Under the pieces are notes generated by a model. The model was not told the origin of the DNA and did not search any database. It saw only the letters and a list, made by a program, of their open reading frames with translations. Positions 1-64,000 of a stretch of DNA of 64,000 nt are shown here, in pieces. The stretch comes from Ferrovibrio sp. Lineage in GTDB: Bacteria > Pseudomonadota > Alphaproteobacteria > Ferrovibrionales > Ferrovibrionaceae. Positions within the stretch are counted from its first letter, which is position 1, and each line of letters begins with the position of its first letter. Made by a program: the position numbers and the translations under genes. The stretch is from contig JAGOQS010000001.1 of assembly GCA_017991315.1 (NCBI GenBank), forward strand, positions 558,001 to 622,000, in the 5' to 3' direction.

Positions 1-249
1 GGCCAGCACATAATTCGAGAACGGGCAGGTGGTGTAGATGGCGTCGCGGTCGATCAGCATCACATCGAGGCTGGGATCGAACAGCTTGAGATAGCGTGCG
101 GCAGTGGCGCCGCCGAAGCCGCCGCCAACCACGACCACACGGGCCGGGGCATTGCGGTTGACCTGGGCCGCGGCGAAGCCGGGGAAGGTGAGGGAGGCGC
201 TGGCGGCGATGCCGGCGCCGAGCAGTTGACGGCGATTGAAGTCGGTCAT
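1..249 (-). CDS. Flavocytochrome c sulfide dehydrogenase, flavoprotein subunit (partial)
   Basis: The N-terminal 83 residues are present; the rest lies beyond the left edge. It starts with a twin-arginine-like signal (NRRQLLGAG, then an alanine-rich hydrophobic stretch ending near AAAQ), followed by a Rossmann FAD-binding motif (VVVVGGGFGGATAARYL) and a TTCPFSNYVL segment, where flavocytochrome c flavoproteins carry a redox-active cysteine. The family oxidises sulfide in the periplasm and passes electrons to a partner cytochrome c. That partner is encoded 11 bp upstream on the same strand, so the two form a pair. A purine-rich Shine-Dalgarno (AAGGGGGAT) precedes the ATG. The second active-site cysteine would lie outside the window. 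Confidence 0.85.
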   Translation of the reverse strand, partial: MTDFNRRQLLGAGIAASASLTFPGFAAAQVNRNAPARVVVVGGGFGGATAARYLKLFDPSLDVMLIDRDAIYTTCPFSNYVLA

Positions 250-260
250 GGCATCCCCCT

Positions 261-590
261 TCAGTTACGCGCCAGATGTTCGGCGATCGCCTTGAGCTGA
301 TCGTCCGAATAGCCGCGCGCGATGCGGCCCATGATGGTGGAGGGCTTCTTGTTGGTCTTCACCTCGATCAGCGCCTCATACAGCGTCTTGGCATCGACGC
401 CGTGGATCGGCGGCATCGTCGGCGACACATAGGTCGGGCTGCCGTGGCAGAGGTTGCAGGTCTGGGCCGCGAAAGCGGCTTCCGAAAGCGGTTGCGGAGC
501 CTGCTGCGCCAGTGCCTGGGAAACATGGGCGGGGGCAGCAAGCCCGAGGCCGGCCACAAGCGCGGCGGCAAGCATGGTGGGGCGGTACAT
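261..590 (-). CDS. Periplasmic cytochrome c, flavocytochrome c haem subunit-like
   Basis: A 109-residue monohaem class I cytochrome c. It has a signal peptide (about residues 1-29, ending ALAQQA), the haem-attachment motif CNLCH at residues 45-49 and a probable axial methionine at residue 87 in a TIMGRIARGYSDDQ segment, followed by the usual C-terminal helix. The segment order matches FccA/SoxE-type haem subunits of sulfide dehydrogenase, and the flavoprotein subunit follows 11 bp downstream. Two ATGs lie six bases apart. GGAGG directly abuts the first (596) but sits six bases from the second (590), so 590 is taken as the start. The likely role is electron transfer from sulfide-reduced FAD to the respiratory chain. 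Confidence 0.82.
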   Translation of the reverse strand: MYRPTMLAAALVAGLGLAAPAHVSQALAQQAPQPLSEAAFAAQTCNLCHGSPTYVSPTMPPIHGVDAKTLYEALIEVKTNKKPSTIMGRIARGYSDDQLKAIAEHLARN

Positions 591-692
591 CGACATCCTC
601 CCTGGTGACGAACCGGGAGGACGCTATCCCAGAGTAAAAATTCAATCAACTTCGTTTGTGATTATATTAATTAAACAAAGAAATTATGTTTT

Positions 693-1586
693 TTATGGTT
701 CGCCAGGAATCTTCGGCGTGCCTCGCGCGGAAACCACAATAGCCAGCAGGATAAGCCCGGCCCCGGCCAGCATCGGCCAGGAAATCGGCTCGGCGAAGGC
801 CAGCAGGCCGACCAGCAGCGAGGTGATGAGCTCGCCGGCGCCGGCAATCGCCGAACGTTCCGGCCCGGCGATGGGGGCGCCGAGCAGCAGCAGGCCAAGC
901 GCGCCGAAGGTGCTCAAAATCGCCAGCGCCGCGGCCGCGCCCCAGGCCTTGAAGGATGTCGGCACGATCACACCGCCTTCCCAGATCAGGCACAGCCCCA
1001 GCATCGCCAGGAAGCCGCCGATGAACACGCCGCCGAGCCGCACCGGCACGATGATGTGGCTCAGGCGCCGCGCCGCAATATGGATGAACAGGGAATAGGC
1101 CGTGGGCGGGATGAAGCAGAGCAGCACCGGCAGCAGCGGCACGCCGGCCACCGCATCGGGCGAGAGGATCAGGGCGGCGGCGATGAACACCAGGGCAGCG
1201 GCGATCAGGTTGGCGCGGGTCAGCTTCTCGCCGAAGGCCAGCCAGCCGAGCAGGATGGTGAACAAAGGATAGGTGAACAGGATCAGCACCGTCAGCGCCA
1301 CGGTGAGGTATTGCAGCGCGATGAAGTAGAACAGCATCGAGCTCATATAGGCGGCGCCGGCGATGAAGGCGAAAACGAAGTCCCGGCGCTGTTTCAGAAT
1401 GGCGGGCAGGAAGGGCAGGCAGCAGGCCGCCGCGATGGCGAAGCGCCACACCAGCAGCGACAGCGGCGTCTGACCTTCTTCATAGGCCATGCGGATGAAC
1501 AGCGGCATGATGCCGAAGCCGATGGCACCGAAACCGACCAGGGCCATGCCGAAAAGCGGTGAGCGGGTGAAGACCGGAGAGGGCAT
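693..1586 (-). CDS. EamA/DMT-family transporter
   Basis: A 297-residue integral membrane protein with about ten hydrophobic helices in two homologous halves. Family features are the FGIMPLFIRMAYEEGQTPLSL opening helix region, the WRFAIAAACCLPF helix and a second EamA half beginning near residue 150. DMT proteins export small metabolites such as amino acids or nucleosides; the substrate cannot be inferred here. It sits alone on the minus strand between the cytochrome gene and an unrelated plus-strand gene. The interval 597-692 is AT-rich and has no clear ORF. Two other DMT proteins occur in the window, at about 10.8 and 22.5 kb. Confidence 0.8.
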   Translation of the reverse strand: MPSPVFTRSPLFGMALVGFGAIGFGIMPLFIRMAYEEGQTPLSLLVWRFAIAAACCLPFLPAILKQRRDFVFAFIAGAAYMSSMLFYFIALQYLTVALTVLILFTYPLFTILLGWLAFGEKLTRANLIAAALVFIAAALILSPDAVAGVPLLPVLLCFIPPTAYSLFIHIAARRLSHIIVPVRLGGVFIGGFLAMLGLCLIWEGGVIVPTSFKAWGAAAALAILSTFGALGLLLLGAPIAGPERSAIAGAGELITSLLVGLLAFAEPISWPMLAGAGLILLAIVVSARGTPKIPGEP

Positions 1587-1722
1587 GACCTGGAACCATT
1601 GGCAACGTGAGCGGGAAAATCGGTTGCGAGACGCGACTGGCAGAGTATAGTGACAGGGCCGGGCAGAAGCCCAGGCTTACACAGACCGCCATGTCCGTCT
1701 CCAGAATGAGGAGCCGCGTACC

Positions 1723-2481
1723 ATGACCACCCTATCCGCCACAGCCCAATCAGCACCGTTGCAAGCGGCCAGCACCGTTGCCAGCGGGACGTCGCCAGAC
1801 AACCGCCTGGTCGAAGTCAGCCGCATTCTCGCCGATACCGAGGGCCGCTACAGCGACCGCGACAAGGCCGCCGCTTACAAGGAATGGGGCGCGATCAACT
1901 ATTCCAACCTGTTCAGCTACAGCCTGGAGGATCGCAAGGAGAGTCAGGCGCTGATCACCAAGGCGATGCAGGATCCGAACAGCTTCCTTGGCCGCATCGA
2001 AGCAGTGAACCAGAAATACCAGGCTTTCGTCTCCGCCTATGACAAGGCCAATCCGATCGAACTGCGCCGCTCCGGCGATGGCAGCGACGTGAAGCGCCTG
2101 GATGCCTATATCGGTTTCCTTGATGGCCTCTCGACACAGGAGAAGCAGCTTTTCCAGCTCGACGCGAGCTATCGCCAGGGCCTCGATGATTACGATCTGG
2201 TACGCCAGGGCGCGGTGGCGTTGCGCGACAGTTTCCGTGTGCTGGACGAGCGCGCCAAGGCCGGCGCCTTCCAGTTCGGTACGTCAGTGGCGGAAGTGCG
2301 CGACCGCCAGGCCCAGGCGGCGTTGCTGCTGCTGGAAAAGATCGGGGCCAATACCAAGCCGCAGGCTTTCCGCCAGGCGGTGGCCGAGGCTGCCGGGCTG
2401 GCGCGCGAGACTTTCGGTCTTGCTGCGGTGCAGGACCGCGTCGAGCTTTCGGCGGCAGCGCGGAAACAACTCGGCCTCTGA
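1723..2481 (+). CDS. Hypothetical protein, predicted helical
   Basis: The 252-residue product is not a family I recognise. It has no signal peptide or membrane segment. The first 25 residues are Ala/Ser/Thr-rich and look disordered. The rest is charged, Ala/Leu/Gln-rich and probably mostly helical, with repeated acidic-aromatic patches such as EGRYSDRDKAAAYKEW and SYRQGLDDYDLVRQG. GAGGAG lies about 8 bases before the ATG, and codon use matches the surrounding genes, so it is very likely real. Low-complexity N-termini like this occur in several cytoplasmic or secreted alphaproteobacterial proteins, but nothing nearby assigns a role. A DUF1217-type flagellar protein was considered and not supported. 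Confidence 0.6.
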   Translation: MTTLSATAQSAPLQAASTVASGTSPDNRLVEVSRILADTEGRYSDRDKAAAYKEWGAINYSNLFSYSLEDRKESQALITKAMQDPNSFLGRIEAVNQKYQAFVSAYDKANPIELRRSGDGSDVKRLDAYIGFLDGLSTQEKQLFQLDASYRQGLDDYDLVRQGAVALRDSFRVLDERAKAGAFQFGTSVAEVRDRQAQAALLLLEKIGANTKPQAFRQAVAEAAGLARETFGLAAVQDRVELSAAARKQLGL

Positions 2482-2535
2482 CCTGATTGCGCCTCGACTT
2501 TCCGCCAGCCTTGCTCAAGACGGCGGGAGGAAACG

Positions 2536-2694
2536 ATGCGTATTCCAATGATGCGTGTTGTGTTGTCGCGCCTTGGTTTGGTGGCGGCACTGCTGATCTC
2601 GGGAGAAACCATGGCTCAGACTGCCGCACCACCATTGGACATGCTAGCGCAAAGGGGCCGCTTGATCAGACGCCCGGGTCAGGCCCGGGCATGA
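2536..2694 (+). CDS. Small secreted ORF, possibly truncated by an intergenic repeat
   Basis: A 52-residue ORF with a very good Shine-Dalgarno (GGGAGGAAACG, then ATG) and a convincing signal peptide: basic start (MRIPMMR), hydrophobic core (LGLVAALLIS) and a SGETMAQ cleavage region near residue 27. The mature part is only about 25 residues. Its last ten codons and the stop are supplied by the palindromic repeat beginning near 2670 (RRPGQARA, then TGA). The simplest reading is a secreted-protein gene whose 3' part was replaced by the repeat, so it is either a remnant or a short peptide with a repeat-encoded tail. I know no homologue. Confidence 0.4.
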   Translation: MRIPMMRVVLSRLGLVAALLISGETMAQTAAPPLDMLAQRGRLIRRPGQARA

Positions 2695-2742
2695 CGATAT
2701 GTAGCCGCAGTGAAATGGGGCTCTCGCTTGCGCGAGGGTGAC
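2670..2742. repeat. Two-hairpin intergenic palindromic repeat, copy A
   Basis: One hairpin arm reads GCCCGGGTCAGGCCCGGGC followed by ATGACGAT. After about 15 bases a second arm, CTCTCGCTTGCGCGAG, is followed by GGTGAC. The outer edges (GTCA on one strand, TGAC on the other) and the paired GGGTCA/TGACCC loops match copies at 26.1, 27.7 and 59.8 kb. It separates the small secreted ORF from the minus-strand hydratase and could end transcription from either side. Confidence 0.75.
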
Positions 2743-2758
2743 AAAAAAGGGAGTGGCC

Positions 2759-3514
2759 TTACGCGCCGAACATCATTTCCAGCGGCGCCATGCCGGCGAA
2801 GCTGCCGCGCAGGCGGGTGCCGGGCTTGAAAAAGCGCAGGCCGGTGAAAGCGCCGGTGGTGACGATCTGGCCCGGCTGCACGCCGCCGCAATGATCCTTC
2901 ACCTGGCGCAGCAATTCGATCAGCAGATCGAAGGGCGAGCCGCCCGGCTGGGTCAGCAGGCCATCGACGACAATGCTGGCATCGGCGATCAGTTCGCCGT
3001 TCAGGCGAATGAAATCATCGGGCTGCCATGGCTTGTCATACGCCGTGCCGGTGATCATCCCGGCATTGATCTGCATATCCGCCAGTCGCCAATGCGCGTC
3101 AGTGGTTTCCATGTTGAGCAGCCGGCTATCCAGCACCTCGAAGACCGGCAGCGGCGTGACCGAGGCGGCGAGTTTCGCGGCATAGTCCGGCGCATCCAGG
3201 GGCGGCAGGGCGCTGTCGATGTGGAAGGCGATTTCCAGTTCCAGGCCGCAGAGCCGGGAGTCTTCGCGCGGCCACAGCTTCGGCGCGGCCGCGATACCGC
3301 TGGCGCGGATCGGGGCGAAGATGATCGGCTGGTCCGGCGCACCGCGCCCGACCTTCCAGCCGCCGACCGGGCCTAATGCTGCCATCACGCCGGCTTGGAT
3401 GGCCAGGACATCGGCATGGTCGATGGCAATGCCGGCGGGGTCGAATAGCGGGCCGCCCTGGCGGGCGGCGAGCAGCCGCGCAACGATCTCGCCGCGCTGC
3501 TGATCCGTGATCAT
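2759..3514 (-). CDS. 2-keto-4-pentenoate hydratase/fumarylacetoacetate hydrolase-family protein
   Basis: A 251-residue protein related to MhpD/DmpE, which hydrate 2-keto-4-pentenoates during breakdown of aromatic compounds using a divalent metal. The metal-binding LELEIAF motif (Glu92 and Glu94) is present, as are the VFEVLDSR segment and a C-terminal PGQIVTTGAFTG segment. The start at 3514 overlaps the stop of the upstream SDR by 4 bp (ATGA), which favours it over longer in-frame extensions and implies translational coupling. No other catechol meta-cleavage genes are nearby, so the substrate is uncertain; the FAD monooxygenase at 40.6 kb could belong to a similar pathway. Confidence 0.82.
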   Translation of the reverse strand: MITDQQRGEIVARLLAARQGGPLFDPAGIAIDHADVLAIQAGVMAALGPVGGWKVGRGAPDQPIIFAPIRASGIAAAPKLWPREDSRLCGLELEIAFHIDSALPPLDAPDYAAKLAASVTPLPVFEVLDSRLLNMETTDAHWRLADMQINAGMITGTAYDKPWQPDDFIRLNGELIADASIVVDGLLTQPGGSPFDLLIELLRQVKDHCGGVQPGQIVTTGAFTGLRFFKPGTRLRGSFAGMAPLEMMFGA

Positions 3515-4221
3515 TTGAAATCGCGCGCGTTCAGCCATTCGCCATGGCGCGTCGAGCTTGCCTCGGCCAGCGCGACGAAAATCTCCACGATGTCTTCTGG
3601 CGCTGGCAGGGTCAGCGGGTCTTCGCCGGGGAAGGCGGCGGCGCGCATCTCGGTGCGGGTGCCGCCGGGATTGACCACGTTGACACGGATGCTGCCGGCC
3701 TCGACCTCGCGGGCATAGGTCAGCGCCATGTTGTCGAGCGCCGCCTTGCTGGCGGCATAGGCGCCCCAATAGGCGCGCGGCTCACGGGCGACGGTGGAGG
3801 AAACGAAGATGACGCGGCCCGAACCGGAGGCATGCAGCAGCGGATGCGTGGCGCGCAGCAGCCGCTGGTTGGCATGCACATTCAGCTTGAACACCTTCTC
3901 CCACAGGTCCGGCGGATATTGCGGCGTCGGTGTCAGCTTGCCGAATAGGCCGGCATTGGCCACCAGGATGTCGAGCTTGCCGAACCGCTCGAACAGCGGC
4001 GCGGCCAGGCCGTCGATCAGCTCGGTCTTTTCCATGTCCATCGGCACCAGCGTGGCGCTGCCGCCGATGCCGCGAATCTCGTCATCCAGCTCTTCCAGCG
4101 CACCGACGGTGCGGGCGACCAGGATGACGTGGGCGCCCTCGCGGGCATACTGCTTGGCAATCGCGGCGCCGATGCCGCGACTGGCGCCGGTGATCAGCGC
4201 GATCCGGTCCTTGAGACGCAT
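3511..4221 (-). CDS. SDR-family NAD(P)-dependent oxidoreductase
   Basis: A classical short-chain dehydrogenase of 236 residues. It has the cofactor-binding TGASRGIG motif at residues 11-18, the NAG motif at 89-91, a catalytic serine near 141 (VSSTVAR) and the YAASK active-site motif with Tyr155 and Lys159. The substrate is not predictable. It follows purF on the same strand with a 26-bp gap and overlaps the downstream hydratase by 4 bp. SDR genes often sit next to purF in alphaproteobacteria, so this position is probably ancestral rather than a sign of pathway linkage. Confidence 0.88.
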   Translation of the reverse strand: MRLKDRIALITGASRGIGAAIAKQYAREGAHVILVARTVGALEELDDEIRGIGGSATLVPMDMEKTELIDGLAAPLFERFGKLDILVANAGLFGKLTPTPQYPPDLWEKVFKLNVHANQRLLRATHPLLHASGSGRVIFVSSTVAREPRAYWGAYAASKAALDNMALTYAREVEAGSIRVNVVNPGGTRTEMRAAAFPGEDPLTLPAPEDIVEIFVALAEASSTRHGEWLNARDFK

Positions 4222-4247
4222 GCTTGAGATTCTCTAACGTTCAGCGA

Positions 4248-5708
4248 TCAGCCGGTTTCGGCCAACAGGGTGAGCTGGCGCGGGCCGCGCGCGGTACGAT
4301 CTGCTTCATCGGTCAGCCCGATGGGGTAGTCGCCGGAGAAGCAGGCATCGCAATAGGCCGGGTTGGCCGGATCGCGGCTCTGGCGGCCCATGGCGCGGTA
4401 GAGGCCATCCATGCTGAGGAAGGCAAGGCTGTCGGCCTTGATGAACTTCGCCATCTCTTCGACGCTGTGGGTTGCCGCCAGCAGCTTGGAGCGTTCCGGT
4501 GTATCGACGCCGTAGAAGCAGCTATGCGTCGTCGGCGGCGAGGCAATGCGCATGTGCACTTCCTTGGCGCCGGCTTCGCGCACCATTTCCACGATCTTGG
4601 TGGAGGTGGTGCCGCGCACGATGGAATCGTCCACCAGGATCACCCGCTTGCCCTGGATATAGGCGCGGTTGGCATTGTGCTTCAGCTTGACGCCGAGATG
4701 GCGGATCTGGTCGGTCGGTTCGATGAAGGTGCGGCCGACATAATGGTTGCGGATGATGCCAAGCTCGAACGGGATGCCGCTCTCGGCGGCATAGCCGATC
4801 GCCGCCGGCACGCCGCTATCAGGCACCGGGATCACCACATCGGCATCGACATGATTCTCGCGCGCCAGTTCGGCGCCGATGCGCTTGCGCGATTCATAGA
4901 CGCTCAGGCCCTCGACCTGGGAGTCGGGCCGCGCGAAGTAGATATACTCAAAAATGCAGAAGCGGCGCTTCACCGGCGGGAAGGGGTGATGGCTGTGGAT
5001 GCCGTCGGCGTCGATCACCACCAACTCTCCCGGCTCGACATCGCGCACATAATCGGCGCCCATGATGTCCAGCGCGCAGGTCTCGGAGGCGAGGATCGGC
5101 GCGCCCTTGAGGTTGCCCAGCACCAGCGGCCGCACGCCCCAGGGATCACGCACGCCGATCAGCTTCTTCGGCGTCAGGCAGACCAGCGCATAGGCGCCTT
5201 CGATCTGCTTCAGCGCATCGACGATACGCTCGACCACGGAAGCCTTGCGGCTGAGCGCCACCAGATGGGTGATCACCTCGGTGTCCATGGTGGACTGGAA
5301 GATCGAGCCCTTGGCCACCAGGTCGTCGCGGATCTGGCGCGCATTGGTCAGGTTGCCGTTATGCGCCAGCGCGATGCCGCCGCCTTCGAGATCGGCATAG
5401 ATCGGCTGCACGTTGCGCAGCAGCGTCGCACCCGAGGTCGAGTAGCGCACATGGCCGATGGCGGTGAGGCCGGGCAGTTCGCGGATCACCTTCTCGGAGG
5501 AGAAGTTCGGCGCCACATGGCCGAGCGCGCGGTGGCTGTTGAAGCGGCCTTCGTGGAAACTGACGATGCCGGCGGCTTCCTGGCCGCGATGCTGTAGCGC
5601 ATGCAGCCCCAGCACCGTGTTGGCCGCCGCGTCGGGCGTGCCGTAGATGCCGAAGATGCCGCACTCCTCGCGGAGTTTGTCGTCGTCGAAGGGGTTGGTG
5701 TGCAGCAT
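4248..5708 (-). CDS. purF: Amidophosphoribosyltransferase (glutamine PRPP amidotransferase)
   Basis: This enzyme makes 5-phosphoribosylamine from PRPP and glutamine, the first committed step of purine synthesis. The N-terminal glutaminase half exposes a catalytic cysteine after a short propeptide (REECGIFGIYG, Cys16 from this start). GHVRYSTSG and HNGNLTN are glutaminase motifs. The C-terminal half has the PRPP-binding VILVDDSIVRGTT, and a near-terminal CDACFSGDYP suggests the iron-sulfur type. Three consecutive ATGs occur; a GGAG sequence lies 8 bases before the third (5708) but only 2 before the first (5714), so 5708 is chosen, giving 486 residues. cvpA lies immediately upstream, the usual partner order. 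Confidence 0.96.
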   Translation of the reverse strand: MLHTNPFDDDKLREECGIFGIYGTPDAAANTVLGLHALQHRGQEAAGIVSFHEGRFNSHRALGHVAPNFSSEKVIRELPGLTAIGHVRYSTSGATLLRNVQPIYADLEGGGIALAHNGNLTNARQIRDDLVAKGSIFQSTMDTEVITHLVALSRKASVVERIVDALKQIEGAYALVCLTPKKLIGVRDPWGVRPLVLGNLKGAPILASETCALDIMGADYVRDVEPGELVVIDADGIHSHHPFPPVKRRFCIFEYIYFARPDSQVEGLSVYESRKRIGAELARENHVDADVVIPVPDSGVPAAIGYAAESGIPFELGIIRNHYVGRTFIEPTDQIRHLGVKLKHNANRAYIQGKRVILVDDSIVRGTTSTKIVEMVREAGAKEVHMRIASPPTTHSCFYGVDTPERSKLLAATHSVEEMAKFIKADSLAFLSMDGLYRAMGRQSRDPANPAYCDACFSGDYPIGLTDEADRTARGPRQLTLLAETG

Positions 5709-5751
5709 CATCATTGCTCCGCCGCCCGATGGCATGTCGCCAACGGACGGT

Positions 5752-6435
5752 TCATGGCTTGTCCTGCGTGCGGATTAGGCTCTCGATGCCCCGGCGTTCC
5801 TCGGTCTTATAGCCGGAATCGCGGCCGGAGTCAGCGCCGCTGCCGACCGGTGTACGGTTCGGCACCGGCGTCGGACGGCCGCCGCCTCCGGATGTTGGGC
5901 TGGCCGGCGCGGGGCTAGCTGCCCCGGCGCCCCGGCTGCCAGTGAGTTGCTCAATGACGCGGTCATGCAGCCAGGTATAGGCCTGGGTCGCCAGGGGGCG
6001 GGTACGCGACTCGGTGTACCAGCCCGGCTCTGCATTGGGTTTCATCACGAACTTATCCAGGACCCAGAAGGCCACCACCACGATCAGCGCACCACGGGCC
6101 AAACCGAGCAAAAAGCCCAGCGAGCGGTCGATGGCACTGATCGCAGAGGTGCGGACCCGCTCGGCGATGAGATGGGTCAGCAGGGAGCAAAAGATAAGGG
6201 TGGGGAGGAAAATTCCTGCGCCGGCGGCAATGCCGGCCAGCAGCCCGGACTGGATATACTGCCGCGCGAAGGCCTCGGCGGGCACGAAGAAATACCAGGT
6301 GGCGATCACCGCGGCGATCCAGCCGGCGGTGGACAGCACCAGCCCGACAAAGCCCCTAAACAGCGCCAGCAACGCGGAAATCAGCAGAATCGCGAAGACG
6401 CCGAGGTCTACCGGGTTGATCGGCAGCTTGTCCAT
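5752..6435 (-). CDS. cvpA: CvpA-family membrane protein
   Basis: A 227-residue inner-membrane protein with four hydrophobic segments (roughly residues 8-28, 30-50, 65-88 and 105-125) and the CvpA signature LALFRGFVGLVLSTAGW. The C-terminal 60 residues are Pro/Gly/Ser-rich and probably disordered. CvpA is named for colicin V production and is linked in enteric bacteria to envelope and bile-salt stress; its biochemical role is unclear. It lies between radA (7-bp gap) and purF, a conserved alphaproteobacterial order. The ATG at 6435 (MDKLPINPVDLGV) begins the conserved region; a longer in-frame start would overlap radA and lacks conserved sequence. Confidence 0.9.
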   Translation of the reverse strand: MDKLPINPVDLGVFAILLISALLALFRGFVGLVLSTAGWIAAVIATWYFFVPAEAFARQYIQSGLLAGIAAGAGIFLPTLIFCSLLTHLIAERVRTSAISAIDRSLGFLLGLARGALIVVVAFWVLDKFVMKPNAEPGWYTESRTRPLATQAYTWLHDRVIEQLTGSRGAGAASPAPASPTSGGGGRPTPVPNRTPVGSGADSGRDSGYKTEERRGIESLIRTQDKP

Positions 6436-6442
6436 CAGCCTC

Positions 6443-7903
6443 TCACTCCTCGTCGTCCATGGCGCCGGAACGGCCACCCTGGCGGCCGCCATACTGACTG
6501 GCGCGTTGGGACGCCCGGCGGGCATCGGGGAACAGTTCCACCAGCTCGCCCAGGCGAATCAGCTCCACGCCCTTGATGCCTTTTACCTTACTTTTGCCGG
6601 CAAGGGGCATAATGGCTTGCTGGAACCCGAGTTTCGCCGCCTCTTTCAGCCGTGCTTCGCCCTGGCTGACCGGGCGGACCTCGCCGGCCAGGCTGATCTC
6701 GCCGAAGAACACGCTGCGTTCCGGCACCGGGGTATCGGCCAGCGCCGAGAGCAGGGCGGCGGCCACCGCCAGGTCGGCGGCAGGCTCCACCACCCGCAAG
6801 CCGCCGGCGACGTTGAGATAGACGTCGCAGCCGGCGAAGCGCAGGCCGCAGCGGGCATCCAGCACCGCCAGCACCATGGCGAGGCGGCCCGAGTCCCAGC
6901 CGACCACGGTGCGGCGCGGGGTGGCCAGCGGCGAGGGCGCCACCAGGGCCTGGATCTCCACCAGCAGCGGCCGGGTGCCTTCCATGCCGGCCAGCACGGC
7001 GGCACCGCTCATCGGTTTGGTCTTGCCGGCATCCTCGGCGCCGCCGAGGAACAGGGCGGAGGGATTGGCCACTTCCGAGAGGCCGCCATCGGTCATTGAG
7101 AACACGCCGATCTCGTCGGTGGCGCCGAAGCGGTTCTTCACCGCGCGCAGGATACGGAACTGGTGCCCGCGCTCGCCCTCGAAATACAGCACCGTGTCGA
7201 CCATATGCTCGACCACGCGCGGGCCGGCGATCTGGCCATCCTTGGTGACATGGCCGACCAGGAACACGGCGGCCGAGGACCGCTTGGCGACGCGGATCAG
7301 CTCCTGGGCGCAGGTACGGACCTGGGTGACGGTGCCGGGTGCGGAATCGATATTGTCGGCGAAGATGGTCTGGATCGAGTCGATCACGATCACAGCGGGG
7401 CCGGCTCCCTTGGCGGTCACGCTGTCGATGCCGGCGAGGATGTCGCGCAAGGAATTGGCCGAAGCCAGCTTCACCGGTGCATCGGCAAGGCCCAGCCGCT
7501 GGGCCCGCATGCCGATCTGGCCGACGGCTTCTTCGCCCGAGATGTATAATGTCGTGACACCGCGCCTTGCGATAGCGGCGGTGGCCTGCAGCAGCAAAGT
7601 GGATTTGCCGATGCCGGGATCGCCGCCGATCAGGATGGCCGAGCCGGGCACCAGGCCGCCGCCGAGCACGCGGTCGAATTCGTTGATCCCGGTGATGGTG
7701 CGGGTGACATTCTCCGGCTGTGCATCCAGGGCGGAGAAGGCCAGCGCCTTGCCCTTGCCCGCCGAGAGACCCTTGGGCACCGGCGTCGCCGCGGCTTCCT
7801 CCTGGATGCGGTTCCAGGCACCGCAGGCATCGCAGCGGCCCTGCCATTTGCGGTAGACGGCGCCGCAATCCTGGCAGACGAAATTTTCCGAGGCGCGCGC
7901 CAT
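6443..7903 (-). CDS. radA: DNA repair protein RadA
   Basis: A 486-residue RecA-like branch-migration protein that processes recombination intermediates. A four-cysteine zinc finger (CQDC at 10-13 and CDAC at 24-27) is followed by Walker A GGDPGIGKST at 93-102, the RadA-specific KNRFG motif and a C-terminal Lon-protease-like domain that lacks protease function in this family. A short charged, Gly-rich tail ends the protein. The start codon overlaps the stop of the upstream ABC ATPase by one base (TGATG), implying coupling. The length is typical for the family. cvpA and purF follow downstream in the same direction. Confidence 0.96.
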   Translation of the reverse strand: MARASENFVCQDCGAVYRKWQGRCDACGAWNRIQEEAAATPVPKGLSAGKGKALAFSALDAQPENVTRTITGINEFDRVLGGGLVPGSAILIGGDPGIGKSTLLLQATAAIARRGVTTLYISGEEAVGQIGMRAQRLGLADAPVKLASANSLRDILAGIDSVTAKGAGPAVIVIDSIQTIFADNIDSAPGTVTQVRTCAQELIRVAKRSSAAVFLVGHVTKDGQIAGPRVVEHMVDTVLYFEGERGHQFRILRAVKNRFGATDEIGVFSMTDGGLSEVANPSALFLGGAEDAGKTKPMSGAAVLAGMEGTRPLLVEIQALVAPSPLATPRRTVVGWDSGRLAMVLAVLDARCGLRFAGCDVYLNVAGGLRVVEPAADLAVAAALLSALADTPVPERSVFFGEISLAGEVRPVSQGEARLKEAAKLGFQQAIMPLAGKSKVKGIKGVELIRLGELVELFPDARRASQRASQYGGRQGGRSGAMDDEE

Positions 7904-8676
7904 CAGGGCTTCAGCACGTCCATCTTGATCGGACCTTCGGCGCGGCCATGGATGAACTGATCGACATAGGCATTGCCGGAATTGTCGATTTCGCTCACCG
8001 GCCCCTGCCAGATGATGCGGCCCTTGTAGATCATGGCGATGCGGTCGGCGATCTTGCGCGCCGAGGCCATGTCGTGGGTGATGGAAAGGGTGGAGGCGCC
8101 GAGCTTCTTGGCGCAGGAAACGATCAGGTCGTTGATCACATCGGCCATGATCGGATCGAGGCCGGTGGTCGGTTCGTCGAAGAAGATGATTTCCGGCTCG
8201 GCGGCGATGGCGCGCGCCAGCGCCACGCGCTTCTGCATGCCGCCGGAAAGCTCGGCTGGCGACAATTCGCCGACATCCGGTGTCAGGCCGACCTGGGCCA
8301 GCTTTTCCAGCGCGATCTGCTTCGCCTTGGTGCGTTCCATCTTGCGGCCCTGGATCAGGCCGAAAGCCACGTTCTCCCACACTTTGAGGCTGTCGAACAG
8401 CGCACCGCCCTGGAACAGCATGCCGAACTTGCGCAAGGCCTGCTCGCGCTGGGCGGCATCGAATTTCATCGACTCCTGGCCATCGATCAGGATGCTGCCG
8501 CTATCGGCCTTGATCAGGCCCAGCACGCATTTCAGCATCACCGACTTGCCGGTGCCGGAGCCGCCGATCACCACCACGGACTCGCCCTTGCGCACATCCA
8601 GCGACAGGCCGTCGAGCACTGTCTTCGGCCCGAAGCGTTTTCTCACATCCTTGAGGGAGAGTTTCAGGTCGGTCAT
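7903..8676 (-). CDS. MlaF-like ABC transporter ATP-binding protein
   Basis: A 257-residue ATPase with Walker A GGSGTGKS at 38-45, the ABC signature LSGGMQKRVALARA, Walker B EIIFFDEPTTGLDP and an H-loop SITHD. Similarity is to MlaF/TtgA-type ATPases, which drive phospholipid movement between the inner and outer membranes. The permease (MlaE-like) lies directly upstream and the genes overlap by 4 bp. The MCE-domain binding protein MlaD that normally completes the complex is not in the window; it must be encoded elsewhere, or the pair works with a different partner. Confidence 0.9.
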   Translation of the reverse strand: MTDLKLSLKDVRKRFGPKTVLDGLSLDVRKGESVVVIGGSGTGKSVMLKCVLGLIKADSGSILIDGQESMKFDAAQREQALRKFGMLFQGGALFDSLKVWENVAFGLIQGRKMERTKAKQIALEKLAQVGLTPDVGELSPAELSGGMQKRVALARAIAAEPEIIFFDEPTTGLDPIMADVINDLIVSCAKKLGASTLSITHDMASARKIADRIAMIYKGRIIWQGPVSEIDNSGNAYVDQFIHGRAEGPIKMDVLKP

Positions 8677-9449
8677 TTGGTGGCGAAGAACAGTTCGGTG
8701 ACGAGGTAGTTCGACACCAGGATCAGGATCGAGGCGGAGACCACGGCATCGGTGGTGGCGCGGCCGACGCCCTGGGCGCCGCCCTTGGAATGGAAGCCGT
8801 GGTAGCAGCCCATCAGCGCGATGATGAAACCGAACACGCCGGCCTTCACCAGGCCCGACACCACGTCCAGCGTTTCCAGGAAATCGAAGGTGTTCTTCAG
8901 GTAGGTGCCCTGGTTGAAGCCGAGCTTCTGCGTGCCGATGACATAGCCGCCCATCACGCCGATGATATCGGCCACCAGCACCAGGATCGGCAGCGTGATG
9001 ATGCCGGCATAGAGGCGCGGCGCCACCAGATACTTGAACGGGTTGGTGGACAAGGTGGTCAGCGCGTCGATCTGCTCGGTCACGCGCATGGTGCCGATTT
9101 CGGCCGCCATCGCGGAGGCAACGCGGCCCGCCACCATCAGGCCGCCGAGTACCGGGCCGAGTTCGCGGGTGATGCCGATCACCACGATGGTGGCGACGGC
9201 GCTTTCGGCGTTGAAGCGCGCCGAGCCGATATAGATCTGCAGCGCCAGCACCATGCCGGTGAACAGGGCGGTGAGGCCGACCACGGGCAGCGAGTAATAG
9301 CCGATCACCATCATCTGGCGCAGGATCAGCCGGCCATAGAAGGGCGGGGTGAGGCAATGGCGCAGCCCGGTGCCGGCGAACATCGCCAGACGGCCAATCG
9401 CGGCAAGGAAATCGAGGAAGATGCGGCCGACGATGGCAAGCGGGTTCAT
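8673..9449 (-). CDS. MlaE-family ABC transporter permease
   Basis: A 258-residue permease with five to six hydrophobic helices and the family-defining central block (GLMVAGRVASAMAAEIGTM), in which the AEIGTM motif is highly conserved. Together with the downstream ATPase it forms the membrane part of a lipid transporter that helps keep outer-membrane asymmetry. Its start overlaps the stop of alr by 4 bp and its stop overlaps the ATPase start by 4 bp, so alr, permease, ATPase, radA, cvpA and purF probably share a transcript. The N-terminal 40 residues preceding the first core helix are typical for the family. Confidence 0.92.
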   Translation of the reverse strand: MNPLAIVGRIFLDFLAAIGRLAMFAGTGLRHCLTPPFYGRLILRQMMVIGYYSLPVVGLTALFTGMVLALQIYIGSARFNAESAVATIVVIGITRELGPVLGGLMVAGRVASAMAAEIGTMRVTEQIDALTTLSTNPFKYLVAPRLYAGIITLPILVLVADIIGVMGGYVIGTQKLGFNQGTYLKNTFDFLETLDVVSGLVKAGVFGFIIALMGCYHGFHSKGGAQGVGRATTDAVVSASILILVSNYLVTELFFATK

Positions 9450-10579
9450 CGGTAGACTCGTGCGTAGCGCTTGCCGAGATCGGTCAGCAACTCGTAGGCG
9501 ATGGTGCCGGCATGGCCGGCCTGCTCATCCAGCGGCACGGCGCCGCCGATCAGCGTGGCGCGCATGCCAGGGCGGCAATGCTCCGGCGGCAGGGCGGAAA
9601 CGTCGAGCGTGATCATGTCCATGGAGACCCGTCCGACCAGCGGCACCCGCATTTCGCCCGCTTGCCCATCCGGTCCAATTCCCTTGAGCGCGGCAAAGCC
9701 ACGGTTGGAGAGAGAGCGGAGAAAACCGTCCGCGTAACCCACCGCCAGGGTGGCAATTCGGCTCGGTTTTTCAACGCGATACGCGGCACCGTAGCCAACC
9801 GTTTCGGGGAAGTCAATGTCGCGTACCTGCAGGATCGCAGCTTCCAGCCGCACCACTTCCCGCATGCTGATTCCGGGCGCCGGACTGGCCCCATAAAGCG
9901 CAATGCCGGGGCGCAGGATATCGTGATGGTAGGGCTTGCCCAGGAAGATGCCGGCGGAATTGGCGAAGCTGGCCTTGAGGCCGGGGAAGCGGGCGCGCAA
10001 GGCATTGAAACGCAGCCGCTGGGCCTCGTTGAGCGGATGCTCCGGCTCGTCGGCGCAGGCCAGGTGGCTCATCACGAAATCCAGCGTGATTCCATCCAGC
10101 GCCTTCGGATCGGCGAGCAGGGCATCCACCTCGCTTGGCTGCAGGCCTAAGCGGTTCATGCCGGTATCGGCCTGCAAGGCAGCGGGCAGGGCGCGGCCGG
10201 CTTTGCGTGCCGCTTCGCGCCAGCGCGTGATCTGCTCGGGCGTGGAAAGCACCGGCACGATGCCGGCGATCAGGCAATCGGTTTCGGCCCCGGCGGGAAT
10301 GCCATGCAGGCAATAAATCGTCGCCTTGGGCAGGGCCTGGCGCAGCCTTATGGCTTCTTCCATATGCGCCACGAAGAAGCGGCGGCAGCCGGCCTCGAAC
10401 AGCGCCTGGCCAACTTTGTCAGCGCCCAGGCCATAGCCATCGGCCTTCACCACGGCGGCGCATTCAGCCTCGGGCGCCATGGCACCGAGGCGGCGCCAAT
10501 TGGCCACCAGGGCAGCGAGGTCGATGGTCAGGATGCCCCGATCACCGAAAATGGCCGGGGTGCCGGAAATGCTAGTCAT
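9446..10579 (-). CDS. alr: Alanine racemase
   Basis: A PLP-dependent racemase that makes D-alanine for peptidoglycan. It has 377 residues, close to the family norm. The PLP-binding lysine is Lys45 in VVKADGYGLG, and the second catalytic base, a tyrosine, lies in the TVGYGAAYR segment. The C-terminal beta domain has the VSMDMITLDVS motif that lines the active-site entrance. It heads the long minus-strand run alr, mlaE-like, mlaF-like, radA, cvpA, purF. In related genomes alr follows dnaB closely; here four unrelated genes separate the two. Confidence 0.95.
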   Translation of the reverse strand: MTSISGTPAIFGDRGILTIDLAALVANWRRLGAMAPEAECAAVVKADGYGLGADKVGQALFEAGCRRFFVAHMEEAIRLRQALPKATIYCLHGIPAGAETDCLIAGIVPVLSTPEQITRWREAARKAGRALPAALQADTGMNRLGLQPSEVDALLADPKALDGITLDFVMSHLACADEPEHPLNEAQRLRFNALRARFPGLKASFANSAGIFLGKPYHHDILRPGIALYGASPAPGISMREVVRLEAAILQVRDIDFPETVGYGAAYRVEKPSRIATLAVGYADGFLRSLSNRGFAALKGIGPDGQAGEMRVPLVGRVSMDMITLDVSALPPEHCRPGMRATLIGGAVPLDEQAGHAGTIAYELLTDLGKRYARVYR

Positions 10580-10625
10580 GGGCTGTGTTTATCCTGAAAG
10601 CAGCGGGGTTAAAACCCCTGGCATT

Positions 10626-10683
10626 GCTTGCCCAGGCACAGCTTGCCCAGGCACAGCTTGCCCAGGCACAGCTTGCTCTGGCA
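10626..10683. repeat. 15-bp tandem repeat, about 3.7 copies
   Basis: The unit GCTTGCCCAGGCACA occurs three times without change (10626-10640, 10641-10655, 10656-10670), followed by a partial diverged copy. It lies in the 214-bp divergent interval between alr and the DMT transporter, upstream of both genes. The unit contains TTGCCC and GGCA blocks that could be protein-binding half-sites, or the array may be a simple replication-slippage product. Confidence 0.85.
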
Positions 10684-10793
10684 GGTCGGGCAGGGCAGAC
10701 TGGCCGGGTCGGGGGACCGGCCCCGGAAGAGGGCTGCCACTACATACTATTCCAGTTGTCAGGACGGCATCCGGCCGGCCAGTCCGAGGTTTC

Positions 10794-11756
10794 ATGTCCG
10801 CCCCGTCTTCCAATTCTGGCCCGTCTTCCGCCTCTGGCCCGCCCTCAGCTTCCCCTCCAGGCCTGTTCGCGCGCCTCAATGGCAATGCCTATCTGCTGCT
10901 GACCCTGACCATGATGATGTGGGCGGGCCATGCCTCGGTCAGCCGTCTGGCGGTCGGCGAAATCTCGCCGGCCTCGCTCACCTTTCTGCGCTGGTTCGTC
11001 GTCGCCGGCATCATGTACGGCCTGTGCCGCCAGGGCCTGCGCGAGCATTGGCCGGTGCTGAAGCCGCGGATGTTCTATCTCGCCCTCATGGGGGCGCTGG
11101 GCTACACCAGTTACAACATCCTGCTCTACTGGTCGGCGCATAGCACCACCGCGATCAATATCAGCATCATCAACGGCGCCATGCCGGCGCTGATCTTCAT
11201 TTTCGCCCTGGTGTTTTTCGGCCAGCGGGTTTCGGCGCTGCAATGGATTGGCATGCTGGTTTCGATGGCCGGCGTGATCCTCACCGGCGCCAAGGGCGAT
11301 TTGCAGCATCTGCTCGAGTTGCGCATCAACCATGGCGACCTGCTGATCCTGATCGCCGCCATCCTCTATTCCGGCTATTCGGTGCTGCTGCGCAAGCGGC
11401 CCATCGTGCCGAGCCTGGTATTCTTCGCGGCGATGACGCCGGCGGCGCTGGTCTCATCCTTCATTCCGCTGGCCATCGAGATCGCGGCGGGCGAGTTCTA
11501 CTGGCCCAGCACCAAGGGCTGGCTGCTGCTGCTATATGTCGCGATCTTCCCGTCGCTGCTGTCGCAGATCTTCTTCATCCGCTCGGTGGAATTGATCGGC
11601 GCCGGGCGTGCCGGCCTGTTCACCAATCTGGTGCCGCTGTTCGGTGCCGGTTTCGCCATGCTGATCCTGGGCGAGGAACTGGCGCTGTATCACATCGTCG
11701 CGCTGGTGCTGGTGCTGGGCGGCATCCTGCTGGCGGAATGGCGCGCAAATCGCTAG
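10794..11756 (+). CDS. EamA/DMT-family transporter
   Basis: A 320-residue membrane protein with ten predicted helices in two EamA halves. It opens with a Ser/Pro-rich cytoplasmic tail of about 20 residues, then a first helix (AYLLLTLTMMMWAGHASVS) typical of RhaT/YdcZ-like DMT exporters. An upstream in-frame extension through the 15-bp tandem repeats is open but carries only repeat-derived Pro/Gly/Thr codons, so ATG 10794 is preferred. It may export an amino acid or a similar metabolite; the substrate is unknown. It is divergent from alr and convergent with the ZIP transporter. Confidence 0.82.
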   Translation: MSAPSSNSGPSSASGPPSASPPGLFARLNGNAYLLLTLTMMMWAGHASVSRLAVGEISPASLTFLRWFVVAGIMYGLCRQGLREHWPVLKPRMFYLALMGALGYTSYNILLYWSAHSTTAINISIINGAMPALIFIFALVFFGQRVSALQWIGMLVSMAGVILTGAKGDLQHLLELRINHGDLLILIAAILYSGYSVLLRKRPIVPSLVFFAAMTPAALVSSFIPLAIEIAAGEFYWPSTKGWLLLLYVAIFPSLLSQIFFIRSVELIGAGRAGLFTNLVPLFGAGFAMLILGEELALYHIVALVLVLGGILLAEWRANR

Positions 11757-11785
11757 CTGGTAGGCGGCGATCAACCCAGCGTCAC

Positions 11786-12601
11786 TCAGCCTAGCGTCAC
11801 ATCCAGGAACAGCATCACCACGAAGCCGCCGAACAGCGAGGCGGTGGCGCCGCGCTCGGAGCCATGGCGATGCGTCTCCGGGATCACTTCCGATGAGATG
11901 ATGAACAGCATGGCGCCAGCGGCAAAGGCCAGCGCCCAGGGCAACAAGGCGGCGGACATCACGATGGCGCCGGCACCGACCAGGCCGCCCAACGGCTCGA
12001 CCACACCACTCAGGAAAGCCACCAGGAAGCTGCGGCCCTGGCTGTAGCCTTCGCCACGCAAGGCCACCGCCACCGCCAAGCCTTCCGGCATGTTCTGCAG
12101 GCCGATGCCGAGCATGACGCCGACGCCGGCAACCGGATCGTTGCTCGCCGCCGCGAGGCCGACGGCGAGGCCCTCGGGGAAATTGTGGATGGCGATGGCG
12201 GCAACGAACAGCCAGATGCGGCTCAAGCGCGAGGCTTCGGCATTCTCGCGGCCTTTCTGGAAATGCTCATGCGGCACCAGGCCATGCGCCAGATGCATCA
12301 GCAGGGCGCCGACCAGCAGGGCGGCGATGACGCCGCCGGCCGCACTTGGCCGGCTGCCGAGGCCGATTTCGGCAGCATCAAGCGCCGGCAGCAGCAGCGA
12401 GAAGAAGGTGGCGGCCAGCATCACCCCGGCGGCGAAGGCCAGCATGGCGTTCTGCACCGCCGGATTGATGCGCTGGATGAAGAATACCGGCGCGGCGCCG
12501 AGCCCGGTCATCACCACGCCGGCAAACACGCTGGCGCTCACGCCGGCCCAGAAGGGCGGCAGGGCGGCGAGCGGCGCGGCAAGGGCGGAGACGAAATCCA
12601 T
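11786..12601 (-). CDS. ZIP-family divalent metal transporter
   Basis: A 271-residue protein with eight predicted helices. The metal-binding signatures of helices IV and V are present: HNFPEGLAVG and, about 35 residues later, NMPEGLAVAVAL. A His-containing stretch between helices III and IV (HLAHGLVPHEHFQKG) resembles the variable metal-binding loop. ZIP proteins of the ZupT/GufA group import zinc and other divalent cations into the cytoplasm. It is a single-gene unit, with the parS site within 90 bp of its start. No Fur- or Zur-like box was identified by eye. Confidence 0.87.
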   Translation of the reverse strand: MDFVSALAAPLAALPPFWAGVSASVFAGVVMTGLGAAPVFFIQRINPAVQNAMLAFAAGVMLAATFFSLLLPALDAAEIGLGSRPSAAGGVIAALLVGALLMHLAHGLVPHEHFQKGRENAEASRLSRIWLFVAAIAIHNFPEGLAVGLAAASNDPVAGVGVMLGIGLQNMPEGLAVAVALRGEGYSQGRSFLVAFLSGVVEPLGGLVGAGAIVMSAALLPWALAFAAGAMLFIISSEVIPETHRHGSERGATASLFGGFVVMLFLDVTLG

Positions 12602-12689
12602 TTTTAGTTCCGGCAGAGGAGAGGCGTTCCGGTATGGCGTCTAGCGCCCGCTGCCGTCAAGGGCGGGGTTGGGGAGGCCGGCTTGGCTG

Positions 12690-12705
12690 TGTTTCACGTG
12701 AAACA
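12690..12705. promoter_or_regulatory. parS centromere-like site (ParB binding)
   Basis: The 16 bases TGTTTCACGTGAAACA match the bacterial parS consensus exactly, and the palindrome extends by one base on each side (12689-12706). It lies in the 145-bp gap between the ZIP transporter and the M24-like gene, outside any coding region. ParB nucleates on such sites to form the partition complex, and parS usually lies near the replication origin. A half-site (TGTTTCAC) occurs at 12743-12750. A diverged copy with three mismatches lies at 13408-13423 inside the neighbouring gene. Confidence 0.88.
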
Positions 12706-12746
12706 CTACAGGAACACTTCCCGGTTTCGGGCCGTTTTCGGCTGTT

Positions 12747-13964
12747 TCACACCGGAATGACCTGGCGCGGCGTCTTGAGCGCCCAGCGGTTGGCGTCTGG
12801 TTCCACCAGCAGCATGTCGCCCTGGGCGATCAGGCCGAGGCCGGGCAGTTGCAGGCTCGGATGCAGTTCGAACAGGCTTGGCGCTGTCAGGGTTTCCGGC
12901 TGCACCGGCTGGTTGCTGAGGTTGCTGGCGCGGTCGAAGGGCTGCTGGAACAGGGCGGAAAGCGGCGGGTCCTCGTAGGCATAGCCGAGCGCATGGCCGA
13001 GGCGGAAGGCGAAGCCTTGGGAATAGCCGCGTGCCGCCAGTTCGGCGCGGGCTTCGGCTTCCAGGACGGCGATGCGGCTGGCGGCGTCCGGGCCCGGACC
13101 CGTATTAGGGCGCAGGCCCTGGAACAGCAGGTCGCCAGCCGCGCGCAGGGCATCATGGGCGGCCAGCAGGGCGGCGGGCGCGGGGCCGATGCTGTAGCTG
13201 CGGATGGCATGGCCGAAGGCGCCATCCAGGGTCAGCATCAGGCCGACCGTGACACTGCTGGCGGCAGCGCCAAGCTGTGCCGGATCGGGTGCCATGATGT
13301 CGGCATCGGTGCCGGCCGGACCATAGGAAATCCACGAGCGGCAATCATTGCAGCCCTGGTCATAGGCCTCGCGGCGCAGTGATTCCTGCAGGCGTGGCGC
13401 GTTCGGCTGTTTCATGAGAAACCGGGGCACGGCGGCAAACAGATGGTCGCAAAGCGCGGCGGCAGCTTCGTGGCGTTTGAGGTCGCGCGGTGCCTTGGCC
13501 TGGCGCAGGCGGTGCGCTTCGGCATCCAGCGCCAGCCATGCGATTTGCGACAACGCGGCCTGCAAGCCGGTGAACAGCCAGGCCGGCATCTCGCCGCCGC
13601 CGATCAGGCCGATGCGGTGCGGCTGGTCGATCCGCGCCGCGATCCAGCCGGCGAGTTCCGGTGCCGCCACATAGGAGACGCCGAGATCGGGGCGATGCTT
13701 GGCGAGATGGGCGGCGAGGAAATAGTTCGGCGTTGCCAGCGCGGCAAAATGATTGGCGCCGGGCAGCAGCAGGCCGAGCAGCCAGCCATCCAGCGCATCG
13801 GCATCGAGCAGGAAACGGCCATGGGCGCGGGCGGCGGAGCCAAGGCCGGCACCGCTGCCGGGCATGAAGACCAGTGCCGCGCCGCAATCCGCTGGGGGCA
13901 GCAGGCCGGCATAGGCGGCGATGGCCTCGGACGGGGCTGTGGCCTTGGAAAGAAGTGCGGCCAT
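12747..13964 (-). CDS. Creatinase/M24 aminopeptidase-fold protein, degenerate active site
   Basis: A 405-residue protein with the two-domain layout of Xaa-Pro aminopeptidases: an N-terminal creatinase-like domain (to about residue 155), then RQAKAPRDLKRHEAAAALC, which resembles the R-x-x-K-x-x-x-E-I entry helix of M24 enzymes. In the C-terminal half, LTLDG (Asp247), GHALG (His324) and FELHP (Glu367) can be aligned with metal ligands. The second aspartate, expected near 258, appears replaced by serine, and the last glutamate appears lost in IAQGDMLLVEP. It may therefore be a non-catalytic relative. This alignment is by eye. No signal peptide is seen. Confidence 0.6.
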   Translation of the reverse strand: MAALLSKATAPSEAIAAYAGLLPPADCGAALVFMPGSGAGLGSAARAHGRFLLDADALDGWLLGLLLPGANHFAALATPNYFLAAHLAKHRPDLGVSYVAAPELAGWIAARIDQPHRIGLIGGGEMPAWLFTGLQAALSQIAWLALDAEAHRLRQAKAPRDLKRHEAAAALCDHLFAAVPRFLMKQPNAPRLQESLRREAYDQGCNDCRSWISYGPAGTDADIMAPDPAQLGAAASSVTVGLMLTLDGAFGHAIRSYSIGPAPAALLAAHDALRAAGDLLFQGLRPNTGPGPDAASRIAVLEAEARAELAARGYSQGFAFRLGHALGYAYEDPPLSALFQQPFDRASNLSNQPVQPETLTAPSLFELHPSLQLPGLGLIAQGDMLLVEPDANRWALKTPRQVIPV

Positions 13965-14046
13965 GATGGCTCCGGCAGGATGAAGGGCGTAAGCCCAGCA
14001 TCGGCCAGAGACCAGGGGATGTGCAAATCGTTCCTTGCTATGGCCC

Positions 14047-14067
14047 GCGATAAGCCGGGCTTATCGC
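14047..14067. other. Perfect 9-bp hairpin downstream of the small eRF1-like gene
   Basis: The arms GCGATAAGC and GCTTATCGC surround a 3-base spacer, immediately after the stop of the minus-strand gene at 14071. No T-run follows on the minus strand, so it is not a classic intrinsic terminator. It may stabilise the 3' end of the transcript. Confidence 0.4.
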
Positions 14068-14070
14068 AGT

Positions 14071-14469
14071 TTATGCCGGCTGTGCCAGCAGCGGCCGCAT
14101 CCGGTCCTCGGCGATGAAATACTTGCGCGCATAGGCAACGATCTGGCCGTCGGTGGGATGGTCCACGGTCTCGACACCAGCGATGCGTGCTTCAAGCTGC
14201 GGCTTGGCGCGATGGGCGTAGCGGATGAATTCCAGCTTGGCATTGCCGGGACCGAGTACCAGGATTTCGCCGCTGCCATCGAGCGACGCGGCAATGGCGT
14301 CGAAGAAGCCGGTGTCGATGGCCTGCTTGCCGGCGCCGGGTTGGCCGGCCTTGTGATGCAGGTGATGCTTGTGGCCGTGCACGGTGAGCTTTTCCGCTTC
14401 CTCGCGATTGAACTGGAAGACGCGGGCCTCGGCATGGTCGAGCCAGACAACGGCGTGGTAATGCGACAT
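14071..14469 (-). CDS. Translational-machinery (eRF1 domain-like) small protein
   Basis: A 132-residue protein starting MSHYHAVVWLDHAEARVF and ending with a DHPTDGQIVAYARKYF segment. These features match a proteobacterial family often labelled translational machinery protein, whose fold is related to the eRF1/Dom34 C-terminal (L7Ae-like) domain. A His/Lys-rich loop (HGHKHHLHHK) lies around residues 40-50. The biochemical role is not established. The start at 14469 is preferred over an in-frame ATG 21 bases upstream because conservation begins there. It sits between dnaB and the M24-like gene, on the same strand as dnaB with a 66-bp gap. Confidence 0.65.
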   Translation of the reverse strand: MSHYHAVVWLDHAEARVFQFNREEAEKLTVHGHKHHLHHKAGQPGAGKQAIDTGFFDAIAASLDGSGEILVLGPGNAKLEFIRYAHRAKPQLEARIAGVETVDHPTDGQIVAYARKYFIAEDRMRPLLAQPA

Positions 14470-14535
14470 GGGCTGCTTCCTTTGCTGCAATGGAAGCAGG
14501 CTAGCGCGGCGCTCTTCGCCGCGCCTTGACGCAGG

Positions 14536-16020
14536 TCAATCGCCGTAGCTTTCGGGCAGGTGATCCGGGCCGGCATAATCGCTGAAGCGGGTCAGGTTCG
14601 GCTCGAAATGCAGCACCACGCGGCCGATCGGGCCATGGCGCTGCTTGCCGACGATGACTTCGGCGAGATTGGCGATGCGCGCCATCTTGTCCTGCCAGGC
14701 GGCATGCTCGGGCGTGCCTTCCGAGGGCTGCTTGCGCATCTCGTAATATTCCTCGCGGTAGACGAACATCACCACGTCGGCGTCCTGCTCGATGGCGCCT
14801 GATTCACGCAAGTCGGAAAGCTGCGGCCGCTTGTCGTCGCGGCTTTCAACGGCGCGGCTGAGCTGGGACAAAGCCACCACCGGCACGTTCAGGTCCTTGG
14901 CCAGCGCCTTCAGCGCCTGGGTCACTTCCGAGATTTCCTGCACGCGGTTGTCGTTGCGGCGCGAATTCGAGCCGCGCACAAGCTGCAGGTAGTCGACGAC
15001 GATCAGCCCGATATTGGCGGTACGTTTCAGGCGCCGCGCGCGGCTGCGCAGCAACGAGATCGAGATGGCGCCGGTATCGTCGATATAGAACGGCACCTGG
15101 CTCAACAGCTTGGCCGTCGGCACGATCTGGCGGCTGAATTCCTCTTCCGAGATTTCGCCGCGGCGCAGCTTCTCGGACGTGACGCCGCTCTGCTCGGAGA
15201 GAATACGCGTGGCGAGCTGTTCCGCCGACATTTCTAGGCTGAAGAAGGCGACCGGGGCGCCGCGCTCGCCGCCGCTCTCGAAATAAAGCTTGGCGGCGTT
15301 GAACGCCATGTTGGTGGCCAGTGCGGTCTTACCCATGGAGGGGCGGCCGGCGAGGATCAGCAGGTCGCTCTTATGCAGGCCGCCGAGCTTGCCATCGAGA
15401 TCCTTCAGCAAGGTCTCGACGCCGCTCATGCCGCCCTTCTTCCAGGCGGCGTCGATCATCTCGATCGACTGGCGCATGGAATCCTTGAAGGCGATGAAGC
15501 CGCCTTCGGCGTTGCCTTCATCGGCGAGCTTGAACAACTGCTGCTCGGCATCCTCGATCTGGCCGCGCGCTGCTTCGTCCACCTTGGGGTCGTAGGCGCG
15601 GTTCACCATGTCCTCGCCGACGCGGATCAGTTCGCGCCGCATCGCAAGGTCATGGATCACGCGGGCGTAATCCTCGGCATTGATCACCGTGGTGGCGGCG
15701 GCGGCGAGGCGGGCGAGGTAGGAGGTGCCGCCGACCTGCGCCAGCAATTCATCGCGCTCGAAATACGCCTTCAGCGTCACCGGGTTGGCGATCTCGCCGC
15801 GCTCCACCAGGGTCAGCGCCGCTTCATAGATGCGGCGATGCGCTTCGTTGTGGAAATGCTCCGGCCGCAGGAAGCCCGAGACGCGGTGTGCCGCGTCGTT
15901 GTTCACCAGGATGGCGCCGAGCAGTTCCTGCTCCGCATCCAGGTTGTGCGGCGGCACACGATAGATCGGCTCGTCGCTATTGGCGGCGGGGGAGGCGGGG
16001 AGCGAAACGGGTGCGTTCAT
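14536..16020 (-). CDS. dnaB: Replicative DNA helicase DnaB
   Basis: A 494-residue hexameric helicase that unwinds DNA at the replication fork. The N-terminal domain begins RVPPHNLDAEQELLGAIL, and the RecA-like C-terminal domain has Walker A GRPSMGKTAL, Walker B LIVVDYLQLV, the arginine-rich RVQEISEVTQALKALAK segment and the DLRESGAIEQDADVV motif. No intein is visible. An in-frame ATG seven codons upstream (16041) is an alternative start. It lies between rplI (upstream) and the small eRF1-like gene; rplI-dnaB adjacency is common. Candidate DnaA boxes lie 90-150 bp upstream. Confidence 0.96.
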   Translation of the reverse strand: MNAPVSLPASPAANSDEPIYRVPPHNLDAEQELLGAILVNNDAAHRVSGFLRPEHFHNEAHRRIYEAALTLVERGEIANPVTLKAYFERDELLAQVGGTSYLARLAAAATTVINAEDYARVIHDLAMRRELIRVGEDMVNRAYDPKVDEAARGQIEDAEQQLFKLADEGNAEGGFIAFKDSMRQSIEMIDAAWKKGGMSGVETLLKDLDGKLGGLHKSDLLILAGRPSMGKTALATNMAFNAAKLYFESGGERGAPVAFFSLEMSAEQLATRILSEQSGVTSEKLRRGEISEEEFSRQIVPTAKLLSQVPFYIDDTGAISISLLRSRARRLKRTANIGLIVVDYLQLVRGSNSRRNDNRVQEISEVTQALKALAKDLNVPVVALSQLSRAVESRDDKRPQLSDLRESGAIEQDADVVMFVYREEYYEMRKQPSEGTPEHAAWQDKMARIANLAEVIVGKQRHGPIGRVVLHFEPNLTRFSDYAGPDHLPESYGD

Positions 16021-16106
16021 GACGGCGGAATGACTAACCAATGACAGGAGAGGCCGGGCGGGGCATTAGAGGCAAGGGCGCCCAGGAGTGCGAAGGATTT
16101 CTGATT

Positions 16107-16174
16107 CTATCCACCACATTTGTGCGGTGGATAAAGTGGCCTTCTGCTTTATAGACTTACAATCGTTTTCCACA
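16107..16174. promoter_or_regulatory. Candidate DnaA-box cluster upstream of dnaB
   Basis: TTTTCCACA at 16166-16174 matches the TTWTNCACA consensus. TTATCCACC on the minus strand at 16126-16134 has one mismatch to TTATCCACA, and CTATCCACC at 16107-16115 has two. The latter two form the arms of a near-perfect hairpin (16110-16131). The cluster is in the 223-bp interval between rplI and dnaB. Short motifs occur by chance, so this remains tentative. Confidence 0.4.
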
Positions 16175-16181
16175 GGCAAAG

Positions 16182-16209
16182 AAAAACCCGCCGGAAAAGT
16201 TCCGGCGGG
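16182..16209 (-). terminator. Intrinsic terminator of the rpsF-rplI operon
   Basis: A perfect 10-bp stem (CCCGCCGGAA paired with TTCCGGCGGG) with a 3-base loop is followed, on the minus strand, by five T residues. It lies 35 bp after the rplI stop codon, so it ends the ribosomal-protein operon and separates it from dnaB. Confidence 0.9.
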
Positions 16210-16243
16210 CTGATCTTGAGCGCCGACGCGCGGTTGTCGAAGC

Positions 16244-16780
16244 TTAGGCTTCGGCTTCCTCGGTCTCTTCGGCTTCCTCGGCTTCCGGCTGCTCGAAGAA
16301 AGCCTCGCCGGTGCCGGCCTGGGCTTCGGCTTCGGACGCCGAGCGGGCGACGTTCACCTTGACCGAGACGCTGACTTCCGGATGCAGGGTGACCTGCACT
16401 TCCGAGATGCCGATGGCCTTGATCGGGGTGGTGAGCACCACCTGACCGCGGCTGAGGGTGAAGCCGGCCTCGGTGGCGGCTTCGGCGATGTCGCGGGCGC
16501 TGACCGAGCCGTAGAGCTGGCCGCTGTCGCCAGCCTGGCGCAGGATGGTGACCGACAGGCCGGTCATCTTCTCGGCAACCTTCTCGGCTTCGCCGCGCTG
16601 CGCGAGGTTCTGCGCCTCGAGCTGGGCGCGCTGCTTCTCGAACTGGGCCTTGTTGGCGGCAGTGGCGCGCAGCGCCTTCTTGCGCGGCAGCAGGAAGTTA
16701 CGGGCAAAGCCGTCCTTCACCTTCACCACATCGCCCATCTGGCCGAGCTTCTCGACCCGCTGCAAAAGGATCACGTCCAT
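16244..16780 (-). CDS. rplI: 50S ribosomal protein L9
   Basis: A 178-residue L9. The N-terminal RNA-binding domain opens [17 protein letters not shown] and contains the signature [19 protein letters not shown]; a connecting helix leads to the C-terminal domain ([17 protein letters not shown]). The protein ends in an extra Glu/Ala/Thr-rich acidic tail of about 25 residues beyond the usual ~150-residue length. The start codon shares one base with the stop of the DUF2232 gene upstream. L9 binds 23S rRNA near the L1 stalk and limits frame slipping. Confidence 0.97.
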
Positions 16781-17742
16781 CAGTCACTCTCCCGGCTGGT
16801 TCCTGCCCCGGCGCCACGCCGGCGGAAACCCGCCCATTCCTCGATCAATCCCAGGCCCACCACCAGTATTCCAACCAGTGCGCTGGCCACCACCAAGGCA
16901 GCGTAGAACGCCGCCAAAATCAAACCCGTCGCTGGCGCCCTGCCGGCCAGCGCATGCACCACCGCCAGCCCCTGCAAAAAATAGGGGAAGGCGAGGATCG
17001 CCGCCGCCGTGGCAGCGATGAAACGCGTCTCCTGCGGCAGCAGCAGCGCCAGCCCGACCGCGCCCGCCAGTGCTATGGCAAGGAAGCGCGGCAAGGTCAA
17101 CGCGGCGTATTGCGGCGTTGGCCGGGCATTCTGCTTCACCAGCACCGCCAGGCCCTGGGCCAGGGTGCCGTTGATGGTCAGCATGGTCAGCCAACTCATG
17201 GCCACCACCGCCGGCATCAACCGTGAGGCCGTTGCCGCCAGATCCTTCGCCGACTGCTGCCCGCCTTCGGGCTGCATCACCGAGAAGAACTGCGCCAGCA
17301 CCGGCTGCAGCACGCCCGGCAAGCCGCCTTCGCGGCCCGCCGTGGCAAGCAGGGCAAGGGCAAACAGAAGCCCGGCCCAACCCGCCAACCGCATAATCAG
17401 GCCGCCGACCGGATACCAGTCGAGGCCATCAACCACATTGGCGCCGCTATCCGCTTCCTCTGCCGGGCGGGCAAGCAAGGCCTGCCGCACCAGCCAGAGC
17501 GCCGGCAGACCGAACAGCAGCGCGAACACCACTGCGGCCTGCAGGCCATTGAAGCCCGACACCAATGTGCCGGCAGCCACCGCCCACCCTGCTGCACCGA
17601 CGCCCTTGGTGAGGCCGGCGAAGAACAGCGGCAGCGGGGCCAGATACCCGAGCATCAATCCCAGCGGACCAGCGGCGGCAGTCATCACCAGCAGGGCGCT
17701 GGCTATGCCGGCAAGCAGGCCGAAGACGAGACTGCGAGTCAT
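16780..17742 (-). CDS. DUF2232 membrane protein
   Basis: A 320-residue integral membrane protein with about eight hydrophobic helices. Its place between rpsR and rplI is diagnostic for DUF2232 proteins of alphaproteobacteria and Firmicutes (YybS-like). The N-terminus ([25 protein letters not shown]) is a strong first membrane segment. The function is unknown; co-transcription with ribosomal proteins is conserved but unexplained. A 56-bp gap after rpsR carries an imperfect GC-rich hairpin (arms at 17759-17766 and 17781-17788) without a T-run, which could lower expression relative to rpsF and rpsR. Confidence 0.85.
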
Positions 17743-17799
17743 CGCGACGCCATACCAACCGGGCGGAACCAGAAAAGGTGCCGCCCGGCCTTACTCACA

Positions 17800-18114
17800 T
17801 CACTTGATGACGAAGGGCAGCAGAGCCAGGTTGCGCGCGCGCTTGATGGCGGTCGCCAGCTCGCGCTGCTTCTTGGCCGAAACTGCGGTGATGCGCGACG
17901 GCACGATCTTGCCGCGCTCGGAGATGAAGCGCGACAGCAGCTTCACATCCTTGTAGTCGATCTTCGGGGCATTGGCGCCGGAGAACGGGCAGGTCTTGCG
18001 ACGGCGGAAGAACGGGCGGCGCGCGCCGCCAGCACCACCAGCCGCGCCACCGGCACCGCCGGCGCCACCACGACGCTCACCACCCTGCGAGGAACCACGC
18101 TGCTGGAAAGCCAT
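17800..18114 (-). CDS. rpsR: 30S ribosomal protein S18, with Gly/Ala-rich N-terminal extension
   Basis: A 104-residue S18. The core begins near residue 32 ([15 protein letters not shown]) and carries [19 protein letters not shown] and the [20 protein letters not shown] rRNA-binding helix. Before it lies an unusual ~30-residue extension made almost only of Gly, Ala, Arg and Ser (GGAGGAGGAAGGAGG core). S18 pairs with S6 on the 30S platform. Here the S6 gene directly precedes it with a one-base overlap, and S6 has its own low-complexity tail. E. coli S18 is 75 residues, so the extension accounts for the extra length. Confidence 0.97.
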
Positions 18115-18575
18115 TATTCAGTCTCCCCGGTGGAGTCTTCACGGTCGCGCGGACGACGGTCGCCACGATCACCACGGTCGCCGCGGTCACCACGATCGAA
18201 ACGGTCGCCACGATCGAAGCGGTCGCCTTCGCGGCGCGGACGATCTTCGCGGTTCTTGTTCTGCAGCATCACGGAGGGGCCTTCCTCCAGAGCTTCCACG
18301 CGCACGGTCATGTAGCGCAGGATGTCTTCGTTGATGCGCATGTTGCGCTCCAACTCGGCCACCGCGCCGCCCTCGGCGGTGATGTTCAGAAGGACGTAGT
18401 GGCCCTTCTTGTTCTTCTTGATGCGGTAGGTCAGGTTGCGCAGGCCCCAATTCTCAGTCTTGGTGACTTCGCCGCCCTGGCCCTTGATGATATCGGTGAA
18501 TTGCGCCGCCATCGCCTCGACCTGAGCGGTCGAGATATCCTGGCGCGCGATGAAAACGTTCTCGTAGAACGCCAT
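18114..18575 (-). CDS. rpsF: 30S ribosomal protein S6, with Arg-Gly-Asp repeat tail
   Basis: A 153-residue S6. The core (about residues 1-95) has the usual [15 protein letters not shown] start, the [18 protein letters not shown] segment and the [16 protein letters not shown] helix. After it a ~50-residue highly charged tail repeats DRFDRGD and RGD units (residues about 115-140). Similar charged tails occur in other alphaproteobacterial S6 proteins; in E. coli the S6 tail is a substrate for glutamate addition by RimK. It is the first gene of the operon, with a TTGCGG-16-TATAGT promoter about 120 bp upstream and a long leader. Confidence 0.97.
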
Positions 18576-18691
18576 CGTGCAGCTCTCCTTCTGGCTGTTA
18601 GCGGTCCGGTGCCGGGCGCCCCATGCGCTGGCGGGTCGGACCTAGCCGGAATTCCATGCGGAACCCCAGCAAGGAGCTATGTAGGCGGCGG

Positions 18692-18719
18692 ACTATACAC
18701 ATCGGCGGACGGCCCGCAA
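18692..18719 (-). promoter_or_regulatory. Promoter of the rpsF operon
   Basis: Read on the minus strand: TTGCGG (18719-18714), a 16-base spacer, TATAGT (18697-18692). The start of transcription would lie near 18685, giving an untranslated leader of about 110 bases before rpsF, long enough for autoregulation by S6:S18; no specific binding motif was confirmed by eye. Confidence 0.55.
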
Positions 18720-18761
18720 GGGCTTTTTACCCTCTTTTGTACCCAGTTTTGCGATCTGCGC

Positions 18762-18789
18762 TTGCCTCAATGGCCGGCCACCCTATAGT
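18762..18789 (+). promoter_or_regulatory. Promoter of mnmA, predicted leaderless
   Basis: TTGCCT (18762-18767), a 16-base spacer, TATAGT (18784-18789). Only eight bases separate the -10 box from the ATG at 18798, so transcription should begin within a couple of bases of the start codon. No Shine-Dalgarno fits in that gap. Confidence 0.6.
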
Positions 18790-18797
18790 GCGCCCCC

Positions 18798-19922
18798 ATG
18801 AATTCCCTCGGTTTCGCCAAGCCCGAAGGCCAGACCCGCGTGGTTGTGGCCATGTCCGGTGGTGTCGACAGTTCGGTGGTGGCCGGGCTGCTGAAGCGCC
18901 AGGGCTATGACGTGGTCGGCATCACGCTGCAGCTTTACGACCATGGCGAGGCGATCCGCCGCAAGGGCGCCTGCTGTGCGGGCCAAGATATCCACGATGC
19001 CCGCACGGTCGCCGCCCGGCTCGACATGCCGCATTACGTGCTGGATTACGAAAGCCGCTTCCGCCAGAGCGTGATCGACGATTTCGCCGATTCCTATATG
19101 CGCGGCGAAACCCCGATCCCCTGCATCCGCTGCAACCAGACGGTCAAGTTCCGCGACCTGCTGGCTGCCGCCCGCGACCTCGATGCCGATTGCCTGGCCA
19201 CCGGGCATTATGTCCGCCGCGTGCTGGGGGCGGGCGGAGCGGAAATGCACCGGGGCCGTGATCCGCGCCGCGACCAGAGCTATTTCCTCTACACGACGAC
19301 GCGCGAACAGCTCGATTACCTGCGCTTTCCGCTCGGCGACATGGAAAAGCCCGCCGTGCGCGCCATTGCCGCCGATCTCGGCCTCTTGGTGGCCGAGAAG
19401 CCAGACAGCCAGGATATCTGCTTCGTGCCGGAAGGCGACTATGCCAGCGTGGTGACGCGGCTGCGCCCGGCCGCCGCCGAGCCCGGCGATATCGTGCATG
19501 TCGATGGCAGCATTCTCGGTCGCCACCAGGGCGTGATCCATTTCACCGTCGGCCAGCGCAAGGGGATCGGCATCGCGCATCACGAGCCGCTTTATGTGGT
19601 GCGGATCGAGGCCGGCCAGCGCCGCGTCATCGTCGGTCCGAAGCCTGCCCTGGCGCAAAGCCGCGTGCGGCTTACCGGCCTCAACTGGCTGGCCGCCGAG
19701 CCGCTCAGCGAACAGGGCCGCGCCGTGCAGGTGAAACTGCGCTCGGCGCAGCCGGCAGTGGCGGCAATGGTCCATCCCGGCCAGGCGCCCGGCGAGGCGC
19801 TGTTGCTGCTCGATCAGCCGGAATACGGCGTGGCACCGGGCCAGGCCGGCGTGATGTATGACGGCGACCGCCTGCTCGGCGGCGGCTGGATCGCGCGCGA
19901 GGCAGCGGCGCAGGCGGCGTGA
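18798..19922 (+). CDS. mnmA: tRNA-specific 2-thiouridylase MnmA
   Basis: A 374-residue enzyme that adds sulfur to U34 of Lys, Glu and Gln tRNAs. The PP-loop SGGVDS is at residues 20-25. The catalytic cysteines are Cys109 (in CIRCN, with Cys112) and Cys208 ([12 protein letters not shown]). The central tRNA-binding segment TGHYVRRV and the C-terminal beta-barrel region ([17 protein letters not shown]) are intact. It is transcribed divergently from the rpsF operon. The promoter spacing suggests a leaderless mRNA. Downstream lies an AT-rich foreign-looking segment. Confidence 0.95.
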
Positions 19923-19975
19923 AATTCATTTATATTTTGTGACTTTGTTGCGATGCAGAAAAGAGTGCTGAAAAA

Positions 19976-20740
19976 TTACCTGGGTGTAGCTTTCGGCTGA
20001 TTTCTCTCTAACCAGATTGAAGTCACATTCTTTAATTCAAATGCTGCCTTTGTGCAGTGCTCGACATGGATGGACATTTGTTCAAAAACATCTCTAGCGT
20101 TCGGCGGTACAGGACCATCGCAATTGATATGATATTCGTTTGCAGCCGCATTTAACCTGCGGCAATAGCTTTCGATACCGACGACTGTGATTGCGATTTT
20201 GCGATCCAAACGAGCAAGTTCAATGAGTGGAATATCGGAAAGTCTTTGAATGACTCCTGTCTGAACTGCTGCCAAGTAGTCTTTAATGTCGTGGCGATAA
20301 GCCGCTCTTTTAGACTTAGAAAATAGCCCACGGGGAGGGGTGCTCGGTAAATTTTGTTTCGCCTCTTTAATCAGACCTGTTTTTATGTTCATTACATCAA
20401 TTATCTCTTCCGCCATTACGCCGAGTGCTTCGGCTAGCGCAAGCCTGTCCTCATGTCGTTTGTCTGCGGCTTGTTTCCGTTGTTCGCTGAGTTGAAGCGT
20501 AATGCCAAGGATTGCTGAGCCGCCACCAATCACGGCGAGGACGCCAGCAAGGAAAGTAGATAGCGCCTGCAATGCTCCGGCAGTCACTGTTGCCATATCA
20601 CTTGAGTTAACACTGGAAAATGAAGTCGAAATTTGATCAATCACTCGTATAAAATGCACAACGTAGTGCAACGCGATAAGTACCGCGGCTAGAAGTAGAA
20701 TGCCGAATATTAAAATTAATATCTTAGAAGATGTTTTCAT
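19976..20740 (-). CDS. Hypothetical membrane protein in AT-rich, probably acquired DNA
   Basis: A 254-residue protein I do not recognise. Two hydrophobic segments are clear: residues about 5-30 (ILILIFGILLLAAVLIALHYVV) and about 58-82 (TFLAGVLAVIGGGSAILGI), followed by a charged, coiled-coil-like stretch and a mainly helical cytoplasmic domain with several Cys and His residues. This layout recalls anchored putative phage-defence or signalling proteins of unknown role. Base composition is clearly more AT-rich than the flanks, and codons such as ATA, TTA and AAA are common here and rare in neighbouring genes. That points to transfer into the gap between mnmA and a tRNA. Confidence 0.6.
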   Translation of the reverse strand: MKTSSKILILIFGILLLAAVLIALHYVVHFIRVIDQISTSFSSVNSSDMATVTAGALQALSTFLAGVLAVIGGGSAILGITLQLSEQRKQAADKRHEDRLALAEALGVMAEEIIDVMNIKTGLIKEAKQNLPSTPPRGLFSKSKRAAYRHDIKDYLAAVQTGVIQRLSDIPLIELARLDRKIAITVVGIESYCRRLNAAANEYHINCDGPVPPNARDVFEQMSIHVEHCTKAAFELKNVTSIWLERNQPKATPR

Positions 20741-20813
20741 GAGGGAACTATAGTATTTCCCTAAATAACTGCAATAAATTATAAAAATACATCAATTAGT
20801 ATGCGTCGCTATC

Positions 20814-21038
20814 TTGCCGGCTTTGGCCACCTTGGTGCCGGTGATCCCAATGCTGCCAGATGTTGCCGAAGAATATGGCCATCTCAGAACTACCCTTGCC
20901 GGGCGGGGGGAATTGATCGGTGGTAATGATCTGTGGATCGCGGCTCACGCCCTGGCACTTAATGTACCGCTGGTAACGAACAACACAGCCGAGTTCCGGC
21001 GTGTGCCAAAGCTGCGCCTGGAGAACTGGGTCGAATAG
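20814..21038 (+). pseudogene. Remnant of a PIN-domain (VapC-like) toxin, C-terminal half
   Basis: Codons for about 74 residues match the C-terminal half of PIN-domain ribonucleases: an acidic NDLWIAAHALALN segment carrying the late catalytic aspartate, then VPLVTNNTAEF with the usual T-N-x-x-F motif and a LRLENW end. The N-terminal half, including the first catalytic aspartate, and any antitoxin gene are absent. The start would have to be TTG and no Shine-Dalgarno is present. It is therefore read as a decayed toxin fragment. It lies between the AT-rich gene and a tRNA. Confidence 0.65.
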
Positions 21039-21051
21039 ATTGGGGAAATCG

Positions 21052-21155
21052 GCGCCTGAGGCTGGTAGCGGGGGGCGGGATTGAACCGCCGACCCAAGGC
21101 TTATGAGTCCTTTGCTCTACCACTGAGCTACCCCGCCATAGGCAGCCTCAGGCGC
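21052..21155. other. 12-bp inverted repeat enclosing the tRNA gene
   Basis: GCGCCTGAGGCT at 21052-21063 and its exact complement AGCCTCAGGCGC at 21144-21155 enclose the tRNA. In the precursor transcript the 5' leader and 3' trailer can pair over 12 bp, with the last A of CCA included, stacking a long helix beyond the acceptor stem. Confidence 0.75.
21063..21137 (-). tRNA. tRNA-Met (anticodon CAT), elongator type likely
   Basis: A 75-base cloverleaf including an encoded CCA. Read on the minus strand: 7-bp acceptor stem GGCGGGG paired with CCCCGCT (G1-U72 wobble), D stem GCTC/GAGC, anticodon loop CTCATAA with CAT, and T-arm GGCGG TTCAATC CCGCC. The A-G mismatch closing the anticodon loop is slightly unusual. 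It lacks the C1-A72 mismatch and three-GC anticodon stem expected of an initiator. A tRNA-Ile2 whose CAT is later modified to lysidine cannot be excluded by eye. A 12-bp inverted repeat encloses the gene. Confidence 0.92.
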
Positions 21156-21237
21156 GGCGGCAGACATAAGAGTCCGGCGCCGGCTTGTCAAGCGACCTTG
21201 GCCGCCGCCCGGGGACAAAAAGCCAGCATTCAGGGAC

Positions 21238-21268
21238 AAAAAAAGCCGGGGTTTCCGCCCCGGCTTTT
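21238..21268 (-). terminator. Intrinsic terminator after fba
   Basis: An 11-bp stem (AAAAGCCGGGG paired with CCCCGGCTTTT) with a 6-base loop is flanked by a run of A residues on the left, which reads as a T-run on the minus strand. It lies 23 bp past the fba stop. The symmetric A/T ends make it potentially active in both directions. Confidence 0.9.
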
Positions 21269-21290
21269 CGGTTCCGCCTGAAAAGGCGAA

Positions 21291-22355
21291 TCAGTTCACG
21301 GTCTGCTTCAGCTTGCCAGTGGCATAGCGGCGCGACATCTCTTCCAGGTCGACCGGGCTGATCTTGCCGGCCATGCCGGCGCAGCCGAAGGAGATGTAGC
21401 GCGCCTTGCACACTTCAGTCGCCGCCTTCTGGGCGTCGGCGAGATACTTGCGCGGGTCGAACTCGCTCTTCTTGGTGGCGAGGTGCTTACGGATCGCGGC
21501 GGTCATGGCGAGGCGGATATCGGTGTCGATATTCACCTTGCGCACGCCATACTTGATGGCTTCCTGGATTTCGCTCACCGGCACGCCGTAGGTTTCCTTC
21601 AGCTCGCCGCCATACTGGCGGATCTCGGCCAGCAGTTCCTGCGGCACCGAGGAAGAGCCGTGCATCACCAGATGGGTGTTCGGGATGCGCTTGTTGATTT
21701 CCTTGATGCGGTCGATGGCGAGGATGTCGCCGGTCGGCTGGCGCGAGAACTTGTAGGCGCCATGCGAGGTGCCGATGGCAATGGCGAGCGCGTCGCACTG
21801 GGTCTCGGCGACGAAATTCGCCGCTTCGGTCGGATCGGTCAGCAGCATCTCGCGGGTCATGGTGCCTTCGGCGCCATGGCCGTCTTCCTTGTCGCCGCGC
21901 ATGGTCTCGAGCGAGCCGAGGCAGCCGAGTTCGCCTTCCACGGTGACGCCGATGCTATGCGCCAGGTCGGTCACCTTCTTGGTCACGGCGACGTTGTATT
22001 CGTAATCCGACGGCGTCTTGGCGTCTTCCTTGAGCGAGCCGTCCATCATCACCGAAGAGAAGCCCGAGCGGATCGCGGCGATGCAGATCGCCGGCGAGGC
22101 GCCGTGGTCCTGGTGCATCACCACCGGGATATGCGGATAGGCTTCGACGGCGGCGACCACCAGGTGGCGCAGGAAATGCTCGCCGGCATATTTGCGCGCA
22201 CCGGCCGAGCCCTGCAGGATCACCGGGCTGTTGGTCTCGTTGGCCGCTTCCATGATGGCGCGGACCTGTTCCATGTTGTTGACGTTGAAAGCCGGCAGAC
22301 CGTAGCCGTGCTCGGCCGCGTGATCCAAAAGCTGCCGCATCGACACCAACGCCAT
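21291..22355 (-). CDS. fba: Class II fructose-bisphosphate aldolase
   Basis: A 354-residue zinc-dependent aldolase of the Calvin-cycle/CbbA subtype that interconverts fructose 1,6-bisphosphate with two trioses. Catalytic and metal ligands visible include HQDHG (His81, Asp83, His84), the [10 protein letters not shown] segment, [10 protein letters not shown] with a metal-binding histidine, and MHGSSSVP. The [16 protein letters not shown] segment is subtype-typical. Its own terminator follows, and the next gene upstream lies 147 bp away, so it is a single-gene unit. No glycolysis or Calvin-cycle neighbours are present. Confidence 0.96.
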
Positions 22356-22502
22356 GATTTCCTCCGAAGATAAAGTGAAACTGCCCGGGTCCCTCCGGGT
22401 GCGGGCGGAAGGTATTGCAAAACGGCTGTCATATCCAGCCTGATCAGGGGAAACCCCGCCAGGAACCGGGACGCGCCCGGGCGTGGCGGAAAACCGCCGG
22501 AA

Positions 22503-23408
22503 TTAACGCAGCTTCTGGCGCTGTTCCAGGCGGCGGACACGTTCCCGGTGCAGCACGTAGAGGCCGGAGCCGACCACCACCACGATGCCGATCCAGGCCA
22601 GCATGTTGGGCCAGTCACCCCAGATCAGGTAGCCGAACAGCAGCGAGAAGATCAGCGCCACATAGCGGAACGGCGAAACCAGCGACAGGTCGCCATGCCG
22701 CATGGCGTCGATCACCATCTGGTAGCCGCCGATCAGGAAGCAGGCGGCGCAGCAGAGTAAGGCCACGCTATGCAGGTTCATCGGCTGCCAGCCTTCCGCC
22801 ACAGTCATGATGCCGCCGCCCAGCATCACCAGCACCGAAGTGCCCAGGGTGACGATCAGGGAGGGGATGCCGAGGCTGACCTGGCGGGTGATCATGTCGC
22901 GTGCGACGATGAACACCACCGAGCCCAGCGCCACCAGCGACCAGCCATTGAAGCCCTCGGCACTCGGCTGCACGATCAGCAGCACGCCGCCAAAGCCGCA
23001 GACCACGGCCGTCCAGCGCCGCCAGCCGACGCTTTCGCGCAGCACGATTGCCGCCACGGCGGTCAGCGCCAGCGGCGACGTCATGCCGATGGCGCTGATA
23101 TTGGCGATCGGCATGTGGAACAGGGCGGCGAGGTAAAGCACGGAGGCCAGCAGGTCGAGGATGCCGCGGCCGATCACGATCTTCTGCAGCACCAGGCCGA
23201 GCTGCGGCAGCAGGCCGTTGCTCCAGGCCAGCAGCAGGATCAGCACATTGGCAACAATGCCACGCACCAGCAGCACCTGCCCGAGCGAGGTATGCTCGCC
23301 GGCCAGCTTGATCAGCGTGTCGTTGGCGACGAACAGCATCATGCCGAGGATCATCGACATGACGCCACGGCGGTTGCCTTGGCCGAACAGCGGGGCGAGC
23401 AGGGACAT
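22503..23408 (-). CDS. EamA/DMT-family transporter
   Basis: A 301-residue membrane protein with ten predicted helices in two EamA halves. The first helix (SMILGMMLFVANDTLIKLAGE) and the GIVANVLILLLAW segment are typical of S-adenosylmethionine/amino-acid-type DMT exporters (YedA/SAM transporter branch), though substrates vary in the family. The C-terminus has a basic tail (RERVRRLEQRQKLR). It is the third DMT protein in the window and shares little sequence with the other two, so they are not recent duplicates. It is divergent from msrA. Confidence 0.82.
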   Translation of the reverse strand: MSLLAPLFGQGNRRGVMSMILGMMLFVANDTLIKLAGEHTSLGQVLLVRGIVANVLILLLAWSNGLLPQLGLVLQKIVIGRGILDLLASVLYLAALFHMPIANISAIGMTSPLALTAVAAIVLRESVGWRRWTAVVCGFGGVLLIVQPSAEGFNGWSLVALGSVVFIVARDMITRQVSLGIPSLIVTLGTSVLVMLGGGIMTVAEGWQPMNLHSVALLCCAACFLIGGYQMVIDAMRHGDLSLVSPFRYVALIFSLLFGYLIWGDWPNMLAWIGIVVVVGSGLYVLHRERVRRLEQRQKLR

Positions 23409-23642
23409 TTCTCGGGCGGGGGTAAGCGTCGGAACGGGAGCGGGCGAGGGGGTAGAACGAACGGAGGGTCGTTTGTATGCACCCTAACCCCGGCAGCGGA
23501 CCCTGACCAGGGCTCGGACCGTGGAAAAGACTACTTCCAGTATGTAACGGGCCAGTGTGTAACTGGCATGTGAGCGCAAAGGGTGCTTGACCCTGGCCGG
23601 CCAAGGGCCACATTGGCACAGCAACGCCCCAGGAGGCCCGCA

Positions 23643-24302
23643 ATGTTCTTCATGACCCCGCGCCACAAGACCGCGATGCCCGAGCCGGCCCGTGCCCTGA
23701 AGGGGCGGGCGGAAGCCATGCCGGTGCCAGGGAAGCACTTCATCAATGGCCGGCCGCTGCAGGCGCCGTTCCCCGAGGGCCTGGAACAGGTGATCTTCGG
23801 GCTTGGCTGCTTCTGGGGCGCCGAGCGCAAATTCTGGCAATTGCCTGGCGTCTACTCCACGGCGGTCGGCTATGCCGCCGGCTACACCCCGAACCCGACC
23901 TATGAAGAAGTGTGCAGCGGCCTGACCGGGCATAATGAAGTGGTGCTGGTGGTCTATGATCCCAAGCTGGTCAGCTTCGACACCCTGCTCAAGACCTTCT
24001 GGGAAAGCCATGACCCGACTCAAGGCATGCGCCAGGGCAACGATGTCGGCACGCAATACCGCTCCGGCATCTATGTCACCACGCCCGAGCAGCGCCGCGC
24101 GGCGGAAGCTTCAGCGAAAGCCTACCAGGGCGCGCTGAGCGCCGCCCGGCGTGGCCGCATCACCACCGAGATCCTTGAGGCGCCGCGCTTTTACTATGCC
24201 GAGGATTATCACCAGCAGTATCTGGGCAAGAATCCGGGCGGCTATTGCGGCCTCGGCGGTACCGGCGTGTCCTGTCCCATCGGTACCGGGGTAGGGGCCT
24301 GA
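23643..24302 (+). CDS. msrA: Peptide-methionine (S)-S-oxide reductase MsrA
   Basis: A 219-residue MsrA that repairs oxidised methionine. The catalytic GCFWG motif has its cysteine at residue 56. The [21 protein letters not shown] segment binds substrate, and the C-terminal [15 protein letters not shown] holds candidate resolving cysteines. A strong Shine-Dalgarno (AGGAGG) eight bases before ATG 23643 supports that start over a longer reading frame. The N-terminal ~45 residues are an extension commonly seen in MsrA of this length. It lies 103 bp before the binding-protein gene. Confidence 0.95.
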
Positions 24303-24404
24303 TTCATTTACCGGAGCCGGTCTGGGCTCTTGTATTCACCAGCGGGGCTGAGGCAATCTTCTAGTAACTGGCGCATAAACGCGCCCTGACAGGAGGTTGT
24401 AACG

Positions 24405-26012
24405 ATGCGACGCCACCCGACCCGCAGGTCTTTCCATTTGCTCGCCAGCACGGCCGTTTTCGGCCTTGGCATGGCGCTTTCCGTGCTGCCGGCCCAGGCC
24501 CAGGCGCAGGAACTGAAGATCGGCCTGTCGGCCGAGCCGAGCGCGCTCGACCCGCATTACCACAACCTGACGCCGAACCATCAGATCGCGCAGCATCTGT
24601 TCGACACCCTGACCTTCCAGGACGAGAACCAGAAGCTGGTGCCGGGCCTGGCCGAGAGCTGGAAGCCGGTCAGCGAGACGACCTGGGAATTCAAGCTGCG
24701 CAAGGGCGTGAAGTTCCATGACGGTTCGCCCTTCACCGCCGCCGATGTGGTGTTCTCGCTGAACCGCCCGCCGAAGGTGCCGAACAGCCCGTCGTCGCTG
24801 TCGATCTACACGCGCCCGATCACCGAGATCAAGGTGGTGGACGAGTTCACCCTGCATCTCTCCACCAAGGCGGCGTATCCGCTGCTGCCGACCGACATGA
24901 GCCGCGTCTACATCATGTCGTCCAAGGCCGCGAAGGCCGATGTGGCGGAAGGCATGACCACGGAAGCCCTCTCCAAGGGCGAGGGTCTGATCGGCACCGG
25001 TCCGTACAAGTTCGTCGAATGGGTGCGCGGCAATCGCCTGGTGCTGGCCGGCAACAAGGATTACTGGGGCGAAAAGCCGCGCTGGGAGAAGGTGACCTTC
25101 CGCCCGATGTCGAATGATGCCGCGCGCGTTGCCGCCCTGCTGGCGGGCGATGTCGACATGGTGGAGAATCCGCCGCCGGCCGACATGAAGAAGCTGCGCG
25201 AGAATCCGAATGTGAAGATCAGCCAGGCGGTGTCGAACCGTCTGATCTATATCCATCTCGACACCTTCACCGATGCGCCGGTGACTGTCTCCGACGTGCC
25301 GGCGGGCAAGAACCCGCTGAAGGACCGCCGCGTGCGTCAGGCGCTGTCGCAGGCGATCAACCGCGATGCCATCGCCAGCCGCATCATGGAAGGCCTCGGC
25401 CAGCCGACCGCCGACTTCATCCCGTATCCGATGTATGGCACCCGCAAGGATGCCAAGCTGGATCCGTATAACGCCGATGCCGCCAAGAAGCTGCTCGCCG
25501 ATGCCGGCTATCCGAACGGCTTCTCGATCACGCTCGGCACGCCGAATGACCGCTACATCAACGATGCCGAAGTGGCGCAGGCGGTGGCCTCGCAATGGAC
25601 CCGCATCGGCGTCAAGACCAAGGTCGATGCCGTGACCCGCAACGTGTTCTTCAAGAACCGCGACGAGTTCAAGTATTCGGCCTATCTCGCGGGCTGGGGC
25701 GCGGGCACCGGCGAAATGTCCGATCCGCTGCGCGCGCTGGTCGCCACGCCGAACCGTGAAAAGGGCATGGGCACCACCAACAAGGGCCGCTATTCCAACC
25801 CGGCGCTGGACGCCGTGCTGGAAGAGGCACTCTCGACCGTGGACGACAAGAAGCGCGAGGAGCTGCTGCAGAAGGGCTCCAAGATCGCCATGGACGATTA
25901 CGCCCTGATCCCGCTGCATATCGAAGTGACGCCCTGGGCCACCCGCAAGGGCCTGACCTACAAGGCGCGCGCCGACCAGTTCACGCTGGCCAACGGCGTG
26001 GTCAAGGACTGA
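24405..26012 (+). CDS. ABC transporter substrate-binding protein, SBP family 5 (peptide/opine type)
   Basis: A 535-residue periplasmic protein. A signal peptide (about residues 1-36, with a twin-arginine-like RRHPTRR start and AQAQAQE cleavage) is followed by the family-5 fold: KIGLSAEPSALDPHYHN, WEFKLRKGVKFHDGSPFTAADVVFS and VRQALSQAINRDAIASRIM segments. Such proteins bind peptides, nickel, opines or glutathione; the ligand cannot be set. Permease and ATPase genes are absent nearby and a strong terminator follows within 25 bp, so it is an orphan binding protein. A good Shine-Dalgarno (ACAGGAGG) precedes the ATG. Confidence 0.9.
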   Translation: MRRHPTRRSFHLLASTAVFGLGMALSVLPAQAQAQELKIGLSAEPSALDPHYHNLTPNHQIAQHLFDTLTFQDENQKLVPGLAESWKPVSETTWEFKLRKGVKFHDGSPFTAADVVFSLNRPPKVPNSPSSLSIYTRPITEIKVVDEFTLHLSTKAAYPLLPTDMSRVYIMSSKAAKADVAEGMTTEALSKGEGLIGTGPYKFVEWVRGNRLVLAGNKDYWGEKPRWEKVTFRPMSNDAARVAALLAGDVDMVENPPPADMKKLRENPNVKISQAVSNRLIYIHLDTFTDAPVTVSDVPAGKNPLKDRRVRQALSQAINRDAIASRIMEGLGQPTADFIPYPMYGTRKDAKLDPYNADAAKKLLADAGYPNGFSITLGTPNDRYINDAEVAQAVASQWTRIGVKTKVDAVTRNVFFKNRDEFKYSAYLAGWGAGTGEMSDPLRALVATPNREKGMGTTNKGRYSNPALDAVLEEALSTVDDKKREELLQKGSKIAMDDYALIPLHIEVTPWATRKGLTYKARADQFTLANGVVKD

Positions 26013-26035
26013 TCGCCGCAAGGCTTGAAACGAAG

Positions 26036-26066
26036 ACGCCGCGGGAGCGATCCCGCGGCGTTTTTT
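26036..26066 (+). terminator. Intrinsic terminator of the binding-protein gene
   Basis: An 11-bp stem (ACGCCGCGGGA paired with TCCCGCGGCGT) with a GCGA loop is followed by six T residues. Confidence 0.93.
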
Positions 26067-26090
26067 GTTTGTGGGAGCTAACTAATAAGG

Positions 26091-26231
26091 CCGTCACCCT
26101 CGCGAAAGCGAGGGTCCCATTTCATCTGACAATCCATTCTGTCTGACAATAATGGGATGCCCTGTAAGCGCGCGAACGCCTGACGGCGTTCGTGGGCGCA
26201 CAGACCCGAAGGGGGCGCGGGCATGACGATG
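26091..26231. repeat. Two-hairpin intergenic repeat, copy B (expanded)
   Basis: The left edge CCGTCACCCTCGCGAAAGCG forms a CCCTCGC/GCGAGGG hairpin; the right edge is GGGCATGACGATGAC. Between them lie about 100 bases not found in the other copies, including a hairpin with arms at 26173-26180 and 26185-26192 (CGAACGCC/GGCGTTCG). The element fills the gap between the binding-protein terminator and nadK, which otherwise holds no gene. Confidence 0.7.
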
Positions 26232-26248
26232 ACTAGGGTGTGAACGTG

Positions 26249-27019
26249 TTACGGCGCGAACTGCTCGGCGAGGATGCGTTCCTCGAGGTCGTGGCCGGGA
26301 TCGAACAGCAGTTGCAGCGCGATGTCGCGCGCCTCGGCGATTTCCACTTCCACCACGTCGCGCACCTCGAAGGCATCGGCGGTGGCGCTGACCGGACGCT
26401 TGAAATTATCCAGCACCTCGAACTTCACCTGGGCGGTGCGCGGCAGCAGGGCGCCGCGCCAGCGGCGCGGGCGGAAGGCACTGATCGGCGTCAGCGCCAG
26501 CACGCCGGCGGAAAGCGGCAGGATCGGGCCATGGGCGGAAAGATTATAGGCCGTTGAGCCGGCCGGCGTGGAGAGCAGGGCGCCATCGCAGACCAGTTCA
26601 TCGACGCGCACGCGGCCATCCACGGTGATGCGCAGCTTGGCCGCTTGGCGGGTCTGGCGCAGCAGCGACACTTCATTGATCGCCAGGGCTTCGCGCTCGC
26701 CGCCGGATTCCGACTGCACCTTCATGCGCAGCGGATGCAGCGTCGCCGCCTTCGCCGAGGCAACGCGGGCGGGCAGATCGTCCTCGTCATACTCGTTCAT
26801 CAGGAAGCCGATGGTGCCCTGGTTCATGCCGTAGATCGGCAGTTTCCGGGTCATGTAGCGGTGCAGGGTCTGCAGCATGAAGCCATCGCCGCCAAGCGCC
26901 ACGATGACCTCGGCTTCGTCCGGCTTTACCCCGCCATAGCGCGCGATCAGGCGTTCGCGCGCTGCCTCGGCGGGTCCGCCCTTGGCGGCCACGAAGGCGA
27001 TCCGGTGCAACTGGGTCAT
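26249..27019 (-). CDS. nadK: NAD kinase
   Basis: A 256-residue NAD kinase that makes NADP. The diagnostic GGDG motif is at residues 43-46, followed by [13 protein letters not shown], an NEVSLLR motif and [17 protein letters not shown], which binds the adenosine part. The ATG at 27019 ([15 protein letters not shown]) begins the conserved region; an upstream in-frame ATG adds 13 unconserved residues. It stands alone on the minus strand between repeat B and the divergent secreted protein. Confidence 0.94.
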
Positions 27020-27133
27020 GGGGTATCCGGCGATTGAGGTCAAATCACCGGCTCGCAACCGCCGGCAAAGGCAGTATAACCATAGGCTTGGGGCAAGCCA
27101 GCCCCGCCAGGGGATCGATACAGGAGCGGGCGT

Positions 27134-27673
27134 ATGCTTGGGGGCAGGGTGAAGCGGATACTGGGGGCTTTGGCGGCACTGTTGCTGGTTGGTGCCGGCA
27201 CGGCCGTGGCGCAGACCAAGGCCAATGAGGCCAAGGCCAGCGCGCCGACGCTAAACAACGAGGATAGCCGCCATGCCGGCTATTACTACCCGCCGCTGAC
27301 CTCCACCGAAGTCTACAAGGCGCGCGGCCAGGTGTTGCAGCAGGCGACGCGGGAAACCCGGCTGGCCTTCGTCACCGGCCTGACGCAGCAGCAGATGAGC
27401 CGGCCCTATCCGCCGAACTTCGCCATCTTCGCCAAGGGCGAGGATGCCGAGAAGATGATCATCGTGTCGATCGGCGATACCGGCTTCCGCGGCCTCTATC
27501 AGGCGCGCGCGCTGCTGGCGCAGCTTACCGCCGTGTCGCGCACCAGCCAGTTGCTGCGCGATTTCGCGGTGGAGGACCTGTTCACCTTCCTCGACCTCGC
27601 GCGCATGCTCGGCTTCGAGCAGCTCACCATCTCGGATGGCGATACGTTCGCGCATCAGATCGATATTCGGTAG
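27134..27673 (+). CDS. Secreted protein of unknown function
   Basis: A 179-residue protein with a signal peptide (about residues 1-27: basic start, [18 protein letters not shown]). The mature part begins with a charged stretch, then a tyrosine-rich [18 protein letters not shown] motif and a compact alpha/beta region ending [14 protein letters not shown]. Relatives with the YYPP-T-S-E-VYKAR motif are widespread in Rhodospirillales-like genomes and are often labelled molybdopterin-guanine dinucleotide synthesis protein A. A signal peptide and the lack of a GTP-binding motif make that label doubtful. It is divergent from nadK. moaA is on the opposite strand downstream, which may be the source of the label. 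Confidence 0.65.
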
Positions 27674-27690
27674 GGTGTCACTATCAAATA

Positions 27691-27772
27691 CGTCGTCACC
27701 CTCGGGCTTGACCCGAGGGTCTCATGGAATGTTGTCGGGAGATGCCCGGGTCAAGCCCGGGCATGACGATGA
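27691..27772. repeat. Two-hairpin intergenic repeat, copy C
   Basis: The clearest copy. The left half CGTCACCCTCGGGCTTGAC leads into CCGAGGG (8-bp stem CCCTCGGG/CCCGAGGG). After about 25 bases the right half GCCCGGGTCAAGCCCGGGC (7-bp stem) ends with ATGACGATGA. It separates the secreted-protein gene from the convergent moaA. Confidence 0.85.
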
Positions 27773-27800
27773 AGTTGGGCATGACGATGGCGCAGGGCGT

Positions 27801-28787
27801 TCAGCCCCCGGTCACGCTCATGTGGCGCGGCACGGAAACCGCCGGGCGGCGGCGGTCGATGACGAAATCATGGCCCTTGGGCTTGCGCGCGATGGCATCC
27901 AGGATGGCGCGGTCGAGCCGTTCGTCGCTTTCCGAGGAGCGCAGCGCGCTGCGCAGATCGGCGGAATCGTCCTGCCCTAGGCACATATAGAGCATGCCGG
28001 TGCAGGTCAGCCGCACGCGGTTGCAGCTTTCGCAGAAATTATGCGTCAACGGCGTGATGAAGCCCAGCCGGCGCCCGGTCTCGCGCACGGTGTAATAGCG
28101 CGCCGGGCCGCCGGTGCGGTAATCGGTATCATCCAGGGTCCAGGATTTCTGTATCTGGGTGCGGGCCATGGAGAGCGGCAGGTATTGATCGACGCGCTGC
28201 TCGCCGATATCGCCCATCGGCATCACCTCGATCAGCACCAGATCGAAGCCTTCCTCGCCGCACCACCGGATCAGGTGGTCGAATTCCATGTCGTTGACGC
28301 CGCGCAGGGCCACGGCATTGATCTTCACCGCCAGGCCGGCGGCCTTGGCCGCCTGCAACCCGGCCATCACCTTCTCCAGCTTGCCCCAGCGGGTCAGCTC
28401 GGTGAATTTCACCGGATCGAGGCTGTCGAGCGACACGTTGATGCGGCGCATGCCGGCGCGGTAGAGGCCTTCGGCATATTTCTCAAGCTGGCTACCATTG
28501 GTGGTCAGCGTCAATTCATCAAGCCCATGGCCCAGCTTCTGCCCCAGGCTGTCGATCAGGGTCATGATGCCGCGCCGCACCAGCGGCTCGCCGCCGGTCA
28601 GGCGCAGCTTGCGCACGCCATTGCGGATGAAGGCGGTGCAGAGCCGGTCGAGTTCCTCGAGGCTCAGCACCTCGGCCTTGGGCAGGAAGGTCATGTCTTC
28701 CGCCATGCAATAGACGCAGCGGAAGTCGCAGCGGTCGGTGACCGAGACGCGCAGGTAGCTGATGCTGCGGCCAAACGGATCGATCAT
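27801..28787 (-). CDS. moaA: GTP 3',8-cyclase MoaA
   Basis: A 328-residue radical-SAM enzyme that, with MoaC, converts GTP to cyclic pyranopterin in molybdenum-cofactor synthesis. The N-terminal cluster cysteines are Cys20, Cys24 and Cys27 (CDFRCVYC), and a C-terminal second cluster lies in [15 protein letters not shown] plus a later Cys. The [13 protein letters not shown]-binding segment is present, and the protein ends in the required Gly-Gly (SVTGG). Other moa genes are not in the window. The ATG at 28787 directly precedes [20 protein letters not shown]. Confidence 0.96.
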
Positions 28788-28865
28788 GGCGTCACGGGGG
28801 CGGAACGGGGCATGTCCATGGGGCCCAAGATAGGGCCGCCCAGGCCCCCCGGCAACAGCATCGGT

Positions 28866-31592
28866 TCAGGATATTTTCCCATCCACCGCCCGTTGGCCAT
28901 CGGCCGGCTTGGGATGCAATGGCAGCCGCACCTCGATGGCGTCGCTGCCCATCACCGGCAGGGTCTGGAACCCGAGTTCGGCGGCCAGGGTACGCATCGC
29001 CTGGTTCTCGCGCAGGATGTCGCCGATGATCTCGGCCGTGCCGCGCTGGCGGCAATAGGCGATGATCTTGCGCATCAAGGCATCGCCCAGGCCTAAGCCC
29101 TTCATGTCGCTGCGCACCAGCACGGCGAATTCGGCGCGGATATTGTCCGGGTCGGTGATGGCGCGCACCACGCCCAGCGTTTCGCTGCCATTACCGCCAG
29201 AAACCGGTCGTGTGGCGATGAAGGCCATTTCGCGCTCGTAGTCGATCTGGGTGAAGCGCGCCAGCTCGCGGTGCGGCAGGCGGCGCATCGGCGAAAAGAA
29301 GCGCAGGCGGAAATCCTCCGGCGAGACGCGGGCGAGGAAATCCTGGTGCGCCGGTTCGTCCTCGGGCCGGATCGGGCGCAGCAGCACGCGGCTGCCATCG
29401 CGCAATTCGATGGTTTCTTCCAGCGCCGTCGGATAAGGCCGGATCGCCAGATGGTCCGGACCATGCAGGCTGCTCGGGCTCACCACCATGCGGGCATCCA
29501 GCGCCACCAGGCCCTGGTCGTCGGCATAGAGCGGGTTGATGTCGAGTTCCTTGATCTCGGCATGATCGGAAACGAGCTGCGCCACCCGCACCAGCAATTG
29601 CGCCAGTTCGGCGCGGTCGACAACGGGGAAGTCGCGGTATCCCGACAGCAGCCGGCTGACCTTGGTGCGCTCGATCAGGTCGTTGGCCAGATGCATGTTC
29701 AGTGGCGGCAGCGCGATGGCACGGTCGCCGATCACCTCGACGCCGACGCCGCCCTGGCCGAACATGATCGCCGGGCCGAAGATCGGATCGGTGAGCGCGC
29801 CGACGATCAGTTCATGGGCGCGGGCACGGCGCACCATCGGCTGGATGGTGAAGCCGTCGATACGCGCATCGGGCTTCAGGCGCTTCACGCGCGCCAGCAT
29901 GCCTTCGGCCGCCGCGCGCACTTCCGCCAGATCATCGAGATTGAGCGCCACGCCGCCGACATCGGATTTATGCGTGATGTCGGGCGACAGGATTTTCAGC
30001 GCCACCGGGAAGCCCAGGCGCCGCGCCGCGCTCATCGCCGCCTGCGAGGTCTCCGCCTTCTCGGTCGGCACCGTGGGGATGCCATAGGCGGCGAGGATGC
30101 GCTTGCCCTCGATCTCGTTCAGCATGCTGCGGCCTTCGCTCAAGGCCGCCGTGATCACCGCGCGGGTTGCCGCATGATCGGGGATGAAATCCTCCGGCAG
30201 CTCGGCCGGAATTTCCATCAGGTTCTTCTGGTTGCGGCGGTAGTCGATCATGTGCTGGAAGGCGCGCGCCGCTGCATCCGGGGTTTCGTAGGAGGGCACA
30301 TTCGCCGCCGCGAAAGCGCGCCGCGCCGATTGCACCGCTTCGCCGCCGGACCAGCAGGCCAGCAGGTTCTTGTCGGTCTTGGCCGCTGCCGCCACCACCG
30401 CCTTGGCCGGCTCGATCGGCGGCACGATGGCGGTGGGCGCATACATTGCCAGCACCGCATCGACATTGGGATCGGCCAGCACGATATCGAGCGCGGCGGT
30501 GTAGCGTTCCGCCGGGGCGTCGCCGATCACATCGACGGGATTGCCATGCGACCAGGTGGCTGGCAGGGCGGCATCCAGCGCTGCCAGGGTTTCGGGCGAG
30601 AGATCGGCCAGCCGGCCGCCATAGGCGATCAGCTTGTCCACCGCCATCACGCCGGGACCACCGCCATTGGTGATGATCGCCAGCCGCTCGCCGGGCAGTT
30701 TGCGCATATGCGCCAGGGTTTCCACCGCGTCGAACAATTCCTCCACGCCATCCACGCGCACGATGCCGGCGCGGCGCAAGGCGGCGGTGTAAACGTCGTC
30801 GCCGCCAGCCAGCGCGCCGGTATGCGAGGCGGCGGCCTGGGCGGCACGGGCATTGCGGCCCGATTTCACCGCCACGATCGGCTTGGTGCGCGCCGCCGCG
30901 CGGGCCGCCGAGATGAATTTGCGCGCGTGTTTCACGCTTTCGATGTAGAGCAGGATGGCGCGGGTATTGGCATCGTTGGCGAGATAATCCAGCACGTCGC
31001 CGAAATCGACGTCGGCTGAGTCGCCGAGCGAGATGAAGTGGCTGAAACCGATGCCGCGCTCGCGTGCCCAGTCCAGCACCATGGTGCAGAGCGCGCCGGA
31101 CTGGCTGACGAAGGCCAGTCGGCCCGGCTCGGCGGAAGTATGGGCGAAGCTGGCATTCAGCTTGATGCCTGGAATCAACTGCCCGACGCAGTTCGGCCCC
31201 AGGACGCGCAGCAGGTGCGGTCGCGCGGCATCCAGCATTGCCTGCGCCAGGCTGCGGCCATCGGGTGCCTTGTTGTTGCCAAGGCCGGCGGTGAGCACCA
31301 CGGCTGCCTTGCAGCCCTTGGCGCCCAGTTCGGCGATCACCTGCGGCACTGCTTCCGGCGGCACGCTCACCACCGCCAGGTCTGGCGCGGCTGGAAGGGC
31401 TGAGATGGCTGGGAAGCAGGGCAGGCCGCCGAGCAGGCGGTATTTCGGATTCACCGGCCAGATCGGCCCGGCGAAACCACCGTCGATCAGGTTTTTCAGC
31501 AGCACGGTGCCGACGCGGGCCGGGCGCTCGGAGGCGCCGATCACGGCAACGGATTGCGGCGCGAACAGTTTGTCGAGATTGCGGATGGTCAT
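28866..31592 (-). CDS. Pat-type protein acetyltransferase: acyl-CoA-synthetase-like/GNAT fusion
   Basis: A 908-residue fusion. Order: CoA-binding domain (about 1-130; FAPQSVAVIGASERPARVG), succinyl-CoA-ligase-like domain with SHTGALAGGDDVYTAA (His257 at the ADP-forming-synthetase histidine position), an ATP-grasp domain (about 480-700; GFPVALKILSPDITHKSDVGG) and a C-terminal GNAT acetyltransferase (about 740-890; DMKGLGLGDALMRKIIAYC). This is the layout of Pat/YfiQ, which acetylates lysines of metabolic enzymes such as acetyl-CoA synthetase. The synthetase part is usually inactive, though the histidine is kept here. It is next to the flippase (7-bp gap) and moaA. Confidence 0.88.
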   Translation of the reverse strand: MTIRNLDKLFAPQSVAVIGASERPARVGTVLLKNLIDGGFAGPIWPVNPKYRLLGGLPCFPAISALPAAPDLAVVSVPPEAVPQVIAELGAKGCKAAVVLTAGLGNNKAPDGRSLAQAMLDAARPHLLRVLGPNCVGQLIPGIKLNASFAHTSAEPGRLAFVSQSGALCTMVLDWARERGIGFSHFISLGDSADVDFGDVLDYLANDANTRAILLYIESVKHARKFISAARAAARTKPIVAVKSGRNARAAQAAASHTGALAGGDDVYTAALRRAGIVRVDGVEELFDAVETLAHMRKLPGERLAIITNGGGPGVMAVDKLIAYGGRLADLSPETLAALDAALPATWSHGNPVDVIGDAPAERYTAALDIVLADPNVDAVLAMYAPTAIVPPIEPAKAVVAAAAKTDKNLLACWSGGEAVQSARRAFAAANVPSYETPDAAARAFQHMIDYRRNQKNLMEIPAELPEDFIPDHAATRAVITAALSEGRSMLNEIEGKRILAAYGIPTVPTEKAETSQAAMSAARRLGFPVALKILSPDITHKSDVGGVALNLDDLAEVRAAAEGMLARVKRLKPDARIDGFTIQPMVRRARAHELIVGALTDPIFGPAIMFGQGGVGVEVIGDRAIALPPLNMHLANDLIERTKVSRLLSGYRDFPVVDRAELAQLLVRVAQLVSDHAEIKELDINPLYADDQGLVALDARMVVSPSSLHGPDHLAIRPYPTALEETIELRDGSRVLLRPIRPEDEPAHQDFLARVSPEDFRLRFFSPMRRLPHRELARFTQIDYEREMAFIATRPVSGGNGSETLGVVRAITDPDNIRAEFAVLVRSDMKGLGLGDALMRKIIAYCRQRGTAEIIGDILRENQAMRTLAAELGFQTLPVMGSDAIEVRLPLHPKPADGQRAVDGKIS

Positions 31593-31599
31593 GGCGCCA

Positions 31600-33030
31600 C
31601 TATACCCCGTCGCCTGTTACCCTGGCATGGCCAGATTGCCACATCTCCCAGCCGGCGAGCAGCAGCAGGGGCAGTGGCAACCAGAGCGGCAGGCCGCCAT
31701 ACCAGAGCGCGAACGGTGCCAGCAGTACCAGCAGGGCGAGCAGTATCCAGGCGCCCACCGCCGGCTGTTGCGGACAGAGCTTGCGGCCCTGGAGATACAG
31801 GATCAGGCCGGTGATCAGATTCACCACGGCGATGGCCAGGGCGGCGCCGCCAGCGCCGCTGAGCTGCATCAGCGGCCAGGCCAGCGGCACATAGAGCGCC
31901 AGCGCCAGCAGGTTGTTCTGTGCTGCCCAGGTGGTGTCTGGCAGCCGCAGCAGGCCGGCGCCAAGGGGCGATTTGATCAGGATGAGATATTGGCTCAGCA
32001 GCAGGGCGGCGAAGAGCGGCGCCAGATCGAGCCGTTTTTCGCCGGTGAAGAGCAGGAACAGCCAGGGTTGCAGCAGCACCAGCAGCAGGTAAAGCAGCGC
32101 GCCGGCGGCAATGCTGAGATTGGATACCAGGCCGATGATCGCGGCGGCGCGCGAGCGCTGCAGCGCATGATGCACCAGCCCGCCCCAGGCCATGAAGAAA
32201 GGTAGCGCCAGCAGGGCATCGAACAGCACCGCGATGCGGGCGGCGATCAGATAATCGGCGGCGGCCTCGATGCCGACCCAGGCGGCAAGCAGAAAGCGAC
32301 TGAGGGAATCGAGCGAATAGCGCAGCAGCAGGCCGGCCATCAGCGGGATGCCATAGCGCAGCAGCGGCTGCACCTGTGCGCCATCCCAGGCAAACAGCGG
32401 ACGGCGCCGGATGCCGGCGAGCCCGATCAGCGCTGCGAGCGTCTGGCCGCAGGTCTGGCCGATCAGCAGGCCGGGCAGGCCGAGGCCAGCCCATAATACG
32501 AGGACACAACTGGCGAGCAGCCAGACCGCCAGATTGCCCACCGCCAGAAAGCCGGCCAGCGCCACGCGGCGCTCGGCGCGCAATTCGGTGATCAGCAGGG
32601 TCTGCACCGCGCCGCTGAGCATCAAGGGCAGCAGCAGCCAGGCGGAGTCGAGCGGCGCGGCATCGAACAGCGCCATTGCCTTGGCGCTGCCATAGAACAG
32701 CGCCAGCAGGCTGCCGGTGACGATGCCGGAGGCCAGCGCCACCAGCAGCGCGGTGCCGAGCAGCGCTGGGCGGGCCGATTCGGGCTGGCGCGCATGGTGG
32801 TAGAGATAGGCGAATTTCAGGCCCAGCAGGCTCAAGGTGAGGCCCGGCGTGGCGCCGGCCTCCACCAGGCTGTAGAGCCCGATCTCTTCCGGCGACAAGG
32901 CCGTGATCATCAGCGGCAGCAGCAGCAGGTTGCCCAGCGCCAGCAGGCCGATGGAGACCAGATAGCCGCCAAAATCGCGGTAGAGTGCGTGGCGGAAATC
33001 CTCCGGGCTGTGCAGATCGGCGGTATTCAT
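31600..33030 (-). CDS. Polysaccharide/oligosaccharide flippase (Wzx/MATE-like)
   Basis: A 476-residue integral membrane protein with about 12-14 hydrophobic helices and the family pattern ending in a long helix-rich C-terminus (ILLALLVLLAPFALWYGGLPLWLPLPLLLLAGWE). Flippases of this type move lipid-linked sugars across the inner membrane. It is divergent from the TPR-glycosyltransferase at 33107 with only 76 bp between them, so a shared control region is likely. It shares strand with the Pat-type gene, which starts 7 bp after its stop, but no functional link to that gene is obvious. The sugar is unknown. Confidence 0.75.
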   Translation of the reverse strand: MNTADLHSPEDFRHALYRDFGGYLVSIGLLALGNLLLLPLMITALSPEEIGLYSLVEAGATPGLTLSLLGLKFAYLYHHARQPESARPALLGTALLVALASGIVTGSLLALFYGSAKAMALFDAAPLDSAWLLLPLMLSGAVQTLLITELRAERRVALAGFLAVGNLAVWLLASCVLVLWAGLGLPGLLIGQTCGQTLAALIGLAGIRRRPLFAWDGAQVQPLLRYGIPLMAGLLLRYSLDSLSRFLLAAWVGIEAAADYLIAARIAVLFDALLALPFFMAWGGLVHHALQRSRAAAIIGLVSNLSIAAGALLYLLLVLLQPWLFLLFTGEKRLDLAPLFAALLLSQYLILIKSPLGAGLLRLPDTTWAAQNNLLALALYVPLAWPLMQLSGAGGAALAIAVVNLITGLILYLQGRKLCPQQPAVGAWILLALLVLLAPFALWYGGLPLWLPLPLLLLAGWEMWQSGHARVTGDGV

Positions 33031-33106
33031 CTTTCCTGCCCGTTTTCCGGCCCTGGCGATTCAAGGTTTACCATTCGTTACAGGTTATGGCCTATTCGGT
33101 CGAGAG

Positions 33107-34636
33107 ATGCCCACCGAATTGCACAGCGCGATTGCCGAGGCCCTGGCCGCGGCGAAACAGATGATCCGAGTCGGCGATTTCGTCGGCGCCTCCAAGTTGT
33201 CCGACAAGCTGCTGCGGGCAGCGCCGCGCCATGGCGAAGTGCTGCTGCTGCTCGGCCATGTGAAACTCTGCCAGGAAGATGCCGCCGCCGCCTCGCAGGC
33301 CCTGCGCGACGGCCTGGCGATCCGCCCCGATATCGCCGAAGGCTGGGTGCATCTCGGCCTTGTCAGCCGCATGCTGGGCGATAGCAATGGCGCCGCTGCG
33401 GCTTTTGGTTATGCGCTGAAGCTGGATCCGAAGAATTACCAGGCGATGAATGGCCTCGGCTCGCTGGCGCAGGATGTCAGCGATGTGCCTGCTGCCGCAG
33501 ACTGGTTCCGTCGTGCCGCTGAAGCGGACCCGACCGCGCCGGTCCCGCGCAAGAATTACGGCTACAATCTCGGCGTAATGGGGCGGCTGGAGGAAGCCGA
33601 GGCGCAATTCGCCAAGGCGCTGGCGCTCGAGCCGAAGAATAATGAGACGCGGACGGATTACGGCATGTTCCGGCTTTCCTGCGGCGATTTCGCCACAGGT
33701 TGGGATCTGTATGAAGGCCGCTGGCGCAGCCGTTCCTTCAAAGAGCCGGATTGGGGCGGCGCCCGATCGCGCTGGCGGGGCGAGCCGCTGGATGGTCGGC
33801 ATTTGCTGCTTTGGGCTGAGCAGGGCATCGGCGATCAGGTTTTCTATGGCACCATGCTGAATGATGCGCTGCGGCGCGCGAGTGCTGGCGGCGCCGGGCA
33901 TGGTCGCGTCACCATTGCCGTTATCGACCGGCTGGTGCCACTGTTCGAGCGTTCGCTGGCCGGGATGTCGATGCCAGGAATCAGCGTCACCGTGACACAG
34001 CGGAAGGGAGCGGCGGCTGAAGCCGACCTGCAATGTCCGTTCGCCAGCCTGGGCGGCATCCTGCGCCGCTCGGCAGCTGATTTCGCCACCCATGACGGCA
34101 ACTATCTGCTTGCCGACCCGGCGCGGCGCGATGAATTGCGCCGCCGCTATCAGGCCTTGGCACCGGGCAACCGGCTGATCGGCGTTGCCTGGCGCAGCAT
34201 CAATCCGTTTCTGGCGAAATCAAAGAATTTGTCGCTGGGTGATCTGGCCCCGGTTTTCGCCATACCTGGCATAACCTGGGTGAATCTGCAGCATGGCGAT
34301 GTGGCGGCGGAAATCGCCGCAAGCGGTGTGCCCTTGCACTGCGATTCCGAGATCGATGCCTTCAACGATCTCGATGGCCACGCGGCCCAACTGGCGGCAC
34401 TGGATGGTGTTGTCGCGATCAGCTGCTCCACGGTGCATCTCGCCGCAGCTCTCGGCGTGCGCGTCGATCTGCTGCTGCCGCGCGGGCCGGGCCGGCTGTG
34501 GTACTGGTCGCGGCCGGAACTGCCGGGGGCCGAGCGCAGCCGCTGGTACAAGTCGGTGCGGCTGTGGCATCAGCAGCAGCCGGGTGAGTGGCAACAACCG
34601 GTCGCGGCCGTGGCCGAGGCGCTGCGCCATGGCTGA
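33107..34636 (+). CDS. TPR-glycosyltransferase, FlmG-like, paralogue 1
   Basis: A 509-residue protein: tetratricopeptide repeats over about residues 5-205 (for example AEGWVHLGLVSRMLGDSNGA and its successors), then a GT-B-like domain with LLLWAEQGIGDQVFYGTML, ADLQCPFASLGGILRR, GVAWRS, a WVNLQHGD segment and DGVVAISCSTVHLAAALGV near the end. The layout resembles Caulobacter FlmG, which binds flagellin by TPRs and transfers pseudaminic-type sugar to it. It overlaps the next paralogue by 8 bp. Its start is preceded only by a weak GAGAG. Confidence 0.72.
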   Translation: MPTELHSAIAEALAAAKQMIRVGDFVGASKLSDKLLRAAPRHGEVLLLLGHVKLCQEDAAAASQALRDGLAIRPDIAEGWVHLGLVSRMLGDSNGAAAAFGYALKLDPKNYQAMNGLGSLAQDVSDVPAAADWFRRAAEADPTAPVPRKNYGYNLGVMGRLEEAEAQFAKALALEPKNNETRTDYGMFRLSCGDFATGWDLYEGRWRSRSFKEPDWGGARSRWRGEPLDGRHLLLWAEQGIGDQVFYGTMLNDALRRASAGGAGHGRVTIAVIDRLVPLFERSLAGMSMPGISVTVTQRKGAAAEADLQCPFASLGGILRRSAADFATHDGNYLLADPARRDELRRRYQALAPGNRLIGVAWRSINPFLAKSKNLSLGDLAPVFAIPGITWVNLQHGDVAAEIAASGVPLHCDSEIDAFNDLDGHAAQLAALDGVVAISCSTVHLAAALGVRVDLLLPRGPGRLWYWSRPELPGAERSRWYKSVRLWHQQQPGEWQQPVAAVAEALRHG

Positions 34637-36161
34637 TGCTGTTATGGTCCGGCTGCAGGCGGCATTGATGCAGCATCAGGCCGGCGACCTCGCGGCGGCA
34701 CGGGCCGGCTATGAAGCCGTGCTGGCAATGCAGCCGGAACAGGCCGATGCATTGCATCTGCTCGGCGTACTGGAGGATCAGCAGGGACACCATGCCGAAG
34801 CCGTGGCGCTGATCCGCCGCGCCGTTGCCGCCAGTCCGCGCGCCGCGAATTTCCATGGCAATCTCGGCAATGCCTTGCGGGCGCTGGGCGACCATGCCGA
34901 GGCCGAGGCCGCCTATCGCGAGGCCAACCGGCTAGATCCGGGTGATCCCGAGGCGCTCTATAACCTCGGCAACCTGCTGCGCGACATGCGCAGGCTGGGT
35001 GAGGCGGAAGCTGCCTTCCACGCCACCCTGCGCCTGGCACCGAGGCATCGCGATGCGCTGCATAACCTCGCCATGCTGCTGTGGGAAGAATATGACGCGC
35101 CGGAAGCCGATGCCTTTTTCGCGCAGGCACTTGCTCTCACCCCGCAGGATCATGCACTGCGCATGCATTACGGCCTCTATTGCCTGGGACGCGACCGCTT
35201 CGATCCCGGCTGGGCGCTCTATGAGTCGCGCTGGCAGAGTGGCCTCTATCCCGAACGCGACTGGGGCATGGGCAAGCCGCTGTGGCGCGGCGAACCGCTC
35301 GCGGGCCGCCATCTGCTGCTGTGGGGCGAGCAGGGTGTCGGCGACCAGATGCTGTATGGCACCATGCTGCGCGAGGCGATTCAGCGGGCTGGTGCGGGCC
35401 GTGTCACGATTGCCGTCAGCGACCGTCTGGTGCCGCTCTATGCCCGTACCTTCAGCGCTCTCGGTGTTGCCGTGACCACGCGCGAAGGCGCGGCAGCAGC
35501 CGCTGATCTGCAATGCCCCTTCGCCAGCCTTGGCGGCATCCTGCGCCGTGCGCCGGCGGATTTCGCCGGGCATGATGGCGCCTATCTGCGCGCTGATCCG
35601 CAGCAGCGCGATGCGTTGCGCCAGCGCTATGCTGCCTGGGCGAAACCCGGCGACCGCCTGCTCGGCATTTCCTGGCGCAGCACCAATGCACGGCTGGCGG
35701 ATCACAAGAGCATTCCGCTGCCGCTGCTTGCGCCGCTTTTCGCGCTGCCCGGCATCACCTGGATCAGCGTGCAATATGGCGATGTGGCCGCAGATATCGC
35801 CACCGCCGGCGCACCGGTGCGGATCGATGACAGCATCGACGCCATGCGTGACATGGAAGGCTTCGCGGCGCAGCTTGGCGCGCTGGATGGCATCGTCTCG
35901 ATCAGCAACAGCGCCGTGCATATGGCCGGCGCGCTGGGGGTGTCCTGCGATCTGCTGCTGCCGCTCGGGGCCGGGCGGCTCTGGTATTGGCCGCGACCAG
36001 CCCCCGTACTGACGGCTGTACGAGCGGCAGTATCGGATAGTGATACCGAATCTGACGCAAAAAGCCGCTGGTACGGCTCGCTGCGGCTCTGGTATCAAAC
36101 TGTCACGGGCGATTGGCGCGCGCCAATAGCGAACCTGGCGGGTTGCCTCAACCCGAGCTAG
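34629..36161 (+). CDS. TPR-glycosyltransferase, FlmG-like, paralogue 2
   Basis: A 510-residue protein with the same two-part design: about five TPRs in the first 190 residues (ALRALGDHAEAEAAYREANR and EALYNLGNLLRDMRRLGEAE), then the shared glycosyltransferase-like block (LLLWGEQGVGDQMLYGTML, ADLQCPFASLGGILRR, GISWRS, WISVQYGD, IVSISNSAVHMAGALGV). The ATG at 34629 lies inside the 3' end of paralogue 1 (8-bp overlap), so the two are translationally coupled; longer in-frame starts fall within paralogue 1. The flagellin promoter begins about 55 bp past its stop. Paralogues 1 and 2 are clearly related but not recent copies. Confidence 0.72.
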   Translation: MADAVMVRLQAALMQHQAGDLAAARAGYEAVLAMQPEQADALHLLGVLEDQQGHHAEAVALIRRAVAASPRAANFHGNLGNALRALGDHAEAEAAYREANRLDPGDPEALYNLGNLLRDMRRLGEAEAAFHATLRLAPRHRDALHNLAMLLWEEYDAPEADAFFAQALALTPQDHALRMHYGLYCLGRDRFDPGWALYESRWQSGLYPERDWGMGKPLWRGEPLAGRHLLLWGEQGVGDQMLYGTMLREAIQRAGAGRVTIAVSDRLVPLYARTFSALGVAVTTREGAAAAADLQCPFASLGGILRRAPADFAGHDGAYLRADPQQRDALRQRYAAWAKPGDRLLGISWRSTNARLADHKSIPLPLLAPLFALPGITWISVQYGDVAADIATAGAPVRIDDSIDAMRDMEGFAAQLGALDGIVSISNSAVHMAGALGVSCDLLLPLGAGRLWYWPRPAPVLTAVRAAVSDSDTESDAKSRWYGSLRLWYQTVTGDWRAPIANLAGCLNPS

Positions 36162-36214
36162 AGGCTTGATTTTCTGAAACAATTCCGGTTTTCGGGGATA
36201 TTTCAGGCGAGACG

Positions 36215-36267
36215 TTAACCTAACTGTTAAAAAATCGCTTGACGGGTATGTCCCGCAACGCTAGTCT
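36215..36267 (+). promoter_or_regulatory. Candidate flagellin promoter with a TTAA-N8-TTAA element
   Basis: TTGACG (36239-36244), a 17-base spacer and TAGTCT (36262-36267) resemble a sigma-70 promoter. Upstream, TTAA occurs at 36215-36218 and 36227-36230 with an 8-base spacer, one longer than the CtrA consensus TTAA-N7-TTAA. No TGGC-N7-TTGC sigma-54 element was found. The predicted leader of about 48 bases contains a small hairpin (TCGACT/AGTCGA, 36272-36293) and an AGGAG eight bases before the start. Confidence 0.4.
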
Positions 36268-36321
36268 CACCTCGACTTCAAAAAAGGAGTCGACCTCAAT
36301 CCTAGAACAGGAGTGATTACC

Positions 36322-37146
36322 ATGGCAAATTCCGTAAATACCAACATCGGTGCTCTCGTCGCGCTTTCTTCGCTGCGCTCGACCAACACTGACCTCGACA
36401 AGACCTCCAAGCGCATTCAGACTGGTTTCCGCGTTGCGGACGCCCAGGATGACGCCGCCGTTTTCGCCGTCGCCCAGGGTATCCGCGGCAACGTCAAGGC
36501 CTATGCCTCGGTGCAGTCCTCGCTGGCTGCCGGTGAAGGCCTCGGCCAGGTGACTGGCGCCGCGCTGACCGGCATTTCGAACCTCGTGGGTGACCTCAAG
36601 GCCAAGTTCGCCAACCTGGCGGACGGCTCGCTGACCGCTGAACAGCGCACCACCTACCAGAACGACGCCACCCAGATCCTGACCCAGATCACGAACTTCG
36701 TGAACCAGGCGACCTACAACGGCAAGAACCTGTTGAACACGGCTTCCACGGTGACCTTCGTGGCCGACGTGTCCGGCACCACCTTGACCCTGTCGACCGG
36801 CACCACCACCCTGCTCAACGAAGCCACCAATCTCGGCACCGTGATCAGCGGCTTCACCGATGCCGCGCAGTACTCGGCCTCGCTGGCCAACCTGAGCACC
36901 TTCGAAGGCTTCGTGAACTCGATCTCCGCGCAGGTTGCCGCGCAGAGCCGTTCGCTGTCGCTGCAGCGCAGCTTCGTGAACGACCTGGTGGACGCGACCA
37001 AGAAGGGCCTCGGCGCCCTGGTGGACGCGGACGTCGCCGCCGAATCCGCTGCCCTGCAGTCCCTGCAGGTCCGCCAGCAGCTCGGCGTCCAGGCGCTCTC
37101 GATCGCCAACCAGCAGCCCAACACCCTGCTCAGCCTGTTCCGCTAA
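36322..37146 (+). CDS. Flagellin
   Basis: A 274-residue flagellin, the short type found in Caulobacter and relatives (D0 and D1 helices with almost no variable domain). The N-terminal part is SVNTNIGALVALSSLRST with SKRIQTGFRVADAQDDAA, and the C-terminal part ends QQLGVQALSIANQQPNTLLSLFR, both polymerisation domains. Ser/Thr-rich central stretches (residues about 140-185) provide candidate O-glycosylation sites. It lies between TPR-glycosyltransferase paralogues, followed by flbT and flaF. ATG 36322 is favoured by AGGAG eight bases upstream over a GTG at 36313. A strong terminator follows. Confidence 0.95.
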   Translation: MANSVNTNIGALVALSSLRSTNTDLDKTSKRIQTGFRVADAQDDAAVFAVAQGIRGNVKAYASVQSSLAAGEGLGQVTGAALTGISNLVGDLKAKFANLADGSLTAEQRTTYQNDATQILTQITNFVNQATYNGKNLLNTASTVTFVADVSGTTLTLSTGTTTLLNEATNLGTVISGFTDAAQYSASLANLSTFEGFVNSISAQVAAQSRSLSLQRSFVNDLVDATKKGLGALVDADVAAESAALQSLQVRQQLGVQALSIANQQPNTLLSLFR

Positions 37147-37186
37147 TAGCGGTCAAGCTCATCCGATTGCCGGCATCAGCCGGCGG

Positions 37187-37217
37187 AAAAGGGGCCGAAA
37201 GGCCCCTTTTCTTTTTG
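37187..37217 (+). terminator. Intrinsic terminator after flagellin
   Basis: A 10-bp stem (AAAAGGGGCC paired with GGCCCCTTTT) with a GAAA tetraloop is followed by CTTTTTG. It lies 40 bp past the flagellin stop and separates it from flbT, so flagellin is probably made from its own abundant mRNA. Confidence 0.93.
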
Positions 37218-37347
37218 CCATAATGTGACGGCCTTGAGGTAAACCGCGCGGGGTGCTTCCCTAACTGCGGACAATCGTCTAGCGTCGGGCCAATAACGTC
37301 CATGCAGAAAGAGGACCGGGGGCTATCATGGCGCCCGGAGGTTGTCC

Positions 37348-37764
37348 GTGCCGCTCATTATCACGCTTAAAGCAGGCGAGAAGTTTATCCTGAATCGGGC
37401 AGTGCTGAGTCTGTCCAAGTCAGCCAGCATCGTGATCGAAAACAAGGCCTCCTTCCTGCGCGAAAAACATATCATGCGCCTGGAAGACGCAGTCACCCCA
37501 GCCAAGAAAATCTACTATCTATGCCAGCTCACATATTTGTGGGAAGATCGCTTCGAAGAATTTTATCCCCAGATCAAGCAGCTTTGTTTGGACTTCGTTA
37601 ATGCCGCTCCGAGTACCAATGCCTTGATCGCGAGTATCGGTGCGGCCTTGGCGCAACAGGACTTTTTCCGCCTCCTGAAGCATGCCCGCCGGCTGATTGA
37701 AGTGGAGAGGAGATTGCTCGATGTCGGGAATAAATCCGTACACCAAAGCCCAGAACGTCCTTGA
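37348..37764 (+). CDS. flbT: Flagellin-translation repressor FlbT
   Basis: A 138-residue protein matching FlbT: LIITLKAGEKFILNRAVL at the start, a basic REKHIMRLEDAVTPAKKIYYLCQL centre and a helical C-terminus. In Caulobacter FlbT binds the flagellin mRNA leader and restrains its translation until the hook is complete. A GTG at 37348 lies six bases after GGAGG and is taken as the start; a TTG at 37342 abuts the same Shine-Dalgarno and is less likely. It overlaps flaF by 44 bp. Confidence 0.9.
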   Translation: MPLIITLKAGEKFILNRAVLSLSKSASIVIENKASFLREKHIMRLEDAVTPAKKIYYLCQLTYLWEDRFEEFYPQIKQLCLDFVNAAPSTNALIASIGAALAQQDFFRLLKHARRLIEVERRLLDVGNKSVHQSPERP

Positions 37765-38083
37765 GACGCCGCGCCAGATTGAATATCGGCTGTTCTCGTC
37801 GGTGACGCGTGCGCTGATGGATGTGCGTTCGCTGATGCAGAGCAAACATCCCGGCGATGTCGCGCGTGTTGCCTATGCCATCGGCTGGAACCGAGATGTC
37901 TGGAACCATCTGATGCCGGAAGTGCTGGACGAGAAGAATCCGATGAACCGCGACCTCAAGCTGTCGCTGATCAACATCTGTATCTTCGTCAACAAGCGCA
38001 CCGACGAAATCACCGAAGGCCGCTCCACCGATATTGAACCGCTGATCGCGGTCAACCGCAATATCATGGAAGGCCTGAAGTAA
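37721..38083 (+). CDS. flaF: Flagellar biosynthesis regulator FlaF
   Basis: A 120-residue FlaF with the family features NPYTKAQNVLETPRQIEYRLFS at the N-terminus, a YAIGWNRDVWNHL segment and the LINICIFVNKRTDEI helix. FlaF is needed for flagellin production or secretion and works opposite to FlbT. The start at 37721 follows GAGAGGAG by about eight bases, giving a 44-bp overlap with flbT, so the pair is translationally linked. The third TPR-glycosyltransferase begins six bases after its stop and is probably in the same transcript. Confidence 0.9.
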   Translation: MSGINPYTKAQNVLETPRQIEYRLFSSVTRALMDVRSLMQSKHPGDVARVAYAIGWNRDVWNHLMPEVLDEKNPMNRDLKLSLINICIFVNKRTDEITEGRSTDIEPLIAVNRNIMEGLK

Positions 38084-38089
38084 GGCCCG

Positions 38090-39733
38090 ATGAATGGCGT
38101 GCCGGAGGAAGCCGCAGCCATAGACAAGCTGTGGCTGGAGGCCAAGAGTGCGCGCCTGTCCGGCAATCTGGCTGCTTCCACGGCGCTGCTGCGCCAGGCC
38201 CTGGCCATAGCGCCAGACAATCCGCAGATATTGCGCCAGCTTGCCATACAGTTACGCCATAGCGGTGCCCTGAACGAGGCCCTGGCCCTGCTTGAGCCGG
38301 CACTGCCGCAGGCGGTCGAGCATCCCGATCTTGCCCTCGCCCTGGCCGATTGCCTGCTACTGCAGAGCGGACCGCGTGCCGCGCTCTCCGCCCTGGATTA
38401 TGTGCTGCGCCAGCGTGGCGACCGGCCGGTGGAGCTGCTGCTCGGCATGGCGCGGCTGCATTACATGCAGCATGATTTTGCCCAGGCGGAAGCGGCGTTG
38501 CGCGAGGTGGTGGTGCAGCCAGCGGCGCGGGCGGAAGCCTGGGCGCTGCTTAGCGCCATTGCCATCGAACTCGGCCGCGACGAGGAAGCCGGTAATGCCA
38601 GCCGGCTGGCGCTGAAGATGGATCCCAAGCAGGTGATCGCACTCGGCACCAAGGGCCAGCTTGCCGCCGAGGCTGGCAACAGCGATGCCGCGCGGCAATT
38701 CTATTCGCGCGCCCTGGCGCTGGAGCCGGATAACGCCCGCATCCACTACATGCTCGGCCTGCTCGATCTCTCGCTCGGCAATTATGCCGCGGGCTGGCGC
38801 GGCTTTGCCTGGCGTCACCGGGTGACACCGCGCATCGCCGCCGATTTCAGCTACGGCCTGCCAGCCTGGCAGCCGGCGGAGACCGCACCGCAGGGCCGCC
38901 TGCTGATCTGGGGTGAGCAGGGCATCGGCGACGAGATCATGTTTGCCGGCATGGTGAGCGGGTTGCTGGTGCGCGAGGTGCGGCCGCTGCTGCTCACCGA
39001 TCCGCGCCTGGCGCCGCTTTTTTCGCGGTCGCTGCCGGGTATCGATGTGGCCGCGCGCCACCCGGGATTTGCCCCGCGCAGCGAAGGCATCACGCGTCAG
39101 ATAGCGGCTGGCGATCTCGGTGCGCTGCTGCGCCCAGACCGCGCGGCGTTTCCGGTGCGCAGCCGCTACCTTGCCGCAGACCCGGCAAGGGTACGCCACT
39201 TCCGCGCCAAATATGCCGAATTGGCGCGCGGCAACAAACTGATCGGCATTGCCTGGCGCAGCAGCAACGCGGCGCAGGGGCCTTACAAGTCGCTGGCGCT
39301 CGGCGATTTCGTGCCGCTGCTGCGGCAGCCGGGCTGCTGCTTCATCAATCTCCAATATGGCAACAACGCCGCCGAGATCGCGGCCTTGCGCGAGACGCAT
39401 GGCCTGGTGCTGCATGACGACGACGAGGTCGATCCTTTGCGCTCGCTGGAAGACCAGGCGGCACAGATTGCGGCGCTGGATTGCGTGGTCAGTACATCGA
39501 ATTCCGCCGTGCATCTGGCCGGCGCGCTGGGGGTGCCGACCTGGCTGCTGCTGCCGCACCGGGGGCGAGGCGTGCAGTGGTATTGGGGGCAGGCCGGTGC
39601 CGAGACGCCATGGTACAGCAGCCTCCGGTTGTTGCGATCTGCCGCCAGCGAAACCCTGGCCGTGCAGCTCCAGCGGAGAATGGCCGAGTTCCCCGCCTGG
39701 CTGGCCGATTTCCGCGCTGTAACCGCTAATTGA
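38090..39733 (+). CDS. TPR-glycosyltransferase, FlmG-like, paralogue 3
   Basis: A 547-residue protein with TPRs over about residues 10-240 (QLAIQLRHSGALNEALALLE and later ARQFYSRALALEPDNARIHY), then the glycosyltransferase-like part with RLLIWGEQGIGDEIMFAGMV, GIAWRSSNAAQGPYKSLAL, FINLQYGNNAAEI and CVVSTSNSAVHLAGALGV. It is more diverged from paralogues 1 and 2 than they are from each other; for example the ADLQCPFASL segment becomes RQIAAGDLGALL. It begins 6 bp after flaF, so flbT, flaF and this gene look like one operon. Confidence 0.72.
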   Translation: MNGVPEEAAAIDKLWLEAKSARLSGNLAASTALLRQALAIAPDNPQILRQLAIQLRHSGALNEALALLEPALPQAVEHPDLALALADCLLLQSGPRAALSALDYVLRQRGDRPVELLLGMARLHYMQHDFAQAEAALREVVVQPAARAEAWALLSAIAIELGRDEEAGNASRLALKMDPKQVIALGTKGQLAAEAGNSDAARQFYSRALALEPDNARIHYMLGLLDLSLGNYAAGWRGFAWRHRVTPRIAADFSYGLPAWQPAETAPQGRLLIWGEQGIGDEIMFAGMVSGLLVREVRPLLLTDPRLAPLFSRSLPGIDVAARHPGFAPRSEGITRQIAAGDLGALLRPDRAAFPVRSRYLAADPARVRHFRAKYAELARGNKLIGIAWRSSNAAQGPYKSLALGDFVPLLRQPGCCFINLQYGNNAAEIAALRETHGLVLHDDDEVDPLRSLEDQAAQIAALDCVVSTSNSAVHLAGALGVPTWLLLPHRGRGVQWYWGQAGAETPWYSSLRLLRSAASETLAVQLQRRMAEFPAWLADFRAVTAN

Positions 39734-39846
39734 ATGGTAATCTCGGGAAGGTTAACCGTATTTACAAATGGTCAACTAGTTTGTGGGAAGAAGAGGGCGT
39801 AGGCTCTGCACCGAGCCGGGAATAACTTGAAAAGGGGGCTTGGCCC

Positions 39847-40068
39847 ATGGCGATGTCGGAAGAGGAACAGAGCAAGGTGACGCGCGAAGCCTTTGTGGCT
39901 TCGTGGGAAGCGCTGGTGAATGGCGGCGTGTCGCGCGAGATCGTGGCGGCGATTGCCATGAGCATGGCGTTGGCTGAGCTCACGGCCATCTTCGGCAAGG
40001 CGGTGACCGCCCATGGCCTGGAGAAGCTGCCCGATACCATCCGCTCGGGTGCCTTTGATCCCAAGTAA
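39847..40068 (+). CDS. Hypothetical 73-residue protein downstream of the flagellin locus
   Basis: A small, mainly helical protein not known to me: an acidic start (MAMSEEEQSKVTREAF), then WEALVNGGVSREIVAAIAMSMALAELTAIFGK, an amphipathic to mildly hydrophobic helix pair, and a polar C-terminus. It has no signal peptide. A purine-rich Shine-Dalgarno (AAAAGGGGGC) precedes the ATG. A 14-bp terminator follows 55 bp after the stop, and about 110 bp separate it from the glycosyltransferase, so it may be an independent unit. Candidate roles such as a flagellar chaperone or regulator are only guesses from position. Confidence 0.55.
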   Translation: MAMSEEEQSKVTREAFVASWEALVNGGVSREIVAAIAMSMALAELTAIFGKAVTAHGLEKLPDTIRSGAFDPK

Positions 40069-40122
40069 GGGTGATCCCAAGTCAGTGGTGAGCTGACTTA
40101 ACAGTTCCTGCGAATTTTTCAA

Positions 40123-40163
40123 ACGGCACCGGCTGCAGACGCAGCCGGTGCCGTTTGTCTTTT
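40123..40163 (+). terminator. Strong intrinsic terminator
   Basis: A 14-bp perfect stem (ACGGCACCGGCTGC paired with GCAGCCGGTGCCGT) with an AGAC loop is followed by TTTGTCTTTT. It ends transcription of the 73-residue protein gene and anything reading in from the flagellar locus. Confidence 0.93.
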
Positions 40164-40182
40164 CATCAGCAGGCTGGGTGAG

Positions 40183-40227
40183 GCACAAACATAAAGGGCG
40201 GCCATTGGCCGCCCTTTATGTTTGTGC
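40183..40227. terminator. 21-bp perfect inverted repeat, probable terminator for the motility peptide gene
   Basis: Arms 40183-40203 and 40207-40227 pair perfectly over 21 bp around an ATT spacer; the central part is AAAGGGCGGCC/GGCCGCCCTTT. It lies 12 bp after the stop of the minus-strand YjfB-like gene and 20 bp beyond the preceding plus-strand terminator. On the minus strand the GC core is followed by an AT-rich arm (TTTATGTTTG) that could serve as a release tract. The length is unusual for a terminator. Confidence 0.7.
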
Positions 40228-40239
40228 AGGACTCCGGCT

Positions 40240-40440
40240 TTACGCCGACACATCCACCTGACCACCAACACCTTCGGGCAACGGGCCCGTTGGCGTACTG
40301 GTGCCGCCGCCCTGGTTGGCGGCAGCGGTGATCTGCTTGATGTTGTCGAGGCTGGCGGAGACGGCGCTGAGCACGCTGAGCTGCGTATCTCGGGCGACTT
40401 TAAGCCCGACCAACTGCAGTTCCTGGGAAATCGCGGTCAT
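40240..40440 (-). CDS. YjfB-like putative motility protein
   Basis: A 66-residue protein whose VGLKVARDTQLSVLSAVSASLDNIKQIT core resembles the small YjfB-type motility family (about 60 residues, function unknown) seen near flagellar genes in several bacteria. The C-terminus is Gly/Pro/Thr-rich. A strong Shine-Dalgarno (GAAGGAGG) lies six bases before ATG 40440, which decides this start over an ATG 14 codons upstream. It is divergent from the FAD monooxygenase and ends at the 21-bp palindrome. Family assignment from such a short sequence is tentative. Confidence 0.5.
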   Translation of the reverse strand: MTAISQELQLVGLKVARDTQLSVLSAVSASLDNIKQITAAANQGGGTSTPTGPLPEGVGGQVDVSA

Positions 40441-40570
40441 CGATGCCTCCTTCTGAAGCGACGCGGGAATTTTACGACTCACCGCCCAGCGGCGGCAAGG
40501 GGCTGTTTAGCGCTTTATTGTGTCGGGTATCACGCCTATTTTTGTTTCAATTGTTTCACGGGAGGAAGCC

Positions 40571-42184
40571 ATGCTGGGGCCGACGCAGTTCGCGGCCACG
40601 CCAAAACCGGCGCTGCCGCACGGTGCGGTGGAACAGCGCCAAGTGGTGATCGTGGGCGGCGGGCCGGTGGGGCTTACGGCGGCGCTGGATCTGGCCCGCC
40701 ACGGCATTGCCGTGCTGCTGCTGGATGACGACGACACGGTCAGCACCGGCAGTCGCGCCATCTGCTACGCCAAGCGCACGTTGGAAATCTGGGATCGCCT
40801 GGGCGTAGCGCAGCCGATGCTGGAACACGGCGTCACCTGGCAGGTCGGCAAGGTGTTTCATGGCGAGCGCGAGCTTTATCGTTTCGACCTGCTGCCGGAA
40901 AGCGGCCATTGCTTCCCGGCCTTTATCAACCTGCAGCAATATCATGCCGAGTCCGCTCTCGTTGCGGCGGCGCAACGCGAACCGCTGATCGACTTGCGCT
41001 GGCGCCACAAGGCTGTTGCCGTGCAGCCGCGCAACGATGGCGCGCGGCTGAGCATCGAAGCGCCCGATGGCGCCTATGAGATCGACGCCGAGTATGTGTT
41101 GGCCGCCGATGGTGCGCGCTCCACCTTGCGCCGCAGCCTTGGCCTCGATTTCCACGGCCAGGTATTCGAAGACCGCTTCCTCATCGCCGATGTGAAGATG
41201 CAGGCCAGCTTTCCGACTGAACGCTGGTTCTGGTTCGAGCCGCCGTTTCATGGCGGCGGCTCGGCCCTGCTGCACAAACAGCCCGACGATGTGTGGCGCA
41301 TCGACCTGCAATTGGGCCGCGATGCCGACCCGGAAATCGAACGCCAGCCGGAGCGCGTGCTGCCGCGTCTGCGCCAGATGCTGGGGCCGGCGGCGCGGTT
41401 CGAACTGGAATGGGTCAGCGTCTACACGTTTCAATGCCGCCGGCTGGAGCGTTTCCGCCATGGCCGGGTATTCTTCATCGGCGATGCCGCGCACCAGGTT
41501 TCGCCCTTCGGCGCACGCGGCGCCAATTCCGGCGTGCAGGATGCCGATAACCTGGCGTGGAAGCTGGCGGCTGTGCTGCGCGGCGAGGCGGATGACGCCT
41601 TGCTCGACAGCTACGATACGGAGCGCGTGGCGGCGGCGGACGAGAATATCCTGAACTCGACGCGCTCGACCGATTTCATCGCGCCCCAGGGCGAGGCGGC
41701 GCGGCTGTGGCGCGATGCGGTGCTCGAACTGGCCGCCAGCCAGCCCTTCGCCCGCCGCCTGGTCAATTCCGGCCGCCTGTCGCTGCCGACGGCCTATGCC
41801 GGTTCAGGCTTTTTCGCGCCGGACGATCCCGGCTTCCAGGCCGGCCCGCCGCCCGGCGCCCCGGCGCTGGATGCCCCTCTGGAGGATGGTTCCTGGCTGC
41901 TCAGCCACTGCCAGGCGGGCCGGTTCATCCTGCTGCGCTTCGGCCCCGGCGGCCCGGAGGCTCCCCAGGGGATGACCGTCCTGGACCTGCCCACGGACGG
42001 AGCGGCGGCCCAGCGGTATGGTGCCCAGGCAGGCAGCGCCTATCTGCTCAGGCCGGATCAGCATGTGGTGGCCCGCTGGCTGGCGCCGGTTCCGGTGGCG
42101 GCGGTCGTTGCGGCCCGGAACCAGGCCCTGGGAGCCGCCGCCGGAACCGGGCAAGAGCCGGGCAGGGTTGCAGGCGAGGGTTGA
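40571..42184 (+). CDS. FAD-dependent aromatic monooxygenase, MhpA-like
   Basis: A 537-residue flavoprotein hydroxylase. The N-terminal Rossmann motif GGGPVGLTAALDLARHG binds FAD, ADGARSTLRRSLG is the DG motif and GDAAHQVSPFGARGANSGVQDADNLAWKL is the GD motif, typical of the 3-(3-hydroxyphenyl)propionate and 2,4-dichlorophenol hydroxylase branch. A short, partly degenerate thioredoxin-like C-terminal part follows. A GGAGGA eight bases upstream supports ATG 40571 over an upstream ATG. The substrate is unknown; no ring-cleavage genes are adjacent. It is divergent from the YjfB-like gene and precedes fabD by 64 bp. Confidence 0.8.
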   Translation: MLGPTQFAATPKPALPHGAVEQRQVVIVGGGPVGLTAALDLARHGIAVLLLDDDDTVSTGSRAICYAKRTLEIWDRLGVAQPMLEHGVTWQVGKVFHGERELYRFDLLPESGHCFPAFINLQQYHAESALVAAAQREPLIDLRWRHKAVAVQPRNDGARLSIEAPDGAYEIDAEYVLAADGARSTLRRSLGLDFHGQVFEDRFLIADVKMQASFPTERWFWFEPPFHGGGSALLHKQPDDVWRIDLQLGRDADPEIERQPERVLPRLRQMLGPAARFELEWVSVYTFQCRRLERFRHGRVFFIGDAAHQVSPFGARGANSGVQDADNLAWKLAAVLRGEADDALLDSYDTERVAAADENILNSTRSTDFIAPQGEAARLWRDAVLELAASQPFARRLVNSGRLSLPTAYAGSGFFAPDDPGFQAGPPPGAPALDAPLEDGSWLLSHCQAGRFILLRFGPGGPEAPQGMTVLDLPTDGAAAQRYGAQAGSAYLLRPDQHVVARWLAPVPVAAVVAARNQALGAAAGTGQEPGRVAGEG

Positions 42185-42248
42185 CACCACCCGGTAGCCG
42201 TCTATCACTGGCGCCGGTTTTTCGACGCTTCAGAGGGAGTCCGCGGTA

Positions 42249-43190
42249 ATGACACGCGCCTTTTTGTTTCCCGGCCAGGGCAGCCAGGCCGTCGGCATGG
42301 GCAAGGATCTGGCGGGGGCCTTCGCGGCGGCCCGGCTGGTATTCCAGGAAGTGGACGACGCCCTGTCGCAGAAGCTCTCCAGCCTGATGTTCGAAGGCCC
42401 GGAAGCCGACCTGACCCTGACCGAGAATGCCCAGCCGGCCCTGATGGCGGTGAGCGTGGCCGTCGCCCGGGTGCTGGAGCAGGATTTCGGCGTCAACCTG
42501 GCGGCCAAGGGCGCCTATGCCGCCGGCCATAGCCTGGGTGAATATTCCGCGCTCTGTGCCATGGGAGCGATTTCTTTGAGCGACACTGCGAAGCTTTTGA
42601 AGCTGCGCGGCCAGTCGATGCAGAAGGCGGTGCCGGTGGGCGAGGGCGCCATGGCGGCCCTGCTTGGCGCCGAACTGGAGCAGGCCCTGACCGTGGTGGC
42701 TGAAGCCGCGCAAGGTGAAATTGTGGGCTGCGCCAACGACAATGGCGGCGGCCAGGTGGTGATCTCGGGCAAGAAGACCGCCGTTGAGCGTGCCATCGAG
42801 GTGGCCAAGACCAAGGGTATCAAGCGCGCCATGCTGCTGCCGGTGAGCGCCCCGTTCCATTGCGCCATGATGCAGCCCGCCGCCGATGCCATGGCGGAGG
42901 CGCTGGCGAATGCCAATGTGCAGCCGCCGAGGCTGCCGATCGTGTCCAACGTCACCGCCAAGAGCGAGACCAACCCGGCTGATATCCGCAAGCTGCTGGT
43001 GCAGCAGGTGACCGGCCTGGTGCGCTGGCGCGAGAGCATGCAATGGCTGAAGGGCCAGGGCGTGACCCAGGCCGTCGAGCTTGGCTCGGGCAAGGTGCTG
43101 GCCGGCCTGCTGAAGCGCATCGACAAGGATATCGAGCCGCTGAGCCTCGGCCAGCCGGCCGAAATCGAAGCCTGGGCCAAGACGGTCTAA
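42249..43190 (+). CDS. fabD: Malonyl-CoA:ACP transacylase
   Basis: A 313-residue enzyme that loads malonate onto acyl carrier protein for fatty-acid synthesis. The GQGSQAVGMGKDL opening, the GHSLGEYSAL nucleophile elbow (Ser95) and the later histidine segment (LLPVSAPFHCAMM) are all present. It begins the fabD-fabG-acpP-fabF-mltG series. The gap to fabG is 17 bp. A GAGGGAG sequence lies about eight bases before the start. Confidence 0.96.
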   Translation: MTRAFLFPGQGSQAVGMGKDLAGAFAAARLVFQEVDDALSQKLSSLMFEGPEADLTLTENAQPALMAVSVAVARVLEQDFGVNLAAKGAYAAGHSLGEYSALCAMGAISLSDTAKLLKLRGQSMQKAVPVGEGAMAALLGAELEQALTVVAEAAQGEIVGCANDNGGGQVVISGKKTAVERAIEVAKTKGIKRAMLLPVSAPFHCAMMQPAADAMAEALANANVQPPRLPIVSNVTAKSETNPADIRKLLVQQVTGLVRWRESMQWLKGQGVTQAVELGSGKVLAGLLKRIDKDIEPLSLGQPAEIEAWAKTV

Positions 43191-43207
43191 CGAAAAGGAA
43201 GCCGACG

Positions 43208-43945
43208 ATGTTCGATCTTACTGGCAAGACCGCGCTGGTCACCGGCGCCACCGGCGGCATCGGCGGCGCCATCGCCGCCGCTTTGCATGCCCAGGGCGCC
43301 ACCGTGGCGCTTTCCGGCACCCGCGAGGCGGTGCTGCAGGAAGCCGCTGCGAAGCTCGGTAGCCGTGTGCATGTGCTGCCGTGCAATCTCGCCGATGCCG
43401 CCGCCGTGGATGCGCTGATCGGCCAGGGCGAGGCGGCAATGGGCCAGGTGGATATCCTGGTGAACAATGCCGGCATCACCCGCGACGGCCTTGCCATGCG
43501 CATGAAGGACGAGGATTGGCAGAGCGTGCTGGACGTCAACCTCACCGCGGCTTTTCGTCTGGGTCGCGCCGCGCTCAAGGGCATGATGAAGCGCCGCTGG
43601 GGCCGCATCATCTCGATCACCTCGGTGGTTGGCGTCACCGGCAATCCGGGCCAGGTCAACTATTCCGCCGCCAAGGCCGGCCTGATCGGCTTCTCCAAGT
43701 CGCTGGCCCAGGAAGTCGCCTCGCGCAACATCACGGTGAACTGCGTCGCCCCCGGTTTCATCGAAACCGCGATGACCGACGCCCTCAATGAACTGCAGAA
43801 GACCGCCATCCTGACCAAGGTGCCGGCCGGCCGGCTGGGCCAGAGCCCGGAAATCGCCTCGGCGGTGGTTTACCTGGCCTCCACGGAAGCCGCCTATGTC
43901 ACCGGCCAGACCTTGCACGTAAACGGCGGAATGGCCATGATTTAG
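43208..43945 (+). CDS. fabG: 3-oxoacyl-ACP reductase
   Basis: A 245-residue SDR that reduces beta-ketoacyl-ACP with NADPH. It has TGATGGIGG at residues 12-20, the NNAGITRDGL segment, a catalytic SITSVVG serine region and YSAAKAG with the active-site tyrosine and lysine. The C-terminal ALNELQKTAILTKVPAGRLG matches the FabG pattern rather than generic SDRs. The ATG at 43208 follows AAGGAAG by about six bases; longer frames run into fabD. Confidence 0.96.
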   Translation: MFDLTGKTALVTGATGGIGGAIAAALHAQGATVALSGTREAVLQEAAAKLGSRVHVLPCNLADAAAVDALIGQGEAAMGQVDILVNNAGITRDGLAMRMKDEDWQSVLDVNLTAAFRLGRAALKGMMKRRWGRIISITSVVGVTGNPGQVNYSAAKAGLIGFSKSLAQEVASRNITVNCVAPGFIETAMTDALNELQKTAILTKVPAGRLGQSPEIASAVVYLASTEAAYVTGQTLHVNGGMAMI

Positions 43946-44090
43946 GCCGGAACAGCCGGGGAATCGCCCGGCGGACCGGGGTAACAGGGTGCTTGGAAGC
44001 CCCGGCGTTCTATGCTAAGGGAGGCCCCCAACTGCCGGCCAGCCTGCATAAGACGGCCCAGGCAGCAACGAAACACAAGGACTTAGGACA

Positions 44091-44327
44091 ATGAGCGACA
44101 TTGGTGAGCGCGTTAAGAAGATCGTCGTCGAGCATCTCGGCGTCGAGGCCGAGAAGGTCACTGAGAACGCGAGCTTCATCGACGATCTGGGCGCTGACAG
44201 CCTCGACACGGTTGAGCTGGTCATGGCGTTCGAAGAAGAATTCGGCGTCGAAATCCCGGACGATGCGGCCGAGAAGATCCTCACCGTGAAGGACGCGATC
44301 GACTTCATCACCGAGAAGTCCGCCTGA
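44091..44327 (+). CDS. acpP: Acyl carrier protein
   Basis: A 78-residue ACP with the DSLDTVEL motif; Ser37 accepts the phosphopantetheine arm. The acidic helix II ([20 protein letters not shown]) is fully conserved. It shuttles growing acyl chains among the Fab enzymes and supplies lipid A synthesis. The gap of 145 bp after fabG probably holds its own promoter, as ACP is needed in large amounts, though no clear -35/-10 pair was picked out by eye. Confidence 0.98.
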
Positions 44328-44424
44328 GGGATTGCCGGTTGGCTTCCTGCCAATCGCTTGAGCCGGCGCGGGCCACCGCGCCGGTTTCCCGTTTTTACCA
44401 GCATGTTTTAAAAGAGGCTCCGCC

Positions 44425-45702
44425 ATGCGTCGTGTCGTCGTCACCGGCCTAGGCTTGGTCACGCCGCTGGCTAGCGGCGTTGAAGCCACCTGGACCCGCC
44501 TGATCAATGGCGAGTCGGGTCTTGGCCCGATCACCCGCTTCGATGCCAGCGAAATGCCGGCGAAGATTGCCGGCCAGGTGCCGCTCAAGGCGGATCACCC
44601 GGATCGCGCCGATGCCTTCGATCCCGATCAGTGGATGGAAGCCAAGGAGCGCAAGCGGGTCGACGATTTCATCGTCTATGGCCTTGCCGCCGCCAAGCAG
44701 GCGGTGATCGATTCCGGCTGGGTGCCCCAGGATGAAGAACAGCGCTGCCGCACCGGCGTGCTGATCGGTTCCGGCATCGGTGGCCTCAACGGTATCGAGG
44801 AAGCAGCGATCACGCTGAAAGAAAAGGGCCATCGCCGCATCAGCCCGTTCTTTGTGCCCGGTCGCCTGATCAATCTGGTCTCCGGCCATGTTTCCATTGA
44901 ATACGGCTTCAAGGGTCCGAACCACGCGGTGGTGACGGCCTGCTCCACTGGCGCCCACGCCATCGGCGATGCCGCCCGGCTGATCATGCTGGACGATGCG
45001 GACGTGATGGTGGCCGGTGGTGCCGAAGCCACCATCGGCCCGCTCGGCGTTGCCGGCTTCGCCGCTGCCCGCGCCCTGTCCACCGGCTTCAACGACAACC
45101 CGACCGCCGGTTCGCGCCCCTGGGACAAGGGCCGCGACGGCTTCGTGATGGGCGAAGGTGCCGGCTGCGTGGTGCTCGAGGAACTCGAGCATGCCAAGGC
45201 GCGTGGCGCCAAGATCTATGCCGAAGTGGTCGGCTATGGCCTTTCCGGCGATGCTCACCACATTACCGCGCCGCATGAGAGTGGCGATGGCGCCTTCCGC
45301 TGCATGCAGATGGCGCTGAAGCGCGCCGGCATGACGCCGGGCGATATCGACTATGTGAATGCGCATGGCACCTCGACGCCGCTCGGCGACGAGATCGAAC
45401 TCAAGGCCGTGAAGCGCCTGTTCGGCAATGCCGTCGCCAACCTGTCGATGTCCTCGACCAAGTCGGCCATCGGCCACCTGCTCGGTGCTGCTGGTGCGGT
45501 TGAAGCGATCTTCTCGATCCTGGCGATCAAGACCGGCACCGTGCCGCCGACGCTCAACCTCGACGATCCCTGCGATGGCGCCGAGGGTATGGACCTGGTG
45601 CCGAAGCAGGCGAAGCAGCGCGAGGTGCGCGCCGCGCTCTCCAACTCGTTTGGCTTCGGCGGCACCAACGCCTCGCTGGTGCTGAAGCGCTACGACGCCT
45701 GA
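44425..45702 (+). CDS. fabF: 3-oxoacyl-ACP synthase II
   Basis: A 425-residue condensing enzyme that elongates acyl-ACP. The Cys-His-His triad is visible: Cys173 in VVTACSTGAHAIGD, the first histidine in NAHGTSTPLGD and the second in IGHLLGAAGA. RRVVVTGLGLVTPL at the start and SFGFGGTNASLVLKRY at the end are typical. It follows acpP by 97 bp; mltG begins 13 bp after its stop, suggesting co-transcription. The length is normal for the family. Confidence 0.97.
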   Translation: MRRVVVTGLGLVTPLASGVEATWTRLINGESGLGPITRFDASEMPAKIAGQVPLKADHPDRADAFDPDQWMEAKERKRVDDFIVYGLAAAKQAVIDSGWVPQDEEQRCRTGVLIGSGIGGLNGIEEAAITLKEKGHRRISPFFVPGRLINLVSGHVSIEYGFKGPNHAVVTACSTGAHAIGDAARLIMLDDADVMVAGGAEATIGPLGVAGFAAARALSTGFNDNPTAGSRPWDKGRDGFVMGEGAGCVVLEELEHAKARGAKIYAEVVGYGLSGDAHHITAPHESGDGAFRCMQMALKRAGMTPGDIDYVNAHGTSTPLGDEIELKAVKRLFGNAVANLSMSSTKSAIGHLLGAAGAVEAIFSILAIKTGTVPPTLNLDDPCDGAEGMDLVPKQAKQREVRAALSNSFGFGGTNASLVLKRYDA

Positions 45703-45715
45703 TGTCGCGCCCAGA

Positions 45716-46690
45716 ATGATCCGTCTGCTGCGCCTGCTGCTGGCTTTAGTGCTGGTGGCTGGTGCAGCCAGCGGCGGCGCGGTTCTCTGGTTTCAATCCT
45801 GGCTTGATAATCCAGGGCCGCTGAAAGCGCCGGCCCTGGTGCAATTGCCGCGCGGCAGCGGCGTCGATGGCATCGCGCTGCGGCTGGAAGCGGCGGGGGC
45901 CGTGGGCGACCACCGCCTGTGGCAACTGGCGGCGCATTGGACCGGCAAGGCGGCTTTGCTCAAGGCCGGCGAATATGCGCTCGAGCCCGGTGACAGCCCG
46001 CGCGCCCTGATCGACCGCATCGCGGCGGGCCGCGTGCATTTCCGCAAATTCACCCTGGTTGAAGGCTGGCGCAGCGCCGAGATCATCCAGGCCCTGGCCC
46101 AGGCCGAGGCCTTGCAGGGTGCGGTGGCGCAGCCGCCGGCAGAAGGCACGCTGCTGCCGGAAACCTATCTCTATACCTGGGGCGATACGCGGCCTGAGCT
46201 GCTGCAGCGCATGGCCAAGGCGCGCGACGAATTGCTCAATCGCCTGTGGGCGCAGCGGGCGCGCGACCTGCCGCTCGAGACGCCGGCCCAGGCGGTGATC
46301 CTGGCGTCGATCATCGAAGCCGAGACACCGGTGGCCGCCGAGCGCGCCCAGGTGGCTGGCGTGTTCGTCAACCGGTTGCGGCTGCGCATGAAGCTGCAAT
46401 CCGATCCCACGGTCGCCTATGGCATCACCAAGGGCTTGACCGAACTCGACCGCCCGCTCAGCCGCGCGGACCTGGCGCAGCCGAGCCCCTGGAATACCTA
46501 CACGATTGATGCGTTGCCGCCGACACCGATAAACCATCCCGGCCGCGCCAGCCTCAGTGCGGCGCTCAATCCGGCGGCGACCAAGGCGCTGTATTTCGTC
46601 GCCGATGGCAAGGGCGGCCATGTCTTTGCCGAGACCTACGAACAGCATCTGCGCAACGTGGCCGCCTACCGCTCCAGCCAGGGGCGCTGA
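45716..46690 (+). CDS. mltG: Endolytic murein transglycosylase MltG
   Basis: A 324-residue inner-membrane lytic transglycosylase of the YceG family thought to cut nascent glycan strands. One N-terminal membrane helix (RLLRLLLALVLVAGAASGGAVLW) is followed by a LysM-like region (LVQLPRGSGVDGIALRLE) and the catalytic domain. The active-site glutamate lies in ASIIEAET, and the QSDPTVAYG and PSPWNTY segments are diagnostic. It completes the fab-mltG run; in many alphaproteobacteria yicC-gmk follow directly, but here an ars operon and an SDR gene come first. Confidence 0.94.
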   Translation: MIRLLRLLLALVLVAGAASGGAVLWFQSWLDNPGPLKAPALVQLPRGSGVDGIALRLEAAGAVGDHRLWQLAAHWTGKAALLKAGEYALEPGDSPRALIDRIAAGRVHFRKFTLVEGWRSAEIIQALAQAEALQGAVAQPPAEGTLLPETYLYTWGDTRPELLQRMAKARDELLNRLWAQRARDLPLETPAQAVILASIIEAETPVAAERAQVAGVFVNRLRLRMKLQSDPTVAYGITKGLTELDRPLSRADLAQPSPWNTYTIDALPPTPINHPGRASLSAALNPAATKALYFVADGKGGHVFAETYEQHLRNVAAYRSSQGR

Positions 46691-46743
46691 CCTTCCAGCG
46701 GTTTTGCACTGTCATAATAGCTTCATTTGAGTTCGCGATTTTA

Positions 46744-46769
46744 TTTTCATATTTATCGAAATATGAAAA
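46744..46769. promoter_or_regulatory. Predicted ArsR operator overlapping the arsR start codon
   Basis: A perfect 11-bp inverted repeat (TTTTCATATTT, four bases, AAATATGAAAA) spans 46744-46769. The arsR ATG (46763-46765) is inside the right arm. ArsR-family operators are typically AT-rich palindromes with TCATAT-like arms overlapping the promoter. Binding would cover the first codons, giving autoregulation of the whole operon. Confidence 0.7.
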
Positions 46770-47080
46770 CGACTCAGGCAGTACGCGCCCTGGCGGCGCT
46801 GGCGCAGGATGACCGGCTGAAACTCTACCGCCTGCTGGTGAAGGCCGGGCCGCAAGGCATGCCGGCAGGCCAGTTGGCGCGCAGCAGCCGCATGCCGGCG
46901 CCGACGGTCAGTTTCCATCTGGCCAAGCTGGTGGCGGCGGATCTGGCCTGGAGCCGCAAGGAAGGCCGCTTCGTGATCTATGGCCCGGATATCGCGGCCA
47001 TGAACCGGCTGCTGGGTTATCTCACCGATGAATGTTGCGGCGGCCAGCCGGCATTATGTTGTCCTCCAGGAGAGCAATGA
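46763..47080 (+). CDS. arsR: ArsR-family arsenite-responsive repressor
   Basis: A 105-residue winged-helix repressor. The DNA-binding region is about residues 32-60 (AGQLARSSRMPAPTVSFHLAKL). The classic CxC metal motif of the recognition helix is absent; instead four cysteines sit at the C-terminus (Cys91-Cys92 and Cys99-Cys100), a layout like Acidithiobacillus ferrooxidans ArsR, where C-terminal cysteines bind arsenite. The ATG has no Shine-Dalgarno and lies within the operator, so a leaderless transcript is plausible; a TTG at 46727 is the alternative. arsC begins two bases after its stop. Confidence 0.85.
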   Translation: MKTTQAVRALAALAQDDRLKLYRLLVKAGPQGMPAGQLARSSRMPAPTVSFHLAKLVAADLAWSRKEGRFVIYGPDIAAMNRLLGYLTDECCGGQPALCCPPGEQ

Positions 47081-47081
47081 G

Positions 47082-47564
47082 ATGAAGAACGTGCTGTTTC
47101 TCTGCACCGGCAATTCCGCGCGCAGCATTCTGGCGGAAAGCCTGATGAATCACTGGGGCGGGGGCCGTTTGCGCGGCTTCAGCGCCGGCAGTTTCCCGAA
47201 AGCCGAGCCGCATCCGATGGCACTGGATCTGCTGCGTTCCCTGCAGTTGCCGGTGGAAGGCCTGCGCAGCAAGAGCTGGGATGAATTCGCCGCCCCCGGT
47301 GCGCCGGCAATGGATTTCATCTTCACCGTCTGCGATGCGGCGGCCGGCGAGGTCTGTCCGATCTGGCCCGGCAAACCGATCACGGCGCATTGGGGGCTGC
47401 CTGATCCGGCGGCGGTGGAGGGCGATGAGATGACCCGTCGCGCCGCTTTCCGCGAGGCGTTCCGCCTGTTGGAAAACCGCATCAAGATTTTCGCCAGCCT
47501 GCGCTTCGATGATCTCGACCGGAATGCCCTGACAGCCGAGACCAAGCGTATCGGCCGCGAGTAA
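47082..47564 (+). CDS. arsC: Arsenate reductase, low-molecular-weight phosphatase type
   Basis: A 160-residue thioredoxin-coupled-type ArsC. The P-loop CTGNSAR (Cys8 to Arg14) is the phosphatase CX5R motif, and the two relay cysteines are Cys84 and Cys92 (TVCDAAAGEVCP). These match the three redox cysteines of Staphylococcus ArsC. It reduces arsenate to arsenite in the cytoplasm. CAGGAGAG precedes ATG 47082 by about seven bases. The arrangement arsR-arsC-aquaporin resembles the Sinorhizobium meliloti operon in which arsenite leaves by AqpS. Confidence 0.9.
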   Translation: MKNVLFLCTGNSARSILAESLMNHWGGGRLRGFSAGSFPKAEPHPMALDLLRSLQLPVEGLRSKSWDEFAAPGAPAMDFIFTVCDAAAGEVCPIWPGKPITAHWGLPDPAAVEGDEMTRRAAFREAFRLLENRIKIFASLRFDDLDRNALTAETKRIGRE

Positions 47565-47569
47565 CCCCG

Positions 47570-48250
47570 GTGACGCTCGCCCGCCGACTTGCCGCCGAAG
47601 CCCTGGGCAGCGGCCTGCTGCTGGCCGCCGTGGTCGGTTCCGGCATCATGGCCGAGCGCCTGGCGGGCGGTCAGGTCGGTCTGGCGCTGCTGGCCAATAC
47701 CCTGGCGACGCAAGGCGCGCTGGTGGCGTTGATCCTGGCTTTCGCACCGATCAGCGGGGCGCAGTTCAATCCTGCCGTCAGCCTGTTTCTCGCCCTGCGC
47801 GGCTTATTGCCCTGGCCGCATCTGCCGCTTTATGCCCTGGCCCAGATTGGTGGCGCCATCCTCGGTGTCTGGCTGGCGCATGGCATGTTCGGCGAGGCGA
47901 TCTGGCAATGGGGCGTGAAGGCGCGCGCCACGCCGGGCGAATGGCTGAGCGAGATCGTGGCGGCTTTCGGCCTGATCCTGACCATCGGTCTGCTCGAGCG
48001 CCAGCGACCGGAGGCGATACCCTATGCCGTGGCGGGCTATATCGGCGCCGCCTATTGGTTCACGGCTTCCACATCCTTCGCCAATCCTGCCGCTGCCATC
48101 GCACGCGGCCTGACCGCCAGCTTTGCCAGCATCCGGCCCGAGGACGTGCCGGCCTTCGTGCTGGCGGAACTGCTCGGCACGCTGCTGGCGGCGGCTGCCG
48201 TTGTCTATTTCTGCGGTGCGCGGCGCAGCAGCCAGTCGGTGAGCGGGTAG
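47570..48250 (+). CDS. aqpS: Aquaglyceroporin, AqpS-like arsenite channel
   Basis: A 226-residue MIP-family channel with six membrane helices and two NPA loops (Asn67-Pro-Ala in GAQFNPAVS and Asn172-Pro-Ala in SFANPAAAIARG). The second loop keeps the conserved arginine. No ArsB, Acr3 or other arsenite pump is nearby, so it likely serves as the arsenite exit path, as shown for AqpS in Sinorhizobium meliloti. It starts with GTG five bases after arsC. Its 3' end overlaps the convergent SDR gene by 46 bp. Confidence 0.85.
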   Translation: MTLARRLAAEALGSGLLLAAVVGSGIMAERLAGGQVGLALLANTLATQGALVALILAFAPISGAQFNPAVSLFLALRGLLPWPHLPLYALAQIGGAILGVWLAHGMFGEAIWQWGVKARATPGEWLSEIVAAFGLILTIGLLERQRPEAIPYAVAGYIGAAYWFTASTSFANPAAAIARGLTASFASIRPEDVPAFVLAELLGTLLAAAAVVYFCGARRSSQSVSG

Positions 48251-48960
48251 GGCAGGGATTCCAGGATGCGCAGCAAGGCCAGCATGCGCCAGGGGAAGGC
48301 AATGCGGCCCTGATCGCGCGCCAGTCCCTTGGCGATGATGCGCGCGGCGCGTTCGGCATCCATCAGGAACGGCATCGGAAAGCGGTTCTTCGCTGTCATG
48401 CGGCTGACCACAAAACCGGGGCAGACGGCTGAGACGCGCACGCCATGGCGTGCCAGTTGCCCGCGCAGGCTTTCGGCATAGAAGCGGGCGAAGGCCTTGG
48501 AGGCGGAGTAGATCGCGGCGCCTGGCATGCTGACGAAACTGGCCATCGAGGCGATCACCGCGATTTGGCCATGGCCCTGCGCCACCAGCAGCCGTGCCGC
48601 CGGGTTCACGGTGTTGAACACGCCATCAATATTCACCGCCGCGATGCCGCGCACATGGGCATCGAATTCGTCCCATGACTTGAAGTTGCCTGAGACGCCG
48701 GCATTTGCGACCACGAGGTCGAGCGGCATGCTGGCCTCGATCAATGTCGCCATTGCCTCGCGGTCGGTGACGGCGGTTGTATGGCCGCTAGCCTCGGCAC
48801 CCTTGGCGCGGCAGGCAGCAACCACGGCCTGCAGCCGATCGGCATCGCGGCCGGTCAGCACCAGGCGCACGCCGGGGGCGGCGTAGTGCAGTGCCATGGC
48901 TTCGCCGATGCCGCTGGAACCACCGGTAATCAGGATATTGCGCGGTGCCGATTCGGCCAT
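48205..48960 (-). CDS. SDR-family oxidoreductase
   Basis: A 251-residue short-chain dehydrogenase with ITGGSSGIGEAMA near the start, the VANAGVSG segment, a catalytic serine in AVIASMASF and YSASKAF with the active-site tyrosine and lysine. The C-terminal LRILESLPYPLTDWLLRR is amphipathic and may associate with membranes, as in some lipid-modifying SDRs. The ATG at 48960 starts right before the Rossmann motif (MAESAPRNILITGG). It overlaps aqpS by 46 bp in convergent orientation and is divergent from yicC. Substrate unknown. Confidence 0.85.
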   Translation of the reverse strand: MAESAPRNILITGGSSGIGEAMALHYAAPGVRLVLTGRDADRLQAVVAACRAKGAEASGHTTAVTDREAMATLIEASMPLDLVVANAGVSGNFKSWDEFDAHVRGIAAVNIDGVFNTVNPAARLLVAQGHGQIAVIASMASFVSMPGAAIYSASKAFARFYAESLRGQLARHGVRVSAVCPGFVVSRMTAKNRFPMPFLMDAERAARIIAKGLARDQGRIAFPWRMLALLRILESLPYPLTDWLLRRAPQK

Positions 48961-49020
48961 GGCTTCGCCTCGTTTCCCTGCGATATACTTAGGTTTGCAG
49001 ATTACCAGGGAGGCGCTTGC

Positions 49021-49923
49021 GTGTCGCTGCAGAGTATGACCGGGTTTGCCCGCGCCGATGGCCGCGTGCCGGGTCCGCCAGGCCGCGCCTGGATCTGGGA
49101 ATTGAAATCGGTGAATGGCCGTGGCCTGGAACTGCGCTTCCGTCTGCCTTCCGGCCTCGAAGCCGTGGAAGCCGAGGCCCGCGCCCTGGCGCAGCAGAAG
49201 CTTGGGCGCGGCAATGTCACGCTCAATCTGAATTTCCTCGACGATGCCGCTTCGGCGCCGAGCTACCGGCTGAACGAGGCGCTGCTTGATCAGCTCATCG
49301 CCCTGGGGGGCAGGTTGGCCGAACGCGGCGTTGGTGCGCCGAGCCTGGATGGCCTGCTCGCGGTGCGTGGCGTGGTCGAACCGGTGGCGGAAGCCGCCGA
49401 TGCCGAGGCCCAGGCGAAGCTTGAGAAGGCGTTGAGCGCCAGTTTCGCGGAGGCCATCGACAAGCTCGCCGCCACCCGCGCGGCGGAAGGCGCCAAGCTT
49501 GCAACGCTGCTGGCCGGCCTGCTGGACGAAATCGAAGGCTTTGTCGCCAAGGCGGCGGAAACCGAAGCGGCGCGGCCCGATGGCCTGCGCCGCCGGCTGC
49601 AGCAGCAGATGGAAGAATTGCTCGGCCTCAATCCGCCGGTGGCGCCCGAGCGCCTGGCGCAGGAACTGGCGATGCAGATAACGCGGCTGGATGTGCGCGA
49701 GGAACTGGATCGCTTGCGCGCCCATATCCAGGCGGCGCGCGCCCTGCTCTCGGGCAAGGAAGCCAAGGGGGCCGGGCGCAAGCTCGATTTCCTGGCGCAG
49801 GAATTCAATCGCGAAGCTAATACGCTCTGCTCCAAGGCTTTCGATCCGGCGCTGACCCGGATCGGCCTTGACCTCAAGCTGGTGGTCGACCGCCTGCGCG
49901 AGCAGGCACAGAACGTGGAATAG
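49021..49923 (+). CDS. yicC: YicC-family endoribonuclease
   Basis: A 300-residue YicC protein. Family motifs include LQSMTGFARA at the start, ELKSVNGRGLELRFRLP, RGNVTLNL and a C-terminal GRKLDFLAQEFNREANTLCSKA followed by the LKLVVDRLREQAQNVE end. YicC proteins are RNases; E. coli YicC targets small RNAs such as RyhB. A GTG start at 49021 lies about nine bases after GGGAGG. It overlaps nothing and precedes gmk by 10 bp; yicC-gmk is a conserved pair. Confidence 0.94.
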   Translation: MSLQSMTGFARADGRVPGPPGRAWIWELKSVNGRGLELRFRLPSGLEAVEAEARALAQQKLGRGNVTLNLNFLDDAASAPSYRLNEALLDQLIALGGRLAERGVGAPSLDGLLAVRGVVEPVAEAADAEAQAKLEKALSASFAEAIDKLAATRAAEGAKLATLLAGLLDEIEGFVAKAAETEAARPDGLRRRLQQQMEELLGLNPPVAPERLAQELAMQITRLDVREELDRLRAHIQAARALLSGKEAKGAGRKLDFLAQEFNREANTLCSKAFDPALTRIGLDLKLVVDRLREQAQNVE

Positions 49924-49933
49924 GGGCCCGGCG

Positions 49934-50575
49934 ATGAGCGAACCGATGCAATTGGCCCGGCGCGGCCTGATGCTGGTGCTGTCCTCGCCCTCCGGTGCCG
50001 GCAAGACCACGATTTCCCGCCGCCTGCTGGAAGCCGACAAGGAGCTGCATCTCTCGGTTTCGGTGACGACACGCAAGCCGCGTCCCGGCGAGGTGCATGG
50101 CACGCATTATCACTTCATCAGTAACGAGGAATTCGGGCTGATGGTGAACCGCCAGGAATTGCTCGAACACGCCAAGGTGTTCGACTATTACTACGGCACG
50201 CCGAAGGATCAGGTGGAGAAGCGGCTATCCAGCGGCCAAGATATTCTGTTCGATATCGACTGGCAGGGCACGCAGCAGCTGCGCCAGCATGCCCGCGACG
50301 ATCTGGTCAGCGTGTTCATTCTGCCGCCTTCCACGCGCGACCTGGAAAAGCGCCTCAAGACCCGCGCCCAGGATTCAGCCGAAGTGGTGGCCAAGCGCAT
50401 GTCCAAGGCCGCCGACGAAATGAGCCATTGGGCGGAATACGATTACGTGGTGGTGAACCACGATATCGAGCAATGCCTGGCGGAAGTGGATGCCATCCTG
50501 CGCGCCGAGCGGCTGAAGCGCCACCGTGGCGTCGGCCTGGTCGATTTCGTCAAGCGACTGCGCGAAGGCTACTGA
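49934..50575 (+). CDS. gmk: Guanylate kinase
   Basis: A 213-residue guanylate kinase that converts GMP to GDP. The P-loop SSPSGAGKTT is at residues 17-26, followed by SVSVTTRKPRPGEVHGTHYHF for GMP binding and a LVSVFILPPSTRDLEKRL segment. The C-terminal EYDYVVVNHDIEQCLAEV is typical. It follows yicC closely and is convergent with rsmA, whose stop is only three bases away. Length and motifs are normal. Confidence 0.97.
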   Translation: MSEPMQLARRGLMLVLSSPSGAGKTTISRRLLEADKELHLSVSVTTRKPRPGEVHGTHYHFISNEEFGLMVNRQELLEHAKVFDYYYGTPKDQVEKRLSSGQDILFDIDWQGTQQLRQHARDDLVSVFILPPSTRDLEKRLKTRAQDSAEVVAKRMSKAADEMSHWAEYDYVVVNHDIEQCLAEVDAILRAERLKRHRGVGLVDFVKRLREGY

Positions 50576-50578
50576 GCC

Positions 50579-51409
50579 TTATAGCTGCCGAGCAATCTGG
50601 CAGAATTCTTCGATGGAGAGCGTTTCGGCGCGGCGCGTGGCATCGATGCCAAGCGCCTGCAGCCGCGCTTCGGCATCGGGCCACAGGCTTTTCAGCGAGG
50701 CGCGCAGCATCTTGCGGCGCTGGCCGAAGGCTGCCGCCGTGACGCGCTCGAGTTTCGCCGTTTCCGCTTCCGCCAGCGGCTGGCGGCGTGGCACCAGTTC
50801 CACCACGGTGGAGGTGACTTTCGGCGCCGGCACGAAGGCCTTGGGGCCGATATCGAACAGCATCCGCACCTCCGCGCGCCATTGCACGATCACCGAGAGC
50901 CGGCCATAAGCCTCGCTGTTCGGCGCTGCCGCCAGGCGCTCGGCCACTTCCTTCTGCACCAGCAAAGTCAGCTTGGCCGGTGGCTCTGGCCCCAGCAGCC
51001 AGCGCAGGATCAGCACGGTGGCGATGTTGTAGGGCAGGTTGGCGGCGATCTGGTAGGGGCTGCCCGCAAGGACAGGAAGATCGGCTTCCAGGGCATCGCC
51101 CTCGATCACCGAGAGGCGCTCGGCCGATGCCGCAACCAGCGGTGCGAGCGCAGCGATGCAGCGTTCGTCGCGTTCAACAGCCGTGACGCGTGGCGCGTCT
51201 TCCAGCAGCAGGGCGCGGGTCAGGCCACCGGGGCCTGGGCCGATCTCGATCACCGTGCCGCCGCACCACGGCATGGCGGCGCGGGCGATCTTGCGCGTCA
51301 GGTTGAGATCGAGCAGGAAATTCTGTCCGAGCGACTTCTTCGCCGCCAGGTCATGGGCAGCGATTACCTCGCGCAGCGGCGGCAATGCCTCGATTGCACT
51401 GTTATCCAT
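50579..51409 (-). CDS. rsmA: 16S rRNA (adenine1518-N6/adenine1519-N6)-dimethyltransferase
   Basis: A 276-residue methyltransferase that dimethylates A1518 and A1519 at the end of 16S rRNA. Motifs: KKSLGQNFLLDLNLTRKIA at the start, VIEIGPGPGGLTRALL (SAM-binding motif I) and NLPYNIATVLILRWL (motif IV). It is the last gene of the minus-strand series lptF-lptG-lptD-surA-pdxA-rsmA, 8 bp after pdxA. Also known as KsgA. Confidence 0.96.
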   Translation of the reverse strand: MDNSAIEALPPLREVIAAHDLAAKKSLGQNFLLDLNLTRKIARAAMPWCGGTVIEIGPGPGGLTRALLLEDAPRVTAVERDERCIAALAPLVAASAERLSVIEGDALEADLPVLAGSPYQIAANLPYNIATVLILRWLLGPEPPAKLTLLVQKEVAERLAAAPNSEAYGRLSVIVQWRAEVRMLFDIGPKAFVPAPKVTSTVVELVPRRQPLAEAETAKLERVTAAAFGQRRKMLRASLKSLWPDAEARLQALGIDATRRAETLSIEEFCQIARQL

Positions 51410-51417
51410 GGCGGCCG

Positions 51418-52446
51418 CTATCCACGCAGCCGGTGCCGGGCCATCTCGCCAGCCAATTGCAGTGCCGCGATCAGGCTGTCCGGCTTGGCGATGCCCTTGC
51501 CGGCGATATCAAAGGCGGTGCCGTGGTCGGGCGAGGTGCGGATGATCGGCAGGCCGATAGTGACATTCACGCCACGGTCGAAATCCAGCGTCTTGAGCGG
51601 GATCAGGCCCTGGTCGTGATACATGCAGATGGCGGCGTCATAGCCTTGCCGGGCCTCGGCATGAAACATGGTGTCGGGCGGCATAGGGCCTTCGGCAGCA
51701 ATGCCGAGGCGGCGCAGTTCGGCGACTGCGGGCGCCACGATGGCGGCGTCTTCGTGGCCCATGCTGCCGGCCTCGCCGGCATGTGGGTTCAGTCCGGCAA
51801 TGCCAAGGCGCGGCTTGGCAAGGCCAAAATCACGGCGCAGGGCGGCATCGGCAATGCGGGCGATCTTCACGATACCGGCAGTGGTCAGGGTTTCGATGGC
51901 CTGGCGCAGCGAGATGTGGATCGACACCAGCACGACGCGAAGCTGCGGCGAGGCCAGCATCATCGCCACGTCGGCATTATCGCAGAGCGCGGCGACGAAT
52001 TCGGTATGGCCGGGATACTTGAAGCCGGCGCCATAGAGCGCCGCCTTGTGGATCGGATTGGTCACCACAGCCGCCGTTTCACCGGCCTGGGTCAGGCGTA
52101 CCGCCTGTTCGATCGCGGCGATTACCATGGGCGCATTGGCGTCATCCGGCTGGCCGGGCGTGACCGGCGCCGCCAGTTGCAGCGGCAGTACCGGCAATGC
52201 CGTGTCGAAGCAGGCCAGGGCCTCCGCCGGCCTGGCGATGGCCTTCACTGGCACATCAAGGCCAAGGGTCTTGGCCAGGGTGGTGAGACGCGCGGGATCG
52301 TCGAGCAGCAGGAAAGGTGGCAAGGCGGCGGTGTTGCGCAACGCCCAGGCTTTCAGCACGATTTCGCCGCCGATTCCGGCCGGCTCGCCCATGGTGAGGG
52401 CGAGCGGCAGCGGCAGATGTTCAGCGGAATTCAATAGTTGCGTCAC
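51418..52446 (-). CDS. pdxA: 4-hydroxythreonine-4-phosphate dehydrogenase
   Basis: A 342-residue enzyme of pyridoxal-5-phosphate synthesis that oxidises 4-hydroxythreonine phosphate. Visible motifs: [15 protein letters not shown], the metal-binding histidine in [23 protein letters not shown], and the [20 protein letters not shown] segment with further metal ligands. Its start codon lies inside the 3' end of surA (26-bp overlap), so translation is coupled. A Shine-Dalgarno would sit within surA. Confidence 0.95.
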
Positions 52447-53704
52447 GGCGCAGGTCCTGCAGGTAGCGCTGGCTCATCAGCGCCAGGCGCTGCTGCAGGA
52501 TGGTGCCGCGCACCTGGTTGCGGTCGATGCCTGATTTTGGCTCCTCGCGGTCGCAGACGGTGAAGAGATGCACCGCGCGCGGCACGGCCACCGGCTGCGA
52601 TGTCTCGTTCACTTTGAGATCACTGACAGCGGCGCGGAAATTATCCGGCAGGTCGGCCAGGCGCACAACACCGACGCTGCCCGAGCCCTGGGCTTTCAGT
52701 TCGCGCGCCAGCGGCTCGATATCTTCGCATTTGGTGATGGTCTCCCGCACGGTGCGGGCCAATGCCACGGTTGCTTCCACATCGCTCGGCTGAGCATTTG
52801 GCGCCAGGCCGAGCATGATCTGGCTGAGATTGACCTTTATGTCCTCGGGCGAGGCCTCGGCGACCCGGCGGCGGTCGCGCAGGCCCATGATATAATAGCC
52901 GCCGGTGGAGCGCGTCGGTTCCGAGAAGCTGTTGCGTTCCAGCTTCGCCACCACGGCATCGAGTTCATCCGGCAGGCTGCCGCGCGTCACCCAGCCGATA
53001 TCGCCACCGTTGGCTGCCGTGGCGCCACGGCTGAACTGTTGTGCCAGGGCGGCGAAGTTGCCGCGTTGGCGCAACTGCTCGGATACTTGGGTGGCGGTCT
53101 GGCGGGCGCTCTCTTCCTGATCGGGGCTATCCACCGGAATCACGATCTCGGAAAGCAGGTCCTCGGTCTGGCCGGCGGTGGCGCGCAGCTTGGCCACGGC
53201 CTCGTCGATCTCCGCCTCGGAAATAGTGTTGGAGGCAAAAAAGCGGGCGCGCACCAGGCGGCTCCAGGTCAGGTTGGCACGCACATTCTCGATGAAGGCA
53301 TTCGGATCGATGCCCATGCGCGGCGCCACCTGCTCGAAACGGCCCGGCGGAATGTTCATCTGCCGCTCGATTGACTCGATGGTGCGGTCCAGTTCTTCCT
53401 GCGGCACGCTGAGGCCACGCTTCTTGGCTTCCTGCATGTAGAGGCGTTCATCGACCAGCACGCGCAAGGCCTGCTCGCGCAGCCGGCGGCGGATTTCCGG
53501 CGTATCGGGAATGCCCGTAGTGGCGAAGGTCATGCGCATGCGCTCGACCACGTCGCGCACCGTCACCACCTCGTCATTCACCACGGCAACGATGCGCAGG
53601 CTGCCATCCTGGGCCATGGCTGGCACCGATATGGCAGTGAACAGGGCCGCAGTCAAAAAGACCTTGCGGGTCATCTGCGGAAGAGATTTGAGCAGGGATC
53701 GCAT
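52421..53704 (-). CDS. surA: Periplasmic chaperone/peptidyl-prolyl isomerase SurA
   Basis: A 427-residue chaperone for outer-membrane beta-barrel proteins such as LptD. It has a signal peptide (cleavage after about residue 32, VPAMAQ), the SurA N-terminal chaperone domain, a parvulin domain with [22 protein letters not shown], and a second, shorter region before the C-terminal helix. The ATG at 53704 ([11 protein letters not shown]) begins a plausible signal sequence; an upstream in-frame start would overlap the 3' end of lptD. It lies 13 bp after lptD. Confidence 0.93.
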
Positions 53705-53717
53705 CGGCCGCCTCGAC

Positions 53718-55898
53718 TCAATTGAAATTGGCCAGCCGGAAGCGCAGCCCGAACGTCGTGGCTGGCTGCACATCGCGGTTAACCGTGAAGGTACGCTCGG
53801 CGAAGAACATGATGTCGAAACACTCGTCGGTGTAACGCAGGCCGAGGAAGTTTAGCAACGAGCCGCCGCGCTCACCAAGATCGCGGATATGGCGGGCCTC
53901 GAAGTTCCAGAATTGGCCGAGCCTGGCCTTGAATGTGCCGGATACCGCCTCGCGTTCGCCAATATCCCCAGTGAAGGTATTATTGGCGATGTCGGCATAG
54001 GAAAGGGTCAGGCGCGACGCCTTGGGGCCGATGCCGAGACTGATTTCCTGCCGCTGCACCTCGGATTGGCTGTTTGGCGAGATGCGCAGGCGGTCGGTGA
54101 ACGTAAGGTACTCGTTCGGCGAGATGGTGATGCGCGCAACATAGTCGGACATCTGTTCGCTGATGCCGGTGCCGGGACCGAATGTATCGTCGCTTTTCAG
54201 CCGGTAGGACTGGCCAACCAGTACTTCCGAATAGCCGCCACGGCTGCCATAGACGGCGCTGCGCAGCGCGTAGTTCAGTTTCGGCCCGCCATCGACGCGG
54301 TCGGAACCGGGGAAGCGGTTGAAGGCGAAGAGGTTGGTTTCGTCGAATTCAAAACTCAGCGAATCCTCGTTTGGGATCCCGCGCGGATTGCCGCCATAGG
54401 GTGCCAGCACCACGCCGACGATCGGTTCCACCAGTTGGCGGATGCTGCCGCTGTCGCGCACCAGCGGATAGCGCCAGTCCAGCGCCAGCATCGGAATGGC
54501 GCGGCCGGCAAACTGCGTGTCGGCCTCGTTGGTGGCGAGATAGGGGCGGTCCTGCAATTCGTTGACCCAGTAGCCATCGGTCTTGAGCAGGGCGGTGGCC
54601 GTATAGACTTCGCCCGATGGCGCGAAATAGGGCTGCGACCACGATACCGTGGTGGAAAGCCGCCGGCTGTCGGTGCCGCCGGTGCGGTAGAGCGCAGCCA
54701 GGCTGCTGTCGATGGCCCAGCGGCCGCCATAGGCACCCGGCTGGCCGATAAAGGAGTAGTCGAGCAGCGGCACCACGAAGGGGGTCAGCCCCGGCACATC
54801 GGTAGAGCGTAGGCCCTGGAAGCTATAGGCATTCGCCGCCATGAAGCTGCGGTTGTTGATATTCTCGGCGAATAGCCGGCTGGTCAGCACGTTGTTGTTG
54901 CCGCGATCCGGGATCTGGTAGCGCGACAGGTAGGTGTCGTCGCTGGAGCGGAACAGGTTGAAGCCGTAGGTCAGGTCGCTGCTGTTGCGGAAGATGCCAT
55001 CGGCGCGAAGGTGGCCGCGGAAATATTCATCCTCGGTACGGTCGCCATTGTTGTTGCGCACATGGGCCCGCGTTACCGACGCATCCATGCGCAGCTCGCC
55101 CTTGGCGGTGCGCTGGCGATACTCGCCCATCAGGAAGGCACCTTCCTTGGTCGAGTATTGCGGCGTCATGGTCAGGTCGGCGCTGTCGTCGATCACGTAG
55201 TAATAGGGCGTGCGCACCGCGACGCCGAAATAATTGTTGGTGCTGGCGCTGGGCGACAGGAAGCCGCTCTTGCGCCGCACGGTCGGGTCGGGATGGCTGA
55301 AATACGGCGTGTAGAGCACCGGGATGCCGAACATCTCGAGCGTCGCATCCTGATAAGTGATCTGCTGTTCCTGTTCATCGTGCGTAACGCGCTCGCCCTT
55401 GAGCTGCCACAGCGGCGGCTTCGTCGGGTCGGCGGCGCAGAGCGTGCAGGAGGTGTAGACCGCCTTGTTCATCACCGTCTTGTTGCCGCCAGTGCGCGTG
55501 GCGGAGGCGGCGGCGGCGCGCGAGTTGTCGGAAAGCAGGATGCCGATGTCGCGGATGAAACCGTTGCGCATGCCATCGGTCAGTTCGACATAGTCGGCGA
55601 ACAGCACCGTGCCATCATCCTGCATGATGCTGACATTGCCCGATGCCGTGACCTTGCCGTCGCGCTCGCTGTAGCTCACCGTATCGGCCAGCAGGGTGCG
55701 GCCTTCCTGCGCCAGTTCGACATTGTCACGCGCGGTGACGATGCCGAGATTCTGGTCGTAGCTTAGGCTGCCGGCGGTAAGCAGCACCGGATCGCGGTTG
55801 CCGAGCGACATCTGTGCCATGGCCGGTCCGGCCAGCAATGTGGCGGCGAATATGCCGGCGGCGAGCAGGGCGGCGGCGAAAATCGGAGGCTGGGCCAT
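53718..55898 (-). CDS. lptD: LPS-assembly outer-membrane protein LptD
   Basis: A 726-residue beta-barrel protein that inserts LPS into the outer leaflet. A signal peptide ends near AGPAMAQ; an OstA-type jellyroll domain (LLTAGSLSYDQNLGIVTA through MQDDGTVLFADYVEL) is followed by the barrel. Four cysteines expected for barrel/N-domain disulfides are reduced to a few (TSCTLCAADP region and one near the C-terminus, ECFDIMFF). ATG 55898 has GGAGG 12 bases upstream; ATG 55910 abuts that sequence and is the alternative (four more codons). It starts 4 bp after lptG. Confidence 0.95.
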   Translation of the reverse strand: MAQPPIFAAALLAAGIFAATLLAGPAMAQMSLGNRDPVLLTAGSLSYDQNLGIVTARDNVELAQEGRTLLADTVSYSERDGKVTASGNVSIMQDDGTVLFADYVELTDGMRNGFIRDIGILLSDNSRAAAASATRTGGNKTVMNKAVYTSCTLCAADPTKPPLWQLKGERVTHDEQEQQITYQDATLEMFGIPVLYTPYFSHPDPTVRRKSGFLSPSASTNNYFGVAVRTPYYYVIDDSADLTMTPQYSTKEGAFLMGEYRQRTAKGELRMDASVTRAHVRNNNGDRTEDEYFRGHLRADGIFRNSSDLTYGFNLFRSSDDTYLSRYQIPDRGNNNVLTSRLFAENINNRSFMAANAYSFQGLRSTDVPGLTPFVVPLLDYSFIGQPGAYGGRWAIDSSLAALYRTGGTDSRRLSTTVSWSQPYFAPSGEVYTATALLKTDGYWVNELQDRPYLATNEADTQFAGRAIPMLALDWRYPLVRDSGSIRQLVEPIVGVVLAPYGGNPRGIPNEDSLSFEFDETNLFAFNRFPGSDRVDGGPKLNYALRSAVYGSRGGYSEVLVGQSYRLKSDDTFGPGTGISEQMSDYVARITISPNEYLTFTDRLRISPNSQSEVQRQEISLGIGPKASRLTLSYADIANNTFTGDIGEREAVSGTFKARLGQFWNFEARHIRDLGERGGSLLNFLGLRYTDECFDIMFFAERTFTVNRDVQPATTFGLRFRLANFN

Positions 55899-55902
55899 GG
55901 TC

Positions 55903-56997
55903 TCAGCCATCCTCCAGATGGAACAGCATCGAAAGGCCAAGCATCAGGCAGATGCCGGTGGGGGCCCAGGCTGCCAGCACCACGGGCAGGGTGCCGTTGA
56001 GGCCGAAGGGCTGTACCAGTTCGATGGTGAAATAGAGCAGGAAGCCGACGCCGACGCCCAGGCCGAGCATGACACCAACGCCACCGCGCCGGGTCAGGCG
56101 CAGCGAAAAGCTGGCGGCGATCAGCAGCATGGCGCAGAGCAGGAAGGGCGCCGCCAGCAGGGTCTGGAAATGCAGCCGGTGGCGCAGGGCCGAGAAGCCG
56201 GCCTGTTCCAGCGTGGTGATGAAGGATGGCAATTGCCAGAACGGAATGGTGTTCGGCGAGGCAAAGCTGTCCTGGATGCGGTCGAAAGTCAGCGTGGTCG
56301 GCACTTCCAGCACCGCGTTGAAGCCGCTGGCGCGGTCCGGATAGCTGGTGGTGGCGTTGTGCAATTCCCAGAAGCCATCGCGCAGATAGGCTTCGGTGGC
56401 ATCGATGCGGCGCACGAATTCGTCCGTACCTTCATAGTAGAACAGGATCACGTCACGCAATTCCACGCCCTGCTGCGCTACGCGCAAAGCATGCACCACG
56501 ATCTGGCCTTGAGCATCGGCCTCGCGCAGCCACAGGCCGGTATTCGATACCGCCATCATCGAGGCGCGGCCGCGCAGCACGCGGGCCTCGATGGCTTCGT
56601 AGCGCGACAGCAGCGCGGCCGCCAACGGGTTGTAGACGGTGATGACGAAGCTGCCGACCAGGATCGCCAGTGCCATCGCGGGCGCCAGGAATTGCCACAC
56701 CGAGACACCGGCGGCGCGCGTCACGGTCAGCTCCTGACTGCGGGTGAGGCGGGTGAGTGCCAGCATGCCGCCGAACAGGGCGGCGAACGGGATCAGCTTG
56801 ATCGACAGGTTGGGCAGCCGCAGCAGCGACATGGCGAATACGGTATCGACGCCGGCCTCGGGCCGGTTGGCGGAGCGGCGCAGCAATTCGATGGTATCGA
56901 AACTGTAGGCCAGCACCACCAGCACGGCGAACACCATGGCGATGGCTGCCAGGTAATGCCGGCCGAGATACAGCGCGAGGGTCCAGGAGATCCGCAT
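55903..56997 (-). CDS. lptG: LPS export permease LptG
   Basis: A 364-residue permease of the LptB2FG transporter, which extracts LPS from the inner membrane. There are six membrane helices with a large periplasmic domain between the third and fourth. Motifs include TLALYLGRHYLAAIAMVF at the start, LRLPNLSIKLIPFAALFGGMLAL and RSQELTVTRAAGVSVW (coupling-helix region). It shares its first base with the stop of lptF and ends four bases before lptD. LptB is not in the window. Confidence 0.94.
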   Translation of the reverse strand: MRISWTLALYLGRHYLAAIAMVFAVLVVLAYSFDTIELLRRSANRPEAGVDTVFAMSLLRLPNLSIKLIPFAALFGGMLALTRLTRSQELTVTRAAGVSVWQFLAPAMALAILVGSFVITVYNPLAAALLSRYEAIEARVLRGRASMMAVSNTGLWLREADAQGQIVVHALRVAQQGVELRDVILFYYEGTDEFVRRIDATEAYLRDGFWELHNATTSYPDRASGFNAVLEVPTTLTFDRIQDSFASPNTIPFWQLPSFITTLEQAGFSALRHRLHFQTLLAAPFLLCAMLLIAASFSLRLTRRGGVGVMLGLGVGVGFLLYFTIELVQPFGLNGTLPVVLAAWAPTGICLMLGLSMLFHLEDG

Positions 56998-58118
56998 CAG
57001 GTGGCATCCACCGGCGGCAATGCCGGGGTGCGGCGGCTATCGGGTTCGCGCAGCAGCCACAGCGCGCCGGCCAGGAAACCCAGCGGCGCCAGATAGAGCA
57101 GCGGGATCAGCAGCGGCTGGCGCATCGCCGCCTGGGCAACGCCGAGGCTGGCAAGCTGCACCACGATGGCAACGCTGGCGGTGCCGAGCAGGCGCAGGCC
57201 CTGGCCGCGGCGATTGAACTGGCCGCCGATTACGCCGGCGATGGCGATCATCATCAGCGCGGGCGTGTAGAGCGGCGAGGCGAGGCGGCGGTGGCCCTCC
57301 ACCATCAGCTTGGTGCGGTTGGCGACATCGTCCAGATCCTTCTCGTTGATCCAGAACAGTTCATGCAGGTAGCGTTCGGAGGGCTCGCGCCAGCCTTCGC
57401 CATCCTGCTTGCTGTAGGTCGAGAGATCGAGGCTGTAATTGTCGAAGTAGAGAATGCTCAGGCTGCGGCGGCCCTGTTCCACCTGCTGGCGGTTGCCTTT
57501 CGCCATCACCAGGCGCGGCCCTTGCGCGGTGAGTACCAGCATGGCGCGCTCCGCCATCATCGTCACCGGGCGCTGCGCATCGCGGCTGTCATGCACCAGG
57601 ATGCCGCGCATCTCGCCTTCGGCATTGCGTTCGCGCACATAGACGGTGAGATTGTTCGACAGCGTGTTGAACACGCCCTCCATGATCACCATGCCGGCCA
57701 GCGCGGTGCGGAATTCGTATTGCGTGGTGCGCAGCGTGCGGGCGCTTAAAGGCCCGAGGAACAGGCCGATGGTATAAAGCAGCAGCACCAGGCCGCCGGC
57801 CAGGATCCAGGCCGGGCGGGTGAGGCTGAGGCGGCTGAAGCCGGAGCCGGAAAGCACCACCAGTTCGGAATCGCCGGCCAGGCGGTTATAGGCATAGAGC
57901 GTGGCGCAGAAGGCGGCGATGGGCAGGATGATGGCGGTGACACCCGGCAGCACCAGCATCGTGAGATAGAAAAACGACCCGATCGAGAGGTTGTTGTTGA
58001 CGATGCGGTCGATGAAGCGCAACGACTGCGTCAGCCAGATCACCCCGACCAGGGTGAGCGACGCGAACAGCAATGGCCAGGCGACCTGCCGGATGATGTA
58101 TTGGGTGATGCCCCGCAT
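56997..58118 (-). CDS. lptF: LPS export permease LptF
   Basis: A 373-residue paralogue of LptG. It has the same six-helix plan with the periplasmic jellyroll domain, and the coupling-helix motif NRLAGDSELVVLSGSGFSR. The first helix begins YIIRQVAWPLLFASLTLVGVI. It is the first gene of the minus-strand lpt-surA-pdxA-rsmA operon. The promoter should lie in the 150-bp divergent gap shared with pepA. The C-terminus ends with a soluble RRTPALPPVDAT tail. Confidence 0.94.
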   Translation of the reverse strand: MRGITQYIIRQVAWPLLFASLTLVGVIWLTQSLRFIDRIVNNNLSIGSFFYLTMLVLPGVTAIILPIAAFCATLYAYNRLAGDSELVVLSGSGFSRLSLTRPAWILAGGLVLLLYTIGLFLGPLSARTLRTTQYEFRTALAGMVIMEGVFNTLSNNLTVYVRERNAEGEMRGILVHDSRDAQRPVTMMAERAMLVLTAQGPRLVMAKGNRQQVEQGRRSLSILYFDNYSLDLSTYSKQDGEGWREPSERYLHELFWINEKDLDDVANRTKLMVEGHRRLASPLYTPALMMIAIAGVIGGQFNRRGQGLRLLGTASVAIVVQLASLGVAQAAMRQPLLIPLLYLAPLGFLAGALWLLREPDSRRTPALPPVDAT

Positions 58119-58200
58119 GGGGCGGGAGTATAGCCATTTCCAGGGGTTATGCCACCCGCCAGGGGCTTTTTCGGGGCTGCTTGGGCGGGCCCTGGCTGCG

Positions 58201-58230
58201 TTGATCCGGAGGCTTCGGCGCCGCTATAGT
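58201..58230 (+). promoter_or_regulatory. Candidate pepA promoter
   Basis: TTGATC (58201-58206), an 18-base spacer and TATAGT (58225-58230) give the same -10 box as the mnmA and rpsF promoters. The predicted leader is about 32 bases. Confidence 0.5.
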
Positions 58231-58268
58231 GGCGGCTCGACATCGCTTATCCACCCCGGGATGAAATC

Positions 58269-59765
58269 ATGAAAATCGACCTTGCCTCGCTCGCCCGCCC
58301 CAAGCAGGGCGCCCTTGTCGTCCTGGCCGCCGATGGCGGCAAGCTGAGTGCTTTCGGCACCAGCCTCGACAAGGCTTTGGGCGGCGCCCTGGGCCGCGCC
58401 CTTGCCGGCGCACCGCGCTTCAAGGGCGAGCGTGGCCAGGTGCTGGAAGTGCTGGGGCCGGGCGCCGGGCTTGGCCGGGTGCTGATCGCCGGCCTCGGCA
58501 AAGCCGCCGATATCAAGCCCGATGCCCTGGAAGCGGTGGCCGGCGAGGCGGTGCGTCGCCTGGCGCTGACCGGCGAAACCGCACTGGCCATCGCGGTCGA
58601 GTTCCCTTCCGGTGCCAAGGCCGATGCGGCGGAAGCGGCGGCCCGCGCCGCGCTGGGCGCCCGGCTCGGCGGCTACCGTTTCGATAAATACCGCACCACC
58701 CGCAAGGACCATGAGAAGCCGTCGCTGAAAACCGTGACCGTGCTGACCGATTCGGTGCCGGCGGCCAAGAAGGCCTATGCCCCGTTGGCGGCGCTGGCCG
58801 ATGGCGTCACCCTGACCCGTGACCTGGTGAGCGAGCCGGCCAACATCATCTATCCGGAGACGCTCGCCGCCGAATGCCGCAAGCTTTCGAAGCTCGGCGT
58901 CAAGGTCGAGGTGCTGGGCGAGAAGGCGATGAAAAAGTTCGGCATGGGCGCGCTGCTTGGCGTCGGCCAGGGTTCCGTGCGCGAATCGCAGCTCGTCGTC
59001 ATGCAGTGGAACGGCGCCAAGAAGGGCACCAAGCCGGTGGCCTTCGTCGGCAAGGGCGTCTGCTTCGATACCGGCGGCATCTCGATCAAGCCGTCCGCCG
59101 GCATGGAGGAGATGAAGTGGGATATGGGCGGTGCCGGCGCGGTGATCGGCGCCATGGCGGCGCTCGCCGGCCGCAAGGCCAAGGCCAATGTGGTCGGCGT
59201 TGTCGCGCTGGTGGAAAACATGCCGGACGGCAACGCGCAGCGCCCGGGCGACGTGGTTACGTCGATGTCCGGCCAGACCATCGAAGTGCTGAACACCGAT
59301 GCCGAAGGCCGCCTGATTCTCTGCGACGCGCTGTGGTATTGCCAGCAGCGTTTCAAGCCGCAATTCATGGTCGATCTCGCCACGCTCACCGGCGCCATCA
59401 TCATCGCGCTGGGCCATGAGCATGCCGGCCTGTTCTCCAACGACGACAAGCTGGCCGAGCAGCTCACCAAGGCCGGCAAGGCCGAGGGCGAGGCGCTGTG
59501 GCGCCTGCCGCTGTCGGATGCCTATGACCGCGCCATCAACTCGCCCATCGCCGATGTGCAGAACATCGCCGGCCCTGGCGCCGGCGCCGGTTCGATCACG
59601 GCGGCGCAGTTCCTGCAGCGCTTCGTCAACAAGTATCCCTGGGCGCATCTCGACATCGCCGGCACCGCTTGGAGCAAGGCCGACAAGCCGACCGTGCCGC
59701 GCGGCGCCACCGCCTTCGGCGTGCGCCTGCTGAACCGCCTGGTGCAGGACAATTACGAAGGCTGA
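58269..59765 (+). CDS. pepA: Leucyl aminopeptidase (cytosol aminopeptidase)
   Basis: A 498-residue M17 metallopeptidase that removes N-terminal residues from peptides. The catalytic region includes FVGKGVCFDTGGISIKPS (metal and catalytic lysine), MGGAGAVIGAMAAL, NMPDGNAQRPGDVV and the signature NTDAEGRLIL. The N-terminal 170 residues form the usual macro-like domain. Some PepA proteins also bind DNA in recombination, which cannot be judged here. It is divergent from lptF. Repeat copy D begins 10 bp after its stop. Confidence 0.95.
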   Translation: MKIDLASLARPKQGALVVLAADGGKLSAFGTSLDKALGGALGRALAGAPRFKGERGQVLEVLGPGAGLGRVLIAGLGKAADIKPDALEAVAGEAVRRLALTGETALAIAVEFPSGAKADAAEAAARAALGARLGGYRFDKYRTTRKDHEKPSLKTVTVLTDSVPAAKKAYAPLAALADGVTLTRDLVSEPANIIYPETLAAECRKLSKLGVKVEVLGEKAMKKFGMGALLGVGQGSVRESQLVVMQWNGAKKGTKPVAFVGKGVCFDTGGISIKPSAGMEEMKWDMGGAGAVIGAMAALAGRKAKANVVGVVALVENMPDGNAQRPGDVVTSMSGQTIEVLNTDAEGRLILCDALWYCQQRFKPQFMVDLATLTGAIIIALGHEHAGLFSNDDKLAEQLTKAGKAEGEALWRLPLSDAYDRAINSPIADVQNIAGPGAGAGSITAAQFLQRFVNKYPWAHLDIAGTAWSKADKPTVPRGATAFGVRLLNRLVQDNYEG

Positions 59766-59774
59766 TAATAGGTT

Positions 59775-59857
59775 TCGTCACCCTCGGGCTTGACCCGAGG
59801 GTCTCATTTTCCCTGGTGGCGGCATGAGATTCGCGGGTCAAGCCCGCGAATGACGAT
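59775..59857. repeat. Two-hairpin intergenic repeat, copy D
   Basis: The left half TCGTCACCCTCGGGCTTGAC (stem CCCTCGGG/CCCGAGGG) is nearly identical to copy C. The right half TTCGCGGGTCAAGCCCGCGA ends with ATGACGATGA. It lies between pepA and holC, and its right edge reaches into the region where holC might start. Confidence 0.85.
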
Positions 59858-59873
59858 GAAGAAGGGAGTGTCC

Positions 59874-60326
59874 GTGGCCGAGTTGCTCTTCTACCACCTG
59901 ACGCGTCGGCGCCTGGAGCAGGTGCTGCCCGACCTGCTCGGGCGGTCGCTGCAGCGCGGCTGGCGCGCGGTGGTGAAATGCGGCAACGCCGAGCGCGTCG
60001 AGGCGCTGGCGGGCGAACTCTGGACCTATGACAAGGCCGCCTTCCTGCCACATGGCACCAAGCTCGATGGCCACCCGGAACGCCAGCCGATCTGGCTGAC
60101 GGCGGCGGATGAACGCCCGAATAATGCCGAGGTGCTGTTCCTGGTCGATGGTGCCGACAGCACGTTGCAGGGTGATTTCACCCGCGTCTGCGATCTGTTC
60201 GACGGCAACGATGAAGAAGCGGTGGAGAGCGCGCGCCAGAGATGGAAACGTGCCAAGGCCGCCGGCCATACGCTTACCTACTGGCAGCAGAATGAAAACG
60301 GCTGGGTGAAGGCGGCGGAAGGCTGA
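59874..60326 (+). CDS. holC: DNA polymerase III chi subunit HolC
   Basis: A 150-residue chi subunit that links the clamp loader to single-strand-binding protein. Family motifs: LFYHLTRRRLEQVLPDLL at the N-terminus, VVKCGNAERVEALAGELWTYD, FLPHGTKLDG and QPIWLTAADERPNNAEVLFLVDG. GTG 59874 has GGGAG five bases upstream and starts at the conserved AELLFYHL; GTG 59868 and ATGs at 59850 and 59856, inside the repeat edge, are alternative in-frame starts. pepA-holC adjacency is common. Confidence 0.88.
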   Translation: MAELLFYHLTRRRLEQVLPDLLGRSLQRGWRAVVKCGNAERVEALAGELWTYDKAAFLPHGTKLDGHPERQPIWLTAADERPNNAEVLFLVDGADSTLQGDFTRVCDLFDGNDEEAVESARQRWKRAKAAGHTLTYWQQNENGWVKAAEG

Positions 60327-60328
60327 GC

Positions 60329-60889
60329 ATGCTGAATGCGCAGCATCATGCCAGGGTGCCGCCGGCTTTGTCGGCGGCCCTGGATGTGGGCGAGAGATTG
60401 CTTTGGTGGGGCATGCCGAAACAAGGTTTCGTTCTGCGCCGCAGTGATGCCAAACTGATTCCCTTCTCGCTTTTCTTCCTTGGCTTTGCCGTGTTTTGGG
60501 AATGGCAGGTTCTGCGCGCCTCTGAACCGGTTTTTGCCCTCTTTGGCATACCGCTCATTCTGGCAGGATTGTACATCACTGCCGGCCGCTTCGTTCACGA
60601 TGCCATACGGCGCCGCAATATTGTTTATGGCGTGACAGATCAGCGCGTGTTGATCGTCACCCCTCGAAACTTGAAGAGTATCGAACTATCGGCGCTGACC
60701 GAGATTCACCTGGAAAAAACAGCCAGCCATGTAGGCTCAATCGTATTCGGGCCTGAGTTGCAGCCTGTGGCTTTCGGTCCGGGTGTTGGCGCATGGGCCG
60801 GGCGTCCGGCAGCACCCGCTTTCGAGTTCATCCCGGAAGCCGAGAAGGTTCTGAATACCGTCCGTGCGGCTAAAGCAGCGGCTAGCTGA
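60329..60889 (+). CDS. Hypothetical membrane protein with bacterial PH-like domain
   Basis: A 186-residue protein starting three bases after holC. Two hydrophobic segments (about residues 45-60 and 67-85) are followed by RRRNIVYGVTDQRVLIVTPRN, a beta-rich stretch typical of small bacterial PH-like domains (YGVTDQRVLI is characteristic), then a Gly/Ala-rich tail. Such proteins are membrane-anchored and of unknown role. Base composition is a little more AT-rich than in holC. It is convergent with the ABC-F gene. Confidence 0.65.
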   Translation: MLNAQHHARVPPALSAALDVGERLLWWGMPKQGFVLRRSDAKLIPFSLFFLGFAVFWEWQVLRASEPVFALFGIPLILAGLYITAGRFVHDAIRRRNIVYGVTDQRVLIVTPRNLKSIELSALTEIHLEKTASHVGSIVFGPELQPVAFGPGVGAWAGRPAAPAFEFIPEAEKVLNTVRAAKAAAS

Positions 60890-60892
60890 GCC

Positions 60893-62815
60893 TCAGGCCG
60901 CGTCCTCAGCCTGCGCTTCTTCCAGCTTCGACTGGGCGTCGAGCCAGGCTTCCTCGGCGGCTTCCAGTTTTTTCGCCACATCGCCATGCTGCTTCTGCAG
61001 TTCGGCCTGTTTGGCCGGGCTCAGCTTGGTGTAGGTGTCCGGGTCGGCCAGGGTGGCATCGAGCCGCATCTTCTCGGCGCTGAGCTTGGCCATGGCTTTT
61101 TCCGCGTTATGCACAGCAACGCGCAGCGGCGCCAGCGCCTGGCGCGCGGCGGCGGCGGCCTTGCGGTCGGCCTTGCGGTCGGCGACGGGGGCGGCAGCCG
61201 TGCCGCCCTTCAGCTTCACGCTGGCAGCAGCGCGGCGGCGGTCGGCGAGCAGCTTGGCGTAATCGTCGAGGTCGCCGTCGAAATCCTTCACCGTGCCGTC
61301 GCCCACCAGCCAGAAGCGGTCGGCGCAGGCTTCCGCCATGTGGCGGTCATGGCTCACCAGGATCACCGCGCCCTTGAATTCGTTCACCGCCTGCACCAGC
61401 GCATCGCGCGTATCCATGTCGAGATGGTTGGTCGGCTCGTCGAGGATCAGCAGATGCGGCGCATGATGCGTCACCATGGCGAACAGCAGCCGCGCACGCT
61501 CGCCGCCCGAGAGCTTGCCGGCCACGGTCTGCGCCTTTTCGCGCACCAGGCCGAAGCTGCCGAGCCGCGTGCGCAACTGCTCGATGGTGGCTTTTTCCAT
61601 CAGGTCCTGCAGATGCTCCACCGGCGTGCGGTTTTCATCCAGGATGTCGTCCTGATCCTGCGCGAAATAGCCGACCCGCAGCTTGCCCGAACGCTGCAGC
61701 TTGCCGGCCTGCGGCTTCAGCGTGCCGGCCAGGATCTTGGCCAGCGTCGACTTGCCGTTGCCATTGGCGCCAAGCATGGCGATGCGGTCTTCCATGTCGA
61801 TGCGCATATCCAGGTGGCGCAGCACCGGCTTGTCGGCGGTGTAGCCCGCCGTGAGGTTGTCGAGCACGATCAGCGGCGGCGGCAATTCCTCCGGGTCGGG
61901 CAGGCGGAAGATCACGTTGGGATCTTCAATCGCCGCCGCGATTGGCTGCATCTTCGCCAGCATCTTCAGGCGGCTCTGCGCCTGGCGCGCCTTGGAAGCC
62001 TTGGCGCGGAAGCGGTTGACGAAATCCTCCATATGCTTGCGCTGCTCGGCCTGGCGCGCGGCAAAGGCATTCTGCTGCTCCATGCGGGCGCGGCGCTCGG
62101 CCTCGAAGGTGTCGTAATTGCCGCGATAGAGCACCAGCCTGGTGTTGTCGATATGCAGGATATGTTCGATGGCCGAGTTCAGGAAATGCCGGTCATGGCT
62201 GATCAGCAGGAAGGTGCGCGGATAGGTTTTCAGATAGCCTTCCAGCCACAGCGAGGCTTCGAGGTCGAGATGGTTGGTCGGCTCGTCCAGCAGCAGCAGG
62301 TCGGGCTCGGCGAACAGGCAGCCGGCCAAAGCCACGCGCATGCGCCAGCCGCCCGAGAACGTATCCAGCGGCCGGTTCTGCATCTCTTCATCGAAACCGA
62401 GGCCGGCGAGGATCACGGCGGCGCGGGCGGGTGCGGCATGGGCATCGATCTCGGCCAGCCGCATATGCACGGCGGCGATGCGCTCGGCGTCCTCCATGCT
62501 GGAAGACTCTTCCAGTTCCTCGGCCTCGATCAGCAGCGCCTCGCGCTCGGTATCGGCGGCCAGCACATAGGCAATCGGCGTCTGCTCGCCGCCCGGCGGC
62601 TCCTGCGGCAGCTTGGCAATCTTGCAATCAGCAGGCAGCTCCACGCCGCCGGTTTCGGTCTGCAGGTCGCCGGTGATGATCTTGAACAGCGTCGATTTGC
62701 CGGTGCCGTTGCGCCCCACCAGGCCGACTTTATGCCCGGCCGGGATCGTGGCCGACACATGGTCGAGCAGCACACGGCCGGCGATGCGGTAGGTCAGGTC
62801 ACGAAATACAAGCAT
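60893..62815 (-). CDS. ABC-F family ATPase (Uup-like)
   Basis: A 640-residue protein with two ABC domains and no membrane segment. Domain 1 has Walker A GRNGTGKST and signature FSGGWRMRVALA; domain 2 has GANGNGKST and LSGGERARLLFA. Between them lies an arm/linker rich in Arg and Lys (NRFRAKASKARQAQSRLKML). The C-terminal ~120 residues are a charged coiled coil (ADRKADRKAAAAARQA through AEEAWLDAQSKLEEAQ), as in Uup. ABC-F proteins act on ribosomes or on DNA/RNA structure. It is a single-gene unit convergent with the PH-like gene. Confidence 0.9.
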   Translation of the reverse strand: MLVFRDLTYRIAGRVLLDHVSATIPAGHKVGLVGRNGTGKSTLFKIITGDLQTETGGVELPADCKIAKLPQEPPGGEQTPIAYVLAADTEREALLIEAEELEESSSMEDAERIAAVHMRLAEIDAHAAPARAAVILAGLGFDEEMQNRPLDTFSGGWRMRVALAGCLFAEPDLLLLDEPTNHLDLEASLWLEGYLKTYPRTFLLISHDRHFLNSAIEHILHIDNTRLVLYRGNYDTFEAERRARMEQQNAFAARQAEQRKHMEDFVNRFRAKASKARQAQSRLKMLAKMQPIAAAIEDPNVIFRLPDPEELPPPLIVLDNLTAGYTADKPVLRHLDMRIDMEDRIAMLGANGNGKSTLAKILAGTLKPQAGKLQRSGKLRVGYFAQDQDDILDENRTPVEHLQDLMEKATIEQLRTRLGSFGLVREKAQTVAGKLSGGERARLLFAMVTHHAPHLLILDEPTNHLDMDTRDALVQAVNEFKGAVILVSHDRHMAEACADRFWLVGDGTVKDFDGDLDDYAKLLADRRRAAASVKLKGGTAAAPVADRKADRKAAAAARQALAPLRVAVHNAEKAMAKLSAEKMRLDATLADPDTYTKLSPAKQAELQKQHGDVAKKLEAAEEAWLDAQSKLEEAQAEDAA

Positions 62816-62970
62816 TTCCAGTTACTTAACTGTATGGCCGGGGCGTTGGCCGGGTTTTGCTGAGGAACCGGGACGCTAACCGGGCGGGTTGCGGCTTTCG
62901 GGCGGAGCCTCTATATACCCGCCACCGATTTTTAGCCAACACCCACCAAACGGATTTAAGGACCACATCC

Positions 62971-63393
62971 ATGGCCATCGAGCGCACCTTTTCCATCATC
63001 AAGCCGGATGCCACCCGCCGCAACCTGACCGGTGCGATCAATGCCGTGATCGAGAAGGCTGGCCTGCGCATCGTGGCGCAGAAGCGCATCCAGATGAGCA
63101 AGGCCCAGGCCGAGACCTTCTACGGCGTGCACAAGGCGCGTCCGTTCTTCAACGACCTGGTCAGCTTCATGATCTCCGGCCCGGTCGTCGTGCAGGTGCT
63201 GGAAGGCGAGGGCGCCATTGCCAAGTACCGCGAAGTGATGGGCGCCACCAACCCGGCCAATGCCGCGCCGGGCACCATCCGCAAGGAATTCGCCGAGAGC
63301 ATCGAAGCCAACTCGGTGCATGGCTCGGATGCCCCGGAAACCGCCGCCGTCGAAATCGCCTATTTCTTCTCCGGCCTGGAGATCGTCGGCTAA
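62971..63393 (+). CDS. ndk: Nucleoside diphosphate kinase
   Basis: A 140-residue kinase that balances nucleoside triphosphate pools. The phosphorylated histidine is His117 in [12 protein letters not shown]. The N-terminal [19 protein letters not shown] and the central [18 protein letters not shown] are conserved. An AAGGA sequence lies about nine bases before ATG 62971; longer reading frames start inside the divergent spacer. It is divergent from the ABC-F gene and convergent with purN, sharing one terminator. Confidence 0.97.
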
Positions 63394-63415
63394 GCTATCA
63401 GCCGCACGGAATACG

Positions 63416-63443
63416 AAAAGCCCGGCAGCGATGCCGGGCTTTT
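63416..63443. terminator. Bidirectional terminator between ndk and purN
   Basis: A 12-bp perfect stem (AAAAGCCCGGCA paired with TGCCGGGCTTTT) with a GCGA loop, followed by T residues on the plus strand and preceded by A residues, so it can act on both convergent genes. Confidence 0.92.
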
Positions 63444-63449
63444 TCTTTG

Positions 63450-64000
63450 TCAGGGATGAACCCGCACGTGGTTGCCATCCACCCGCAGCCGCCCCTCCGC
63501 CAGCAGCTTGAGCGCCTGCGGATAGAGCTTGTGTTCTTCCGCCAGCACCAGGTCGGCGAGCTGCTCGGGCGTCACGCCCTCCGGCACGGGCACTTCGGCT
63601 TGGCAAATGACCGGGCCTTCGTCCATTTCGGGGACCACGAAATGCACGGAACAGCCGGTAATACGGGTGCCGCTTTCGATCACCCGTTCATGCACGCGGG
63701 TGCCCTTGAAGGCCGGCAGCAGCGAGGGATGAATGTTGATCATGCGGCCATGCCAGCCCTCGACGAAGCCGGGGGTAAGCAGGCGCATGAAGCCGGCGAG
63801 GCAGACGATTTCGACGCCGTGGCGCTTCAAAGCCGCATCGAGTTCGGCATCGAATGCGGCGCGGTCCTTGCCCTTGCTCGGGATCACTTCGGTGGGGATG
63901 CCATGGGCCTGCGCGAGGCTAAGCCCTTCGGCATCGGCGCGGTTCGCGATCACCACGGTGATATGCGCGGGATAGCCGGGAGCCTGCGCGGCTTCGATCA
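63450..64000 (-). CDS. purN: Phosphoribosylglycinamide formyltransferase (partial)
   Basis: The last ~183 residues of PurN, which formylates glycinamide ribonucleotide in purine synthesis; the frame continues off the right edge (PGYPAHITVVIANRADAEGL). The catalytic Asn-His-Asp set is visible: NIHPSLLPAFKG (Asn and His) and VPEMDEGPVI (Asp). FMRLLTPGFVEGWHGRMIN is the folate-side signature. Only the first 20-30 residues with the glycine-rich loop are missing. purF lies at the far end of the window, so purine genes are scattered. Confidence 0.95.
   Translation of the reverse strand, partial: IEAAQAPGYPAHITVVIANRADAEGLSLAQAHGIPTEVIPSKGKDRAAFDAELDAALKRHGVEIVCLAGFMRLLTPGFVEGWHGRMINIHPSLLPAFKGTRVHERVIESGTRITGCSVHFVVPEMDEGPVICQAEVPVPEGVTPEQLADLVLAEEHKLYPQALKLLAEGRLRVDGNHVRVHP

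Follow-up and report, generated by a model that had tools for sequence, protein, structure and literature searches.

FlmG, the closest described counterpart of the locus analyzed here, has been presented as the member that defines a class of flagellin glycosyltransferases guided by TPRs, in which a TPR domain binds flagellin and a GT domain modifies it (PMC7591256). The enzyme of Caulobacter crescentus (CCNA_01524, 596 aa) works with pseudaminic acid made by NeuB, and the way in which TPRs choose glycosylation sites has been called poorly understood for O-linked systems (PMC7591256). A literature search returned no paper on Ferrovibrio flagellin glycosylation. In a 64,000-nucleotide stretch of a Ferrovibrio sp. 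genome (the window; its genome is called G000), we found three predicted TPR-glycosyltransferases, GT1 to GT3, around a flagellin gene. Their general role is very likely flagellin glycosylation by TPR-guided GT-B enzymes, the O-linked role that the original prediction had given them; activity, acceptor and donor are what we infer from the observations below. Under the best explanation, which we hold to be somewhat more probable than all others together, the three are TPR-guided flagellin O-glycosyltransferases, of which GT1 and GT2 would attach the same sugar at different positions.

Gene order and conservation of the locus

The genes of GT1 (33107..34636, 509 aa), GT2 (34629..36161, 510 aa), flagellin (36322..37146, 274 aa, start read from the sequence; Pfam Flagellin_N 8e-20 and Flagellin_C 4e-9), the flagellin translation regulator FlbT (37342..37764, Pfam FlbT 1.3e-31), the flagellin secretion chaperone FlaF (37697..38083, Pfam FlaF 3.3e-25) and GT3 (38090..39733, 547 aa) all lie on the plus strand. 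GT2 starts within an 8-bp overlap with the 3' end of GT1, and GT3 starts 6 bp past flaF. Coordinates and Pfam matches thus confirm that three such enzymes surround flagellin and flbT-flaF, with the third tied to flbT-flaF. Between flagellin and flbT (37147..37341, plus strand), a GC-rich stem-loop followed by a T-run can be read from the sequence as the likely flagellin terminator, which suggests that flagellin and flbT-flaF-GT3 may form separate transcripts; this stem-loop is absent from the list of the terminator scan, and promoter and terminator scans of the locus performed no better than shuffles, with uninformative sigma-54 patterns. A gene for a Wzx-like polysaccharide flippase (31600..33030, minus strand; Pfam Polysacc_synt_3 7.7e-6, above the cut-off) is divergent from GT1 at the island edge.

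Each glycosyltransferase combines a TPR arm (approximately aa 1-189 in GT1, 1-185 in GT2 and 1-225 in GT3) with a GT-B head (approximately aa 190-509 in GT1). Pfam detected TPRs in all three proteins and no further domain in any, and the heads had no match in Pfam at E ≤ 5. Of the three, GT3 has diverged most, as had been predicted, since GT1 and GT2 share 49% identity in the alignment and GT2 and GT3 only 37%. The motif EQGxGD is exact in all three, whereas the late motif occurs as the variants SCSTVHLAAALG in GT1, SNSAVHMAGALG in GT2 and SNSAVHLAGALG in GT3. A profile search of the window's genome (72.6% complete) found three GT domains of this family, all at the locus, and in G041, a genome of the same species that is 99% complete, the count was likewise three of three; in both genomes they sit inside 6.6 kb around flagellin. 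Because the only GTs of this family in the genome all sit there, their clustering at flagellin is not a matter of chance.

The description of flagellin as a single gene stands for the locus and fails for the genome: the genome carries a second copy, 97% identical, at a distance of about 236 kb, and three flagellin genes are present in G041, which rules out a single flagellin per genome. A gene that looks MscS-like by its translation adjoins the second flagellin in the window's genome (L003:9942-11746) and in G006 (L081:6407-8134), and the island of G004 holds two tandem flagellin genes with identical protein sequences (L044:3810-5592).

The island was found in six Ferrovibrio genomes with two to four GTs each: three in G000 and G041, two in G003, and four in G004, G006 and G008, where it is split over two contigs. 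It was absent from G001, G002 and G005 (97 to 100% complete) and from G007 (87%). It is bordered at one end by a CoA-ligase/acetyltransferase gene together with the divergent flippase and at the other by an FAD-monooxygenase gene. Three of these species carry a split TPR-glycosyltransferase (L081:4684-6383 in G006, L248:6518-8129 in G004 and L249:6577-8090 in G008), in which the TPR arm with the N-terminal half of the head and the C-terminal half of the head are separate ORFs on opposite strands. It may be an enzyme made from two genes, or else debris that has been conserved; in L081, the site Lys and His are intact in the C-terminal half, and no strong inverted repeats of an invertible switch flank it.

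The family itself is widespread. The search confirmed at least 271 related stretches, from which 79 loci were kept, and most relatives among the matches listed are not beside flagellin. A flagellin gene is present in at least six of the kept loci outside Ferrovibrio, in Pseudomonas and Planctomycetes; a TPR-GT of the wider family shares a locus with flagellin in L115, L131, L120, L132, L139 and L148, whose hosts are Pseudomonas panipatensis, Pseudomonas sp. PDM18 and four Planctomycetes records. Relatives beside flagellin occur in other Alphaproteobacteria too. This wide distribution would suit enzymes that stand next to flagellin incidentally and modify some other target, be it a surface polysaccharide or a different protein, and so would the Wzx-like flippase, which is present in 6/6 genomes with the island and 1/4 without it and is always adjacent to and divergent from GT1. 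Such a flippase should be dispensable for a flagellin pathway in the cytoplasm, and the best explanation, against which this gene counts, leaves it unexplained. However, the GTs enclose flagellin-flbT-flaF in all the island genomes examined except G003, which lacks GT3, and TPR arms suggest a protein acceptor. We regard an acceptor other than flagellin as improbable.

Clade, predicted fold and donor site

To place FlmG, one order was searched with the sequence of the solved flagellin FljL. Genome G416 encodes a flagellin 100% identical to the solved FljL chain and, adjoining it and divergent from flbT-flaF, a TPR-GT that we took to be Caulobacter FlmG because of this neighbor and its published length of 596 aa. 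Of 60 flaF loci surveyed in the class, 18 had a TPR-GT in the stretch retrieved. In the GT-domain tree, a branch supported at 100/98 sets Caulobacter FlmG and 22 similar proteins apart from all 20 GTs of the Ferrovibrio islands, which fall outside this clade. Two residues of the predicted site, K174 and H249 in the numbering of the GT3 head, are present in 20/20 island copies each and in 0/23 FlmG-type rows each.

Of the 16 genomes surveyed, most of which have a TPR-GT close to flbT, flaF or flagellin, 14 contain NeuB; one genome of the FlmG clade, G293, lacks it. Neither G000 (73% complete) nor the same-species G041 (99%) contains NeuB. Since the more complete of the two has none, NeuB-made sugars are unlikely donors in the window's species, and its donor is probably not a NeuB-made nonulosonic acid. 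The island-bearing genomes G004, G006 and G008 do have NeuB. No NeuB gene was found near the island, as it is in several FlmG-type loci; it is either on other contigs or missing, and no donor pathway is encoded beside the island. Among FlmG-type loci, L202 has a cytidylyltransferase gene adjoining the FlmG-type gene, and L212 shows no clear PseH-like gene among its neighbors.

FlmG orthologues with a CMP-activated nonulosonic acid as donor, pseudaminic acid or a different one, would account for the TPR-GT layout, the flbT-flaF neighborhood and the full-length identity to FlmG of approximately 28 to 30%. The tree, the two invariant site residues that FlmG-type rows lack and the missing NeuB rule this orthology out as far as these data go, and we strongly disfavor it, giving it next to no probability. 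On this point the original prediction, which had made the three enzymes members of the FlmG family, is not supported. The findings instead indicate that a second branch, with a different predicted donor site and no tie to NeuB, was recruited to flagellin, one locus holding as many as four copies. In L194:5045-12252 of G280, a genome that lacks NeuB, a pair of flagellins with flaF and flbT is flanked by two TPR-GTs that fall outside the FlmG clade, an arrangement that may have arisen independently as a parallel to the Ferrovibrio island.

An AF2 model of the GT3 head had a pLDDT of 89.8, and its top fold matches were the GT9 structures 1psw, 3tov and 2h1h, along with TibC, a heptosyltransferase that glycosylates a protein. 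The model of full-length GT2 (AF2, pLDDT 89.8) best matched SPINDLY, OGT and XCC0866, with low TM-scores, and a PDB sequence search with the GT2 head gave no match. The predicted TPR and GT-B layout is thus borne out by the Pfam TPRs, the models and the fold matches. The GT3 head model shows the GT9 fold and the full-length GT2 model the TPR plus GT-B architecture of GT41, and the enzymes match the Pfam profile of neither family; hhalign gave a weak local match to GT9 (E 0.0017, probability only 15%) in the stretch that includes the late His motif. By analogy with GT9 and OGT, K174 and H249 would bind the donor, and a GT9/OGT-like nucleotide-sugar site can be predicted in heads that lie outside the FlmG clade. 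The EQGxGD motif, Trp, Lys, Ser and His of this site are invariant in 20/20 Ferrovibrio island copies, at only 36 to 54% identity to the GT3 head. Such invariance despite divergence is hard to reconcile with catalytically dead chaperones or regulators of flagellin, a role that TPR proteins often have as chaperones and that the position of GT3 directly after flaF might suggest; together with the constancy of the GT3 head described below, it makes this reading very improbable.

Separate histories of arms and heads

Positional pairs of GT1 and GT2 from six Ferrovibrio genomes were compared. The TPR arms split cleanly by gene position (support 100/100), the arm of GT1 in the window being of the position-1 type, whereas the heads group by lineage: the four heads of G004 and G008 fall together (100/99), and the two heads of G006 are sisters (94/93). 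Constraining the heads together by position was rejected (p-AU 7e-5), as was constraining the arms to the G004/G008 lineage split (p-AU 1.4e-4, an indicative value since the split was chosen after the head tree). Within a genome, the identity of GT1 and GT2 goes from approximately 22 to 45% over most of the arm to approximately 40 to 84% over most of the head. From these trees and alignments, arms and heads appear to have separate histories and to be swappable parts. Such discordance would follow either from gene conversion of the heads or from an exchange of the arms; it could also arise by neutral gene conversion, which counts against the best explanation.

Additionally, the window's genome was compared with G041, a comparison of just two same-species genomes, of which one assembly is 73% complete, with flanks approximately 99% identical. 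The dS was 0.01 to 0.05 in neighboring genes and 0.15 in flaF, while it was mostly 0.4 to 1 in aa 121-440 of GT1 and 0.4 to 2.0 in aa 1-200 of GT3, its arm. Flagellin had a dS of 0.20, with aa 161-201 only 72% identical, and most of GT2 and the GT3 head were not strongly diverged. The parts replaced between the two genomes are therefore the arm of GT3, a portion of GT1 and the loop that flagellin exposes, with the GT3 head constant, and because dS is high, recombination with a diverged lineage explains them better than rapid point mutation. Within each genome the two flagellins share 97% identity, and between the genomes 93 to 94%; each genome has one loop type, such that the unlinked second flagellin agrees with the island copy in its loop. 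The pattern in these two genomes fits a co-adaptation of arms and acceptor loops, and the joint change of flagellin loop and GT arms between strains also speaks against a polysaccharide or another protein as the acceptor. The other strong diverged block in the part compared lies at 60001-61000 of the window (79 to 89% identity versus approximately 99% around it) and falls at a small ORF that matches bPH_3 weakly and has as its neighbor a protein with two ABC_tran domains.

A sequential assembly, in which the three enzymes build one short flagellin glycan and each adds the next sugar, would agree with several GTs at one locus, with the clearly different head of GT3 (37% identity to GT2) and with a copy number that varies from two to four between species, as glycan length could vary. 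However, GT1 and GT2 have similar, lineage-homogenized heads and distinct arms, the reverse of what differing sugar specificities would give, and we consider this scheme rather unlikely, although GT3 is a possible glycan-extending enzyme.

We favor a different arrangement, in which three cytoplasmic O-glycosyltransferases would modify flagellin before export: the N-terminal TPR superhelix would hold flagellin, and the C-terminal GT-B head would carry the GT9/OGT-like site. The enzymes would work like FlmG though they form a separate lineage, and in the window's species they would probably draw on an ordinary NDP-sugar as donor and not on a CMP-nonulosonic acid. A common head on two conserved arms is what would be expected if GT1 and GT2 placed the same sugar at different places. 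Lineage-homogenized heads point to the same donor and position-conserved arms to different flagellin positions for this pair, and GT3, with its diverged head, would probably add a second sugar or act at another site. We put forward this specific division of labor between arms and heads tentatively, at slightly less than even chances. The discordance lends indirect support, at the sequence level, to the division of labor that had been predicted, and it names no site, sugar or order. It is possible, though we would not expect it, that the locus is a cassette-like flagellin glycotype system, in which arms and exposed loops are exchanged together and heads are kept alike within a lineage; if true, a strain would change where its filament is glycosylated and not the sugar. 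Because arm and head histories separate within one gene pair, the locus provides a natural test of site choice by TPRs.

Comparison with known glycosyltransferase systems

The Ferrovibrio enzymes share with FlmG the N-terminal TPRs, the C-terminal GT-B domain, the EQGxGD motif and a place beside flbT-flaF and flagellin genes. FlmG differs in belonging to a separate clade (100/98), in being divergent to flbT-flaF and a single copy at its locus, and in lacking the Lys and His site residues that the Ferrovibrio GTs keep. Like full-length GT2, SPINDLY and OGT (GT41, with bacterial XCC0866) join a TPR superhelix to a protein-glycosylating GT-B head, but identities are 12 to 17%, TM-scores are 0.3 to 0.4, and there is no GT41 Pfam match. 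The GT9 enzymes WaaF and WaaC and TibC are the best fold matches of the GT3 head and share the stretch with the late His motif; identity is 11 to 14%, the Ferrovibrio GTs have no GT9 Pfam match, and GT9 lacks a TPR arm. Maf flagellin glycosyltransferases resemble the proposed pathway in O-glycosylating flagellin in the cytoplasm before export (PMC4065374). They differ in their domain, as Pfam finds no Maf domain at the Ferrovibrio locus, and they use nonulosonic acids (PMC11339370).
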